From: Fragilariopsis cylindrus CCMP1102
Lineage: Eukaryota; Bacillariophyta; Bacillariophyceae; Bacillariales; Bacillariaceae
DNA: 64,000 nucleotides
NCBI GenBank assembly: GCA_900095095.1
Contig: FMBT01000448.1
Span: forward strand, 1 to 64,000
Reading direction: 5' to 3'
Part shown: piece by piece, positions 1 to 64,000 of the stretch
How positions within the stretch are numbered: the stretch's first letter is position 1
How the letters are laid out: every line of letters begins with the position of its first letter
Position numbers and translations under genes: made by a program
Notes under the pieces: generated by a model
What the model was told of the DNA's origin: nothing
Seen by the model: the letters and a program-made list of their open reading frames with translations, nothing else
Database searches by the model: none

Positions 1-437
1 GTACAGTCTGACTGTACAAGATTATTCAACCTAATTGGAATGAATGGTGCTATTGTCATTGCCATGTTCGTTTGCTGTTGGAAGTCACGAATCGACTTCC
101 TATGAAATAGATCGGGTCGCCCTTCCATAAACAATACGTGTTTACAAACACCTCTTTGTGGGCCTTTGTATATCCTTTTAAAATTATATAACATTAGTTG
201 TCTCAAGAATGAATCATACTTAGTCTGATTAAAGTATTGTTTCAGAAGTTTAACAAACATAGCATTTTCGGTTTCATCTTTTGTGTTGCCTACGTGTATC
301 TTAAAAGATTTGCGATCAGGCATCCATGAAATCAAATTTTCGTAGCCATATTTATTTGCATTTTCTAACATGTGGTATAATTTTTTAGGAAAGGTTGGAG
401 ATCGTTTTGCTGTAATACCTTTCTTTTTCATCATCAT
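1..437 (-). CDS. HSF-type (heat shock factor) DNA-binding protein, 5' part, cut by window edge
   Basis: Reading starts at ATG 437 (ATGs also at 434 and 431) and stays open to base 1, 145 codons, so the gene continues off the left edge. The HSF fold is readable: F-P-K-K-L-Y-H-M-L at residues 16-24, S-W-M-P-D at 37-41, and the helix block F-V-K-L-L-K-Q-Y-F (61-69) followed by S-F-L-R-Q-L-M-L-Y-N-F-K-R (76-88), matching the family pattern FVRQLNxYGFxK with substitutions. HSFs are nuclear transcription factors and form a greatly expanded family in diatoms. The N-terminus before the domain is only about 15 basic residues. The C-terminal oligomerisation coil is outside the window, so a full HSF cannot be told from a truncated paralogue. 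Family call is secure; target genes are unknown. Confidence 0.85.
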   Translation of the reverse strand, partial: MMMKKKGITAKRSPTFPKKLYHMLENANKYGYENLISWMPDRKSFKIHVGNTKDETENAMFVKLLKQYFNQTKYDSFLRQLMLYNFKRIYKGPQRGVCKHVLFMEGRPDLFHRKSIRDFQQQTNMAMTIAPFIPIRLNNLVQSDC

Positions 438-511
438 ATTATTGCTGGTATAGGTCAATAGAAAAGTGAGTGTGCAATGTAAGATATGGCCTTTTTAATG
501 TTCTAGTAGTG

Positions 512-810
512 GATTTTTTTTTGTGAGAAAGATAATTCAATTATACGAGAGAGCTTTTATGGCAGAAGAAAGGGATGATGTGGTGTTACCGACTGTGCAA
601 TGTATTGCCATCTCATTCTAGGAAAGATATTGAAAGTGAGTATTGCTCGATAATGTCTAGTCGCTGTACAATGTATCAGGCGACCTAAAATAAGCGAGGA
701 ACTTTTTTGTGAGAAAGATATATAAGGGAATTACGAGAGAGCTTCATTCCTAGGAAAGAATATTGAAAGTGAGTATTGCTCGATAATGTCTAGTCGCTGT
801 ACAATGTATC
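512..810. repeat. Imperfect direct duplication
   Basis: Two segments recur in the same order: 512-556 resembles 702-744 (TTTTGTGAGAAAGAT ... GAGAGAGCTT), and 612-677 resembles 743-810 (TTGAAAGTGAGTATTGCTCG core, then an identical run to ATGTATC). The second block is nearly identical between copies, pointing to a fairly recent local duplication with the middle deleted. It lies upstream of the HSF gene start. Confidence 0.8.
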
Positions 811-984
811 GTGAAAATAGATTATGCGAACCCAGAGAATAAGCAAAGAACATTCGGATAAATGCCGAATGGCTTAATTATGATCCGATGGTCTACAGTA
901 GTGACGTTTTAAATCATAGTAATGTACTCGCGGCATGGCGCCTAAGTCGGAGATTAACCTGTAAAAGTTTCACTTTTAGTCTTC

Positions 985-1375
985 TCGTTTTTATCTACTG
1001 AAAAGGTGATTGGTCTACCAAGATAGTCTTCTTGTTTTTATTTACTGAAAAGGTGATTGGTCTACCAAGATAATCCTAAAGTTACTATCCAGCATAATTC
1101 TTAAGTAGATATATCTTGGGCATAATAAAATAAAAGCAAGAGGGAACAGCTAAAACGCGTGTACATCCCTAAATTTAAGGAAAATGTAAAGCAGCGATAA
1201 GCGTTAGAGAGTCTTTTCGGTGTTTATCACATTGCGCGACTAGAAGCGAAGCACGAAGAAGCATCATTATTTATCATACTTCTGGGTGGTCTACGTAACA
1301 AGATAATCCTAAAGTTACTATCCAGCATAATTCCTAAGTAAATATATCTTGGGCATAATAAAATAAAAGCAAGAG
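985..1375. repeat. Direct repeats, about 77 bp and about 35 bp units
   Basis: The block 1064-1142 (CAAGATAATCCTAAAGTTAC ... AAAAGCAAGAG) recurs at about 1299-1375 with only a few changes. A shorter unit containing CTGAAAAGGTGATTGGTCTA occurs at about 985-1020 and again at about 1028-1065. No TIR or LTR structure is visible. Confidence 0.8.
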
Positions 1376-1703
1376 TAAACAGATTTTCGTATTCGCGTTT
1401 AGATATACGGTATGAATTGGCGACTCATCCCAAAGATTTTTACAAGATTTTGTCTCAAATCGAACGTCTTTGCGTCAATCAGAAAGCAAACACTTTCGCA
1501 CTTTTGTGCTCCCACTCCCACTCTCTGTTACTTCTTCTTTGTTTGGACCCTCTCGTCGATATAATATCATGCCAGTATTTTCCATTACTTTACTTGTACT
1601 AGCACAACAACACCACAATAGCACAGGCGCCCAATATAAGTAAGACACTAAACTCAGCAAACTTTTAACCACCACGCATCCACATCAGCAGTATCAGTAA
1701 GCC

Positions 1704-3887
1704 ATGCCATCAATGCACGAAGATCTAGAATCGATGACGACGAAGAAGAAGCAGGACGATGATGAAGAATATTGTTTGGACGTTCCAGTAACCGAGATTG
1801 CAACGAATTCTTCCTCAAATGAAGAAGAACCAATAACTACAACTACATCATCAACGCCATCGTCATCATCGTTGTCGTCACCGTATGCTACCAGTCCAAT
1901 GCTATATTCTGTTATTTTCATTCTACTTCCAGTGTTTTCCGAACGATTTGCTTTTAATGGTGTCGTATTTACATTTCCAGGGTAAGTAAGTCGTATATAC
2001 TAGGCAAAGAGTAGGAGTAGTGGTCAGATGCATTTTCGTCTACACCGACTTTTCGTACCTTATAATATTTAGCCCGCCTTCCGACCTCTCACATCCCACA
2101 TACATTCATATTATACATTACGCTACTATACAAATATTTTTTCTAGGAGTCTAACGGGGTACTACGATCCAGCGTGGAACCCAAGATTTTCAGATATTCG
2201 GACAGGTTCCTATATCTCGATGACACAAGGAATCGGTTATATGAGCCCATTCTTTACTGCATTTGTTGCTGATGCCTTACTCGGAGATTATAAGACAATT
2301 CTCATTTTTACTATCCTATTTTGTATCCCAGGATTGTTTCTAATTGCTGTCGTATCTATCCCTGATTCCTTAAACACACAAGATTTCCCCACAAAGGCAC
2401 TTCATGTGGGTACGCATATCCTTTTCCCATTAGGATTTGGTGCTGCGAAAACTTTATACGGTGTATATGTTGCCAAACAATATAATCCGAAGACACAGGC
2501 TGAAAAGACTAAACAATTCTTTGTTACCTTTACTGCCGTTGAATTTATTGGATCCTTCCTTGGGGCTGTTGTGTGCATCATTATGTCGTCCATAGGTCAT
2601 TTTATTGCATCTGGATTCACCTGTGCTGCCGTGTTAGTAATAGGCCTACTATTTTTTATCTTCGGTACAAAACGATACGTCAACGGTGAACTAAAAAGGA
2701 AAAGATACATGCTTATGCTCTTAACGATCGTCGATGCTATATCGTGCTGCAAGAGGACAAAACCAAACGAAAAAAATAACAATCATATGTCATACGATAT
2801 GGACCAACTTCTACGTGATACATCTCAAGATATTGATTGTGATCCTGACGAATCAAATGATCAAGGTAAGAAAATTGTGACCGACAGTAATAATACGCCA
2901 GTAGAGGAAGACAACAAAATCAAGCAGCAGTATGATGATGACCAGCCCGTCCAAGGTTGTAGAAGAAGAAGTACTAATAGGTCAAGTAGATTTTCTATTG
3001 CAGCGCCGGGTTTTGCCAAGGCTAGGATATCTCACGGTGGACGAAAAGATGACTCCGGTGTGGATGGTCCAGTTTTTTTTTGATTATTTCCGATCTATGC
3101 TCTACTCACGCCATACAATGTTGCATTCACTTCAGTCTCGAACGTAGTATTGTTGCATTGCAAGTTCATGCAAAATTCAGGCCTATTCAATGGACCGATG
3201 GTCGTATCGACATCATATCTTTTTATTGGATTTTGGGCGGTACTAATCAAGAAATATATAACACCACTCTTAGGTCGTAGGAATATCACACTGACAATCT
3301 CTAATAAATTTGTTCTTGGATCGCTATTCCTTACGCTCGGTTTAGCTGTGGATGCAATCATAGCCTCCCAAATGATAAGGATGTACGACGAGTCCGGTGG
3401 AGCGATATCTATCTTTTATGGTTTGTTCGCGACGTTTTTTATTGGTGGGATGGCATTCTCCTTGGCAGCGACAAATGAACTTGCCTTTGTTGTAGCATCC
3501 GCCGAATTGAAAATGCTGGGTACTGCTGTCATGCTATTTCTGACGCAAGGGATTCCTAACATACTTGGTGCACAACTATTCAGACGCTGTAGAGATTGGT
3601 TTGATGTAAATGGTGTCCAAGCATCGACACTCGAGGAATATGCTCATTCCGATTCCCTTAACTTTATGTATGTCCTTATGGGATTTACCTTATACGATGT
3701 CATCTTGTTCTCACTTCCTCCAGTCTGGAGATGGATGGATAATTTTGAGGAGACTAGTAAAGCCAACAATTTACGAGCAGATACCGAGTGCAACACTGCT
3801 ACTTATTCCACCAGTAATGTTCTCTCTACCATTTCAGAGAATAATGTATGGAAGGTCGCAATCATGATATTTCTAAGTGTTGAATAA
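1704..3887 (+). CDS. POT/PTR (NRT1/PTR, MFS) proton-coupled oligopeptide-type transporter, interrupted by one in-frame TGA
   Basis: Exon 1 is 1704-1981 and the intron 1982-2146 (GTAAGT...CTAG) restores phase into exon 2. The protein has a hydrophilic, Ser-rich N-terminus and then POT features: E-R-F-A-F-N-G-V, Y-Y-D-P-A-W, and F-V-A-D-A-L-L-G-D-Y-K-T-I (the family's ADxxLGxYKTI loop), with about ten hydrophobic segments. A second intron is likely at 2866-3003 (GTAAGA, branch-like TACTAAT, TTTTCTATTGCAG). It is 138 nt, so the frame is the same with or without it. At 3081-3083 a TGA lies in frame. The same frame continues as L-F-P-I-Y-A-L-L-T-P-Y-N to the stop at 3885-3887. The family has an F-W pair here, so TGG to TGA is the simplest reading. 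It could be a young pseudogene, a base error or readthrough. Substrate unknown; plasma or vacuolar membrane by family. Confidence 0.8.
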
Positions 3888-4075
3888 TCAGCATAGGATA
3901 CGGTACGGTACGACACATTCGGAATAACGAACTATAAGTTACTGGTATAGTTTACCGCATTGATAGAATAGGTCGAAATAAAAGAGAAAATGACGTGTTG
4001 ATGTTCAGTCGAAAAAAAAAACTAATAGTATAGTAGTATATACGTCATCTAATCATCGATTGTATTATTTATAGT

Positions 4076-5392
4076 TTACTTATTATTATCTTTCTGTTTT
4101 CGTTTTCGCTTTTTTGGATGAGCAGTTGTAGTTGCTGCAACTAAAAAATTGTCGTTCAAGTTACTACTACTACCACTACTGTCATCGTTATCGCTACTGC
4201 TGTTACTTCTACCGTCGTTCATATCGTCTCTGTAATTATTGATGTTGCTTCTACTGCTTATTTCGTCATCGTTTTTGCTGGTGCTATTGCTATTGCTATT
4301 ACCGTTGGCATCGTCGTCGTTTTTGGAAGCTAATACGACCGTTGTTGACGACATCCCCGATGATAATTGTGGTAGAAGTTTCATTAATATATCAGGATGT
4401 CTCCGCGTCAAAAAATATACACAATCTAAATGAACGTATTCATCAATTGCTGCTGATAGTAATGCATCCACAATATTTAGATGTGGTGTTGCATGATCCA
4501 AATTTAAAGAAGAAGAAGAAGAAGAAGTATACTGAATAAGTGTATCTTCTACAACCTCCATCACTTTCTCAGATCCGTATCGCTTACAAAGAATCTGGAT
4601 GGGTGTACGGTTGAGAGGGCTTTTCGTAAATAGTAAACTTATTCCTTTCTTGATCGGATAGTAAAGAAGTCCATACTCAAATACAGTCTGAAATGCTTGA
4701 ATAGATCCTGAATTAGCAGCACAGTAAAGTGGTAGTAAACCATGTCTGCCGTTGTGGATTAATAAAGTTGGATCCCACTCGGCAAAAAATTTGAATCGCT
4801 TCTCTGCAAAAATATTATAATAAGATTTGATACACAATATGTTCAACAGACCATAATTTTGAATGTCTTCTTTCTTTAGATAACCCATTTGTCTCAATTG
4901 TTTCATTACCAAAAGATTTTTATTGTCAATAAGTTCATGATGATATCGACTTTGTCCTTCGCATATAACATTAAGCGGAATATCATTATGCGTAAGGAGT
5001 TGTAAAATATTATTCCCTCTACCATTTTCAATCAATAATCCTCCACGTGCATCTTCATTCAGCCAACCAAACTCTATTGAGAGTCTAACTACGAGTGGAA
5101 CGAACGATATAGCCTTCACATTGCATAAACCATTCTCTAACAATGTTAAATAATGGATAGGATAATCTCTATCTCTATCGTCCCCATTCTCAACCCAGCG
5201 TTCATCTTCTCCATCCCATATAAATTCTTTTCTTCTGGATAAGACTTCTGGAAATGATCTCACGATAGCTTCCACTTCATCTTTTGTATCACGAGAACTA
5301 TCTAAACCACGATACTCATGAGCATTACTGTCATTATCACAAAACATAGCATGAACATCAAATTCAACTTCATTTAAAAAATTATCCACCAA
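4076..5392 (-). CDS. Ankyrin-type repeat protein, N-terminus uncertain
   Basis: A 438-codon reading frame of the helix-rich, ankyrin-like kind common in diatoms. Examples are Y-P-I-H-Y-L-T-L-L-E-N-G, L-P-L-Y-C-A-A-N-S-G-S, and T-P-I-Q-I-L-C-K-R-Y-G-S, the usual TPLHxAxxxG pattern in degenerate form. The C-terminus is low-complexity Ser/Asn/Asp followed by a K-K-R-K-R-K-Q-K basic tail that could act as a nuclear signal. The frame given begins at TTG; it stays open upstream to a TAG at 5504-5506 without any ATG. The first in-frame ATG is 5347. An ATG-initiated acidic stretch lies just upstream (5529/5526) in another frame, so a one-base frameshift or a missed first exon is likely. Partner-binding role inferred from the repeats only. 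Confidence 0.65.
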   Translation of the reverse strand: MVDNFLNEVEFDVHAMFCDNDSNAHEYRGLDSSRDTKDEVEAIVRSFPEVLSRRKEFIWDGEDERWVENGDDRDRDYPIHYLTLLENGLCNVKAISFVPLVVRLSIEFGWLNEDARGGLLIENGRGNNILQLLTHNDIPLNVICEGQSRYHHELIDNKNLLVMKQLRQMGYLKKEDIQNYGLLNILCIKSYYNIFAEKRFKFFAEWDPTLLIHNGRHGLLPLYCAANSGSIQAFQTVFEYGLLYYPIKKGISLLFTKSPLNRTPIQILCKRYGSEKVMEVVEDTLIQYTSSSSSSLNLDHATPHLNIVDALLSAAIDEYVHLDCVYFLTRRHPDILMKLLPQLSSGMSSTTVVLASKNDDDANGNSNSNSTSKNDDEISSRSNINNYRDDMNDGRSNSSSDNDDSSGSSSNLNDNFLVAATTTAHPKKRKRKQKDNNK

Positions 5393-5773
5393 TTGGTTGA
5401 TTTTTTTTCTTGTCCTTTTAGGATATTCTTTTTTACGTTTCAGGACCGTGATTAATTGTAAACATCGCTCATCATCATCGTAATTTCGTTGTCGCTGTCG
5501 TCGCTACCACTATCGTCGTCGTCCATCATTGTTGGTGGTTACTCCAATTCTTCTTTTTCTTTTACTGTACTGTACTTTTTTTAAAAGTTTTTCAAAAGAA
5601 AAGAAAAGAAAAGCAGTTTTTTGTTTTGTGGCTACTCTACAAGTTACTGATCTTACGCGAAATCAACGCGACAATTGTTGCTATCTCAGGGTCATCCATC
5701 CTGTGTACCGTAATTGAACACTAAAATGAGAGCCTTTTAGCTCTTATCAATCTCAATCCCGTGAAGTGCATAG

Positions 5774-6184
5774 CAAGCACGACTGCCGCTAACGATCTTC
5801 ATCTTGAACCCGTATCAGAGGCTTGTTGCGTACAAGAAGAAACATAAATCTACTAATGTTCCTCGAAAGTATGGAGCAGATCTAAAGCTTGGACAATGGG
5901 TGAAACAACAACGGAATAATTACAGTAACAAACAACTTTCTTCAGAGCGTATCAATCGTCTTGATTCGATTTGTTTTGTCTGGGCTCCAAATGATACAAG
6001 GTGGATGGAAATGTATAGTAGACTGGTTGAGTACAAGAAACAAAACAAATCGACACGAGTACCATATTTTTACACTGAAGATCCTTTCTTTGGGAAATGG
6101 GTTGATAGACAAAGAATTGCACACAACAAGGGCAATTTGTCCGAAAAGCGCGTGGAACTTCTGAATTCTATCAAATTTTCTTAG
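5774..6184 (+). pseudogene. Helicase-associated (HA) domain fragment, no start codon
   Basis: The open stretch encodes two helicase-associated (PF03457-type) repeats. Repeat 1 runs P-Y-Q-R-L-V-A-Y-K-K-K-H ... N-V-P ... L-G-Q-W-V-K-Q-Q-R ... L-S-S-E-R-I-N-R-L-D-S-I. Repeat 2 runs M-Y-S-R-L-V-E-Y-K-K-Q-N ... R-V-P ... F-G-K-W-V-D-R-Q-R ... L-S-E-K-R-V-E-L-L-N-S-I. The spacing fits the family consensus. No ATG precedes the first repeat in frame before the TAG at 5771-5773, and no helicase core is nearby. This is therefore a fragment, or a terminal exon whose upstream exon was not found. In diatoms such repeats occur in large multigene families; function unknown. Confidence 0.6.
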
Positions 6185-6767
6185 TCAGCGTTGAAGGCTT
6201 CCTAAAGAACGTCCGAAAAAGCTTTCTTTATGGTGCTAGTAAAAAAAGTCGCCTGCAAAAATGGCAATCGCATTACAATCATAATGATTTTGTTCCTGAC
6301 GATGTGACCATTATGTGTACTACAAGGACAAGTAGCTGCTGTAATAAAGTTAAATTATAGTAAGTTTTTTTAAAAATTAAAAGCATTCATTCTACTTTTA
6401 GTACTTCAAGTAGTAGAAAACCCCCTATAACACGTACATACCGTTACAATTTTACACATTCACGCAACAAACAACAAACAACCTATAATACGCAGTGGTA
6501 GTACAGGTAGCATTTTTGTTTCTAAAACAATAGAGCTAAGGGACGCGATAACGTGTCACATCAGCCGCATCGATTTTCTTCTAAATCTTTCCCCAAATTC
6601 GACCCAGTCACGCCTATTGAATAGGTCATAGTACAATACTGTTATATATATATTATATATCATTCTCTCCCCTAACACACTAATCACTGCCGAACTTTTG
6701 TCCATCATTTCATATCCGGTGCCACATATCTCCTTTTTATCTTATCTTTTCTCTTCTTTCTACACTA
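6185..6767. other. Intergenic, nothing recognised
   Basis: AT-rich, no coding signal on either strand. It contains a short palindromic AT stretch near 6643-6662 (TATATATATTATATAT). Confidence 0.5.
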
Positions 6768-8585
6768 TTATCTACTATTGCCAATGTGTATAAAATTTAG
6801 AGAAACAGCAATAGATGTTGAACCACCAATTAATAATAACATTTGTAATAATGACATACCAATTCCATATAATCGTCCCATTATATCTTTGCGAACATCT
6901 TCCACTTGTTCCCGTAATTCCTCTAAATCACCATCATTAATAATGATAATATCTGCCATATGTTGTTTTATATTCAATGACATTTGTGAATCAATCCTTG
7001 CTTGACATTCTCTTTTGGTAATTCTGGATTACGACGTTGTAATCGATCTAATTGTATAATTGGATCACTCACCGTGATACATATTGTATACCGAACAACC
7101 ATGATAATTTCCCTGATTCAAATAATAATGGTAAATCAGCAATGTTATATCAGTGACACCAAAAAATACCGATCTTAATAATTTACGTAGTAATACAGAT
7201 AATATTTTCGAATGTGTGATCGAATTTAATTTTTTCCGTTCGTACGATCATTAAATATAATTGCACCAAGTTTCAATCGATCAATTTCTTTGTTATAGTT
7301 ATTTTTTTGATTGTTGATGTTGGATGATTGATTGTTTTGTACGATTAGTTGATTCTTCTTTTAGGATATCCTTTCCCTCAAATGCTTTTAATATTTTATG
7401 ATATACTGAATCTTTTGGTGATACAAAATTGATATCGTTGGTTGTTGGATTGTTCTTATCGCTTCATCATCTCATTATCGTTCGAAGTATTGTTCTCGTC
7501 GTCGTCATCATTGTCATCATCCTCATCGTCTTCTTCTGACGAATCATTACCGGAATGTTGTTTATTTATTTTCCCCTTGACGATTATTATTTAGCAGCTA
7601 CTAACATTTCAGGTGGTAATAATATACTATGTGCAATAGAATCAGCACAAATTAATTGTACAGTACCTTCATTATAACCATCATCTGAAAAAAAAATGCT
7701 GTTGAAAAAAATGCATTATTACGACCCCACCAACTATTATTACTTTATACTACTACCACCAGCAGTAGCACTGTTGTTGTTATTTCATTCTCATCTTCAT
7801 TTCATTTCATCTTCATTCTCATTTGTCGTTATTATTATTATAATTGACAAACATTTGTGCTGCAGTGGATTTACCAGTAGCAATCCCACCCGTTAATGCT
7901 ACAAAGGATCCACAGGATTCACCAATATGTACTCCGATACATAAAAATAATAATCGTATTGAAAATAATATGGCAGTTGCATCGGTGTTAATAAGGAATT
8001 ACTATTAGCAAAATTGTTAGGACAATACAATCCATAACTTTGTAAGACCCACCGCATTGTATAATGATATTCATCCTCCTGATAATAGGTGGATTCGATA
8101 TATTGTTTTCAGTTTCAATACCATTTAATATATTAGTCACATAATCATCATCATCGCCACCATCGCTATTATCACCATCGTCTGTCATCATCGCTACCAT
8201 CGCTTTTGCTGCTATGCTGCTGCTGAGCTACTACTCCCCGAAGTAGTTGATGACAACCCTACTACCCCCGCCGCGATTCGTTCACCTGCTGGAATTGGTA
8301 AACAACCAAGTGATGGTAATAACCATTCCATTAATATATCACCAATTAAAAAAACCACTATTGTGGTCCATACATCACTTCGAATATTAAAAAAAGAACA
8401 AATTCCTTTTTTAGTAGTTGTTGAAAAATGAATCTTGGTACATATTCTGGATGTGACGAAACCAATGATGATACCAAATGGTATTAAATTAATATACCAG
8501 TAACAAATTCTTCCGCCAATCGTCTTTGGGTTATTTTACGTATACCAAATGCCACAATTAATCGTGTAAATGGACGTGTTAACAT
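6768..8585 (-). pseudogene. coaE: Dephospho-CoA kinase (CoaE-like) pseudogene with several frameshifts and stops
   Basis: Pieces of a CoaE protein lie in order on the minus strand but in different frames. They are an N-terminal part from ATG 8585 with hydrophobic stretches (for example G-D-I-L-M-E-W-L-L-P), and the P-loop L-T-G-G-I-A-T-G-K-S-T at about 7864-7900. Then come A-D-S-I-A-H-S-I-L-L-P-P (about 7620), L-K-L-G-A-I-I-F-N-D-R (about 7260), L-P-L-L-F-E-S-G-K (about 7120), Q-R-R-N-P-E-L-P-K (about 7040), and A-D-I-I-I-I-N-D-G-D-L-E-E-L ending at 6768. This is the order of CoaE motifs (Walker A, DxxxH, LGxxxF, PLLFE, RNxxP, ADxxIxNxG). The enzyme makes CoA from dephospho-CoA with ATP. No single frame or simple intron set joins the pieces, so I read it as an old pseudogene. 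It lies 0.4 kb from the retrotransposon end. Confidence 0.75.
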
Positions 8586-8980
8586 CTTCTTATGTATTAT
8601 ACTGAATGAATACTGTTACTGTTACTGCTATACTGCTCTATACTGTTACTGTACTGTACCGTAATAATACAGTTGGCTGCTAGTACTTTTTGAACGAATA
8701 CTATGTACTGTAAAATTGCTGTGAGTAGCTCCGTACGGTAAGAAGTTCGTTAGATGAAAGAATGAGGATTAGAGAAATGCGAAGACATCGAAAAAGGGGT
8801 TCTTCTTGTTGCAATGAATGAATCGAATCTTTCAATCCACACTCTCATTGTGCCCTTCCATCATAACTTCTTCAAAAAACGACTTGCAAGCAATAAGTAA
8901 TGTTTGCTGAGAGATTGATTGATTCATTCGATTCATTCGATTTTGCTAATCACCGTGCGCAAAAACAAGGAGTTTGGGGG
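8586..8980. other. Host flank between the coaE pseudogene and the retrotransposon
   Basis: No gene seen. It has a CTGTTACTGCTATACTG-type simple repeat at 8607-8660 and GATTCATTCGATTCATTCGA near 8920-8940. The last bases, GTTTGGGGG, abut the element. Confidence 0.5.
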
Positions 8981-9457
8981 TACGAGTGTGTGGTTGGTCA
9001 ACGAACAGACGACTAGTGACTTAGAATAATCTTTTAACTTATTAACTTGAACTTTAATTGAATAGAATTACTACCGGTAGAGAAGCACTAGTGCTAACTC
9101 ATTTAGAAAGGGGGGGGTACGGCCCGGCGACGGAGTCGCCATAAATCGCCAAAATTGCTGACTGTTAAAAACAGTCAAGAGCTTACTCAGAGATGCCAGT
9201 CTCTGAGCTTGCAACATCAAGCCAGTATCATAATGCTTAAATAAAGATACAGATGCGTTAGATTGTGTCTCCATAATAAACAGGGCAATCTAATCGCATA
9301 GACTGGGGAGGTGATCCTCCATCCGAGTCTTTAAAATACAATAGGGGGAAATATGCCCCCCTTTTGACTTTAACTTCACTTTATCCATTAGCCATCATAC
9401 TCGCGTCATGTCCAATAAAACTCGAATCATTCATGTATATCGAAATCATCTCAATCC
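8981..9457. repeat. Split direct repeat A, outer copy (A1)
   Basis: 477 bp, same as 9752-10227 apart from an 8-G versus 7-G run. It contains several small hairpins in a row (GCGAC-GGA-GTCGC; GACTGTTAAAAACAGTC; CAGAGATGCCAGTCTCTG), suggesting a structured RNA end. Confidence 0.9.
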
Positions 9458-9458
9458 A

Positions 9459-9473
9459 GGGTGGGTGGGCGGG
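9459..9473 (+). other. G-quadruplex motif between repeats A1 and B1
   Basis: GGGTGGGTGGGCGGG: four G3 tracts with single-base loops, the most stable class of intramolecular G4. It lies exactly in the short spacer between A1 and B1, on the strand opposite the element's coding strand. A2 is followed by different sequence, so the motif is unique to this junction. Confidence 0.85.
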
Positions 9474-9751
9474 AAAATTAAACTTAATACAAATGATTTC
9501 GGCGGATACTTAAACTGATCAGGATAGTATCTTCAAATCTTATATTACTGACTTTAGTTCGAGGTAGGCTTTGGATTAACTCTGTTAACAAAGTTGTGAT
9601 CCTTTGTTATTGTTGTGAGCTGCAGGATATATATACCCTAATTTAATGAGTAGCCTTAAATTAAGTTGTAAATATTCGGTGGTCCTGCGTCCCTTGTCGT
9701 TCGCGCGTTTTCCATCCGTACGACGTACCTACTAAGCTTGCGCATGTTCGG
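9474..9751. repeat. Split direct repeat B, inner copy (B1)
   Basis: 278 bp, matching 19833-20110 with one substitution seen (GGATATATATACC against GGATATATTTACC). It is joined directly to A2 through the bases TTCGGTACGAG. Confidence 0.9.
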
Positions 9752-10227
9752 TACGAGTGTGTGGTTGGTCAACGAACAGACGACTAGTGACTTAGAATAA
9801 TCTTTTAACTTATTAACTTGAACTTTAATTGAATAGAATTACTACCGGTAGAGAAGCACTAGTGCTAACTCATTTAGAAAGGGGGGGTACGGCCCGGCGA
9901 CGGAGTCGCCATAAATCGCCAAAATTGCTGACTGTTAAAAACAGTCAAGAGCTTACTCAGAGATGCCAGTCTCTGAGCTTGCAACATCAAGCCAGTATCA
10001 TAATGCTTAAATAAAGATACAGATGCGTTAGATTGTGTCTCCATAATAAACAGGGCAATCTAATCGCATAGACTGGGGAGGTGATCCTCCATCCGAGTCT
10101 TTAAAATACAATAGGGGGAAATATGCCCCCCTTTTGACTTTAACTTCACTTTATCCATTAGCCATCATACTCGCGTCATGTCCAATAAAACTCGAATCAT
10201 TCATGTATATCGAAATCATCTCAATCC
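9752..10227. repeat. Split direct repeat A, inner copy (A2)
   Basis: 476 bp copy of 8981-9457. It ends at CTCAATCC, after which the unique core begins. Confidence 0.9.
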
Positions 10228-10502
10228 CCCTTCCGGTAGTTAAATTCATCCGATTGTGCCTTATCCGGTTGCTTCAAACGACTTAAGAAATCAGCCCTTG
10301 TTCGTTTCCAAAGCATAAGACCCAATCAACGACGATAAGAACTTTAATGCAAACCACCGTTCGCAAAAGGTATCTCATCAAACCAACGTATTAATATTTG
10401 TTTTGTTATTTTCTTTCTTTTGTGACTTGTCTTCAAATATGACGCGTGACGCGCACCACCCGGCGTGCCTGCGTCACGCGTCCTCCCGTCTGTTCGTCGC
10501 CA

Positions 10503-10911
10503 GGACCATCTTCCGCTCGGCGAATTAAAAATTTTATTAAACATTACGAATATTCCCCTGGTACCCTTATACTCGCGCGCGTTAATGATTTTATTGAGCT
10601 TAATGATTTTTCATTAGGCCTAATGATTTTTCATTAAGCTTAATGATTGCTTAATGAGCTTAATGATTGCTTAATGAAAAATCATTAAGCTTAATTGTCG
10701 CGGAAAATGCCGCGCTTTTTTGTTTTTACTTAATGATTTTTCATTAGACTTATGATTTTTCATTAAGCTTAATGATTGCTTAATGAGCTTAATGACTGCT
10801 TAATGAGCTTAATGATTTTTAGAGAGCTTAATGATGCGCGCGACTTAGGTTGCTAGGGGAATATTAATAATTTTTGATAATTTTTCTAATTCCCCGAGCG
10901 GAAGATGGTCC
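10503..10911. repeat. Foldback (MITE-like) inverted repeat inside the retrotransposon
   Basis: The left end GGACCATCTTCCGCTCGG (from 10503) is the reverse complement of the right end (to 10911). The complementarity continues imperfectly inward through AATATTCCCCT and a GCGCGC block for roughly 90 bp per arm. The middle (about 10580-10840) is built from repeats of TTAATGATT / AATCATTAA / TTAAGC. The whole unit could fold into one long hairpin. A clear target-site duplication was not identified. It may be a nested MITE or a functional structure of the element. Confidence 0.8.
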
Positions 10912-11381
10912 AGCCATTTCTGGTGACGCAGCGTGTGTTCTTCGTTCTTGTTTTTATATTTCACCCTAATTAATTCACTCCGTCCTTACTTCACGATTTA
11001 AGTCCCACTTCCAATCACACAGCGTGGTTCTAAGTAATTATCCTTTATCTTGTCTCAACGTGTTGATTCATTACCTCAACAAACTCATTTTCCGTTTCAC
11101 ACTGATAAACTTTCCGTTTTTCTTTTTCGTTTCCTCGGTAGTGTCGGGTATGTACTCAATCTATTTGTTTCCTTTACAAACCACTCCGTCACAACCACCA
11201 CTGTACTGGTTTAACGAATATTCCTCGCCAGATGCAGTGCGTATCTGAAATACTTGCAATGTTTTATTCATTATTTCTGCAATCATTTCAAAGTACATAA
11301 AATCATATTCATTAACTTCGAACTTGAATCATTAAAAGCAATCTTTCGTTTCACCTTTTCTTCTCATCTACATTTGCAACC

Positions 11382-12068
11382 ATGGCGAACAACGTACCCC
11401 TCTACCCTCTTGCTGGACAACACCTTGGTGCCCTTCAGCTTAACACTACCGTCCAACAAGATGTGGTCACCGGTGCAACTGGACTGATTGTCGCGTTGCA
11501 ATCAGATCGCGAGCAAACCAACGAAACTCTCCTCGAGTTGAAATCTGAGCTGGCCGACGAGTTAGGTGACATTGTGGACTCTCAGTTCAAAGTGAGTGTC
11601 TTGAGAGTCGACGTCGCGAACGCTAAGGCCATGGACACTATCGTCCGAAATAGGCAACAAGAAGTCGCTGTGGAATTAGTCCACGAACAAGAGCGTTTTG
11701 CTTTGGGTAAACAATTTGTTAGTGCTCAATTGGATCAATTCCTTACTCAGAAGGGTGCTCCCGAAGCGCTTTCTGAGTCGGGCCGTAATTTGTACAGTAT
11801 GCTTCAACTGGTCATCGTCGACTTTGTCAATCATCCCGACATGGTCACTCGTCAAGTCCGAGCCCGTCGTATTTCACGAGCTAACGGTAATCATCGTGTC
11901 GGGCCTACCATTGATTGGTTGAGAGCAAAGGGTGTCATCGAGTCCGAAGGAACTGGTAACACCCTTAAGTCTGGATTGACTCGTGCCTTTGCTCGCACTC
12001 TCTTTCTCCAACCTCGGTTCGGTATTAACGCTGAATTGAATGACACCGACGATGACGCGGCAGTTTAA
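11382..12068 (+). CDS. Accessory protein of the retrotransposon, encoded opposite to gag-pol; unknown function
   Basis: An intact 228-codon ORF on the plus strand, starting in a good context (AACCATGGCG). It converges on the recombinase ORF, with 215 bp between the two stops. The protein is mostly helical and acidic, with a likely coiled coil around residues 28-115 (for example E-T-L-L-E-L-K-S-E-L-A-D-E-L). A conserved-looking C-terminal half is rich in Arg, and the tail is D-D-D-A-A-V. It has no recognisable enzyme motif, signal or membrane segment. It sits between the foldback unit and the pol genes, within the element, so it is probably carried by it. A SGNH hydrolase, as found in some Ngaro elements, is not seen. 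The promoter would have to lie at about 10.9-11.4 kb. Confidence 0.6.
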   Translation: MANNVPLYPLAGQHLGALQLNTTVQQDVVTGATGLIVALQSDREQTNETLLELKSELADELGDIVDSQFKVSVLRVDVANAKAMDTIVRNRQQEVAVELVHEQERFALGKQFVSAQLDQFLTQKGAPEALSESGRNLYSMLQLVIVDFVNHPDMVTRQVRARRISRANGNHRVGPTIDWLRAKGVIESEGTGNTLKSGLTRAFARTLFLQPRFGINAELNDTDDDAAV

Positions 12069-12283
12069 TTCGATACTTCTCCTCTTGCTTCGTCCATTGT
12101 TGTGCGTCACTTGCACACGAACACTCAGCCACCATTTGGTAAAGTCTCGCCTATCCAAACTAACAGTCATATAACAATTACTTCTTCTATAACTGCGGCA
12201 TAGTTCTCACAGATATAACCAATGGATTTAAACTACACTTGACATTTTTACTAGACTTAGTTCCTTAGAAAACTATTCCACTC

Positions 12284-13849
12284 CTAATTATCCGGGAAGG
12301 TCCTTTGAAAACCGATCAACGATGGCACTGCTACCTTCGCATCTGAGTACCGCTCCATCATTGACATTCCCGGCGTCATACCTTTCGCTCTGCTAAATTT
12401 TCTCCATCTGTTGTTGGACTCAATTACTTCCTTTGGAATTGCTGCGTTTTGTGCTTCGGACGTTGCACCTCGTCGCAATGATCGATACACACTAAACTCC
12501 TCACGAACCGGTATCTGGTCTCCAATGATATTAGGGAATTTCTGTTGAACACTGCACAACACAGCATGTAGGAACTCATCCATTTCCGAAATCGACAGTC
12601 TTTTCCCATTCGCGTTGGTAAACATTGGCCCGTCTACCTTTCCCTCCTTTCCTAGAAGCTTCAGCAATCTGTGAAACCATAATTGAATTGGTCTTCCAGC
12701 ATTCGTCGTCGATGCCAACGGTTGACAGAAAAACTTGTTTCCAGTTTCCCGTTTAAATCGTCCCGCTAATGTAAGAGGAACATGTTTGTGATGGACGTGA
12801 GTGGTTGCCTCCTTCCAATACTTTCGCATCCCCCCCAAATCTACTCGGTTGATTTCTTCTCCTCGCAATGCCGCATAGTACCCTGCAATTAAGATGCACG
12901 CGGTGGTAGCAGTTTTCTTTAAACCCACATGGTCCCGTTCGTATACCAACCATCTTGCATCTAACTGTGTGAAGCATGCTGCGAATTCATATTGACTCAT
13001 CGCCCTATCTGGCAACCATACATCTCCCATACGTCGATGTACCCCTCGCATAAATCGTTTAAACCACGGTTGATTTGACTTTGAGTTGGAGACGGACGCC
13101 CCGGTCCCATCATCCTTGACAAAAGTCGCTCCCATTCCATCGTGGCACGTGTGCGCAAAATTCGAATAACATGATCGTTGCTTTCGAACTGTTTCAAATT
13201 GAATGGAAGTGGTTGTTCTTCCAGGATCCAATGATCGCAGCAAGGTGCTGCATGCCAATTGCATCCCCCAAATATCCTGCTTTGGATAAGGACCTCGTCT
13301 TGGTAAACAGTGTGCCTCGAATCCCAACGTACGCTGACATGCCATCAATCTATTTAACTCCAATCGATTAGATTGAACCGTTGATCTTTCTCGTGACCAC
13401 AAGCTATCCAATATCGCTCGCTTAATGCACACCAATGCCAACTCATCTTGCTGGTTTATTAGTGGATTTGGCAACCGACCCGATATGTTTACAAAGTGAC
13501 ATTCCGGGCATTGAAAAGGTGTGATAAGATGATCCCCATCTCTCGCTTCCTTAAATCGATTTGGATCTTCGTCCACGAATCTACTTTCATCTACTAATGA
13601 ATCGTCTAAATCCTGCACTTGCAGCACTGGGAACTTGTCTTCCATGTCTTGTAAAAAACAGGATCCATGCCAAGCACCGGTACATCCTCGTCCCTCATTT
13701 AGTCTGCATCCAAAATTCCCGCATATGACTCCTGAGAGTTTTGGAATCTTTCCATTGCACTTTGCGCAACTTGTCTTCCCAGTGAGCCACGCGTTCGAGT
13801 CGAGCAACTTTCCATGGACTTTGTGATAACAGAGGACAAACAAAAGCAA
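12284..13849 (-). CDS. Tyrosine recombinase (integrase) of the DIRS-order element
   Basis: 521 codons, C-terminal domain of phage-integrase fold. The family's first Arg is in A-A-L-R-G-E-E-I. The second box reads Y-R-S-L-R-R-G-A-T, so the His of HxxR appears as Arg. The third box is N-R-W-R, and the nucleophile Tyr is in M-M-E-R-Y-S-D-A. The N-terminus has a Cys-rich cluster (C-A-K-C, C-G-N-F-G-C, C-T-G-A-W-H-G-S-C, C-P-E-C) resembling a PHD/RING-like zinc fold. The frame opens with TTG at 13849 and overlaps the RT ORF by 155 nt in another frame. The first ATG comes after part of the zinc cluster. Expression by frameshifting from RT, or reinitiation, is therefore likely. It would integrate the circular cDNA. 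Confidence 0.85.
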   Translation of the reverse strand: MLLFVLCYHKVHGKLLDSNAWLTGKTSCAKCNGKIPKLSGVICGNFGCRLNEGRGCTGAWHGSCFLQDMEDKFPVLQVQDLDDSLVDESRFVDEDPNRFKEARDGDHLITPFQCPECHFVNISGRLPNPLINQQDELALVCIKRAILDSLWSRERSTVQSNRLELNRLMACQRTLGFEAHCLPRRGPYPKQDIWGMQLACSTLLRSLDPGRTTTSIQFETVRKQRSCYSNFAHTCHDGMGATFVKDDGTGASVSNSKSNQPWFKRFMRGVHRRMGDVWLPDRAMSQYEFAACFTQLDARWLVYERDHVGLKKTATTACILIAGYYAALRGEEINRVDLGGMRKYWKEATTHVHHKHVPLTLAGRFKRETGNKFFCQPLASTTNAGRPIQLWFHRLLKLLGKEGKVDGPMFTNANGKRLSISEMDEFLHAVLCSVQQKFPNIIGDQIPVREEFSVYRSLRRGATSEAQNAAIPKEVIESNNRWRKFSRAKGMTPGMSMMERYSDAKVAVPSLIGFQRTFPDN

Positions 13850-16800
13850 TCGTTAGTGGTTCAAACATTCCTGCGGGCCAAATTTTATGTTTTGAATCGT
13901 CTGTTGCAGGTAGTGAGAAAGACACGTCAGAAAGTTTTCCCAATTGTTTTCTCCAGTATCCTGTCATCAATGCAGGGCATATTAAGACATGCCTGGAGTT
14001 TGGAAAGATATGCTTCACCTCGCACAACTGATCAACTGCGATTTGAGCCAACGCTGGTGACGGAGACCATACAAAAGATCCGTTCGGGTCCTTGAATACT
14101 TCATGAAACCAATCCTGTGTTGTTGCAAACTTCCAGTCTTGTCCCGGCAGCCATCCATTCATAATGGTTTTTAAATGAGGCACACGTTCCAGTGCTGTTT
14201 CATTCAACGGCAAAAATTTTAGAAAGGGACCACCTGCCATAACTCCACTTGAAAATTCTCCTCGTGATAAGCCATCTGTTCCTTGAGCTATCATTCGAGT
14301 GCCTGCTATCCAAATAAAGTGGATGATGAGTTTGCCTGCCATTTCAAGTTTCCTCAATCCGAGAATGAGTTGATGCAACTTAGAATTCTTTGACGACCCT
14401 TTGAAGTAAGTACTCTCCGCAACTGAATTGTCGGTAAACACAAATACCTCCGTCCCTTCTGTAAGATCCCCGTCTTTCAACATCCGTTTCAATCGAATCA
14501 CCAAGTTGGCTGCTTCTCTGAAATTTGATGATTCCCGATCAGTGACCTCTTCCGTCCACTTCCCAAAATCAGCATGGACATCATCCAATCCTTGTTGCCA
14601 GCTTGACGATCCGAAACCAGCTCCGGACGCATCGCCCACAACATAGATTGCCTCCTTATTAGTGGCTCGAATCAGCACATCAGGTGGTGCATCATGATAC
14701 GTGAGTTCTAATAAGGCCTTGACATCATGCTTTAATCTCGACATTACATCAACCCAGAAAGGGGGTTTTTGATATGCTAAATTTTCTCTCGGTACACCCT
14801 TTATTTTCTTTTTCGGTTTTACCCAACCTAATTCGTCTCTATCTGGCCGCCATGAATTCAGAGTCAAGTATATGCCCTTCAAATAAGGGACTAACGACTT
14901 GTACGTCATAGAGACGTAGACAATAAAACCTACGAATTGTTCCGTAGTCTTAAAATGAATTTGTCCCTCTGGAGCATTCTCAAACTCAGACTTCACATCT
15001 TCAAACTTGTCCGGAGTGTACTTATCCTCCAAGCCCAATTGCCTCCCAATCCAACGAATCTTGTACTGCAACTTTTCCCATCGATCTTGTGTTACAGCCT
15101 TCGTTACTCCTTCCTTGTCCGTTGCAATAGTTGCTCCGGCCCAAGCCCCCGGTCGTTGACTCTGGGGACGTCGCTTCCTCGCTGCATCCTGCAACCCCAA
15201 ATAGCATGCTGTCTTCGCTATCTTACTGCTGCACTGACATGCTAACTCTTCCGTGGGTGCTACCACTCGAACATCATCTACATACTGTGCTAGGTCTGCA
15301 GCCGATTTCTGGTCCTTGCGCACTTTGGCAATCCATGGTAACGTGGCATCGTACCCCTCCGAGCATGGTAAATTTTCGGTTACCTTGTCCCATTGAAAAG
15401 GATTGTTTTCATCAGATGGCTCGCCCAAGATGATTCGCTTTGCCCTCAGCCCGCCTTGAATTGAACAGTACGGCGACGGTTTTAATCCCATGGCGTTTCT
15501 TAACCATCGACCGACCACCATACACGCGGTTTCCCCATTCATCTTTGGAAACAATTGCGTTAGATCCACCCCACAATATTTCTGCAAATCGGCATGTAAC
15601 GGAAAATTTAAAAAGAAATCCCCATAGTCATTGTCAGCCAGCCACGATCCTGCTAACACCCAACGAGACATGGTGTCAATCGTGGGTAAACTAAACCAAG
15701 GGGCCCATAATGCCTTGTTCAAACCCGACTTGGATCCATCATACACCATCCGAATATCCGATGCACCCTTTGGCACGTCGAACATGTACATGTAAGCTTC
15801 CACAAATTTTATGTCACTCATTGTTATGTAACCGCGGATAATCACCTTGTCGAGTTTCTGTTTCACCTTAAGCCGAATGGATTCATCTTCATAAGGTGGT
15901 TGTCGATCACTGTTTGTTGGTGGTTCAGAATCGAACATCGGTGCTACGCCTTTACGTACAACATCCTGGTAGTCGGGAGGCCATCTCCAGAAGAAGATAG
16001 TGGATCCCTTGTCCCACTCCCACCACGATGCTTGTCCGGCTTTTATCACAGCTGCTTCTCCGGCGAGTTTGATATCTATATGCTCTTTCTGCGTGATCCC
16101 CACCACGTTATACCATTTCCGAAACGATCTGTCGACCCGCCTTCTCCAATGGCGCAGAGCAGCCTTTCGAAGCAGCCTCAACGCTCGTGTTACCTTTAGT
16201 CTATCCAGCGGATCATGCACGTCGAACGTCGGTGTTGATCCCGTCGACGACGTCCAGTGCTCATGCAACTTGAAAATCACTCTGTCATTCCATAAGTAGA
16301 ATGGCACAGCGGCCTCGTCTGCCCGAGTAGCCTTTTCCTTTGCGTGTTCCATAAACATATCATTGGGTACATAATGATCCGATTCCGATGCCTTTGGTAT
16401 ATCGAGTTCCTCTTTTGCTTTGTCTACGGGCGCAATTCCGTCTATCTCCTTCACCAGTTCATTTGTATTCTCCGGTTGAATATTGATGGGGGTGGTAAAA
16501 AGAGTACTATCCTCACTGACATATTTAAGTCGCACCTCTGTGTGCATTTTCCCCTCGTCGTCTTTCACGACTCGTTCCTTGTTCCACGTCGTTAAGAAAA
16601 AGATGCTTGCTGTTATTATTTTTCCCGGTATCTCGTTGTCTGTCAGGATCTTTATTTGCTTATCCGTCATCCGACTTGTCCGCGATACTGGAAAATCCAG
16701 CACCCTTGCCTGTTCTTGTATCGTTAGTGTTCTCTCCACTACTACGCCTGGTTTACAATACACAAACGGTGCCTTAACTTTTCCACCCTTCTTCATATGT

Positions 16801-17324
16801 CTCCAGTCTAAGATTCCCGAGGCCGTGTTTCGTTCGCCCTTGATTCCCCGAATCACTTCGACTCCCCCTTCCATTTGCGACAACGCTTCTCCTAGCTTTC
16901 CCGATACACTGGGAGGCAACGAGCGCACAGGCGCTGTAGGTTGTATTCTTGTTCTTACTTCTACAAGGAATTTACCATTCGTTACTCCTCCCACCTTATC
17001 GTGCAATAACGTGTAAGCCGTGTAGCCTGTCCATCCAACTGGCATCTCCCCCGCTACTGGTTTGCCACTCTTGTTTCGCCGCGCCAATACCACTTTGATA
17101 GCAGTGTGCAACGACTCCATCTTCCATATACTATCGTTTACTGTCGGCCATTGTCCTTGTATCAGAATGGCATCAACTGCGACCAACCCTGAACGTTCGC
17201 CAGTAGACTGGATCCACGGTGGATCTTCGGTCGTTCGTTCCATCAAATCTTCCTGACTCAACATCCATTCCACTTTCCCTATCGTCCCAACGTGCCATAC
17301 CCAGGTAGGCATCGCTGTCGACAC
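13695..17324 (-). CDS. Reverse transcriptase-RNase H polyprotein of the DIRS-order element
   Basis: 1,209 codons. RT motifs in order: V-Y-D-G-S-K-S-G-L-N with A-L-W-A-P-W-F, the catalytic Asp in D-Y-G-D-F-F-L-N, and Q-Y-V-D-D-V. RNase H follows with its acidic set in V-V-G-D-A-S-G, F-R-E-A-A-N, F-T-D-N-S-V and G-T-D-G-L-S-R-G. After RNase H comes a domain with W-S-P-S-P and M-F-E-P-L that recurs in DIRS-like proteins of algae and fungi. I see no intact methyltransferase motif there. The first 350 residues are not assigned. The frame begins at GTG 17324; the first ATG is 17312. No protease or DDE integrase is present. All catalytic residues I can place are intact, so the copy may be active. 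Confidence 0.9.
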   Translation of the reverse strand: MSTAMPTWVWHVGTIGKVEWMLSQEDLMERTTEDPPWIQSTGERSGLVAVDAILIQGQWPTVNDSIWKMESLHTAIKVVLARRNKSGKPVAGEMPVGWTGYTAYTLLHDKVGGVTNGKFLVEVRTRIQPTAPVRSLPPSVSGKLGEALSQMEGGVEVIRGIKGERNTASGILDWRHMKKGGKVKAPFVYCKPGVVVERTLTIQEQARVLDFPVSRTSRMTDKQIKILTDNEIPGKIITASIFFLTTWNKERVVKDDEGKMHTEVRLKYVSEDSTLFTTPINIQPENTNELVKEIDGIAPVDKAKEELDIPKASESDHYVPNDMFMEHAKEKATRADEAAVPFYLWNDRVIFKLHEHWTSSTGSTPTFDVHDPLDRLKVTRALRLLRKAALRHWRRRVDRSFRKWYNVVGITQKEHIDIKLAGEAAVIKAGQASWWEWDKGSTIFFWRWPPDYQDVVRKGVAPMFDSEPPTNSDRQPPYEDESIRLKVKQKLDKVIIRGYITMSDIKFVEAYMYMFDVPKGASDIRMVYDGSKSGLNKALWAPWFSLPTIDTMSRWVLAGSWLADNDYGDFFLNFPLHADLQKYCGVDLTQLFPKMNGETACMVVGRWLRNAMGLKPSPYCSIQGGLRAKRIILGEPSDENNPFQWDKVTENLPCSEGYDATLPWIAKVRKDQKSAADLAQYVDDVRVVAPTEELACQCSSKIAKTACYLGLQDAARKRRPQSQRPGAWAGATIATDKEGVTKAVTQDRWEKLQYKIRWIGRQLGLEDKYTPDKFEDVKSEFENAPEGQIHFKTTEQFVGFIVYVSMTYKSLVPYLKGIYLTLNSWRPDRDELGWVKPKKKIKGVPRENLAYQKPPFWVDVMSRLKHDVKALLELTYHDAPPDVLIRATNKEAIYVVGDASGAGFGSSSWQQGLDDVHADFGKWTEEVTDRESSNFREAANLVIRLKRMLKDGDLTEGTEVFVFTDNSVAESTYFKGSSKNSKLHQLILGLRKLEMAGKLIIHFIWIAGTRMIAQGTDGLSRGEFSSGVMAGGPFLKFLPLNETALERVPHLKTIMNGWLPGQDWKFATTQDWFHEVFKDPNGSFVWSPSPALAQIAVDQLCEVKHIFPNSRHVLICPALMTGYWRKQLGKLSDVSFSLPATDDSKHKIWPAGMFEPLTIAFVCPLLSQSPWKVARLERVAHWEDKLRKVQWKDSKTLRSHMREFWMQTK

Positions 17325-17615
17325 TATTCCAAGTTTCAGAGTCCCTTGTCGTAATATCGCGTCAGCTCGTTCATCTATGTATTTATCTTCTTCTATCTCG
17401 TTCTGTGTTCTGTTTCCTCAGCTTTGTTGTGGAGACCGAGGGCGGTCAGATAATCGTCACATATCCCCTCGTCCATCCACAAAGCTGTCGTTCAGATCAG
17501 TTGCCCTTTCATGCCTCGCGGCAGAGTCGTCACTCGTCGTTCTTAGTTCTTGTACCACTATTGTTTGTTGTTTGTCATTCGTCCCTTTCTTTGCATTATT
17601 TCCTTGATTTCGCTC

Positions 17616-18722
17616 TCACTTTTTACCCGATGCGGTCAGCGCCTTATCCGCCTTTTTCTCCGAGTTTGTTACCGCTATCGTCATCTTGGCCATCGCCTTT
17701 TTCATCTCAGTCAGTTCATGTTCGAATTGCGATTTCATGACCGCCGAAGTTTGAAGATGCAGATTAAGAACGTGAGCCACCGTCGGATGTGCAGAGAAGT
17801 TTGCTTTCAGAAATTCCTTTTCCAAAGGGATCGTCTCTAGGCACGACCATATCACTTTATGCATGGACTCCTTTGCATACCCTCCCCGCCGTTTATTGTA
17901 TAACCCCGTAAAAATAGCCCGAACACAATGTGAAATGTACAACCAGTTTTCTTTACTAGCCGTAGGTCCGCTTTGCTTGCACAATCCAAGATACGTTACG
18001 CTCATCCAGCTGAGTAACTTGGTAATGAACGCTTCGGAATGGTTAATGCAGACACATGCCACATTGTATCCTGTCTCCGTTAACCTATCCTTTGCTTTGT
18101 CCCGTAACAACTCAGCTTGATGTTGAACTTCATTTTCCAACGATGTCTTGTAAGATTCATAGGACAACGCAGATTCAAAATCATCGTAAGTCTTGCACGC
18201 CGGTAGCACCCTAGAGTCTATGGTTGTTCCCTTTGATAGTGAGACTTTACCAAACACCTTTGGGAGACTACACTTGTACGCGTCTTGGAAAGATTGTTCT
18301 TCTGGCGACATATAATCACACTTGATAACATTTGCTTCGCGTTCGAGAGTGGATTCTTCTCCCAAACCGCCGAACGTCAACGCCAATAATCCCGACGCAT
18401 CGATGAAGCACACATATGCATCGTTCGACTTTACTTTCAAGTCCGCCTCTGGTCCATCTACATTAAGTATCAACCAACTCTGCAACGCCTGCTTGGATCG
18501 GAACTGGACGCCCCCCACTGTCAGTGGTTTGTCTCCAAACTCTTCCTTCAGTTTTGCGACTTCTTCTCGTAGTACTTTGATTTGATTCGTCGCTTCAATC
18601 AGCTCAGGAGTTTGCGTATGCCCCTGGAAACTTTCACTTGTCGTCCCAGCTTGTGGCTGTACACTCGCTGCCCGAGTTGCAGATGGTCCCATATGAAATG
18701 GGTCCTCTTCCAACTCAATCAC
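17616..18722 (-). CDS. Gag-like ORF 3 of the retrotransposon
   Basis: 368 codons opening with GTG; the first ATG is 18692. It has a coiled-coil segment near residues 45-62 (L-R-E-E-V-A-K-L-K-E-E-F) and a long mixed alpha domain, then a Lys-rich coiled C-terminus (M-K-K-A-M-A-K-M). There is no zinc knuckle. Position upstream of RT and lack of enzyme motifs suggest the structural Gag that packages the RNA. The gap to RT is about 290 nt. Confidence 0.65.
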   Translation of the reverse strand: MIELEEDPFHMGPSATRAASVQPQAGTTSESFQGHTQTPELIEATNQIKVLREEVAKLKEEFGDKPLTVGGVQFRSKQALQSWLILNVDGPEADLKVKSNDAYVCFIDASGLLALTFGGLGEESTLEREANVIKCDYMSPEEQSFQDAYKCSLPKVFGKVSLSKGTTIDSRVLPACKTYDDFESALSYESYKTSLENEVQHQAELLRDKAKDRLTETGYNVACVCINHSEAFITKLLSWMSVTYLGLCKQSGPTASKENWLYISHCVRAIFTGLYNKRRGGYAKESMHKVIWSCLETIPLEKEFLKANFSAHPTVAHVLNLHLQTSAVMKSQFEHELTEMKKAMAKMTIAVTNSEKKADKALTASGKK

Positions 18723-18768
18723 CTGTGTGTTACCCCAAGATATCCAGGAGACTGGGATGCGAACTCCG

Positions 18769-19377
18769 TCACATGGTCTCCAAATCCTCTACCTTATCTA
18801 GGATCGGCGTGAGCTCTTGCCTGACGTGGTCTCCAAGTTTTAAACAAATTTTCTTGGTTAATAATTCGAGTTTTGAACCATGTTTTGTCAAGATGACTTG
18901 CAGCTGCTTTTGCTCTACACTTGTCAGTTGTATTGCTAGCAGTCCTTCCAACTTGGTGTTGAGACGAGCTAACGTTTGCATAATCGTTTCTGGACCCATT
19001 CCTTCGGAGTGCTCACCAATAAGATTCCGAACTGCAATCAAATCTTGGTACAGGTCCTTTGGAGGATGCGTCTTCAACGTTACCACTTGATTGACAATGG
19101 ATGTAAGTTGGCCTTGCATTTCGGTAATCGCGGCACGCTCTTCCCTTAACTCGTCACCCGCTTCCCCTCCAACTGAAATGAACGTTGATGATATGTCGAA
19201 CTCCGTCTCAATATCATCTAATTCCTCTCGTGGCATCCGTTTCACAGGAGACAACGCTCCGGTCATCTCCCGTTCAAGGGCATCACTTGTAACCTTTTCG
19301 TGGGAGACAATGACCTCCTCTAGGTCTTCATCCTCCGCTACTTTTAACGATCGTAGAATAGTTTCCCATTCCATCAT
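18769..19377 (-). CDS. Retrotransposon ORF 2, coiled-coil protein, probably Gag-related
   Basis: 202 codons from ATG 19377. Acidic N-terminus, then heptad-like stretches (E-L-R-E-E-R-A-A-I-T-E-M and L-A-R-L-N-T-K-L-E-G-L-L). Its ATG overlaps the stop of ORF 1 as ATGA (19374-19377), a classic termination-reinitiation arrangement. No catalytic motif is seen. It could be a separate protein or the N-terminal part of a Gag made with ORF 3, whose frame opens 46 nt downstream. Confidence 0.55.
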   Translation of the reverse strand: MMEWETILRSLKVAEDEDLEEVIVSHEKVTSDALEREMTGALSPVKRMPREELDDIETEFDISSTFISVGGEAGDELREERAAITEMQGQLTSIVNQVVTLKTHPPKDLYQDLIAVRNLIGEHSEGMGPETIMQTLARLNTKLEGLLAIQLTSVEQKQLQVILTKHGSKLELLTKKICLKLGDHVRQELTPILDKVEDLETM

Positions 19378-19824
19378 CGTTCGCGACTCCTCGAGATACG
19401 TATCCAGCTTATTTCCGAACTTCCAACCGGAACAATGAGTGACACATACACCGCTTCGCCATTCGCTGCCACCACTACATACTCTCCTGACGGTGAAGCG
19501 TTTGCTGTTTCAAAGGTGGCTTTCATTTTATGCGTTGCAGTCTCACATTTGCGTTTGGGTCTGACACACATCGATCCACCACTACCAACCTTACCTCCAC
19601 ACAACACTGAGTCTACCTCCTTTTCCTTCACAATTACAATGGACAACTTTCCCGCCTTTCCACGACGAGCAACAGACATTAACCCTAACCCCCCCCCCGG
19701 ACGTACCTACAGGACGTGCAACAGAACCACGACCAGCTGCTGCAAGCCGCGCCGTGCTCGTTGCACCTCGGGTGCGCCTCACTGGCGTTACACCCATCGA
19801 AAAATTATCTTCATCGTCACTCAT
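19374..19824 (-). CDS. Retrotransposon ORF 1, small basic protein split by a G10 run
   Basis: ATG 19824 starts 9 bp inside the core from repeat B2. The N-terminus is acidic then Arg/Ala-rich. At 19689-19698 there are ten C on the plus strand (G10 on the coding strand). The frame that starts at 19824 leaves the run in one register, while the better-looking downstream frame (A-R-R-G-K-A-G-K ... to TGA 19374) lies in another. A one-base change in the run would join them into about 145 residues. Either this copy is frameshifted, the run length is miscalled, or the run is a slippage site. Role unknown; nucleic-acid binding is plausible from composition. Confidence 0.45.
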
Positions 19825-19832
19825 GGCACACT

Positions 19833-20110
19833 AAAATTAAACTTAATACAAATGATTTCGGCGGATACTTAAACTGATCAGGATAGTATCTTCAAATCTT
19901 ATATTACTGACTTTAGTTCGAGGTAGGCTTTGGATTAACTCTGTTAACAAAGTTGTGATCCTTTGTTATTGTTGTGAGCTGCAGGATATATTTACCCTAA
20001 TTTAATGAGTAGCCTTAAATTAAGTTGTAAATATTCGGTGGTCCTGCGTCCCTTGTCGTTCGCGCGTTTTCCATCCGTACGACGTACCTACTAAGCTTGC
20101 GCATGTTCGG
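19833..20110. repeat. Split direct repeat B, outer copy (B2)
   Basis: 278 bp copy of 9474-9751 forming the 5' end of the element on its coding strand. It would hold the promoter for the gag-pol transcript. Host DNA begins after TTCGG with TGGTCCTGC. Confidence 0.9.
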
Positions 20111-20545
20111 TGGTCCTGCTTCCACAAAAATAAATCGAATCAATCACGGCATCAATCATCAATCTTCGCAAATGCACATCCATCAAGCAGCAGTCTAGCA
20201 GTCGCTATCGATCGATCGCTCGATCAGCCATCAAAATCTTATCGCGTCGATAATTTGATTTTCGGGTGATTTGCAAATACATTTGTTCTTCGGCACCTCT
20301 AGCAAATGCGATCACCATCCCCTCCACTCGTAACCTGTGTAGCATAATCAAATAAACGACGGCACCCATAGAATTTATCTTACTCAACAATAGAATAGAC
20401 TTACTTATTATTTTTTGGTTCGATTGTTCAACGGTCAGAGAAGGAATAAATAATCATTTGCTTCATACTTGAAAGTTTCAGTTGTACTTTTCTTCTCTCT
20501 CTCCCTCTCTCGCTACAGTCCCATCTTCCATCTTCTTCTGAAAGT
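20111..20545. other. Host flank and upstream region of the GH81 gene
   Basis: No gene seen. It includes the short palindromic CGATCGATCGCTCGATCAG near 20207-20226 and a CTCTCTCTCCCTCTCTC pyrimidine run just before the GH81 start, probably in its 5' UTR. Confidence 0.5.
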
Positions 20546-23500
20546 ATGACACCTAAATCTCAAGAAGTCACTGAGACGACTGGGCTTATAAATGAGAATT
20601 ATTTCGATAGTATGGAGGTCCAGGCCGATAGTAGTAGTTGTCAGTCCGACGACGACGATCACGACAAAACCAATCAAAAGGCTTCAAGTAGAAATTGCAA
20701 ACGATTTATCTTTGCATATAAGCGTACTATATTTATGATACTTTTGGGGATTGGTTTACTATCTGCATCGATGTCGGGCTTGATGACTTTCAGAACAAAA
20801 TCTACCAGCAGCAGTAGTAGTAGCAGCAGCAGCAGCAGCAAAAACGACAGCGACAGCGGCGATGATGGTGATGCCATGGTCCCAACGGATGGTCGTCCCT
20901 TTCCCTTGTCACTTCTTGATCCTATCCATGACTTAGGTCTAGCGGGGTGGGATCGTTCCCCCGATGAATCCTCGTTTCCATCCTTCTATTACAACGCTGA
21001 TGCTGATGACAGGTATGGTAATAATAATTCGAGGAAGCTAAGTGCAAGTGAAAGCAGCAACAACAACAACACGACAAGTAGAAAGAAAAAAGCTTTACCA
21101 ACTAACGCTTGGTATCAAAATATGCTCCAAGTGTCTCACAATGAGGAACCAACGAATTTACAGCGTACATATCCTGTTCCTTATCTAGTTGACGTCGTTG
21201 GCTTATCCCTGGATTACGGATGCATGCCACTGACATCGATGCGAGTGATATGGTAATGCAATTGTCATTCAATGAAAATGCTGGTCTTGTTTTGGGTGCT
21301 GCAGAACATCTGTCTTCGAAAAAGAAGACGATTCATAGTCATAGATACAAAGTTCTTAAGACGACAAATCTTGGTATCACTCTTGAATGGGTACGTAATA
21401 TTTCAAAAAAAAAATCGTTGTCTGCACTGTGTCAACAGTTTACCTTTTCTTCTTCTAGCAAACAAAGTATTATGACATTGAATTATCTCTAACTTTTTAC
21501 TGTGCATCCAATATACGATCGCCACACAAACTCAATTTATTTTACCTTTTCTACTATCACAGAATGCCATGAAAATGACATCCAGTATTGTTAGAGGGAT
21601 GTCTTATGTTACTATGGAATACGAAAAGCAGCATGCAAAGGATGACTCTGGTGGTGATAGTAGTAGCATTCTCATGCCAACTATTGCCTCTCACACAGAG
21701 CTACTTGATCCGATCATCATTGATGGTACCAATACCACATTGGAGTGTTCTAATAAAGTATCGAAAAAGATGAGAGTAGAAAATGATATCGAACTGTATT
21801 TTCACGTAAGTGATTACACTTGGATGGTATTCTTCTCGGAACCTGCATGGATTCAATGTTTGGTTAAAGATGGAAAAACTATGGTGCAAGTTGTAGGTTA
21901 TGATAATGATGGAACTAAAACCAGTGATATCGACGACGAAGATGATGGACAGGATAATACTAACTGTTCGACGTCTACTTCCAATACCTTTATTATGAGG
22001 GCGGCACTCATAGACCAATGTACAAATGGTATGAACATCATTTCATGTAGGCAGGGTATGGGCAATCGACTATTAGATGAACCGAAGAAACACGACTACA
22101 CTAAGCTACTCCGCGAATATGCTGACACTTATCCTGGTCGCGATACCTCCTTTTCTTACACTTTCCCCGACACGGATGGTGACGAAAGGGCCACACTGCT
22201 ATTCGATTGGGATGTCAGGAGTATGTCAAATCAGTGTAGCAAGAATCCTCCATCGACAGAAGATTTACTTATGTTTGCTATACCGCATCACATGGATCGT
22301 TTACCACCGGACGTTTTACCGAATTGGAAAAGATATTGTAAGTCTTCTCTTACAGGTCCAGCTTGCCTTGTCAAAGGTAAAAGATGGGAAATTGAGCAGG
22401 TATTACCAGTAATAGGATTTAGAGCCAAGAGACCACCCAAACCACAATATATTCCTACGCTGGCGAAGGTATGTCTTTCGAGCATAAGATGCATATTTTT
22501 GTCTGCATTCGAACACCACTCTAGCTCTGGTGCAGATTTTTACCGCACGTACCTTATTTTTGATTTCGATGCCTCCTAAAAAAGTCTGAAAATATAATCT
22601 GAATGAAGATACAAGATATGTGCATGTTTGCATTATTTGTACTTGTATCGATTTATGTATATATGTTTTGAATGTCCGTGTTATTATTATCTTTTGTCTT
22701 ATTTCTCACGGTTTTTTATGTTTTCTTCTCCTACTTTTCTACGGTACTCGAAGGCTTTATTGGGTGACATTGGATTTGAATTGCCAGATTTTTTCCAACG
22801 TGGAGCAGGTGACACATACTTTAGCGGGAAATACTTAGCGAAGCTTGCTCGTATTCTTTTAATTTCCGAAGAGGTCCACGATTTGTGCGGTAGGAATGGG
22901 GGTCGAGAATATCTACAATTCTGCAAAAATTCAACTCTTCCTACCAAAGATCAAGTCGAAGAGGGTATTCAAAACCTTCGTAGAAGTGTTGAGGTATGGA
23001 TCAATGGTACAGCTGAAACTCCTTTTGTTTACGATAATGCTTGGGGTGGAGTTGTAAGCTGTGGGTGCTATATGGAAGAAACAGATTGTATCAATAGATA
23101 CCCAAACTGTCCTGCTTTTTCCGACCCTGGTCTTAATTTCGGAAATGCATTTTATAATGATCATCATTTTCATTATGGCTATCACATATTTGCCGCTTCC
23201 GTTGTTGCACATTTTGATAATGTATGGGGTATGGATAACTTTGAGAACGTTCTTTTACTAGTGCGTGATATTGCGAACCCTTCCGAGGAAGATGTGTCTT
23301 TCCCATTGTTTCGACATAAAGATTGGTACCAAGGATCATCGTGGGCCAGTGGTGTCCCGTATCCAGCATTCTTAAATGGAAAGAACCAAGAGTCAAGTAG
23401 CGAGGCAATTGCTGCTTACGAGGGCGTTGCACTATTTGGGCAAGTGATGAATAAAATATGGGAAAAGAAAGAACACAAAAGATACGCTGCTGTGTCTAAG

Positions 23501-24855
23501 CAGATTGCTAACGTGGGAAAACTCATGGCAGGGACGGAATTGACTTCTGCTAAGCGATATTGGCACGTCAAGGATAAGGATGATCCCCAACGTATTTATC
23601 CTAAGCAATTTAGCAACAATGTGATTGGAATTTTATGGCAAACTATGGCACAATTCGGTACCTGGTTTGGTGCCGCCGCATATTTACCAATCGGGATTCA
23701 ATTGCTTCCATTGACGCCCATCTCCGAAGATCGAGATGATGACCTTGATTGGATAAACTTGATTTATAAGCCTCTTACCTATGGTACGTTCTGAAATGTT
23801 ATCCTTGAATGACCTTCTGTATCTTTCAATCAATTGCTAACCCCCCCCCTCTCTCTCTCTCTCTCTTCTGCTTCCTATTCTATTGAACAGCATGCGCTAC
23901 CGACTTCCAATGTACTGAATCTGGCTGGTCGATCTTACAGCTAGCTGTTCTTGCCACAGTGGGATACGCAGCGGAGGCGGCCATGAATGTGAAGGAGCTA
24001 CCAAATGAATCCTTTGAAAATGCCGGAGGTAACGGTCAGTCTCGATCCAACACTATTTGGTATATATCTACCCGTCCCGTTGTCGACAATCCTGTTCCTA
24101 TATTGCGATACGACAAGCGAGGTAAAGAAGAAGTCCAACCGAAGGTCATGTACGAGCTCAAGGATTGTTATCTACCTGATTCTTGTACCGAAGAAGTCTT
24201 GGAGCGACAAGCGGGAGAATACACGTGTAGAGTCCGTATGTCGTGGTTGATTCATGAGAAAGGCCTTCCACAATGGGATGCATGTTGGACGATAGCTGGA
24301 CTAGAATTTCCTGAAATTTGTGGTCCGTGTGATCCAGGTGTACATTTTGTATCGAAACAGCAACAAAAGGAAGATGAAATTGAAATAAAGGAGAAGCAGC
24401 AGTCGGCCGAAATTTCACCCTCCGACGGCACCAGTAGTTCTCTCCAATGCCCACCCTGTACTCAGAAACAGTGTGATAGTGACTTGAATCATTGCCCTGT
24501 CTATAAAAGGACTTTTGTCTGTACGGAGGGTACTAGCAAGGCTGGTTGCAGCGGAGAGTTACAATTCTGGAGAGAACAGAATAATCAATGCGATGCATGC
24601 TGTGAAATGACGAATTGTCTTGTATTGAAAGATGAGGAAGCCGAAAAGATAACCAAGGATGGAAATTTCTTATCGAAATCGAAATGCCCTCCTTGCGAAC
24701 CAAGTATTTGTTACGGAAAATTAAACCAATGTCCTATACATTCCGCCCCATATGTATGTACAGATGGAGCAAGTGTGGGTGGATGTTCGTCGAGCCCGTG
24801 GAGTTTGGCAGGTGATGTTTGCACCGAATGTTGTGAGCTGAAACTAGATTGCTAA
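20546..24855 (+). CDS. GH81 endo-1,3-beta-glucanase with duplicated C-terminal Cys-rich modules; one frameshift in exon 1
   Basis: Exons 20546-21390, 21563-22468, 22754-23783 and 23891-24855; all intron phases match. An N-terminal cytosolic tail and one membrane anchor (about residues 52-75) precede a Ser/Asp-rich stalk. GH81 motifs: P-T-N-A-W-Y-Q-N, P-V-P-Y-L-V-D-V, V-R-G-M-S-Y-V-T, D-T-Y-F-S-G-K, Y-N-D-H-H-F-H-Y-G-Y, and N-Q-E-S-S-S-E-A with the general acid/base pair. The C-terminus has two 56-57-residue modules (24448-24618 and 24685-24852), each with ten Cys in the same spacing. At 21200-21202 one base is missing: D-V-V-G continues as L-I-P-G-L-R only in the next frame. It should cleave beta-1,3-glucan such as chrysolaminarin or callose-like wall glucan. 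As read it is broken, by mutation or a sequencing error. Confidence 0.85.
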
Positions 24856-25422
24856 GGCTCTGCTACAGTATCATACATCAGTTCCACGGTACGGTATTAT
24901 AGCTGTATTAGAAACTTTCTACTACTACTGTAGTTAAAAGATATGTTCATTTTTATAATATATAATATATAATAGAAAAAGATTCATTTTAGTGCGTCAA
25001 CTGTTAAAACAAAGTCAAATAATGTACATGTTTTTGTTATTTCTACATGCAGTTAACCAAATAGAACAATTCTCATTGCAAAGGATACATAGTATGGGAT
25101 ACTTCACTAATAGCTTAGTAGAAGGCACACATACTGTTATCTCGATTCAAAACTCGGGACCACCATAGTACTACTAAAATGCCTCCCCCTTTTAATCAAT
25201 TTAGCATAACTCCCCCGAATTATCAAAGATACCACACAAATATTGAAATACGTGTGTGATGGCCATTGCATTGATTGATGGTTCATCGTCATGCATCAGC
25301 ATTATTAAAAAAAAGAAGGTCGTCAAAAGCCAACAAACCAACAACGAGGAAAGACGCATACACAGCAGAAGCAGACGATACGATCAACGACATATATTAG
25401 AGAGTTTGCTATCATATAAAAT
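24856..25422. other. Intergenic, nothing recognised
   Basis: AT-rich 3' flank of the GH81 gene and 5' flank of the lumen protein gene. A TATAATATATAATATATAAT run lies near 24955-24975. Confidence 0.5.
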
Positions 25423-26280
25423 ATGCAATTACCAACTAGAAGAATGAAAATAGAGCAGGCAAGACTAATGTGCTCTTCCACTTCTGAATACAAAATCAAT
25501 CGCTGTACGAAACTGTTAGGATTTATTGCGTTTCTACTATTATCACAAGTTGTAACGCATATTTCCGCTTTTTCTACCATTGTCATCGCTAGTAGTCGAA
25601 CTAAGCAGCAGCAGCAGCAGCAGCAGCAACATCAAATCGCAACAGCAACAGCAACTACATCGCTGCTATTGTCGATTGTGTCGCCATCCACAACTATTAA
25701 TGAATGCAATCCTGTCGAAAGTTTTGAAGAAGATGATACTAATAATGATTTATTACTACCGTCATCATCTCGTTACAGTCGTCGATCAATATTGATGCAA
25801 ATTCTTACTACAACTACGATGGCATTATCATTACCTTCTACATGTCATGCTGCTGTATCATCTTCTTCCAAGAAAATCGATCCAGAAACAGCTTATAAAA
25901 ATCTACGCAAAGCAAGAGAAGAACTGGCAGTGGCAGGACGTATCTATTTCCCGAAACAAGATTGGGATGGACTACGAAAATATTTGGATGACGATAATGA
26001 AAAATCAACCAATATTAATAATTACGACGCTAATGCATCTGCTCTCCTTACGAGTACACGATTAGATGCGGAATCGAAGAAAGCGATAGGTACAATACGC
26101 CGATTTGGTGTCGGTGCGGATGTTATTATCATGTATGGTGGATTAAAGGCAGAATTATCAGAAGATAATGAACGACCAAACTCATCGGATATACAAAAAT
26201 ATTACTTGAAAACTCTAGATTCGATTGAAGAAGTTATAGCGATTGTAAAATCCAATCCTGGGTTTAGTAAAATTGATTGA
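25423..26280 (+). CDS. Thylakoid-lumen protein with plastid and Tat-type targeting signals
   Basis: 285 aa, single exon. The N-terminus is layered. A signal peptide (L-L-G-F-I-A-F-L-L-L-S-Q-V-V, residues 31-44) ends at I-S-A-F (47-50), the ASAF-like cleavage site of diatom plastid precursors. A transit stretch with a CAG-encoded Gln run follows. A twin-arginine signal comes next, R-R at 120-121 then hydrophobic residues, ending C-H-A-A at 141-144. The mature part (about 140 aa) is predicted helical: A-Y-K-N-L-R-K-A-R-E-E-L, Y-F-P-K-Q-D-W, and a last helix around L-D-S-I-E-E-V. This resembles lumenal four-helix photosystem II extrinsic proteins of the PsbQ/Psb31 kind, but no diagnostic motif proves it. 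Targeting is well supported; function is inferred. Confidence 0.75.
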   Translation: MQLPTRRMKIEQARLMCSSTSEYKINRCTKLLGFIAFLLLSQVVTHISAFSTIVIASSRTKQQQQQQQQHQIATATATTSLLLSIVSPSTTINECNPVESFEEDDTNNDLLLPSSSRYSRRSILMQILTTTTMALSLPSTCHAAVSSSSKKIDPETAYKNLRKAREELAVAGRIYFPKQDWDGLRKYLDDDNEKSTNINNYDANASALLTSTRLDAESKKAIGTIRRFGVGADVIIMYGGLKAELSEDNERPNSSDIQKYYLKTLDSIEEVIAIVKSNPGFSKID

Positions 26281-26751
26281 TTTGTAGAATTAAATGGCTA
26301 GCCATATTTGCGTGTATTGTATTACTATTATATAAATATAGTAATAATTTGGAAATAATATTATTCGATACAACACGGACTTTTCTTTTGTAAGTTGCTA
26401 AAATCTTAGTGTGTTATTGAACAGAGATGACACCATCAGGGCATATTGGTACTGAGAGAAGTCTTTTTTTTTCTTTTTCCAATTCCTGTCTCCTCTCGTT
26501 CCTTCGTAAATAAAAGTAACGATTCGTCCATTCATTTTCAACTTCTGCTTCCGCGTTGATCTGAACTGACAGCATAAGCTGGTCGCTATAAGTACTAAGA
26601 GTTTTCCAAGTCGGAAGGAGCGTATTGAATATTGGCAGTAGAATTGATTTAAACTATAAGGGAGTAAAAAATACAATAGACATATTATCAAATTTCTATT
26701 ATAATCAATGAATCCAATATTTTCTACATGAACTCAATATTTTTTATTCTT
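26281..26751. other. Intergenic, nothing recognised
   Basis: Convergent 3' flanks of the lumen protein gene and the Ser/Asn-rich gene. A 97-codon minus-strand ORF (26398-26691) has no supporting feature. Confidence 0.5.
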
Positions 26752-28194
26752 TTATTCATGGTTATCGATTTCAGGAGGAGGACTTGATGATGATGATTTC
26801 TTCTTCTTTTTGTGGTGCGCTATTTTGGTAGACATCAACAACGAAGTTAAATCTTTCATTGAATCATTATGAATCAATGTCGATTCTTGAAAAGCCGACG
26901 ACGATGATGATAGCAGACTGTTGTCATTATCATTATCGACATCATTATCATTATCAGATAGCGAAATTAATAATTCTCCGATTGAACTATTATTATTATT
27001 GTTATCATTCAACATCGACATCGATTCCTGAAAAGCCGATGATTGAAGACTGCTGTCATTATCATTATCATTATCATCGTCATTATCAGACAGCGAAATT
27101 AATAATTCTCCGATTGAATTATTATTATTACTATCATTATTCAACATCGACATCGATTCATGAAAAGCCGACGATGATGATGATTGAAGAGTTGATAAAG
27201 AATTTGTTGTTGGTGATGCACGCCCAGCTGCTGCATCACCATCTGGTTCCATCATTATGTCAAAGAATCGATTATGTTCTTCATTCCGTCTTGCTCGTAA
27301 GTCAGTTTTACTCCATGACGCGTTTGCGTTACTTTTTTCGTATGTACCAGATCGTTTCAATCGTCGTTCACCATAACCCCGTCCACCTAATGATGTTGCA
27401 CTACTATAGTAGTTAATGTTACGACTATCACGTCTTGGTGGTCTTGATGGCATAGGTAGACGTGTATCAAGTAAAGCTGAATCACTTTGATTTAATCGAT
27501 CGTATAATGATTTCTTACCAATTTCATCCTCTGTTGGTGATCGTTGTCGTCGTGGCATTCGTAAAAACCTATTGTTATTACTGTTACCTTTGGTACCGTT
27601 GTCTCCGGGACTTACGGTGGCACTGTCGTCACTAGCACTTCGTCGTAACTCTGACATCTTCACCATCGTGGATGGAATTGCATCCGAAAAAGATGATGAA
27701 CGGATCTGATGTCCCGCACGTCGTGATCGTCGTGACGATGTAAACAGTAAATCATTATCACTATGTTCTCGTACTAAATAGTCCCATCGACTTTTCGTTT
27801 TGTGATTACTATCATCGTTTAATTCTGTCGCGTTGGAGGAGAACGCAACACGTATATCACGGATACTTCTTTGTTCTGATGCCGGTACTTTAGGATTATC
27901 TTGTACGATTAAAAATTCACTTGATTCTTCATCTTCCAATAAAACACTCAAAAATGATGATAAACTGGAATTACCGAATGAATCTGTGTGTTGTGTATGA
28001 TCTGACAAACGCAAATCATTCAAATCAATTGTTGTTTCATTACTAGCAGTATAAATAGAGCTTTTGGCTGTTGTGATTGTACTACCGCTATTGTTCAACT
28101 TGTTATTGTTGCTCATGTTATTATCTAATGTAGCTGATGACGATGATGACTGGACTTGAGTAGGAGGGGAACTGTTACGAGACATTGTACCCAT
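26752..28194 (-). CDS. Low-complexity Ser/Asn/Asp-rich protein with internal repeats, unknown function
   Basis: 480 codons from ATG 28194; the frame extends to a TTG at 28233 but no earlier ATG exists. The middle is basic with many S-R/R-R-S contexts (R-S-R-R-A-G-H, R-R-S-A-S-D-D), typical of a phosphorylated, unstructured protein. The C-terminal third has repeats of about 45 residues: S-A-F-x-E-S-M-S-M-L-N, then I-G-E-L-L-I-S-L-S-D-N-D, twice nearly identical and a third time in part. The tail is H-H-K-K-K-K-K. No domain or membrane segment. The repeated amphipathic piece could be a docking motif. Confidence 0.6.
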   Translation of the reverse strand: MGTMSRNSSPPTQVQSSSSSATLDNNMSNNNKLNNSGSTITTAKSSIYTASNETTIDLNDLRLSDHTQHTDSFGNSSLSSFLSVLLEDEESSEFLIVQDNPKVPASEQRSIRDIRVAFSSNATELNDDSNHKTKSRWDYLVREHSDNDLLFTSSRRSRRAGHQIRSSSFSDAIPSTMVKMSELRRSASDDSATVSPGDNGTKGNSNNNRFLRMPRRQRSPTEDEIGKKSLYDRLNQSDSALLDTRLPMPSRPPRRDSRNINYYSSATSLGGRGYGERRLKRSGTYEKSNANASWSKTDLRARRNEEHNRFFDIMMEPDGDAAAGRASPTTNSLSTLQSSSSSAFHESMSMLNNDSNNNNSIGELLISLSDNDDDNDNDNDSSLQSSAFQESMSMLNDNNNNNSSIGELLISLSDNDNDVDNDNDNSLLSSSSSAFQESTLIHNDSMKDLTSLLMSTKIAHHKKKKKSSSSSPPPEIDNHE

Positions 28195-30075
28195 GGTGAT
28201 TTGATGATATTTACTAGATATCTTATAATGCAAGGCAAGTTTTCTTGATTTTTAAGTGCTTTTCTCCTTGAGTGAGGTAGTGAGTTTTCAAATGAATACA
28301 GTAGCACATAAAAATATGGGCCAGCTATGGGCGAAAAAGCAAAAGAGGAACAAAATATAGAAGCAACGGCGTTGAAAAAATAATGCGGAGTTATAACATT
28401 TAAAATAATGTCAACAGCATTTTGTCAGATTTATGACGCACGCGCAAAACGACGCAATTACTTACTACCCCTTACCATACAAAAAGGACCAGTATATATA
28501 TTCAAAAAGGGACCATGAAATTATCAGTTGTTCCTCGGAAATTCATCTTCCAAAAATGACTACTGAAGCAAGACCATAATACTTCAAGTAATAATTCAGC
28601 CGAAAAAGGCTTAACAATTTTGATTACATAAATACTGGTCATAATAATTATTCTCTAAACCTACACTAATTGTAGGTTAGAAGTACGTTAGTAGTCATGT
28701 AAGTTAGTATTAAGTTAGTAGTAAGTTAGTAATAAGTTAATAGTACGTTAGAGGAGCTTTTAGAAGAGCTAGAAGAGCTTAGATGATAAAAAATAATGAT
28801 GAGGTAATTTAGAGATCAGCCCTGCCTTCCTACTATACTAGAGGTATCTTAATAATATCTAAATAACTACACCGTAGTACTAATTCTACATACTCAGAGT
28901 GTCGGCAAGGGTATAATAAGGAGGCAGTGGTATCTTAAGAAAAACATTTGTGCTCAGGGCTAGCTGCTGAGCAAAATAGCGGAACCACAAAGACAGTATT
29001 ACCATTTGACAAAGATTCTAGATGAAGAAGAAGACTATAATATGATGTATAGTAAAATGTGTAGTCCAATATCACATCAAAATGCAACCTGAATTGGAAA
29101 CAGCTCTATTGTATCAAATAATAATTGTAGTGGGAATACTGATCAAAAATGAGAATTGTTTATGAAATTCACTACCACTAGATGTGACTCAATAAGTTTC
29201 AATCTGCAATCAGTATACATTCCAGAAAATGCAAGTACATCACCAACAGAAGAAGGGTGCATGCAATCTATTAAAAATGCAGAGAGAGAGATAGACTGAT
29301 ATAGATACTTTTACTATTTACCAAGAAGATAATCTGAAGTAAGTAGTACAATGTGGAAATCAAAAAAGACCACCCATTCATCATGAATAGCCTCAACCCT
29401 TATGATAATAAATATAACACCAAGCAGTCTCCTTCCAATGGTACTGCTACCATTCTTCTGGATTGAGATTGGAAAGTCAGAGATTGGAAAGTCTAGAAGA
29501 GATGTGGTACCACTGTTGCAGTCCTTGGGTTTCTGTTTGTATCCTTCTTTGTTGCTGGTTGCTATTCCATTAGCATTTCAGCACAAAATTGAGTCTGAGT
29601 TGGTAATGGCAGAGTGGTGATGGTGCCAAGTCAGCAGCAGTAGCAGAAGCCTTGAGCAATAGCAATAAATGCAAAACATGGGGGCACAAGTGTAAAATGG
29701 GCATTGTTGTGGTTCCAGCCCGTGTCAAGAGTTATTTGAAGGCACTAGTCTATGCAGTGATAAAGATGCATAGTCTCATATTGCATAGCATTCCCGATAC
29801 CAAGTTGGTGCATGACCTGGCAGCTTGCTGGCTAGTTAGATTGAATGAACAGAGTTAAGTTAACAAGTAAGTAACAAGGATGAAAATTGTGTGTGATATA
29901 TCACTTAAGCTGTTATTACACTATTTATGTATCCGTGTAGCTCTACATTTTATATTTGCATTGCTCCCCATCTATTGTTATACTTGTATCATAGGTTTGC
30001 CATTGCTATGACAAAGTTCGCCCTATAGATAACCTTACAAATTCCGTAAGCCCAAAAGTCCACATAAATACAGCT
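28195..30075. other. Long intergenic stretch with GTTAGTA-type short repeats and decayed sequence
   Basis: No supported gene. At 28670-28760 the unit (A)AGTTAGTA recurs imperfectly many times. Two plus-strand ORFs (29402-29620 and 29652-29858) have no start context or known motif; the area 29.4-29.9 kb could be a decayed transposon remnant but nothing diagnostic was found. Confidence 0.5.
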
Positions 30076-32220
30076 TTAGCTTTCAAAAGATTCTAATATC
30101 TGATCACCCTGTGGCATGTCTTCACCGGCAAGGATTGGAACGTATATCTCTCCTTTATTATCTGCGAGATCTCTACGTTGATATGCAATCCACATACCAA
30201 GTGGGTTAGGTTTGAAAGCTGCACCAAGGATAGGAAAGTAAGATGTTCCCGCCACATAAATATTTGAGAAATGCCATATTGTTTTGAAACTATCGGCAAA
30301 ATCAATTCGATCCTAGTAGCGCATAGGTTTAGGAGGGAAGGATAGAGAAAGAGAGAGGTCACAGCTTTAGAATTTTGTTCAAACATAAGATGGTCCCAAC
30401 ACATTAAAGTCTTTCCCTGCTCATCTTGTTAACCGATTGATTCATTTGTGTATGCATATACTTACTTGACGGCCTCTCACATTTTGTTGGCCCTGCGAAG
30501 ATGCTTTGTCAACAAGATCTGAATTTATGAGGATAATAGGTCTATCGCCAACCGCATCAGCCATTTCCGATAATGGTCCGATAATCGATGAGTCCACACC
30601 GATCATAGATTGAGGAGCAATGAGGATAAATACATCATCTTGTTCTACTTTTGTTCCGTCCTCTCGAATGTGCTCATTGATGACATGGTCAGCGCCGATA
30701 GCACCAAAGTTTAAATAATTTCCTACCATACCTTCGTTTTCTTCTCCTTCTTCTGATTGCCAATCCATCAATTGTAACAATTTCGGTACCCCATTTAATT
30801 GTTTGGGTACGCCGGTGAATATGCCTACTCCCATTGATTGCTGCACACTAATTCTGACGCGTAGATTCTGCTCCACCAGTTTGACAGTTATTGCTCGTAT
30901 CATTTCTAGAATAGTTCCAATTCTATTTGTTGGTGATGGCAATATTATTGATAAGAAAAGGTAGTACGTCAGTAATCTATTTAGTGAAGTGAACATACAC
31001 ATATCTGTTCTTCTTTTTCTTTTCTTCAATTTCACAACAAACGAATACCATGCAAAATTCAAATCTTGCCTTCAACAGAAATAGACCAGCGTTCAACGAA
31101 CATCAAACAAAAACAAAAAAACAATAAAATCAACATACCTATAAGAATCCATAGATGGATTCATTTCTGGAAACATTGACGTAATCTTCATACGATTCGA
31201 AATCTTTCCCTTTGAACACAATTCTACTGCGTTCAATGTTGCCGTTGCTGCCATGTCATAAAAGTATCGACGAACGTAACGATTGTGTGGTACTTGATTA
31301 AGGAACATATTATCCTGTATCTTTCCAATTTTTGTTCCATCAAGTTGTATCCCTAATTGAAAAAGTTTCCCCGTCGTTTCCGGTTCATTAACAATCCAAC
31401 ATAATCGACATAACCGTCGAACTATATCATCGATTGGATTAACGTCGTTTAACGAGTCACGTGTTATGGGTTGTGATATAATACCACCACCGAACTTACG
31501 AGTTTTGAAAACAGGCATAGCATCTACACTCTCATTAATAATAATTCAAAAGTGAAAAACGAGAAGAAAAGGAGAAATAACCATGTGAAAGTAAGAAAAT
31601 CCGTCTTAAAAACAGGTTAAATCATTGTCGGAACGAGAGCTAGGCAGGCACAGCACATCGCATCACATCACACACGCACACATATTACTCTGGTATATAG
31701 AATTGATCATGATTTCCTTCTTACCCAATTCGACTGTAACTTTTTTCATTTTTGATTCCTTGTTCCGTTCTTGATATTCAACTTCTAATTCAAAACATTC
31801 AGTATCGATATCAACAATCGTTGCTGATAAAATATTGTATGATTCTCCACTCCAAGCATTCTTTTTTGCTTTTTCAATACCGATCTCAGAAAATATTTCA
31901 GCAAATTTTAATAACGCAATACCATGATGTTTATTGAGATACCCTTTTAAAAAATCTAACTGTTGCTCATCTAGAAAACGACGCTGACGTTGTTGTTTAC
32001 TATCATCTATCGACGACGATGAGGTTGTGCCAGTCGTGGCATCTAAACGGAGTAATTGTTTTCCTCGTCTTGACAGTGAATCCTCTAGGAATAAACCTAC
32101 ATGTAATACCGACGTTGAAGGATATTGTATATGTCGTTGTTGGGTTAACGAAAAAGATGATCCATAATCGGAAAGAAGAAATAACAAAGCGACGATATTC
32201 GATAATGTAGATACTACCAT
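30076..32220 (-). CDS. DUF1995-family plastid protein
   Basis: Four exons: 32220-31725, 31523-31139, 30922-30466 and 30312-30076. All three introns (GTAAGA, GTATGT, GTAAGT donors; TAG acceptors) join in phase to 524 aa. The N-terminus (M-V-V-S-T-L-S-N-I-V-A-L-L-F-L-L) is a signal followed by S-S-F-S-L, a likely plastid leader. The DUF1995 pattern runs from P-S-M-D-S-Y-R-I-G-T-I-L-E-M through L-R-V-R-I-S-V-Q, D-V-F-I-L-I-A-P-Q, P-I-I-L-I-N-S-D-L, to S-Y-F-P-I-L-G-A-A-F and G-M-W-I-A-Y. Plant members include LPA3-like photosystem assembly factors, so a thylakoid role is possible. An earlier in-frame TTG extends the frame to 32307 but 32220 is the first ATG. It is divergent from the lipase gene. 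Confidence 0.8.
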
Positions 32221-32410
32221 ATTGTATGTTATAAAGTTTCTAACCGTTTCTTGTTCTATACGTTCCTCCGAGATACATCTCTTCTTCAACAGCAGCAGCA
32301 GCAACAACAGAAAGTAAAATGATGAATGATGAATATTAAATAATATATTATTATTCGTATTCGTATCTTTTCAATTCAAGAGAGTCAAACTTCCATTGAG
32401 CTTATTGCGC

Positions 32411-32420
32411 GTCACGTGAC
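32411..32420. promoter_or_regulatory. Palindromic G-box-like element GTCACGTGAC in a divergent promoter
   Basis: A perfect 10-bp palindrome centred on CACGTG, the usual bZIP/bHLH core, lies about 190 bp upstream of the DUF1995 ATG and about 370 bp upstream of the lipase ATG. Regulation is inferred from sequence only. Confidence 0.4.
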
Positions 32421-32790
32421 AAACTTGGCTGTGGATTTTCCCACTCAAAGCTCGACGGCCAGACGATCCAAGAAATTGGTCTTGCTTTTGATTTTTTTTT
32501 AAAATGAATCTACGAATGCCATCATCTAAAATTTAAATTTTAAATTTTATGTGTCAACAATATTTCATATTAAATAAAAATAGCACAACAGCAATGCATT
32601 ATACTTCTCATTGGATCATCACAATACAAGATTGCCGTTGAAGCAAAAACACCTAGTCAGCAAGAGGAACGAAGATGCCAAGATTTCTCGATTGTCGACG
32701 TTATTAATGATATCTCCATCCAAAACGCGTATACTTGACGAATAAGCAGTTACTTCGTGTATTTTGATTTTGACGATTCCGACGACAACA

Positions 32791-35700
32791 ATGAGTCAAA
32801 GTAGGTCTCATAATCCCTTCGAGGACGAGGACGAGGACCTCCAGCAGTATCAACAGCAGCAACAACATCGTGATTCACTGAAGTGTACGAAGATGCGTCA
32901 AGGAAGATCAGCGCCTCTCGTATTTTCTAACAATCCTTTCAACGACGATGATGCTGTTGCTGTTGACAGAAATTTAAAACAAGATTTTTTTGATCGAGTG
33001 ACGAATCTTCGTTCACCTTCGGTGGCGAGTGAAGTGTCTCCTTTATTACCGGACGATCTATCAAGGGGATATCAAAGCAGCAATGGAACTACGTCGCCGT
33101 CCAACATGTCCATCAATAGAACTCGTCGTCGTTTAACCATCCCAACGAAGATTTTTACGGGTTCTCCCCAAGGAAAGAAGCCGTCAACCCCTCGTCGTGG
33201 CCGAAACAATAACAATAGTAGTAATAACAGCAACAACAGCAACATCAACAGCAACAATAATAAAAACAATATAATATTAAAAGAGCTAGCGAGTGGTAAC
33301 GATCACGAACAAAATATTCATATGGAATATAAGTTCATATTACTAGAAGATCTCGGAACTGCCGCCTCGTGGCTGATTCTGGTTTTACCCTACGTAGCGT
33401 TTCTCGTCAGTATTCTTGTAGAATACTACACATCTATATCCGTTTCTACAATGGGACCGGCCGGTACGGCATTACGGATGTCTTGTTTTCTTGTAACCTT
33501 CGGTTTTATCGTTTATTGGGCAAGACAAATGGAGATTCGATGCTGTTGCTGTTTCTGGTATATATTTGGTCTATTGCGGAATGCCAAAAACGACGATGAG
33601 GAACATCAAGCGAAACCAGTGGATCTGTATTGGTTTGAGAACCCTTGGATTTTGTTCCCAGAACGATATTATATACTGCCTCTGTTATTGTCACTTCTAT
33701 TAGTTCACGAACCTGTCCTTATAGCAATAAACTATATTCCTACACTCGGATCCGTCTCGAAAACCCGTATTTTACATGCCGTCTCAGATGCATCAGCGGG
33801 TGCTGGAGTTCAGGGTATTTTGTTAATTTATTTGTGTCTCATTCAAGGTTTCCGATACCATACCAGTGATCGATCAAAACAACGAGCAGAACGTCAAAGG
33901 AAAGCATTACAACTTCGTCAAGCGGTCAAGTTCGTAGACGACGATAAGCACAAGCATAAGGAATTCATTAGTAGTCCACGGGTAATAGAAAACTACTACG
34001 AAGAATACGGTGATATAGACGGCAGCGCTTTCACGGAGCATTTGCGCCTACCAAGTGATCCATTCAATTCTTCATCTTGGGCTGATTTTTTACTACCCAA
34101 GATCATGTTATGGTTAGTTGGAGTCTTATCGTGTACAATGGTAGCATATACCCAACATTCACACGGGAAAACAGTGACGATTAGCAACATTAACTTGACA
34201 ACGAACGACACTATGTACATAGTCAGCTCACTTATCTATGGATCGACGATCGCCTTATGGACGTACTTGATCATCATTGCACTCTATGTAACGGGAGAAA
34301 CATTACGGCGGGAGCCCTTTCTTGGAACACGTCCCGCCCAGCTTGCATACCGTATTCTCTTTGCACATTCCGCACTAGCTATTGTAGCTCTTGTTATGTC
34401 ATCTATACAATACATTCGAAAACTTCAAGGTGTGTTACAAGGTCAAAGTATTGTCGCTATCGTCAAATATGGAGATGTGACTTTTTCGGGTATGTTTGGA
34501 AGGCTTTTAAGTGTAACTGTACAAGTTATTATAACTGCCTTTATATTTCTCCCGCCACATACGATGGACTTTGATGAAGTTGGAGATGACGACGACAATA
34601 ACGAACATACAGAACTTCAGATACTGAACAAGAATAAGAGAGATAAGCGACTTGTGGTGCACTTGGCAAAGCATTCAAAAACCTGTAAGTTAAAGACGAT
34701 ACTCTATTTGGTTTGGTTTTTTCTATTACTGGTATCAATATCGTCATCTCATCTGTTTCATTACTTATTTTCATAACCGCGATATTGTCAGGGCGCATTT
34801 TCCCAGTTCCAATACAACATATTTATAATGCGAGTTCCCCATTTCAGGATGACATGTACCAGATCTACAAGGATCTTTGTATAGACCGAAATACACAGAA
34901 AAGAGGGTTAGTGTCAGTCGGCCCTTACATCCCAGTCTTTTGTGCCGAACTGGCATGCTGGCTGAATGAATGTTCTTGGCAAGCATATTATTCACCAGTA
35001 GGATCACCAGAGATGAAGCACAAGGATGATTTTTATGGTTGGATGAGACTAGATACAATTGGTCTTCAACTAGAGGGATATGTCCATGATGAACGAACAA
35101 ATACACAGGCATACATCGCAACCAATAGCGCCCCGCAAGTTGAAGGAGAAGAAGATAGCGTCATTGTAATTGCATTCCGTGGAACATCTAACACGACAAA
35201 CATGCAAGTCGATCTTCGAATGAGGCAGGTAAGATATCTGTGATGAAAGATTGCTGTAGAGAATAAGAACTATTCAACAATTCCGTGCTTGTTTTTGGCT
35301 CATGACTTGTAACCTTCGTCTGTTATAACTTTATGATAGGTACCGTTACTCGACCAAATCACTGGTATTGGGAACACCCCGTTCCGTATATTTCCTGATC
35401 GATTTGAAGTGCATGATGAAGATGGATGGATATGGGATACAGCTCAAACCAAACCAGTCGACCAAAGGGAACATATCAAATGTGTCAACTGTTGGACGGA
35501 GGTAAATCCGCCATGTACGCCGACTCATACTACTGCGACACTACCACACCGCGAAGAAAGACAACGAACGCCTGGAGGGATTTCTAAAGAAACTGTTGAT
35601 ATATTAAAGGCTGCACCACTAGCCCGTGACACATTTCCTATGGTACATGAGGGCTTTCAAGACGCATACAACGAGATACGAAAACAGATATTTGATCTTT

Positions 35701-36661
35701 TTTTACCTGTCCTTCAGCGTCAGCTGGCTAAGTCACTTAGATCTCAAAATAATCTCGATGCTGCAGCAAAAAAAGAACCACTTGCCCTACCGAAAATTTA
35801 CTGTACTGGACACAGCTTGGGTGGAAGTCTTGCCCAACTGTTTGCCTTGGATCTAGCAGCTAATTGCGAACTCATACTACAACTCCAACAACCAGGTACA
35901 TCCGAAGTACGCTTACAGCCTCCCATCGGTGTCTATACCTACGGTCAACCTCGCGTGGGTAATCGTGCCTTCTCCCGAATCTACAAACAGCGTGTTCCTC
36001 ATTCTTTCCGAGTAGTCAACGAAGGCGATGCGTGAGTTGTGTTGTGTTGTGTTGACTTGAGTTGCATTCTAGTTTTTTTGCTATGACCTTGTTTTGTTTA
36101 TCTATGATTCTCGTTGTTGTTATGTCTTGTTCATTATACTGTACTCTTTGCGTAACCTTGCAGTATTGATTTTTGTCTTACAGTAATTGTTTTTTTGTTT
36201 TCAATTATTACGTTTCCAACCGAATGAATTGCAATAGATTTACGACCATTCCTAATTATTTTTGTTGTGGTGGTCTATACAAACACGCAGGCTTAGAAGT
36301 TATCTTAGATGGTGGTATGACGGGAAATGTTCTCGTTGGGCCCACTGTTGTCGAGACTCTATTCCGTTTTCATAAGGTTCGAACGAACGTTGCGGCTCAT
36401 CAAATGGAACGCTATCGAGAATGCTTAGAATGCATCTTCGATCCTAGCCAGCTATTGGAATACTACATAGATCATAATGTTGCCTATCAAGAGTTGATGG
36501 CTGATCCTCACGGTTTTGGTGGTGGCGTTAATAGCTCTGACGACAATAAGACACCGGGTCGATGTCGGGATGGTGGTGGTCTCTCTACAATAGGGCGCAA
36601 CCACTCCTACGGAGATTTCCCCGAATGGATGGTGACAAATAGACGGGGGTATGGGGTATAG
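32791..36661 (+). CDS. Class-3 lipase with multi-TM N-terminal half (diacylglycerol-lipase-like)
   Basis: Exons 32791-34684, 34792-35228, 35340-36031 and 36238-36661, all in phase, 1,148 aa. The first about 180 residues are Gln/Asn-rich and disordered. About eight membrane segments follow between residues 190 and 590 (for example I-L-V-L-P-Y-V-A-F-L-V-S-I-L-V near 195 and P-L-L-L-S-L-L-L-V near 297). The layout, with a Y-Y-I-L-P-L segment and a P-K-I-M-L-W-L segment, recalls Wntless-like membrane proteins, but this is tentative. The C-terminal part is a fungal/class-3 lipase: V-I-A-F-R-G-T-S oxyanion strand, nucleophile in G-H-S-L-G-G (Ser about 936), Asp in N-E-G-D-A (about 1007) and His in Y-K-H-A-G-L-E-V (about 1023). 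It probably hydrolyses acylglycerols at a membrane. Confidence 0.85.
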
Positions 36662-37035
36662 TTTTAGTGAAGAAGAACACGAATATGTATGAGAGTGTTT
36701 TAAATAAGACATGAAACTAAGTTTATCGATCATGACCATTATTACAATCGCTAGTGTAGGTAATATATAACTTGTTGTTAAGGCCACCAATCAAAAAAGA
36801 CAGTATTTTAGGTAGTAAGACACGCATATCTAAAGTAATATTCTACATTGGTTTACTATTTTTATACTTGATGTGTAATTCCGTATCATATCCGTGGTCT
36901 TGCTTTGTTTCGTTTCGCCAATATTTATTATATATAGCTCGTATTTTTTCCCGTTTTATTTTACAATTCCATTTATATTCAATTTTTTTGTTCGTGCGTT
37001 ATTTCTTTGTAAATTTAGTATTATTAGTATTATTA
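36662..37035. other. Convergent 3' intergenic region, lipase / RAE1
   Basis: No gene seen. AT-rich, with long T runs and a TTAGTATTATTAGTATTATTATTAT stretch at about 37016-37040 at the RAE1 stop. Confidence 0.5.
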
Positions 37036-38239
37036 TTATTTCTTTTTCGCCGCCTTGGGTTTGATTTCATCTTCGGGAGTATAATGGACATAAATTTCAT
37101 TAGGAGTTGATCCTGGTGAATAAAACTGTGAACCTTTACTCCAATTGTAACTACTCGCATAGGCAAACATATTACCTTGTGCATTGAAGGCTGCACATGG
37201 GATAGTTTGTCCAATTGCTGGGAATGCTTTAAGACGTTGTTTATTATCTTTATCCCAAAAGGTAACAACACCATCTGAACCAACAGTTGCGAATGTTCCA
37301 TATACGTTTTGAAAGGCAAGACAATTGACACTGTATACATTGGAATCTTGTCGATGACATTTGAAGGCAAAATGGTCTTTATTTGGAATTTTTTGTATGT
37401 ATTGGACACCCACTCGGCCCTCGATACTACCAATCGCAAACCCGGTCTGATCTGGAAAGCAACTCACACATCGTGATTGGTATTTCAATGGTGATTCCTT
37501 CCGACTATGTTCACGGGGTTGTGGTCCACTCACGTCATAAATAATCACCTGTCGATTCGCTGTTGCGACGACCATCAGACCACCCTGTACATCTAGGTCG
37601 TACACACGTTCCGGAAGTTGAAATTCTCCCACCGGAGTTGGACTTCGTGTATCCCAAAACTGTCAAAATAATAAGATAAATCCGAAAGCCATTAATAATA
37701 AGTGAAATGAATGAATGCCAATTAAGAAAAAATCAATACAACTTCCAATCAATTTAAAAAAAAAAAACGAAACGTACCTTTAATTTAGCATCCCATCCCC
37801 CACTCACAACAAGATTACTTTTTGATAAGAATCCAACACTTTGTATGGGTTTATCGTGGGCACCAATTTGTTGTGGAATATTATTCGGAGGAGTTTCACC
37901 GAGTCGCCACATCCGTACGGCTTTATCTGCACCACAGGAAAATACTGTCGATCCGTCCGCAGAAAAACAGGTATCTAAGACCGGCATGGAATTTTCATGA
38001 TTGACTTGTGCCTTTGGTTGTACTTGCACTGGTTGATTGGTATTTTGTGGATTACAGGCAGCTTCCCACACTCGTACACCGGAATCCCAATTCGAGGAAA
38101 TTAAAAAATTTGCGGTGGGTGACCAATTCAAGGATGATATACCATCCGTACCAGCTTGTGGTACATTACAATCATTGGGTCCAATTGATTTTTTTTGACC
38201 AGCGGCTGCCACTGGTTGTTGTGTACCAAATGATGCCAT
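37036..38239 (-). CDS. RAE1: RAE1/Gle2-like WD40 mRNA export factor
   Basis: Two exons, 38239-37778 and 37659-37036, with a 118-nt intron (GTACGT...ACAG) in phase 0; 361 aa, the usual RAE1 length. WD repeats include I-S-S-L-N-W-S-P, G-V-R-V-W, V-F-S-C-G-A-D-K-A-V-R-M-W and V-V-S-G-G-W-D-A-K-L-K followed across the splice by F-W-D-T-R-S-P. The block G-R-V-G-V-Q-Y-I with D-H-F-A-F-K-C-H-R is diagnostic of the RAE1/BUB3 group, and V-N-C-L-A-F and T-F-A-T-V-G-S-D-G fit too. RAE1 binds Nup98-type GLEBS motifs at the nuclear pore and acts in mRNA export and mitotic spindle control. RAE1 is preferred over BUB3 because of the N-terminal extension. TATATATATATA lies 25-35 bp upstream of the ATG. Confidence 0.92.
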
Positions 38240-38893
38240 GATGATTAATATTTAATATTTAGTATGTATATATATATAAACGTTGTTGTCTTCGTTCGCA
38301 ATCTTCCGTGCCGTACAAGTATCAATTCAAAGCAATTCAATTCAAAGCAATTCAATTATTATTTAAAAAAAAATTTGCTTCAGTCTCAGGTCTCTTATTC
38401 TTAATTATGAATCAATCGAAGTACGACTATTATGCAGGTTAAATCTGTATTTTCCGAAATAGTTATCCTAGCGTGAGCTTTCTAGAGGTACACGGTGTAG
38501 GATGGTAAGATTTGATTTCGTTTGTAGGTTAGGGTGTGTTGATAATAATATATTGGATGCAATGAAAATAAATGATCGTGGGTACTATTGGGAGTTGTTG
38601 CCCGGCGGTGAAAAAATAATGATTTTTCAATTCGGGGAGGAGTTTATGCTAGTTAGGATAGTTTGCGCCCCACTTTGTCATACTGTCTCTCCCCCAAATA
38701 CCAATAAATTCTTCACTTCCACGTATCACTCACGATAACACGATAAATCAAGGCAAGAAAACAAATCTTCGCATGAATGATCACATGACATTTCAACAAC
38801 AACATAACTTAAACTTCTTTCGAACCCATCTAACAACACGAGAACAATCATTAAATTGATTCGATCTATTAATACATTCCCATTTTGAGGACG
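38240..38893. other. Divergent intergenic region, RAE1 / SET methyltransferase
   Basis: No supported gene; the 78-codon ORF at 38502-38738 shows no motif. It contains the small tandem repeat AATTCAAAGCAATTC at about 38325-38358. Confidence 0.5.
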
Positions 38894-40642
38894 ATGATGA
38901 AAATGGTGACTACTACAAGAAGGCATAGGCATACTGCGGTAGCGGCCTCATGGCTATTCCTCGTTCATGTTGTTATTGTTGTTGTTCTACCAATATTAAG
39001 AATACCAACGACGGTCGATTCCTTCGTCATTTCAAGGTCGTCGTCTCTCGACTATCCGACCTGTACCAGCCACAGCAATATCGCCAATAGCAATGATCAT
39101 AATAATATGATGATTTTACGAGCCACATCAGAGACTAGCAGCAGCACATCGATAGAGGAGACACAACAACAACATTTGGAAGAAATCAGTCGAAATTTTA
39201 ATAACGCATTCGAAAATTGTAGAAAAGAAATTACCAGGACGTGTAATGTTAAAATGGGACTATCACCAAATGGTGGATCAATGCGATTAGGTTGGATTGC
39301 CACCAAAGATATTAAAAAAGGAGAAATCATTGCCAATATGCCATACGATGAATTATGGGAAATATCATCGAAAACAGCACGGAAAACTATCTTCAAAGAT
39401 GTCTTAGATGACAAATACGAAGGATGGACGGGTGATACCGGTCTTGTTGCGTTATCATTGTTGAATGAAATTGCCAGGTCGAGTAAAGGTACTGCTGGTA
39501 TCGAAAAGCCGGAACGTCCACCCCAAATTCAATCGTTTATTGAAGAATGGATTCGTTCTTTGCCGACACCGACTGAAATGAAAATAGATCATCCACTTTT
39601 TTGGCCGGAAGAAGATCAAGAGGTATTACAATTATCAAGTAATACGAAGATCTATCGCGTATTAGATGACATAGAAGAAGATGCAAAATGGTTGGTGGAA
39701 AATATTTTTGAGAAAGATCGAGACACGTTTCCCGAAAAAGTGCAATTGTCCTCTGGAATCGACGTTCCCTGTTTTAGTGTAGAGGGATATAAATGGGTAA
39801 TGGCACTGACACAATCACGATCATTCTTTGTGGATGGAAAATCAAGAATAATGCCCTTTATGGATGGTGGAAATCATGACGATGATGCGATGGAAATACG
39901 CCCTGGCTACATGGGTACATTCGGAACGACGAAGGGTGCTGAGGTGATTGCAAATACAAAATACAAAGAAGGCGAGGAAGTTTTCTTAAGTTATGGTCCA
40001 AAAAGTGCAGCCGATTACCTGTTGGAACATGGATTTTGCCCACGCAGTTCATTTAAAACTGCTGTTAGTGAAGTTACAATAGAAATTGATTCGGAGGATC
40101 GATTTTATGATGACAAGTTAGATATATTAGAATTTGAAACGTACGATCAAGCACCCATGGATCCCACTCAATCGTTTGATGTTGTTAGTGCAATTGGAAG
40201 AGATGGTGAACCCGATCCAGCATTTCTGCAATTTGTTCGATTGAAGAAATTAAACAGTATGGATGCATTCATGTTGGAAAGTATTTTCAGGAAGGAAGTT
40301 TGGGGATTTATGGCACTTCCTGTTAGTGAAAGTAACGAATTGGCTGTCGTAGAAACAATCAGTGACATATGCGAATCATCGTTAGAAGATTTAAATCAAT
40401 GTCCTGAGGGTGGACCAGAAATTTGTACACAATTACGAGAATCAGAAACGAAGGCAATAAAAAGAACACTTGAATTTATGCTTCGAGAAAAGCAAGCACT
40501 TGATCTAAAGGAATACTATCAAGAACGTCGATTGAAGGATTTAGGACTAGATTCCGAATGGTCACGTGAGGAGGATATTGGCGATCCCGAGCTAAGTTTT
40601 GGACAAACCCGAGCTCCCGGTGGATCAGATTTCGACTGGTAA
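38894..40642 (+). CDS. SET-domain protein methyltransferase, Rubisco LSMT-like, probably plastid-targeted
   Basis: Single exon, 582 aa from ATG 38894 (the frame also opens at TTG 38885). A basic N-terminus and hydrophobic stretch (S-W-L-F-L-V-H-V-V-I-V-V-V) end in V-D-S-F-V-I-S, an ASAF-like plastid leader. The split SET domain reads M-R-L-G-W-I-A-T-K-D-I-K-K-G-E-I-I-A, then P-F-M-D-G-G-N-H-D-D-D-A and E-E-V-F-L-S-Y-G-P-K-S-A-A-D-Y-L-L-E-H-G-F. This is the Rubisco large-subunit methyltransferase (SETD3/RBCMT) arrangement with the C-terminal substrate-binding helical region. It would transfer methyl from SAM to Lys (or His) of a plastid protein; the substrate is not known. It ends 85 bp from the convergent HAD gene. 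Confidence 0.85.
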   Translation: MMKMVTTTRRHRHTAVAASWLFLVHVVIVVVLPILRIPTTVDSFVISRSSSLDYPTCTSHSNIANSNDHNNMMILRATSETSSSTSIEETQQQHLEEISRNFNNAFENCRKEITRTCNVKMGLSPNGGSMRLGWIATKDIKKGEIIANMPYDELWEISSKTARKTIFKDVLDDKYEGWTGDTGLVALSLLNEIARSSKGTAGIEKPERPPQIQSFIEEWIRSLPTPTEMKIDHPLFWPEEDQEVLQLSSNTKIYRVLDDIEEDAKWLVENIFEKDRDTFPEKVQLSSGIDVPCFSVEGYKWVMALTQSRSFFVDGKSRIMPFMDGGNHDDDAMEIRPGYMGTFGTTKGAEVIANTKYKEGEEVFLSYGPKSAADYLLEHGFCPRSSFKTAVSEVTIEIDSEDRFYDDKLDILEFETYDQAPMDPTQSFDVVSAIGRDGEPDPAFLQFVRLKKLNSMDAFMLESIFRKEVWGFMALPVSESNELAVVETISDICESSLEDLNQCPEGGPEICTQLRESETKAIKRTLEFMLREKQALDLKEYYQERRLKDLGLDSEWSREEDIGDPELSFGQTRAPGGSDFDW

Positions 40643-40727
40643 ATACTTATAAATATAATAACAATATAGACCTATAATATTAGTAGATGAAATTATCCAA
40701 TTTAGACAACGAAGATATTATTACATA

Positions 40728-42026
40728 TTAGTGTAGTTGTTCATCGTTATGATTCAAAAATGAACCAATTTCATCCCAATCTGATGCAGTCCAAACAACG
40801 TCCAAACAATTTTCATCTTCTGTTTTTTTATCATTGTTGTTGTAATAATTATTATAATCATTCAAGGATCGAAAAGTAACACCAAACTTTATACCTAACC
40901 CAATTGTTGATTTTGATCCCATTAATAAAATTCCTACGTCTGCTTGTATCAATGCCAATAAGTCTGTAGAAGAATCTCCAACGTATACAACTAAATTATT
41001 ATTACTATTTTGTTGTTGTTGTTGTTGCAATTTAAGTATTCGTTCCTTTTTCGCGATCGCGCCGGGAACAGTGAGCGATACTGTACCATTTTCGTCAACG
41101 GTATTAGACCATATGGGGATATCCTCGAAATTTAAAGAAGTAGTAGTAGTAGATTTCTTTGATTCTGATGATGATCTTTCATTACATAAAGGATTCAATA
41201 CGACGGCTTCAATCAAGGTAGGACACCAATTAATACTTAATACTCCAATTCTCCAATTATTATTACTGCTCATACAAGTAGCGTGCCGTTGTAAGATAGA
41301 AATACATCCTGGCTGCAATTGAAGACTATCACGAAGATTTCCTTCGAATATAGGAACTTCGTCATGTTGTTGTTCTTCTTGTTTCTGTTGATAATGTTGT
41401 ATCAATTCTAAAAGTTTATTATAACGAACACTTCCAAGTCCTTTCAAGATATTGGATTTGGTCACCTTTTCAGTGATTTCGGATGAAATACAATCTAATC
41501 GGTCGAGAGAATATTCTAGTTGCGAATGCAGATGATTATTATTGTTGTTGTTACCGACGTCTTCAACAGTAGATTCAGATTCGATCGATCCCTTTACCTC
41601 AACATATCGTTGAAAATATTCATTTTCAAGGTTCGTAAATATTGACAATCTTTCCATTAAATCTGGATCTTTTCTTTTCACGTGCTGTTCGTGTTCGTCG
41701 TCGTTATTGTCGTTATTTTGACTTTCAATGAGATACGCCAATCGAGGTAATAATGGAGTAGTATCTCGGATGGTACAAGTCCCATCGAAATCAACCACCA
41801 ACCATCGTTCTTGCTGTTGACTCCTCCCCACCTTCGACGTTGTCAATGTCGTACTCGAAAGTGCAGCGACTGTTGCTGACGTTGCAGAGTAAGCATCGCT
41901 CATGCTGACGATAACGATCCAACACAATGCAGCTGCCACTACTTGTATTAGCTTTACTGTTGTTGTTCTGATTGGAATTCTACTTGTAGTGGTCCTATTA
42001 GCCAGGATACAACTGCAACGTTGCAT
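40728..42026 (-). CDS. HAD-family phosphatase, similar to the HAD part of plant TH2 (thiamine monophosphate phosphatase)
   Basis: 432 aa, single exon, ATG 42026. A signal-like N-terminus (V-V-A-A-A-L-C-W-I-V-I-V-S-M-S-D-A-Y-S) suggests secretory or plastid routing. HAD motif I is V-V-D-F-D-G-T-C-T with nucleophile Asp79 and acid Asp81. Motif II Ser lies in G-V-L-S-I-N-W, a Lys in A-I-A-K-K-E-R-I, and motif IV is Y-V-G-D-S-S-T-D-L-L-A-L. The helical cap (E-Y-F-Q-R-Y-V-E-V-K and I-L-K-G-L-G-S) matches the HAD module of plant TH2, which dephosphorylates thiamine monophosphate. No TenA domain is attached. Poly-Gln and poly-Asn insertions are typical of this genome. Enzyme class is firm; substrate is inferred. 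Confidence 0.75.
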   Translation of the reverse strand: MQRCSCILANRTTTSRIPIRTTTVKLIQVVAAALCWIVIVSMSDAYSATSATVAALSSTTLTTSKVGRSQQQERWLVVDFDGTCTIRDTTPLLPRLAYLIESQNNDNNDDEHEQHVKRKDPDLMERLSIFTNLENEYFQRYVEVKGSIESESTVEDVGNNNNNNHLHSQLEYSLDRLDCISSEITEKVTKSNILKGLGSVRYNKLLELIQHYQQKQEEQQHDEVPIFEGNLRDSLQLQPGCISILQRHATCMSSNNNWRIGVLSINWCPTLIEAVVLNPLCNERSSSESKKSTTTTSLNFEDIPIWSNTVDENGTVSLTVPGAIAKKERILKLQQQQQQNSNNNLVVYVGDSSTDLLALIQADVGILLMGSKSTIGLGIKFGVTFRSLNDYNNYYNNNDKKTEDENCLDVVWTASDWDEIGSFLNHNDEQLH

Positions 42027-42203
42027 ACTTGTCTAATGACAATCGTTAGCTGCTCTTCCTTGATCGACGACACTACTCTACAAGTTTTTACTGACGATGA
42101 GTGTCATACTATTCCAGATACAGTAAACAGTTGAATAGTAGACTCGAAGATACAAAGCAATAGCCATCGGTTTAAAAAAAACAATAGAATTACAATTTAC
42201 TAC

Positions 42204-42210
42204 TATATAA
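42204..42210 (+). promoter_or_regulatory. TATA-like element of the 5S rRNA gene
   Basis: TATATAA lies about 30 bp before the inferred 5S start, the position of upstream TATA boxes in many plant and algal 5S genes read by Pol III. Confidence 0.5.
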
Positions 42211-42234
42211 ACTTAAAAAGTCGCGAAAATAGAT

Positions 42235-42350
42235 AGAACGACTATACCAACATGACAGCACCGCTTAACGTCTGCTCAGCGAAGTTAAGCATGTTCGGGC
42301 CCAGTTAGTACTACGGTGGGGGACCACGTTGGAATCCTGGGTGTTGTTCT
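42235..42350 (+). rRNA. 5S ribosomal RNA
   Basis: A 116-nt sequence with the 5S signature: GAAGTTAAGC (box A region), GGGCCCAGTTAGTACT (box C region), and GGTGGGGGACCACGTTGGAA. The ends pair perfectly as helix I (5' AGAACGAC with 3' GTTGTTCT, one G-U). A run of T (CCTTTTTGTCTTTTT) follows at once as a Pol III terminator. It is a lone copy among protein genes rather than part of an rDNA array. The helix II-III region is somewhat diverged from typical 5S (CTTAACGTCTGCTC), so a slightly variant or decaying copy is possible. Confidence 0.85.
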
Positions 42351-42367
42351 CCTTTTTGTCTTTTTAA
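42351..42367 (+). terminator. Pol III oligo-T terminator of the 5S gene
   Basis: CCTTTTTGTCTTTTTAA directly after the 5S 3' end: two T5 runs, the usual Pol III stop. Confidence 0.6.
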
Positions 42368-42494
42368 TAATTTATTTTATTTTTTGTTCTATTAAAAACA
42401 AGAAGTCTCCCTTCCCACATTGAACATAGTCTAAATATTGGTCTACAGGAAGATAGACAAAGAAAAGTCCTGTGCATCACAATAGAAGTGAAAC

Positions 42495-42554
42495 AGCCTG
42501 GTTAGTACTACAATGGGACAATGGGGGACCACGTTGGAATCCCAGGTGTTGTTC
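42495..42554 (+). pseudogene. Partial 5S rRNA copy (3' half)
   Basis: AGCCTGGTTAGTACTACAAT, an inserted GGACAATG, then GGGGGACCACGTTGGAATCC and GGTGTTGTTCT match the 3' half of the 5S gene 145 bp upstream, also followed by T runs. The 5' half is missing. This is a local duplication remnant. Confidence 0.8.
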
Positions 42555-42570
42555 TCATTTTTGTCTTTAT

Positions 42571-43420
42571 TTTTTTTTGAATCTTCTTATTCCTCCTCCT
42601 CTCTCTTACAATGTACAATATACATACAGTGTAACCACCCCTCACGTTCTATTATTCTTCATCTGGCAACCATTGGTTTGGATCTTTAACCGGAACAACT
42701 ACAACAACAATTTTTAGTGCTTCTCTTCTTCTAAAGTGAAGCAAGTCAGTGTGAATGTGAAAGTCACTTATTAATACAGTGAATGAATGCAGGATACACA
42801 AGAGATATCTGCTATGCTGCACTGTTGATGGATGAAATTTGGTTGGATGGATGGATGGATGTGGATAACATGTTGCAGTATCTAAATTTTCATTACAAAT
42901 AGTAGTAGAGATATTTCAGGACATTCTTGTTATGTGATGATGGTATGCATCCTTTGTTGTTGATGAGTTTGATCTTCTTCTTCCTATGCCATTACTTATA
43001 GTGATTTGTTGCTAACCAATACTACTAATAGATAGGCTTGCATCATCAATCAAACTCAATCTTACACACTAACAGATTCCTTCCCACACAAAGAAGATTC
43101 ATTCGACGATTGGGATGGGGGTTACATTTTGAACATTACAGTAACTTAGAGAAAACTTGTTTGTTCTCCTGCTCAATTTTTCCGAGCGCGGAATATCAGG
43201 GAGGATGGCCCTGTACATTCAATAAGAGATACGATCAAAATCAAAATCAATCACGGCAATGCGAATGGCAAAATACAACTCAATACTCAATGTATCAATA
43301 CTGTAACCTCTATCTTACAACTTCTGTAACATACTGCTGTTGAGGTAAAACTAAGGTTACTTTCTCTCTCTATCTCAACGCGTTTATGAAAATTGGCCGA
43401 GGCTTGTTAGAATAATTATT
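42571..43420. other. Intergenic, nothing recognised
   Basis: No supported gene. A 101-codon ORF (43038-43343) has no family match that I recognise. A GGATGGATGGATGGATG microsatellite lies at about 42844-42862. Confidence 0.5.
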
Positions 43421-45083
43421 ATGACTGTTACAGCCGAGGACTACGATCACAGCCGTAATAATAATAATAATAATAATGATACTAATGAAAACGACAATAA
43501 TATGACAAACAGTATCAACACGACCAGCGGAACAGGCGGCACTTCATCATCATCGTCTACACCATCTTCATCTTCATCTTTGTTACGAGTTTTATGTCTT
43601 CACGATGAACGATCAAATTCATATGAATTAAGTCGAAAATTGGATTCATTAGGTGAACGTTTATATCAAAAACATGGTATTGATCTTGTCTTTGTCGATG
43701 GTCCATTAGTTGTTAATACAAATACGGCCGATGATAACACTATTGATGATACTACCAGTTGGAATCATAAAACGAGCACATCATCTGCCGGAGGAGAAAA
43801 TGGCAACCGTTGGCGCCACCGTCATCCATTGCGAGCGTGGTGGGAGGAGGAAGATAAAAAGAATGTTCGAGTGAATCAGGAAGGAACGGAGGTAGGCAAC
43901 GACGACGATGACAACGCCAACAAGAAGGATAAGCCTCAGTATGTTGGTTTGGATGCATCGTTGTTGCTGTTAAAACAGGTATATGCTGCCTCACCATTTT
44001 GGGGGATATTAGCGGTAGGACAAGCTGCTGGTGTTGCTGCATTATTACCTCTCTTACCATCCACAACCACGACGACAACAAATGATGATGGTACAACAAC
44101 TACAAAACAAAAACATCAGCAACAACCTACATTTATGATATTTATAAATGGCAGTACGCTCATGGAAGAAGACGAATCTTTAACGGAACACTTAGATTTA
44201 CCCTGCCTTCACCTATTTGGTACGTATGATATATCTTGATGGATATTATAATATGTGTAATAGAAAGATATCAACGATGTTGGTGAATGCGGTATTGAAT
44301 ATTATTATGATAGAGTGAACCAACGAATCAATGATAGAAGTATCGCAATATATTTAATATTCCTTACGTCTCCTAACTTTTGTTCCATCTATCTCCCCCC
44401 TCCCCCCAACTGCTACGACGCTCTCACCAAAATAATCGGCAGGAACGGATCCAACCGAGGAAACTGAAAGACTTGTTCGACAATTTGGTGGAGAGGTTAT
44501 TCCAGATTTAGAAGGACTATATGGATCATCTGACGACGTCGATGTTAATGATGATGAAGAAGAACGATTTTTGTTTGATGGATCATCTGCATCGGCATCG
44601 GCATCGACAGTCGCTTTAAATAATCACATTGGACGATTCCTGGTAGCAAGAAAACGTGATCTACGAAAGAATTCTCGGGAGGTTGCCGTTTTAGCTTTAA
44701 GACATGAATTACATCGAACCGAAATAGAAGCTGCACAGCTCGTTGCACAACATATTGCTGAAAATCCTCCGGATGCATTAATGGCTGTTATTACTCCAAA
44801 GGATATGGGTGGTTTTCGTGATCGACGACGGGGACCAGATGAAGATGGTGGAGGTGCACCCTGCCCATCCGAATTTTTACTACATCGTGCCAAAAGAACC
44901 ACAACAGTAAAAGCAACCGACGAGACGAAGACGACGACGACGACTGATGAAAACTCGTCAAGCAAAACATCATCGAATACAAACGATTCAGAAAAGAAGG
45001 GTGACGAAAGACAGGAAACAACATCACAACAACAACAACAACAACAACAACCGTCACGACACCATCCAAATCAACAACGATAA
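43421..45083 (+). CDS. FSH-type serine hydrolase-like protein lacking the catalytic serine
   Basis: Two exons, 43421-44219 and 44443-45083, intron GTACGT...GCAG in phase; 479 aa. The FSH1/alpha-beta-hydrolase frame is clear: L-R-V-L-C-L-H-D-E, D-L-V-F-V-D-G-P, A-W-W, Y-V-G-L-D-A-S-L-L-L-L, W-G-I-L-A-V-G-Q-A-A-G-V-A-A-L-L, F-M-I-F-I-N-G, and L-H-L-F-G-T-D-P-T. The family nucleophile sits in G-F-S-Q-G-A. Here the equivalent is A-V-G-Q-A-A, with Gly for Ser, and the LHG motif reads LHD. No catalytic His is evident. Ser/Asn/Thr-rich inserts and a Gln-rich tail are added, including a Lys/Arg helix (R-F-L-V-A-R-K-R-D). It is probably a pseudoenzyme; binding role unknown. Confidence 0.7.
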
Positions 45084-45773
45084 ATGTAACACCATACGAA
45101 CGATGCGATACAATAATAAGGGAAGGACTATCCAAGGAAAGAAAGAGAAAAATATACTACCGAATTAGAAAGACAAACATCTAGTAGTATATCAGTGATT
45201 ATTACACTACCATCATGTTGAATTCTCTATTCAACCTGAAATGCCAATATACGAAAAAAGAGAAGGACACTTGATTGATTCAATAGAACAAAAACAAATA
45301 ATGTCTACGACTACTTATGTAATTGCAGCGATGTCATCCTGCGAATGGCTATTTGAATACTCAACAATACACAAAGGAATATTGTACCCCCCCCCCCCCT
45401 TCTGACTGAAATCCTGGTTTTGGAATAAATGATTGAGCTATTGCAACCACTCCAACAACAAAAATTACGACCTGTTAACACGACCAATGTGATGTACTTC
45501 TCGATTCCTACAATTCCTATCTATTTTCTACTCTGGAAGAAAGCAATATCATACTTTTGAAAAAGTTAACAAATAATGCTGAATTGAAAACACGCCCTAA
45601 TTTACAGGTAGACTCATTAAAATTCTATACAAGCGATAGTACTTCTATATCGTTATTTACTTTCAAGTAGTTGATGGAATACTGAATTAAAAACACTCCC
45701 TTGCTCATTGATATATTGAAGTCTATATAATCGATAGTACTTGTAGATCGCAATTTACGTTGTTTCTACTTAT
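45084..45773. other. Convergent 3' intergenic region, nothing recognised
   Basis: No gene seen. It has a C10+ run at about 45389-45400. Two similar segments, each holding TGAATTGAAAACAC or TGAATTAAAAACAC followed by a CGATAGTACTT motif, lie at about 45580-45650 and 45680-45745 and form a diverged duplication of about 100 bp. Confidence 0.5.
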
Positions 45774-46361
45774 TCAACCTCCACCACCTCCACCACCATC
45801 ACCTCCACCGCAACCTCCTCCGCCTCCACCACCATCGCCTCCACCACCTCCTCCGTAGTTTCCTCCACCAAAGCCACCATGACCACCACCAGCATTATCT
45901 CCTCCTCCATTGTACCCACCACCATGACTGTGCGTACCTCCTCCCCCGAAAAATCCACCGATACCCCACCTTCCGCCACCGACTTCTGTCCTTCCACCAC
46001 CGACTTCTGTCCTTCCACCACCGACTTCTGTCCTTCCACCACCGACTTCTATATCGTTATTTCCGCCAACGGCAGCATCGCTTTGGCTGACATTGCGATT
46101 CGTATTAATATTCTGACGTCGAATGCAAAGGAAGACGCGACAAATTGTGCCTAATATGGTAAGAACTGCCACCACAAGGAAGATCCAGTTGACAAATGTA
46201 TACGACCCGAAATCGAGATAATCCGTGGTGTAATTCATAGCATCGTCATTGAAATCTTCGGCGATTTGTTTGTTACTAGGAGTATCGTCGTTCATGTTGG
46301 TAAGACGGTCGTTGAAATCTTCGTAGATCTGTTTGTTATCGTCGTTCATTGTCGCATTCAT
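45774..46361 (-). CDS. Single-pass membrane protein with glycine-rich tail, unknown function
   Basis: 195 aa from ATG 46361. An acidic N-terminus contains a repeated N-D-D-x-x-K-Q-I-x-E-D-F-N-D motif (twice). One membrane segment follows (F-V-N-W-I-F-L-V-V-A-V-L-T-I-L-G-T-I at about residues 56-73), then C-R-V-F-L-C-I-R-R. The tail is almost all Gly, with four V-G-G-G-R-T-E units encoded by a 21-nt tandem repeat (about 45975-46050), then H-G-G-G and G-G-G-N-Y stretches. The form recalls small membrane proteins with a palmitoylated C-x-R-R junction and a disordered tail. No family could be assigned. Confidence 0.6.
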   Translation of the reverse strand: MNATMNDDNKQIYEDFNDRLTNMNDDTPSNKQIAEDFNDDAMNYTTDYLDFGSYTFVNWIFLVVAVLTILGTICRVFLCIRRQNINTNRNVSQSDAAVGGNNDIEVGGGRTEVGGGRTEVGGGRTEVGGGRWGIGGFFGGGGTHSHGGGYNGGGDNAGGGHGGFGGGNYGGGGGGDGGGGGGGCGGGDGGGGGGG

Positions 46362-46971
46362 GTTCCGTTTTTGTATTCGATAGATTAATTATGAGAATTA
46401 TTATTTGTGTGCCCGTTGGTTATTTGCGATTGTAAAAAAATGAGACTTTGAAAGTTTTTGACTCACTCTCCACGCTCTTATATGTTAATTTTTCACCCGT
46501 TAGTCCCCTGCGCGTTTGCAGTTGCATGGACGGAGGAACTAGCGATCATTTTGGTTAATGTTTTGTAGGTTGCGTTCGAGGTTTTAATTTGAGACCCCCA
46601 GTCCAAAACCCCTTTGAGGATGTCCGTTGCGGGAATCGAAGCAAGAAATCGTGTCAATCCGTGAATGAAGTGAAAATGAAGATTTATACATCGACATAAA
46701 AAACAATGAAAGTAACTTACCGATTATGCGAAGAGATAAATAGCAATTAAAGGTTGTCCTCGTTGGTCATATATGTGGAAAAGGCCTATAATAAACGTAT
46801 TGCACTACATTATATTTCAATCTACAATCTTCGTGTGTGATTTGAGTTGAGTTGAGTTGAGTTGAGTGTCGTGCCTAAGTTAAGTGTTATATTATAATAT
46901 GATCTATTTTTGTTGGCATTTGTTTTTTTTCTGCCGAATAAGTTCAGATTCAATATCAAACAAACGAACAA
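46362..46971. other. Intergenic with GAGTT microsatellite
   Basis: No gene seen. (TTGAG)n occurs at about 46839-46867. Confidence 0.5.
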
Positions 46972-48447
46972 TTAATTCTTCATACGTTGTAACCCCAAAA
47001 GTCTCATACCCGTTATTGCCAACACGCTTCCCAACAAACCATTCATCCATCGCACCGCGAATATAGTAAACGACCGGAGGACGATTTGAAACCGATAACT
47101 ATTAGTACGTGTGGTGTTGTCGATGCCGTCATTCTTGTTCTTTTTCTTATGTTTGTTGATAACGATGATGTTTGAAAATAACCACCTATCGATGAAAATC
47201 GGTTCTATAATCCCCTGAAGTAGCTGATACCGTATATTACTAACAACTGCCATGAAACATCCTGTATAGATTGAAGCGTAGAATACATTCACGGGAATCG
47301 TTTCGGTTCGATACGAAGGAATTAATATGGATCGTAATGCTATTATAACAGCAACTATTCCATATCCGACACCACTTGCTATAGTTCCTGCTCGAAAAAG
47401 TGCCGGGACCGGTGCCAAGAAGGATCCAAAACGTTGTTTCGTTGTTGGTACGGTCATCCCATCAGCCATGTATGGTTGAAAAAAATTAGTCGGTACCGGT
47501 AGACCAAAAACGATTGAATCTCCAGTAGTAGACGAAGTCGAAGACTTTGATGATTTTAATATCTTCCTGTCGTAGGATGCATCATCGTTGCTGTCAAGGG
47601 TTTTAGCAGTCCTCCACATGCTGAGTTGTTAAGAAATAGCAGAAAAAAAAAAATGGACACATCAGTCTTGGCTCGATGAAAAATGGAATAGTTTTTCTTC
47701 AAGACAGATATAATAGATCGATGCACGCACGAAAACAATCAGATTCCGTGAACGGTCCACAATGAAGTGACTCCCTTGCACGTACTACCAATAAACTCGT
47801 ACAACACTTAATGTTCCAGAAGGCTTCGGCTTCGAATTGTCCATGGTATAATAGGTTATTCAAAAATTTGACATAGCTCTGGATATGGAATACTACACTT
47901 TCAGTATTTTCTCACTGCAAGTACACTAACATAAAACGTACCTATAATATTTACCAAAAATAGCTGCAAATATAGCCGGCAACACAAAATCTAATTCGGG
48001 TATTATCCTTGACACACCTCTACGATTCAATTCTGCCATTAATTGTGTCCCAGCTGCAACTATTATTTCTGTGATTGATTTACTAAAAAATGATGGATCA
48101 GCATTCACACGCCGATCATAGGCATTTTTCAATTGTAACTTCCACGGCGACGACGACGACGACGACGGCGACTCTTTTCGGTGGTCTTTTTCTTCTTTTT
48201 CATCATCATTTTTGTGGAAGACGTTGCTTTTGTTGTGAACGTTCCTGTACATTCCTCTATACCGATGATTCTGGTTCCTGGCACGACCGTTAGTAGCAGC
48301 AGTGCTGCTGCTGCTACTCGTAGAAGTAGTAAATGCGGCTACATGTTGATAGTAGCATCCTCCCGGAACGTAAAGTACAAGAGCGAGGATGATGACGCAG
48401 CAGTAACAAAAAGTCGAAAAACTACGACGACACCCCATCGTCGTCAT
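46972..48447 (-). CDS. RETICULATA-related (DUF3411) plastid membrane protein
   Basis: Exons 48447-47942 and 47620-46972; the intron (GTACGT...TCAG, 321 nt) joins in phase to 384 aa. The N-terminal signal (I-I-L-A-L-V-L-Y-V-P-G-G) ends at H-V-A-A-F-T-T, a diatom ASAF-type plastid site. The mature part follows the RETICULATA pattern: N-A-D-P-S-F-F-S-K-S-I-T-E-I, then Q-R-F-G-S-F ... R-A-G-T-I-A-S-G-V-G-Y-G, F-M-A-V-V-S-N-I-R-Y-Q-L-L-Q-G-I-I-E and a last R-W-M-N-G-L-L-G-S ... R-L-L-G-L-Q. Three to four membrane segments are likely. Plant members sit in the chloroplast envelope and affect leaf and plastid development; the molecular activity is unknown. CGTACGTACGTACG lies about 20 bp upstream of the ATG. 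Confidence 0.75.
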
Positions 48448-49427
48448 CTCTTTTTATGCGGTTCTACCGTACGTACGTACGCGGTATTTCTTCTGTTTTA
48501 TCTCGATGCCACTGCATCCTCTTTCCCGCTTCACCTCTTCTACAGTAATACATATACGACATATGAGAGAGTGTCGTCCTTGGTATCTATGCTACTGTAC
48601 TCAGTTGGCATGGGTCAAATAGACAAGCTCGTCTGTGGTTAGGATCAAAAATTTGCTTCAGTTTTGGTTTGCAATCAATCGTACACGCTCCAGACCATAT
48701 CTTCCGTGCCTTCTAGGATTTGAAAAAAAAATCGTAAATTAGCGAAAATTCGTATCCCCCAGCGCACGTCATCGATTCAAAGCTCATTTCGATTCTCGGC
48801 GTTATGATGAAAGCCGTTTGAAAATGAATCGCGCGCGCACTGGGGGATGCGAATTTTCGCTGATTTACGATTTTTTTGATGTTCCAGTCGTGTACATGAC
48901 AAAGTAAAATTGAAATAGTTACGTCATCGGGCGCTGATACAGTACTAAAAACATAACAAATACTGTACCTCATTCCGCGATTGGCTCACACCACTAACTA
49001 CCTGGTACTTCTTTAACAACACATCGGTCAGACTTTTGAGCACCAACCACAACACGAAGTTGAAAGTGTGGTTCTCAAATTTTCAGCCACATCCTCTCTC
49101 TCAGCTAACAATTTTTTTTTTGGAATACGGTATCGTCCCTTTCTACTGTAGCTGGATACCGCCTCATCGTCGTCAATTCGTGTTCTCTTTTCTAATCTCG
49201 ATTATTGACGAAGAGCATAACAGCACAGTTATATACTGAGTACTATAGGCAAATACATTGTTTCTAGTCGGCTTATTAACATTCATATTGTCATACTCAT
49301 TTACGAACAAACATAAATAGAAAGGAAAACAGAAACAAGAAATAGAATAAGAATAAGAAGCATTTAGCTGTGTAATCGACAACGACGACAACAACAACTA
49401 CAGCATCAATATATAAAATAAAATAAA
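48448..49427. other. Divergent intergenic region containing a small foldback element
   Basis: Upstream regions of the RETICULATA-like and elongase genes, with the inverted repeat listed at 48723-48877. Short ORFs are unsupported. Confidence 0.5.
48723..48877. repeat. MITE-like inverted repeat, about 155 bp
   Basis: The left arm (48723-48766: A-run, ATCGTAAATTAGCGAAAATT, CG, ATCCCCCAGCGCA) and the right arm (about 48834-48877) are reverse complements with about three mismatches over 42 bp, separated by about 67 bp. Such small non-coding palindromes are typical MITEs. No clear target-site duplication was found. Confidence 0.8.
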
Positions 49428-50711
49428 ATGTGTGGTCCAACGATTGTTTCTACAGCTATAAATCCGGAAGAATCAGAATCGACATCATCATCATCATCCT
49501 CTGTCGATAATGCTGTTGGAAGCAAAGCTCCTCTCGATGTGGTATTGGAACAACCGAGTTTATTAAGTCGATACATGTGTGCATCGATTATGGTTACGAT
49601 ATTTGGTGTGTGGGGGAAAATTGCGTTCTTTGGTCATGGAAATGATGAATCAAATGCACCGGGGATCGGTTCTAAAATTCATAGTTGGAAAATTCCATTA
49701 TCATTAACTGTTTCCTACCTATTTGCTTTGCCAATATTAAGGTTATTATCAAAAAAATATCTTTCACAAACAGTGGATGTTAAAACGCTACTCAAGGAAA
49801 CTATGGTCATCTATAATTTTGGACAAGTTGTAGTGAATGGTTGGATGATCTACAGATTTATTGATGCGTTAGTTCATAAAGGCCATCCCTTCATTGGTGA
49901 TTTGTACACAGTAAATAGTGGTGCAACTTTCGCTGTTTATATTCATTACATGGATAAATATCTTGAATTTTTTGATACCTTCTTTATGGTATTAAGAGGA
50001 AGAATGGATCAGGTAAGATATAGAGGGAGAAAGTGAGAAAAAAAATTGGAAAAAGGAAGAACCGAATATGCTTACGACAATACTGTCGATGACGTTCATC
50101 ACTAGAAGATAGTAGGTCGATTTTCCTTTGTCTTTCCTCCTCTAACGTAATTCCTACATTATTTTCCCCTCCTTTTTTAAATTCATCAGGTGTCCTTCCT
50201 TCACATTTACCATCATGTTTCTATTGCATGGGCCTGGTGGTTTGCAATGGTATGCTATCCCGGTGGTGATGCGTACTTTGGTGCATTATTAAATTCATGT
50301 ATACATGTTATGATGTATTCGTATTATACATTAAGCTTGTTGAAATTTAGTTGTCCGTGGAAACGATATTTGACACAAGCCCAATTACTTCAATTTACAT
50401 CAGTTGTCGTGTACACAGCAATATCATTTGTTATTGTATACCGTGCAGGTAATGCGCAACCCAAACATTATGCATGCTTTGTTGTACAAACCTTTGAAAT
50501 GGTTAGTTTATTTTTCTTGTTTATGCGATTCTATTCGAATGCATACGCCAAGAAGAGAAAAGAACAACAACAAAAGTTGTCATCGTCATCAAATGCAAGC
50601 GCATCATCGGAGGATGGATCAATTCCCGAACAGACATCGATATCTTCAGAATCCAGCGAAGAGGCAGCATCAACCAAAAAATCCTCTGGAAAAGTCAAAA
50701 AGGATTTATAA
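49428..50711 (+). CDS. ELO-family fatty-acid elongase (3-ketoacyl-CoA synthase), PUFA type
   Basis: Exons 49428-50012 and 50190-50711, intron GTAAGA...TCAG in phase 0, 368 aa. ELO motifs: Y-M-D-K-Y-L-E-F-F-D-T-F-F-M-V-L-R, then across the splice Q-V-S-F-L-H-I-Y-H-H with the histidine box (His200, 203, 204), and N-S-C-I-H-V-M-M-Y-S-Y-Y. The Q-x-x-x-L-H-x-x-H-H form is that of elongases for polyunsaturated acyl-CoA. Six to seven membrane segments. It condenses malonyl-CoA with a long acyl-CoA in the ER, the first step of chain extension towards EPA/DHA precursors. The C-terminus is Ser-rich with a Lys-rich ending (K-V-K-K-D-L), a possible ER-retention signal. Substrate chain length cannot be told. 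Confidence 0.9.
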
Positions 50712-52433
50712 TTCCTTTTCGTTTTTTCTGAAGAGTGTATTATTTCTTCTGAAGAAGAAACGCTCCATTTCGTTCAACAACTCAGATCAATATATATATA
50801 TATATATACAAATCGCTACTGCATGGAGTCACTTTATACAAATATAGAGAATCAGATACGGAATTTGCTGAAATTCCATCAATGACGGGTTTAGTCTGAC
50901 GTCAAAAACGCACACATACACATACACTCGCATGCTCTCTATCAACTACTGAAATGAGGATCATTATGATATTGTCTAAAATATAGATTAAGGAAAAAAT
51001 TACTGCTAAGCATTTAAAATTTAAACCAGTATTATTAAGAAGAGCCTTTCGAAGCGAAAGATTTCCATTCGACCTTTGTCGTATATATGCAATTTATTTA
51101 ATGGCAAAAGTTTTATGTACGACTACTTCTTTATGCAACTTTTGCACCACATTCCCCGCGAAAAACAAACCTACACGATCAATGATGATAGCTTTTTGAT
51201 AGATGCTGCTGTGTCAACTTCTTCTGCTCGTCAAAGTTGTTGTTCTTTTTATTCGCTACAAATAAATTTCTTATTGAGAGAGAATGATTGTGTTATTATA
51301 TGATGCCTGCCAATTTGTTCATTTTAGACATCTTTGGAGATATTTATGTGCAATGACAATACATGAAATGATAATGTATGTGACATACATAACACCCATC
51401 TTATTTAAAAATACATGTTATTGTACAGTGTGTCATGTATGGAAGAATATCAATTGTGTGCGACAACGGTGCAGGCAATGATAATGTATATGTGACACAT
51501 AACAACTGCCTAATAGAAATACATGTTATTGTACAGCAGTGTAGAAGCAAGAGTAGGTTCATCTACACGGAATAATTCAAATTGTGTGCAACAACATTGC
51601 ATGCGATGATGATGATGTATGCGACATATAACAATCATTGAATATAAATACATGTTGTTATAAAGTACAACTATAGAATAGATGCATGTGTTGCATGAGT
51701 ATAGAATGACACATAGTATAATGTAACACATGGATCGGATTTTATTAGATATTGAAGTATGCAACTTCTTGCAGTATTAAAAGAGACATTCTTCTACCAT
51801 TGTTACTCTTGTTTCATATAATAAATCAAAATATAATTTGCTGCCGAACCCAACGCTAAAAACACAGCTGTGTTCAAACCTACTACAAAGTAGATTATGC
51901 CATCCCCAAAGGATGTGAATGGCGGAAATGTGTCTGTCTTTCAAAAAGGAGCATACTAATGAGTGAATACCCCAACAACAAACAATATTTGCTGTACTCT
52001 TACTTTATCAGAAAATACGGTCCTCAATCTGGCTACGGACCATTGAACATAAACCCAATCTGGCGACGGATTTTTTAATCTGTTTTCCTTATCACCTAAA
52101 CGTTGATCGCGCACGTTATAAAAATGTTAATTATAGTTATTTCATCGTATGTGATCATCGCAAACTCTGTATTCCACGTGCCTATTGTCATTTGTTTCAC
52201 TTCTGTAATTTTCGCGCCAAGTACTTGTTATTTCATCCTTCGTATGCGATTATCGCCAACTTCATGATTTTATGTGCCTACTGTACCGTGGCCTACCGTA
52301 TCTGTCATTTGTCATTGCCACCCTTTTCCGTTTTCGCGTCAGTATTAGGAGCATTTTTATTGCCTGCAACATTTGTGTATCATTGACATAAAGTTTTTCT
52401 ATCCAAGAGACATCGTCTCTCATTCAATCAAAG
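50712..52433. other. Long repeat-bearing intergenic region left of the MULE-ULP gene
   Basis: No supported gene. It contains a TATATATATATATATATA run at about 50792-50808, three diverged tandem units at 51368-51668, and a diverged duplication of about 88 bp at 52137-52300 (GTTATTTCATC ... GTGCCTA twice). No terminal inverted repeat of the downstream transposase gene could be identified by eye. Confidence 0.5.
51368..51668. repeat. Three diverged tandem units of about 110-125 bp
   Basis: Units begin near 51368, 51479 and 51606. Shared pieces are ATGATAATGTAT, GACA(T/C)A(T/C)A(T/A)AACA, AAATACATGTT(A/G)TT and AATTGTGTGC(G/A)ACAAC. The spacing is irregular and the units are degenerate. Confidence 0.7.
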
Positions 52434-55400
52434 ATGGTTGTTGACAACAATGCCCCACAGGGTGACACTTCTGCTGCTAGCAGCATCTTCCGGAAAAAGT
52501 TTCAGGATAGGAATAATCAGTTTCATGAACAACAAAGGCTTCAGCTCGAGGAGTTCAACGCCCAGCAACAGAAGCTGCTGCTCCAAGAGCTTCAGGACAA
52601 GCACCATCAGGTGGACAAACAAGATTTACACCTGCAATCACAGGAGGACCCACCATCTAATACTGTCGAGGACAGCAATATTTGCAGTTTTCGTGGAAGT
52701 GATAGTAACGGTGACAAACATCAGGTTGCAATTCTCGGAACTACAAAGATGAATGTCGCAGTATCATCGGACGTGACAAAGGTCGCCTCAACGACAATGA
52801 ATTCAAAACATGCTATGACGGAACTTACTCAACCCACCTCTGTTGCATTGGAAATAGAACCGAGTGAGGGCATCGTATCATCGTCGTCTCCATGTGTAGA
52901 TGAGTTAGATCATAGCAAAGATGACTGGATTGACAAGACTCTTGCAGACGACGAACACAAACGACAATGCGAGTTGTCCGATTCGGATGACGACGTCACT
53001 TCAGTGAATAAACCAGATCCAGTCGATGGCGACATTTCCTTTGGGCAACTCCAAACGCCTCAGTCCTTCCAGAAAGTACAACAACTTACTCCTGGATCTG
53101 GCATTGCCACGGATAATTTACAAATGATCATGGATCCTCCTCACGACATCGCTGATTATGATGAGGATCACGGCAACAATAACATTGAGGAAGAACCTCA
53201 AGGAGATAAAGACGAGGAAGTTCAAGAGCCACTACAAGCACAACAACCTGAAGCTGGCAACAATAACCTCAAGAACCATGAGGAAGAACCTCAAGGAGAT
53301 AAAGACGAGGAAGTTCAAGAGCCACTACAAGCACAACAACCTGAAGCTGGCAACAATAACCTCAAGAACCATGAGGAAGAACCTCAAGAAGCTAAAGACG
53401 ACGAAGTTCAAAATCGACCACAAGAAGAATATGAAGTTTCGACGGTGTGTGAAGACGATGACAGAGAAGATCAAGAGCAACAACAAGAAGAACAACCTGT
53501 TGACTCGTCAACGAGAGAAACTATTACAGAAGGGGCAGAGAAAGTACGCAAATTAGCTGGTGCGCGTTTTAATGATTTCGATTCAGGTGGATTAAACAAG
53601 CCTGCGAACGATGACATCTTCTACGATATCTTCCCCAATCCAATGCATACCATGTGCGAGTTAAAAGTTAGACAGATCGAAGCAGACCATTTGCTACAAA
53701 TAGCTAAAATCTATGCATACCGCAATTACGGAATAACCAAACTGGTATGGAAAGGTGGTCGTAGCGGTGCAACTAGGATCTACGGGTGCAAAAAGTGTGA
53801 TTTCGAAATGCATTTCGTTAAGGTCGAAAACACCAATAAATTTATATTAACCCAGAATGAAACTCACGAGAAGTGGAAAAATGCCTCTTTCCATCGAACA
53901 ACGTGCCAAAAGCATGAAATATCAACCTGTACTACAAATGCCATCAAAGATACGCATATTGTTTTGAACCATCCGGATTTCTTAAAATCCTTCAAGCTAT
54001 TTTTAGGTGACGATCCGATTCAAGCGGTTCATATAAAGACTGATGCCATATGTACTTTGATAGAAAATGAATTCAAAACCAAATACAAGCATAATGTCGG
54101 TTTTGGTGTACCGACCTGGAGCAAAATCGTTAACACCATGATCGATATTCTACATCGGAAAGCGGCGCTTCAGTATGCATTCTTGCCCGAGTTTTTGCTC
54201 GAACTCATCGACAAAAACGACGAAGTGTCCGTAATGCTTCAAACAGACGAAGATGGCCGATTCCTCCGGTTGTTTGTTGGTTTACCAGCTGCACTACGTG
54301 TTGGAGAACTCACCGTTCCTTACTACGTTGCAGACTGTTTTCACTACAAGTGCTCCTCCTACGACGGCGCTATGTTTGCCATTGTTTCAAAGAATGGTTA
54401 CGGTGAGACAGTGCTATTGGCCATAGCTATTATACCGATAGAAAAAACAAGACATCTTGGTTGGTGTATTGAGTGTTGTGTCCGACACGGTATGACGTTT
54501 ACTTTCCCGTTGTTTACCAATCAAGGTCCCCTTCTTGCGACTGCATCTGCCTTATTTCTTCATGCGGATAGTTATTATCTGCTCATCCATCTTAATATTA
54601 GGATATGTGTAATTCATTTTATTCGTGGTGCAAACCACCAAAACAACATAAAAGAAATCGAAGGTACCATATCTAATTATGTGAACCAGGCAAGCCGAGC
54701 ATTCAATCAAGCAGAGTTCTTCAGCATTATATTACAAATGGTGAGGTCCATTGTTGCCAGTATCAACGAAACTGCTTTGGTTAATGCCATCGACATTGCC
54801 TTGTACCTGTTGAAGGTTGACCCAGTTCATTGGTGTGTTTTTCCCAACATTCCTATGTTTGATCAATCTGCTTTCGATGAACAACTATCGACTGTGATTT
54901 CAGACCTATATTTTGTCCGAAACGTTTCAATCCATTCGAAAACACATTTGCAATCTGCAGATGATGATGAATTACACTTGCTAAATGTCTGTTGGGAAAT
55001 GACAGAAAGCCAAATCGCTGCTTTGAAAAACAATGGAGAAAAAAAAAATCTAAAGCCGAAAGATCCAATTCGGGGTTTTTGGAATTGGACCACCAACATT
55101 GTTGAGGGTGCATCTCTGGCTACAAAGAGTATTGGTGCTCGTTATCAGCCGCCACACACCTCGATAAGGAACGTCCTGAAATACGCTGCCACTCAAACAA
55201 GACGGCTGACCGAAAATATTACCAAATCCCAAGACGTAGGAAACTATCTAACCAAAGTTGGTATGCGGATTAAAAGTGACATCGGTAACCAGGAACCAGT
55301 TACAAGTATTATTTCCATTCAAAATGACCTACCAGAGGATACCGCTTGTGCCGATCATGGCGATAATTCCCGTATTAAGTCTACCAGATGTCGATTGCAG

Positions 55401-58400
55401 GGTGAAAGTTCCTCTTGGACAACCATTGTTTCATATGGGCATGCATTTCCACCATCTATTCGTTCTGTCTGCGAGATCCATATGATGATGTATGATGTAA
55501 ACTGCCCGTGTAAATGTGTAATCCATATTTTTGAAAAGTCTAAATCATTTGTATCGGTGGGCGGTGTAACAGTCCCTGATTTTGCACCCGAATACCCTGA
55601 GTTCGGGCGTGGTTTATTTAAACACGTATTCCCCAGATGCTTTCAGGTAGATGATGCAATGCACGATGAATCCGTCCGAGCTCAGATAATCGTTCCAACT
55701 ACACAGGATGGTGGTCATAAATTCTTTCCCGTTACACCTATTGACATTTATGGCAACCGTGTGCATTCAGCACCAAATTTGTTGGTTCCACCTAAATTTA
55801 CTGCCAAGTATTATCTTAACAATCCACGCATAATGTCTACAGGAGAAAGAGGTTATTTTAATTTTCGTGGAACTTACAGGAGAATGAAAGGACGATCTGG
55901 CCATCGTGAAAGTAGCGGTAGATTCTTTTGTCAGTATACGAGTGCCATGTCAGCTAGGAATGCAGTCCACCTCACCAACCCTACCGAAATCATCAGTAGT
56001 CATGCATCTCCGGATGTAGTTGTGGACGATACGAATATAAGGAAAAGTCACTGTTGTAGACATTGCGGAAAAGAAGGACATACCGTAAATGATTGTGAAG
56101 CGTTTCATACGTTTGATCAGGGCATCGTTTGCGATGATGATCCATCGATGGCTCAAGGTCACTACTTAGTATATCATACACCAAATAAGGTGTCCACTGA
56201 ATACTTACCATATGCAAGTGAATTAGCTAAGCCTCCTACTGTGGAATTGGTAGCACCTTCCACTTCTTCTGTTGCCGGCGATGGTTACGACTATCTATTT
56301 TTGTCGAGGAGCCTTCCCGGGGATGTAATTGATCAGGCGCTTGATCAAGGCCGTAGGCCAAAAGAAAAATCAGTTAGAAAAAAAAGAAATAAAGATCCCC
56401 TGGAAAGTCGATTGAGAGCTTTTGAGATTAGAACTAACCACCGTCCTACCAGTTCTTTATACCCAGGTGTCAACATGATTGAATTGAAGGGGGAATTCAG
56501 GAGAAGAAAGCAATTTAAAACCAGATTTGTTCGGGTGGGCGACCTTATTTCAAAAAGCAAGAGAGTTACATTGGCCGAAGAATTATTTATACTACGAGCT
56601 AACGAAATTGAAAATCATAACTTCAACGAAGCTGTCGACGTTGTTGAAATTACCACTGCCGTTTGTCCACCAGAACCACCACCACCGCTTACTGAACCTG
56701 ATTCTTATACTAGCTCCGACGACAATTACATTGGCAATGTAACCACTTGTGTTTTATCTCGTTCAACCACATTTGCATCCTCCCCGTCGATGTATTTTGT
56801 ACGTGATATGATTAGGTTGATTCCTCATCTAACGGATTGTTCCTTCAACACAAGTCCGAACCACAATAATACGGGCAATAATACGGGCAGTCGTCCGTTT
56901 AACCAACTCACTCGAGATTCCGAAGAAGGTGACGACGGCAATAATAATATGGGCAGTCGTCCGTTCAACCAACTCTCTCAAGATTCCCAAGAAGGTCACG
57001 ACGCCATTATTTGTACGCCGATGACGCAATTGGAGAATCCTCTGTCGACTCAAGAGGTTCGGCACAATTCCGATGACGAAGTAATTGACGTCGACGGTCT
57101 GAGTGATTGTTCCGACTCGGACGAACATGATGATGTTGAAATAAGTATGGAAACCATCCCTCTGTTGCACTGCATTGAAGGACTGAAATCTTATGATGTC
57201 CGGGAACATCAGTGTTTGATTCTGTGTAATTTAAGTGATAAGCCTCCTTCGTTTACATTCCGAAGGGACTTCGCAAATTCCAAGTCTAAGAACAAGTCTA
57301 CGATCAGGATCCCTTTAAAAGACACCTTCATATTGTTTTCAGCCGATACGAACCCTCCTTTCTTTCGCTTTCAATACGCTAAGGGGACAAGTAAGATTTG
57401 CACTCTGTTCTTTTCCAAAGTACATCTTGACTCAGCGCTCCAAATGGTTTTCAATATCGGAGGTGATAAATTTGCAGGGCCGTTGCCAACGGTAACGGAA
57501 AAGATCCTCCAGCTGCTACCATCTACCTGTGTGACGGAATCTAAATTTAGCTACGAGGAGTCCTCTGAACAAGATGTTTTTATTCCTGCAAATGGAAAAC
57601 ATAAATTGCTGTTTATTTATCCATTAATTGTGTCCAAGCTGTCATTGAATGATGTTACTACGGGTTTAAGTATATATTTTACAGACTTCCCATTTGATAA
57701 GCCATTGGTCGAACCTTTAGATGCTTACAAAAAATCTGGAAGAAGAGGCCACCTTACCTCATCTAGTTCTAGTTTTAATGAGGTGGTCAGTAGGGTTACT
57801 CCCCACATGGATCACTATCATGCTTTGGATGATACAGAGTGGTTGATGGATACCAACGTAGATTTTTACATGCTGTGGCTCACACGGAATTGCACCAAAA
57901 CACTTGACGCTTATTTCATGCCCAGATCGATATATGATCAGATTGATTTGAAAGGACCGAAAGCTGTGGTTAATATATTGAAAGCGAACAAGATCAATCT
58001 GGATGCAAAGTTAATATTTGTGCCTGTATGCCTGTCTGGACACTGGACGCTGATCGTTATCGTTCATCACACGGACATTGATGACTACCTTACTCGGAAA
58101 CAATCAAGGGCAAAGCTGGATACATCTCGTTCCTTTCCATGTTTCTTATATTTTGATTCGCTTGGTTTTAATAGCTCAAATGCAAAATCTATACGAACGA
58201 AACTGTTAAGTTTACTCGCGGCCTGGAGAGAGGATCAAAATCTGGAGAGAGGAATGGTCGACATCGCCGATAATAATAATAATAATAATAACCCTTTCGT
58301 CGGATCACCCCGAAAAATCATGCCCCTGTGCGTAATTAAAGGTGTGTACTCATAGCTGACAAATATCAGCCATTTTCCCCGTTGCATCTACAATTTCATT

Positions 58401-60436
58401 CAGATAATGTCTAATCGGACTTGTCAACTCATTCATTTTTTTCCTGTTCGCACTCCTGTTATTATTAAATATTTATTACAGTACCACATCAGCCTAATGG
58501 TAATGATTGTGGAGTATTTGTATGTTTCTTTGCATATGCTTTGTACAAATTCGTCATTGATACCAGTTATAAATTTCCAATGGATGATGCTGTTTCGGAC
58601 ACAGCCAAACTTGGTAACCAAATATTAAGGAATTGCTTTCCGGTAATGTCGTCATCCTCTGCATTCGCTGCCATCGAAGAGGACCCCGCTTACGCACAAT
58701 TATTTCGGAAAGAAATGCAACGTTTATATACTAAGTTGCATCGATTATATCTTTCAGTTGTACAGGTGCAGAAAAAAAAGAAAGCCGCACTCAAAACTAA
58801 TTCTGACGCCCATGCTGCTTCAACGACACAAGAACCTAATCATTCGAGTACAGCTAATGTCGCAGTAAATGATGTCGCAGTGGAAGCACAAGAAGAAGAA
58901 GATAAAGATCAAGACGAAGATCAAGAAGAAGAACCAACAGATGAAGTATTACGATCACATATTAAACGATTAATTCCATTAGTGAATTTACAATATACTG
59001 GTGTGAAAGCATTTACTAAATTATTATCAAAAGAATGTGGTGGTGCTAATCTGAAACCACGTTCAAAATTTATTGAACAAGCATTATCGGATGCGATTAA
59101 TGCAATGGATGAATCGGAATCGGAAGATGAATCGGAAGATCAAGAAGAAGAACCAACAGATGAAGTATTACGATCACATATTAAACGATTAATTCCATTA
59201 GTGAATTTACAACATACTAATTGGAAAGCATTTAAAAAATTATTATCAAAAGAATGTGGTGGTGCAAATCTGAAACCACGTTCAAAATTTATTAAACAAG
59301 CATTATCGGATGCGATTAATGCAATGGATGAATCGGAATCGGAAGATGAAAAACCAGAAAAGAAAAAAAGAGCCACAGGATTATTAATGAAAAAAGAAAT
59401 TTCATCAGAACTTGCCTCATTCATGGGAATATCATCCCCAGTCGTTGCTCTATCTGAAGATCAAGATATCGTAGCTCCCATCGTCCTCAACGAAGATGCT
59501 AGCGGTTTCTGCGACAGTGACAGTGACAATGAAATTCCTACTTCACCTCACAATACTAGGTTTGCTATGAAAAAACGAAAATTAGCTGAGGAAAGAAACG
59601 CTGTTTGTCCTGATGGTCTTGCGGTGGACATTAATCCGCCAGTCGTTGCTCTAGCTGAAGATCAAGACATCGTAGCTCCCATCGTCCTCAACGAAGATGC
59701 TGGCGGTTACTGCGACAGTGACAGTGACGATGAAATTTCTACTTCACCTCACAATACTAGGTTTGCTATGAAAAAACGAAAATTAGCTGAGGAAAGAAAC
59801 GCTGTTTGTCCTGATGCCAAAAGGAAGAAGGCTCAGGAACTAGTGGAATCCTTGCTCCAAGGTTCGAAAGAAGCAGTGAAACGTCAAGATCGGATGGATA
59901 AAATTGATGAGCGCAATAGCTTATTGGGTGTTGTAAACATTCAAGAATCCACTAATGATCCAAAACTATTCACTAGAAGAAATCCAGAAAATGTTCAACG
60001 CAGTCTCCTAAATTATGTTAACGAGGAACAACCAGAACGACTTTGCAATTTGACTACTTATGCTGAGTCTCTTGCGTCCATTAAATCACAACCTCGAGAC
60101 GAGTTGATAGAGGGTAATCGACAAAGAATGATCGCCCTTATAAAGAAATGGGGTGACGGTAGAACAAACCCTTACCGTAAATCAGAAAGAGATAGTATTT
60201 GCGATGTACTATATAATATTAAAAGGTATCAAATATCACCCTCAAAAGAATTAGAGATTCCAGATCTATTTAAGTATTTTACGGAACGTATAAATCGAAG
60301 TCGAAGCGGTGCAGAAATATCGCCAGACCAACTGGACGATCTTATGGACAAGTATGGGCCTTTCAGTGAGATCGCAAAAACACCAAGAAGGAGTCCACGA
60401 GGCCAACGTAAATCATCACCAAAAGTTGTAACTTAA
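52434..60436 (+). CDS. Giant MULE transposase-Ulp1 protease fusion with CCHC knuckle and DEK-C-like repeats
   Basis: Exon 1 is 52434-58341, intron 58342-58481 (GTGTGT...ACAG), exon 2 is 58482-60436; the join is in phase and gives about 2,620 aa. Order: acidic Gln-rich N-terminus with a 31-residue tandem repeat (from 53187, period 93 nt); Cys/His DNA-binding domain (about 405-500, G-C-K-K-C-D-F). The MULE transposase follows, with Asp634 in V-A-D-C-F-H-Y-K and I-I-P-I-E-K; the second Asp site reads F-T-N-Q-G (Asn696), and then R-I-C-V-I-H-F. A CCHC knuckle (about 1207) comes next. The Ulp1/C48 protease has H1870 in G-H-W-T-L, D1908 in Y-F-D-S-L-G, and Q with C1979 in Q-P-N-G-N-D-C-G, the last pair in exon 2. 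Then come two 73-residue DEK-C-like repeats and a 67-residue duplication. The protease is complete; the transposase has lost one acidic residue. Confidence 0.85.
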
Positions 60437-60937
60437 CTCAGCAAACTAACGTTAATAGTTAATTATTTTTAAAGTAAAACAGTCCGTCAGTCACTCGTGC
60501 ATGTTTCGTACGCTACCACAAATGCATGCAAAGTAACTACAGATAATAATGCCATTCGTGCATGTTTGTACTCAGATTCACAATCATAATTTTTATTATT
60601 TACATTTATTAAAAAAATATCTCTTTATGCGCACAGTTTACTAGCAAAACATTACTCCAGTCGTGCATGTTTGTACTCAGATTAACATAACAATATTATT
60701 GTTTTCACCAAAAAAAAAATCCACAACTGTGAATGAAAACAGTGCCTGGCTAGCGTAGGTACTAGTGCGTAGTGGGTATTCTCACGCATATGCTTTTGTG
60801 TTTGGCGTAGTATTTATTATATAGTAATAGTTTGTCTATTGTCATAAAATTACTTTCCACCAATTGTTTTTGCACCCAACCTATAATTTCCTATTATTTG
60901 ATTTGATTTGATTGGTATTCCGTTCCATTTTGTTATA
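60437..60937. other. 3' region with a thrice-repeated CGTGCATGTTTGTACTCAGA motif
   Basis: GTGCATGTTT(C)GTAC occurs at about 60497, 60556 and 60663; the last two copies share CGTGCATGTTTGTACTCAGA. No gene seen. Confidence 0.6.
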
Positions 60938-61600
60938 ATGTCCGAAGATAGTTCTAATCCTAACTGTGATTCCCCCGTCCTAAATGAAACGACTAATTCA
61001 TTGATTACATCCTCTACGGATACTGTCTACGTAAAATCATATTTCCGAAGACGATCTAAATCGGTCCATTCGAATCCTAAGCATTCTGTACGTCCCCACC
61101 TAATGGACCCGGCAACTTTCAAACAGGTTTTGAATACTCAGAAAGAAAATTTGGCGGAAGTCAAAGAACGTCAGAGATGTAACACAAGCATCCTGCATCA
61201 CAAACACGAGTGGAAGACTTTTTTTTCTAACAAAAAAAAAAGAAGAAGAGCAAAACCTCGGTTTGTCTGGCAAACAAAACAAATTAATCAGAACAAGGCT
61301 GAAATGGAGTTCATCAAATCAATCAACAACCTAAAAATACCAATGGAAACTGATTTTATCTGTGATAAAATTCAGAAGAATGCTACGAAATCTGATCATG
61401 AAGTTGTAGTTAATCGTGATTTGGTCCCAATGACCGAGACAAGGATGGACGTTGACAACTTTGACGATGGTCCTGATTTTGAGTCAGAACCAGAAGGTGA
61501 CGACTCAATGACGATTTCTTCTTTGAGAGAGAGTCCAACTCAGCTATTCGGAGATTCCGACCATGTGGATGACGACGAAGGTGAATTTCTGTTTGAATAG
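60938..61600 (+). CDS. Small charged nuclear-type protein, unknown function
   Basis: 220 aa from ATG 60938; the frame also opens at TTG 60908. It has a Ser/Asn/Thr-rich start, a basic middle (F-F-S-N-K-K-K-R-R-R-A-K-P-R-F, likely a nuclear localisation signal) and a strongly acidic C-terminus (E-S-E-P-E-G-D-D-S and D-D-D-E-G-E-F). No known domain is recognised. It lies 500 bp downstream of the MULE-ULP gene on the same strand and before a repeat block. It may be a second gene of the same element or a host gene. Confidence 0.5.
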   Translation: MSEDSSNPNCDSPVLNETTNSLITSSTDTVYVKSYFRRRSKSVHSNPKHSVRPHLMDPATFKQVLNTQKENLAEVKERQRCNTSILHHKHEWKTFFSNKKKRRRAKPRFVWQTKQINQNKAEMEFIKSINNLKIPMETDFICDKIQKNATKSDHEVVVNRDLVPMTETRMDVDNFDDGPDFESEPEGDDSMTISSLRESPTQLFGDSDHVDDDEGEFLFE

Positions 61601-61799
61601 AAAAATCCATCAGCAATTGCAGATTGGATAATATTGGATAATATTTGATGGTTTATAGATAATATTGGATAATATTGGATGGTTTATAGACTCGTAGTTT
61701 TAAACATGATATTGCTGTTCCTTGTTAATATATAATAATAATAAAATATTCTTAAAAATCGTATTTCTATCCATTTTAGGTCTTGGTATTAACTGGTTT

Positions 61800-62160
61800 A
61801 ATGAGGTACGGACCATCCTCATGAAAGCTGAGGGTTCCGTGAATTCCATTATCCTCAATTTGTTGTACGATCCTTATGTTCGTTGAGGGTATCCATGCAT
61901 CTCGTTAACAGTGTTAATGAGGAAAGTTATATGTCTCCAATTTTTGTTGTACCATCCTCATCATAGCTGAGGGTTCCGGGCCTTCCTTTATCAATGTATC
62001 GGACGTTTCGCCAAGGTGATTCGTATTTAGTCCGTCTGAGTTTACGATGCATTATTTCAAATTTGTTGTACTGTACGATCCTCATGAAAGTTGAGAGTTC
62101 CATGCATCTGATTGTCATTGTTAATGTGGATGATAGGTTTATCATATCACGCGTAAAAAG
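61800..62160. repeat. Four diverged copies of a GTACGATCCTCATGAAAGCTGAG-like unit
   Basis: Related segments begin near 61805, 61868, 61948 and 62072. Shared words are ATCCTCAT, GCTGAGGGTTCC (or GTTGAGAGTTCC) and CATGCATCT, followed in two copies by GTTAATG(A/T)GG. They look like degenerate subterminal repeats. Confidence 0.65.
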
Positions 62161-62236
62161 TACCAGTTGCTCGGATGGAAGATATTCCCATTTACCCATT
62201 GCTTAGCGTTGCGTGTTATGGCAGTTACAGTTTTAC

Positions 62237-62294
62237 GGTTCGCCGAGAACACTGTTTCCGTCAACACTGACGGAAACAGTGTTCTCGGCGAACC
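62237..62294. repeat. 58-nt perfect palindrome (cruciform-capable)
   Basis: Two 27-nt arms, each beginning or ending GGTTCGCCGAGAACACTG, pair perfectly around an ACAC loop. The inner half recurs at 62481-62509 as a 12-bp-arm hairpin. Confidence 0.9.
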
Positions 62295-62709
62295 CCGAAG
62301 CAGTTAATTTTAACCAATTAGAACATTCTGCCGTTTGAATAATATTTGCCGTTACACTCTGCTTTGTCGCGCGTAAAAAGTAACAGTTGCTCGGATGGAA
62401 GATATTCCCATTTACCTATTGGGTAGTTTTGCGTGGTATTATCAATCAACTCGGCGAACCACAAAGCAACTTATTTTAACCTGTTTCCGTCAACACTGAC
62501 GGAAACAGTGTTCTCGGCGAACCCCGAAGCAGTTAATTTTAACCAATTAGAACATTCTGCCGTTTGAATAATATTTGCCGTTACACTCTGCTTTGTCGCG
62601 CGTAAAAAGTAACAGTTGCTCGGATGGAAGATATTCCCATTTACCTATTGGGTAGTTTTGCGTGGTATTATCAATCAACTCGGCGAACCACAAAGCAACT
62701 TATTTTAAC
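62252..62709. repeat. Two tandem copies of a 229-bp unit
   Basis: 62252-62480 and 62481-62709 appear identical by eye. Each starts CTGTTTCCGTCAACACTGAC and ends AAAGCAACTTATTTTAAC. Part of the unit (GCGCGTAAAAAGTA...GGATGGAAGATATTCCCATT) also occurs once, diverged, at about 62149-62200 and again more diverged at about 62780-62850. Confidence 0.85.
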
Positions 62710-63271
62710 CAATTAGAACATTTTGCCGTTACCGTTTGTTATCATTCATACATTGGTGTCAATGTGGAGTTGGTATCAGTAGCCAAGAAGGTAGATATAC
62801 CGTTTTACCTTGTGCCTAGTTTTGCGTGTTATTTTTTATTAGCTAATCGGATGGTTGGTCGACTTCGGTCAAGTATGGATGTCGATGTCGAAACCATGGT
62901 GGTACATGACTATGAAAATGGAGCAGCAATACCGATAAAAGGGGAACTGTTCCATGTTAGCTACTTATGTATTTTGCTCGTTGTTTGCATGTTGTCCGTT
63001 AGTCGTATATCACACATACCGTGGAAATTCATACCTCATACCGTGGAAATTCATACCTCATACCGAGGAAACTCAAACCTCAACAAAACATGTAACATTA
63101 CGTCTTCCGTTGTAATGTGCGATAGTTCCACGATGAAATCAAATTTCTAGTGTCGATTCTTCCGATAATAACGTTACCAAGCACACATTTGGTACCGGTA
63201 GCTCATAAAATCTGAATGGAACACAAAACAACACAAAACTAAATAAACTATAATTGCTATTCATACACACA
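62710..63271. other. Diverged repeat tail with a 24-bp minisatellite
   Basis: It continues the repeat island. At about 63015-63085, CATACCGTGGAAATTCATAC-type units occur about three times. A 162-codon ORF across 62662-63150 lies in repeat sequence and is not accepted as a gene. Confidence 0.55.
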
Positions 63272-64000
63272 ATGGCATTACCAGATTTTCCTGAATACCC
63301 TCACGGAAAATTCGTAGTAGCAGCCGCCGCAAAAGGAGCAATTATGAATTCAGTTCAAGCCCGTTGTGCAAAGGCGGCAAAGGCGGCAAAGAATCAAACC
63401 GAAAACAAGAAGAAAAAGAAGACAAAGAAAAAGCAATTAGCATCGGCAAGGGAGGCCGAGGGCAAGGGAGAGGAAGAGGTGGAGGAAAAGGAAGGAGACC
63501 CTCCTTTCGGTATGAATGCTGATCATGGCTATAATACTTTGTACACACTAGGTACGACAATCGCTTCATGTACTTGGTCAATTTTGTCTACTGATGTTTC
63601 TGTTGCTGTTGCGGTCTTTGTTGTTCTTGGTACTGTTTGTTGTGATCAATTTTGCTGAGGTGGTTTTATTTTTCTTCTTCTTGCTTTCGGGATGTGCTTT
63701 TCTTCTTCTACGACTTGCTCACACCAATTTTTACGTATTGATTTTATAGCGGAACCACATTTGACTTGCGATCGTTGTCTAAAAACACACCCTACACGTC
63801 AGAAAATGTTAAAGTGCAGATGTTCGATGATGATGCCGTTAGCATCTTTACCAGTATTGCATTACGTCTCACCACCACCAATCTTAAGGGAAAAAAAAAA
63901 AAATGGATTGAAACCCGATGCGAATGTGGGTGTGACGCCTCACGTTCAATTTTTCTCCCATGATGTTATCAATAAGGATGAGGCTAAAGACGACGATTCG
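63272..64000 (+). CDS. Spliced gene of unknown function, running off the right edge
   Basis: Exon 1 is 63272-63551, starting at ATG M-A-L-P-D-F-P-E-Y-P-H-G. It includes Ala-rich and Lys-rich stretches (A-K-A-A-K-A-A-K and K-K-K-K-K-T-K-K-K) and an acidic segment (E-G-K-G-E-E-E-V-E-E-K-E). A good donor (AG|GTACGA at 63552) and acceptor (TTTTATAG, 63749) remove 198 nt. They join in phase to a frame that stays open to base 64000, reading A-E-P-H-L-T-C-D-R-C-L-K with C-x2-C and C-x-C pairs that could bind zinc. A 13-A run at 63891-63903 lies in the coding frame and could be miscounted. Without the splice, exon 1 would end at TGA 63656-63658. Function unknown. Confidence 0.5.

What the first reader, a model, noticed from the sequence alone, without database searches (positions are those of the whole stretch)
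52434..60436. One protein joins a MULE transposase, a complete Ulp1 protease and DEK-C-like repeats
The sequence shows a single two-exon gene of about 2,620 codons. In order it has a Cys/His DNA-binding domain, a MULE transposase core, a CCHC knuckle, a full Ulp1-type catalytic set (H1870, D1908, Q, C1979) and two DEK-C-like repeats. MULEs with ULP-like genes are known in plants (Kaonashi-type). This long fusion with chromatin-type DEK-C repeats in an algal genome is unusual. A protein that can bind DNA and cleave SUMO or ubiquitin-like tags could counter host silencing or remodel chromatin.
Basis: partly seen in the sequence, partly recalled or inferred. Interest (0 to 1): 0.75.

Follow-up and report, generated by a model that had tools for sequence, protein, structure and literature searches.

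The report
Giant Mutator transposon with SUMO protease
The unusual fusion gene is real and is the transposase gene of a 29-kilobase jumping element that also carries other genes; its family has more than once taken up a protease domain of the SUMO-cutting type, a possible but untested way to resist being silenced.

Summary
The fusion gene is real: exons 52434-58341 and 58482-60436, a 140-nt GT-AG intron, 2620 codons, with a Mutator-type core, a CCHC knuckle, a full C48 (Ulp1) set (Pfam 1.7e-10) and two DEK_C repeats. It is one gene of a larger element running out of the window: C529:52019-81379, 29,361 bp, with 72-nt inverted repeats (70 of 72 identical), a perfect 10-bp target duplication and an allelic empty site. 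Two related giant elements in the same genome (29.6 and 20.5 kb) also have 10-bp duplications and share the order transposase-C48, RPA-like gene, SWIM gene. C48 was probably acquired more than once: the window's groups with separate Ulp1-type genes rather than with the C86-type elements, and one element holds a second C48 97% identical in DNA to another Ulp1-type gene. The DEK_C repeats look like a very recent capture from a DEK_C-SWIB gene (repeat 1: 4 of 183 nt differ). This copy has Asn at the second catalytic Asp. An anti-silencing role is plausible but untested. Species not established.

The parts
52009..52018 (+). Left copy of the 10-bp target-site duplication; the right copy is at C529:81380-81389, outside the window
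   Evidence: one copy only in the fetched piece of the allelic contig C375 (L050)
52019..64000 (+). Left 11,982 bp of the giant element (whole element C529:52019-81379, 29,361 bp)
   Evidence: inverted repeats, target duplication, allelic empty site
52019..52090 (+). Left terminal inverted repeat, 70 of 72 nt identical to the reverse complement of C529:81308-81379
52434..58341 (+). Exon 1 of the transposase-Ulp1 gene (1969 codons and 1 nt)
   Evidence: homologues P0001-P0003
52846..53041 (+). Piece 90% identical over 196 nt to an ORF with a Myb domain on C59, probably captured
   Evidence: Pfam of that ORF
53045..53595 (+). Stretch with 74-91% DNA matches of 47-110 nt to a locus on C669, partly inside the 93-nt repeats
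53787..53906 (+). Cys2-His-Cys DNA-binding-type finger (C452, C455, H487, C491), invariant in the four aligned proteins
54333..55106 (+). Mutator-type catalytic core: D634, position 696 (Asn here, Asp in the 15 other rows with the core), C725-x-x-H728, E891
56055..56096 (+). CCHC zinc knuckle (C1208, C1211, H1216, C1221)
   Evidence: (weak, 7.1 bits, below cut-off)
57837..58341 (+). C48 (Ulp1) protease domain, exon-1 part, with H1870 and D1908
58342..58481 (+). 140-nt GT-AG intron, inside the V1970 codon
   Evidence: exon-1 ORFs of P0001 and P0002 end at the same place
58482..60436 (+). Exon 2 of the gene
58482..58558 (+). C48 domain, exon-2 part, with Q1973 and C1979
58882..59436 (+). Stretch matching a DEK_C-SWIB-SWIB gene (C61/C632), duplicated here into two DEK_C repeats of 219 nt (58905-59123, 59124-59342); probably captured
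59714..59926 (+). Piece 82% identical over 216 nt to a locus on C97
60023..60269 (+). Piece 82% identical over 247 nt to a C-5 cytosine DNA methylase ORF on C68
60902..61597 (+). ORF of 232 codons inside the element, no Pfam match at E <= 1

Best explanation
The gene is the transposase gene of a giant Mutator-like DNA transposon of 29,361 bp. SHOWN from sequence: inverted repeats, a 10-bp target duplication, an empty allele, and sister elements of 29.6 and 20.5 kb with the same ordered core (transposase-C48 on one strand; RPA-like and SWIM genes at the far end on the other strand). SHOWN: the C48 catalytic residues are kept in elements whose C48 domains are as little as 20-30% alike. STRONGLY SUGGESTED by trees and identity: C48 entered this family more than once from Ulp1-type genes. 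STRONGLY SUGGESTED by DNA identity (direction inferred): the ends of the transposase reading frame take up pieces of host genes (DEK_C-SWIB gene, C5 methylase, Myb gene). INFERRED: the transposase cuts and pastes the element through its inverted repeats, for this copy perhaps only with help from another copy, because the second Asp is Asn. INFERRED: the tethered C48 protease removes SUMO or a SUMO-like tag from silencing or repair proteins at the element, and the SWIM and RPA-like proteins help at the transposition site. DEK_C is most likely a young passenger that may add chromatin binding.
For: Element edges: (70 of 72 nt inverted repeat, 10-bp duplication, single site in allelic contig C375 with flanks 95% identical over 245 nt and 93% over 1447 nt). 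Sister elements: C83 (29,614 bp) and C86 (20,499 bp), each with a 10-bp duplication. The C86 site is a dispersed repeat: of 42 matches to the joined flanks, 38 run uninterrupted over the join. The C83 element recurs at 99.7% over about 4770 nt on C306 and C154, with flanks different from C83 and the same left edge (right ends there not read). Gene order: RPA-like, 3 of 3 non-self matches below E 1e-10 lie on contigs with a relative of the transposase; SWIM, 3 of 4; large cargo protein in the C83 and C306 elements. C48: (H, D, Q, C in 9 of 9 rows aligned, D read by eye). Transposase homology between the window and the C86-type family runs over 812 columns and stops before C48. More than one C48 origin: p-AU 0.003, and 0.019 without the two longest branches; 97.1% DNA identity over 1241 nt, C83 against C90.
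Against: The PF10551 score is below its cut-off, and none of the 7 members of A5 is listed for it. AlphaFold models were too poor to use (pLDDT 46.7 and 28.7). No expression, protein or activity data. This copy lacks the second catalytic Asp, and its large cargo ORF is split by an insertion. The large cargo protein was not found on C86 and the PHD gene on none of C83, C306, C86, so only part of the gene set is shared. P0002 has Asn at the C48 Asp position. No empty allele was found for the C83 site. The clade tests were set after I had seen a first tree; window, C83 and P0004 are long branches. The target of the protease is unknown.
Confidence: 0.72

Rival explanations
1. C48 is a passenger: Mutator elements copy gene pieces, Ulp1 pieces are often copied, and the domain has no role in the element.
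For: Other parts of the same frame look like young copies, with no sign of selection in DEK_C repeat 1 against the SWIB gene (dN 0.021, dS 0.025; 4 of 183 nt differ). Ulp1 regions are reported in plant MULE and CACTA families (PMC2528002, passages). P0002 has Asn at the C48 Asp position. The second C48 of C83 is itself a fresh copy.
Against: H, D, Q and C are kept in 9 of 9 aligned C48 rows; 9 transposase-type proteins score above the C48 cut-off: the window's joined region, P0004, C83, C86, P0010, P0012, P0014, P0015, P0016, and P0013 has it as a precomputed domain; several acquisitions lie in related transposases. Passengers should decay.
Confidence: 0.2
2. A domesticated host gene that once came from a transposase.
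For: Only one of the 8 matches in this assembly covers the whole of exon 1, the window itself, and the second catalytic Asp is lost.
Against: Intact inverted repeats, a perfect target duplication and an empty allele in the same genome mark an insertion that is still polymorphic.
Confidence: 0.04
3. A KDZ (Kyakuja-Dileera-Zisupton) giant element rather than a Mutator one. KDZ elements of about 30 kb are known in brown and green algae.
For: Size and accessory genes match giant KDZ elements (PMC12477816, passages). PF10551 is below its cut-off.
Against: 10-bp target duplications in three elements, where KDZ makes 8 bp (recalled, no call); D...D...CxxH...E motifs; PF10551 is the only transposase model listed for the window, P0001-P0003 and C83, and no KDZ model was listed at E <= 10 for the window, P0001-P0004 or the 7 members of A5 (C83 and C86 were scanned only to E 0.1).
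Confidence: 0.07
4. The 29 kb is an accidental composite: a small element and neighbouring genes between two chance inverted repeats.
For: The PHD gene has no listed match on C83, C306 or C86 and the large cargo protein none on C86.
Against: Target duplication and empty allele span exactly the 29 kb, and the order of transposase, RPA-like and SWIM genes is conserved in two other delimited elements.
Confidence: 0.03

Closest known systems
KAONASHI / KI-MULE and VANDAL elements with VANC or KIU genes (Arabidopsis)
   Same: Mutator-type transposase and an Ulp1 domain in one element. KIU/VANC genes lower methylation of their own family and help them escape silencing (PMC13317346, passages).
   Different: There Ulp1 is in a separate gene, in KI-MULE in reverse orientation to mudrA, and the elements lack inverted repeats (PMC2528002, passages; PMC13317346, passages). 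Here C48 lies inside the transposase frame, the element has inverted repeats and is 29 kb.
Plant MULE and CACTA families with an ULP1 region (grapevine, melon, rice)
   Same: [quoted passage not shown] So an Ulp1 domain joined to a transposase is not itself new.
   Different: The passages seen describe no 20-30 kb elements and no accompanying RPA-like and SWIM genes. I compared no sequences with them.
Pack-MULEs
   Same: Copies of host gene pieces carried by Mutator-type elements.
   Different: Those of Jiang et al. [quoted passage not shown] Here the pieces extend a transposase frame inside a multi-gene element.
Giant KDZ, EnSpm and Sola-1 elements of algae
   Same: About 15-30 kb, accessory genes, nested insertions, often defective transposase copies (PMC12477816, passages).
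   Different: Different transposase superfamily and target duplication. The passages seen name no giant Mutator element.
MULEs of diatoms
   Same: MULE-Diatoms (group 37): SWIM, inverted repeats of 123-124 bp (PMC6446971, passages). MULE expansion is also reported in Nitzschia inconspicua (PMC8329260, passages).
   Different: Group 37 is listed with one ORF and no target duplication; Ulp1 and C48 do not occur in that paper's main text. Here SWIM is a separate gene at the far end. I did not compare sequences with them.
Transposons with TET/JBP dioxygenases in fungi
   Same: DNA transposons that carry an enzyme thought to undo silencing (PMC12730594, abstract and outline seen).
   Different: Different enzyme. 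The abstract names 10 transposon lineages, Mutator not among them.

Membership tests
Mutator-like element (MULE) | Terminal inverted repeats | tested here: met
   72 nt, 70 identical; 64 nt 95% and 90 nt 84% in two relatives. Some MULEs lack them, so this is supporting only.
Mutator-like element (MULE) | Target duplication of about 8-11 bp | tested here: met
   10 bp in 3 of 3 elements for which both ends were read
Mutator-like element (MULE) | MULE transposase domain (PF10551) above cut-off | tested here: inconclusive
   15.4 bits against 27.6 for exon 1; 13.2-16.0 in P0001-P0003; 16.6 in C83 over profile 5-97 of 99; not listed for P0004, C86 or the 7 members of A5
Mutator-like element (MULE) | D, D, CxxH, E catalytic signature | tested here: met
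   By text pattern, 16 rows with the core: D1 in 15 (not matched in P0004), second Asp in 15 (window has Asn), CxxH in 16, E motif in 14 (not matched in C83, C306). Signature recalled. Met for the family; this copy itself lacks the second Asp.
Peptidase C48 (Ulp1) | PF02902 above cut-off and His-Asp-Gln-Cys | tested here: met
   41.5 bits against 20.7; H1870, D1908, Q1973, C1979
Peptidase C48 (Ulp1) | Cleaves SUMO or a related tag | not testable with these tools
   Needs an enzyme assay
DEK_C domain | PF08766 above cut-off | tested here: met
   25.8 bits against 24.8, two stretches
KAONASHI / VANDAL | No terminal inverted repeats; Ulp1 in a gene separate from the transposase | tested here: not met
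   Inverted repeats present; C48 is in the transposase frame
Pack-MULE | No transposase of its own | tested here: not met
   Carries a transposase gene without an internal stop, with one catalytic position changed
KDZ transposon | KDZ transposase model match and 8-bp duplication (both recalled) | tested here: not met
   10-bp duplications; no KDZ model listed at E <= 10

The most novel reading that the evidence does not exclude
A family of 20-30 kb Mutator elements, each with a fixed core of a transposase-SUMO-protease fusion, an RPA-like protein and a SWIM protein, whose transposase frame is itself a capture site for host chromatin and SUMO genes. SUMO proteases were captured at least twice, probably three times (window lineage, C86 lineage, and a near-identical fresh copy in C83), and one host DEK_C domain was captured into opposite ends of two related transposases. 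Repeated capture of the same enzyme class would mean strong selection for cutting SUMO at the element, an anti-silencing or repair-steering device built into the transposase.
Probability: 0.45. Interest if true: 0.85.

Novelty: new variant of a known kind. Interest (0 to 1): 0.7.

Why it matters
Giant DNA transposons of algae have been described for KDZ, EnSpm and Sola-1 (PMC12477816, passages). The listings and passages I saw (searches; passages) name no giant Mutator element with an Ulp1-fused transposase; subscription papers were not searched. Ulp1 in the transposase frame alone has plant precedents. The review notes that the Pack-MULEs of Jiang et al. stay within 7 kb and discusses limits on DNA transposon size; here three delimited elements of 20-30 kb in one genome have clean edges, and one is polymorphic between haplotypes. 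The open question of what Ulp1 does in Mutator elements (its function is called unknown in PMC13317346) becomes testable by comparing independent acquisitions within one transposase family.

Tried and rejected
Structure prediction: the transposase core (pLDDT 46.7) and the large cargo protein P0007 (28.7) were too poor, so I ran no fold search. The large cargo protein shows an HxD...H...R pattern that looks to me like a 2-oxoglutarate-Fe(II) oxygenase, but Pfam and the PDB (one unrelated match at E 0.39) gave no such match, so I do not claim it. The RPA-like ORF has no PDB sequence match at E <= 1. Viral contigs: no relative of the transposase or of the large cargo protein confirmed. A single above-cut-off MULE protein of the same genome (C69) did not align with either family by hhalign; with one sequence on one side this says little. 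No empty allele for C83. I could not confirm that C158, whose C48 is 77% identical to that of P0016, has the MULE core: the 1-kb piece fetched upstream has stops in all three forward frames. It was nevertheless counted with the elements in the clade tests.

Rows dropped: P0002 and P0010 (incomplete C48) from the trees; the C48-like match C306:232179 was fetched but left out of the trees; C670 and the two C306 C48 matches that score like those of C158 and C83 were not fetched. A first clade test put the second C48 of C83 with the elements and C158 outside; it was rejected at p-AU 2.5e-48, but that is trivial because this C48 is a fresh copy.
Full report
What was checked. The reading frame 52434-58352 is open for 1973 codons, and a second frame ends at 60436. 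Removing 58342-58481, which begins with GT and ends with AG, joins them into 2620 codons with one terminal stop. The C48 region across the junction scores 41.5 bits with PF02902 (cut-off 20.7, E 1.7e-10) and matches Ulp1 and SENP chains in the PDB by sequence (best E 9.6e-5). The four catalytic residues are H1870, D1908, Q1973 and C1979. Exon 2 has DEK_C at 25.8 bits (cut-off 24.8). The MULE match is weak (15.4 of 27.6 bits).

Homologues. A search with residues 380-1969 of exon 1 found 4 proteins: P0001 (99%, 1921 aa), P0002 (56%, 2030 aa), P0003 (54% over 73%, 1382 aa) and P0004 (29% over 26%, 2069 aa). P0001 and P0002 end at the same place as exon 1 read into the intron, which supports the donor. 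P0004 has C48 between the core and the knuckle, a different domain order. A search with the C86 relative found 8 more (only the candidates sharing most words were scored). C48 is above cut-off in 5 of 5 scanned and is listed for 6 of the 7 members of A5; P0009 was not scanned. By text pattern, 16 rows have the transposase core: the second Asp is there in 15, the exception being the window's Asn696; D1 is matched in 15, CxxH in 16 and the E motif in 14. The window family and the C86-type family align over 812 columns, window residues 405 to about 1286, probability 100, E 9.1e-49; the match stops before C48.

The element. A DNA search with the left flank gave two leads: C529:81308-81379 on the opposite strand, and contig C375, which follows the flank at 96%. 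The inverted repeat is 52019-52090 against 81308-81379, 70 of 72 identical. Outside it lies the same 10-bp word on both sides, 52009-52018 and 81380-81389. C375 matches 50859-51100 at 95% and 81380-82800 at 93%, and the fetched piece has that word once: it is the empty allele. It also lacks about 0.9 kb between 51100 and the insertion site, a second difference. The element is therefore 29,361 bp, of which the window shows the first 11,982.

Other genes in it. Stop-to-stop frames and Pfam on ten of them show a Rep-A_N domain (RPA1 N-terminal; 36.4 bits, cut-off 26.7) at C529:75439-76788 (-), a PHD finger (37.0 bits, cut-off 24) at 77445-79805 (+), and SWIM (23.8 bits, cut-off 19.6) with a below-cut-off C1-like match at 80098-81087 (-). 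Two frames, 65429-68836 and 69629-72124 (both -), correspond to one protein in P0005 and P0006 (1612 and 1651 aa, no Pfam match). Here they are split by an insertion whose ends look like inverted repeats.

Sister elements. Relatives of the transposase in the same genome lie on C83, C306, C154 and C86 (30-37%, 28-34%). The RPA-like search gave 6 matches: self, C83, C306 and C86 at E 3e-22 to 3e-19, and two weak ones at E about 3e-7, on C85 and elsewhere on C83. The SWIM search gave 5: self, C306, C83, C86 and C587. The large cargo protein gave 8: self, two on C83, one on C306, and four short matches within the first 49 residues; none on C86. The PHD search gave 36 matches, none on C83, C306 or C86. 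On C83, C306 and C86 the order and relative strands of transposase, RPA-like and SWIM genes are those of C529. On C306 the transposase core and the C48 matches lie about 27 kb apart, so that copy is interrupted, perhaps by a nested insertion. The C83 element is 295232-324845 (29,614 bp) and the C86 element 17816-38314 (20,499 bp); each has inverted repeats and an exact 10-bp duplication. For C86, the joined flanks match 42 places: 2 are its own flanks, 38 run uninterrupted over the join and 2 are partial, so it sits in a dispersed repeat. For C83 only its own two flanks matched. The C83 element recurs at 99.7% over about 4770 nt on C306 and C154, which show the same 40 nt of flank as each other but not as C83. 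That speaks for recent movement; right ends and duplications on C306 and C154 were not read.

C48 history. In C86, MULE motifs and C48 (78.4 bits) are in one frame; in C83 they are in the same frame with one stop between. The PF02902 census gave 11 matches in this genome, two of them within one C83 frame and two within one C306 frame; the window's split domain was not among them. The window's C48 matches the gene on C477, a contig with no match to the transposase core, over 376 aa (28%, E 2e-29), upstream region included; it matches C86 over only 17 aa. Exon 2 of C477 starts at the same codon after an AG; its exon 1 meets a stop just before the likely donor, so that gene model is unsure. Trees put the window with C477, C90 and the second C48 of C83, apart from the C86 type. 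Holding the element C48 domains together is rejected at p-AU 0.003, and at 0.019 without the two longest branches. I chose that grouping after a first tree, and C158 in it is of uncertain status. The second C48 of C83 is 97.1% identical in DNA over 1241 nt to the gene on C90. So C48 was probably gained at least twice, and C83 shows a recent further gain; that the genes on C477 and C90 are cellular donors and not pieces of old elements is inferred. H, D, Q and C are present in 9 of 9 rows aligned, D read by eye. P0002, not among the nine, has Asn for D.

Captured host pieces. By blastn, parts of the gene match other loci of this genome: 58882-59436 with a DEK_C-SWIB-SWIB gene (92% over 280 nt, 88% over 335; Pfam, DEK_C there below cut-off at 19.4 bits); 60023-60269 with a C5 DNA methylase ORF (82% over 247); 59714-59926 with a locus on C97 (82% over 216); 52846-53041 with a Myb ORF (90% over 196); and shorter matches on C315 and C669. 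DEK_C repeat 1 differs from the SWIB gene at 4 of 183 nt, repeat 2 at 10; dN is about equal to dS. Direction is inferred: the SWIB gene has domains that the element lacks. P0002 carries one DEK_C near its N-terminus (below cut-off, 16.1 bits), 89% over 71 aa to the same gene, although its transposase is only 53-56% like the window's. The same host domain was therefore probably captured twice, at opposite ends. None of this shows that DEK_C works in the element.

Mechanism. Shown: insertion with 10-bp duplications; a shared core gene set; conserved C48 residues. Inferred: cut-and-paste by the transposase, and SUMO or SUMO-like removal near the element to weaken silencing or steer repair. Plant KIU/VANC genes, which lower methylation of their own family and can hold an Ulp1 domain, are the nearest precedent (PMC13317346, passages); the function of Ulp1 is called unknown there. 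This copy may depend on others because of Asn696 and the split cargo gene. P0001, a 99% relative, has Asp at that position, so copies with the full catalytic signature exist.

Limits. No RNA, protein or activity data. The right half of the element lies outside the window and was read from the same assembly. Papers were seen as passages, abstracts or listings only, as marked.

Noticed in passing
C529:65429-72124 (-), outside the window; P0005-P0008: Large cargo protein of about 1610-1650 aa with an HxD...H...R pattern that by eye resembles a 2-oxoglutarate-Fe(II) oxygenase; no profile or PDB support. If real, a second possible anti-silencing enzyme.
   Followed up: partly
C529:68837-69628, outside the window: Insertion with inverted ends that splits the large cargo gene in this copy.
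   Followed up: partly
window 51101 to about 51993: About 0.9 kb absent from the allelic contig C375, just left of the element, with internal repeats spaced 108-129 nt.
   Followed up: no
window 62237-62294: Palindrome with perfect 27-nt arms; related copies on C195, C178 and C529:72738: a small dispersed repeat inside the element.
   Followed up: no
L034 and L056 (C83:300324-303863): A second C48 domain follows the first in the same frame, 97% identical in DNA to the Ulp1-type gene on C90.
   Followed up: yes
P0004, about residues 1960-2030: Tail resembles a chromodomain by eye; not listed by Pfam.
   Followed up: no
C86 transposase, C-terminal 240 aa (L037): PDZ-like tail by eye, weakly similar (25% over 88 aa, E 1e-4) to the ORF with a below-cut-off PDZ match on C59.
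   Followed up: partly
G000:C587:61391-61969: SWIM gene relative; no RPA-like or transposase match was listed on that contig: a partial element or another family.
   Followed up: no
G000:C158 and C670: C48 in frames of about 2400 aa; that of C158 is 77% identical to P0016's: perhaps another element of this kind; no MULE core in the 1 kb read.
   Followed up: partly
G000:C529:77445-79805 and C771:10884-11633: PHD gene of the element; residues 493-752 are 55% identical to a locus on C771, and parts of residues 106-385 match several loci at 27-33%.
   Followed up: no
window 38873-40639: ORF with SET and Rubisco LSMT substrate-binding domains, in keeping with, but not proof of, a photosynthetic host.
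   Followed up: no
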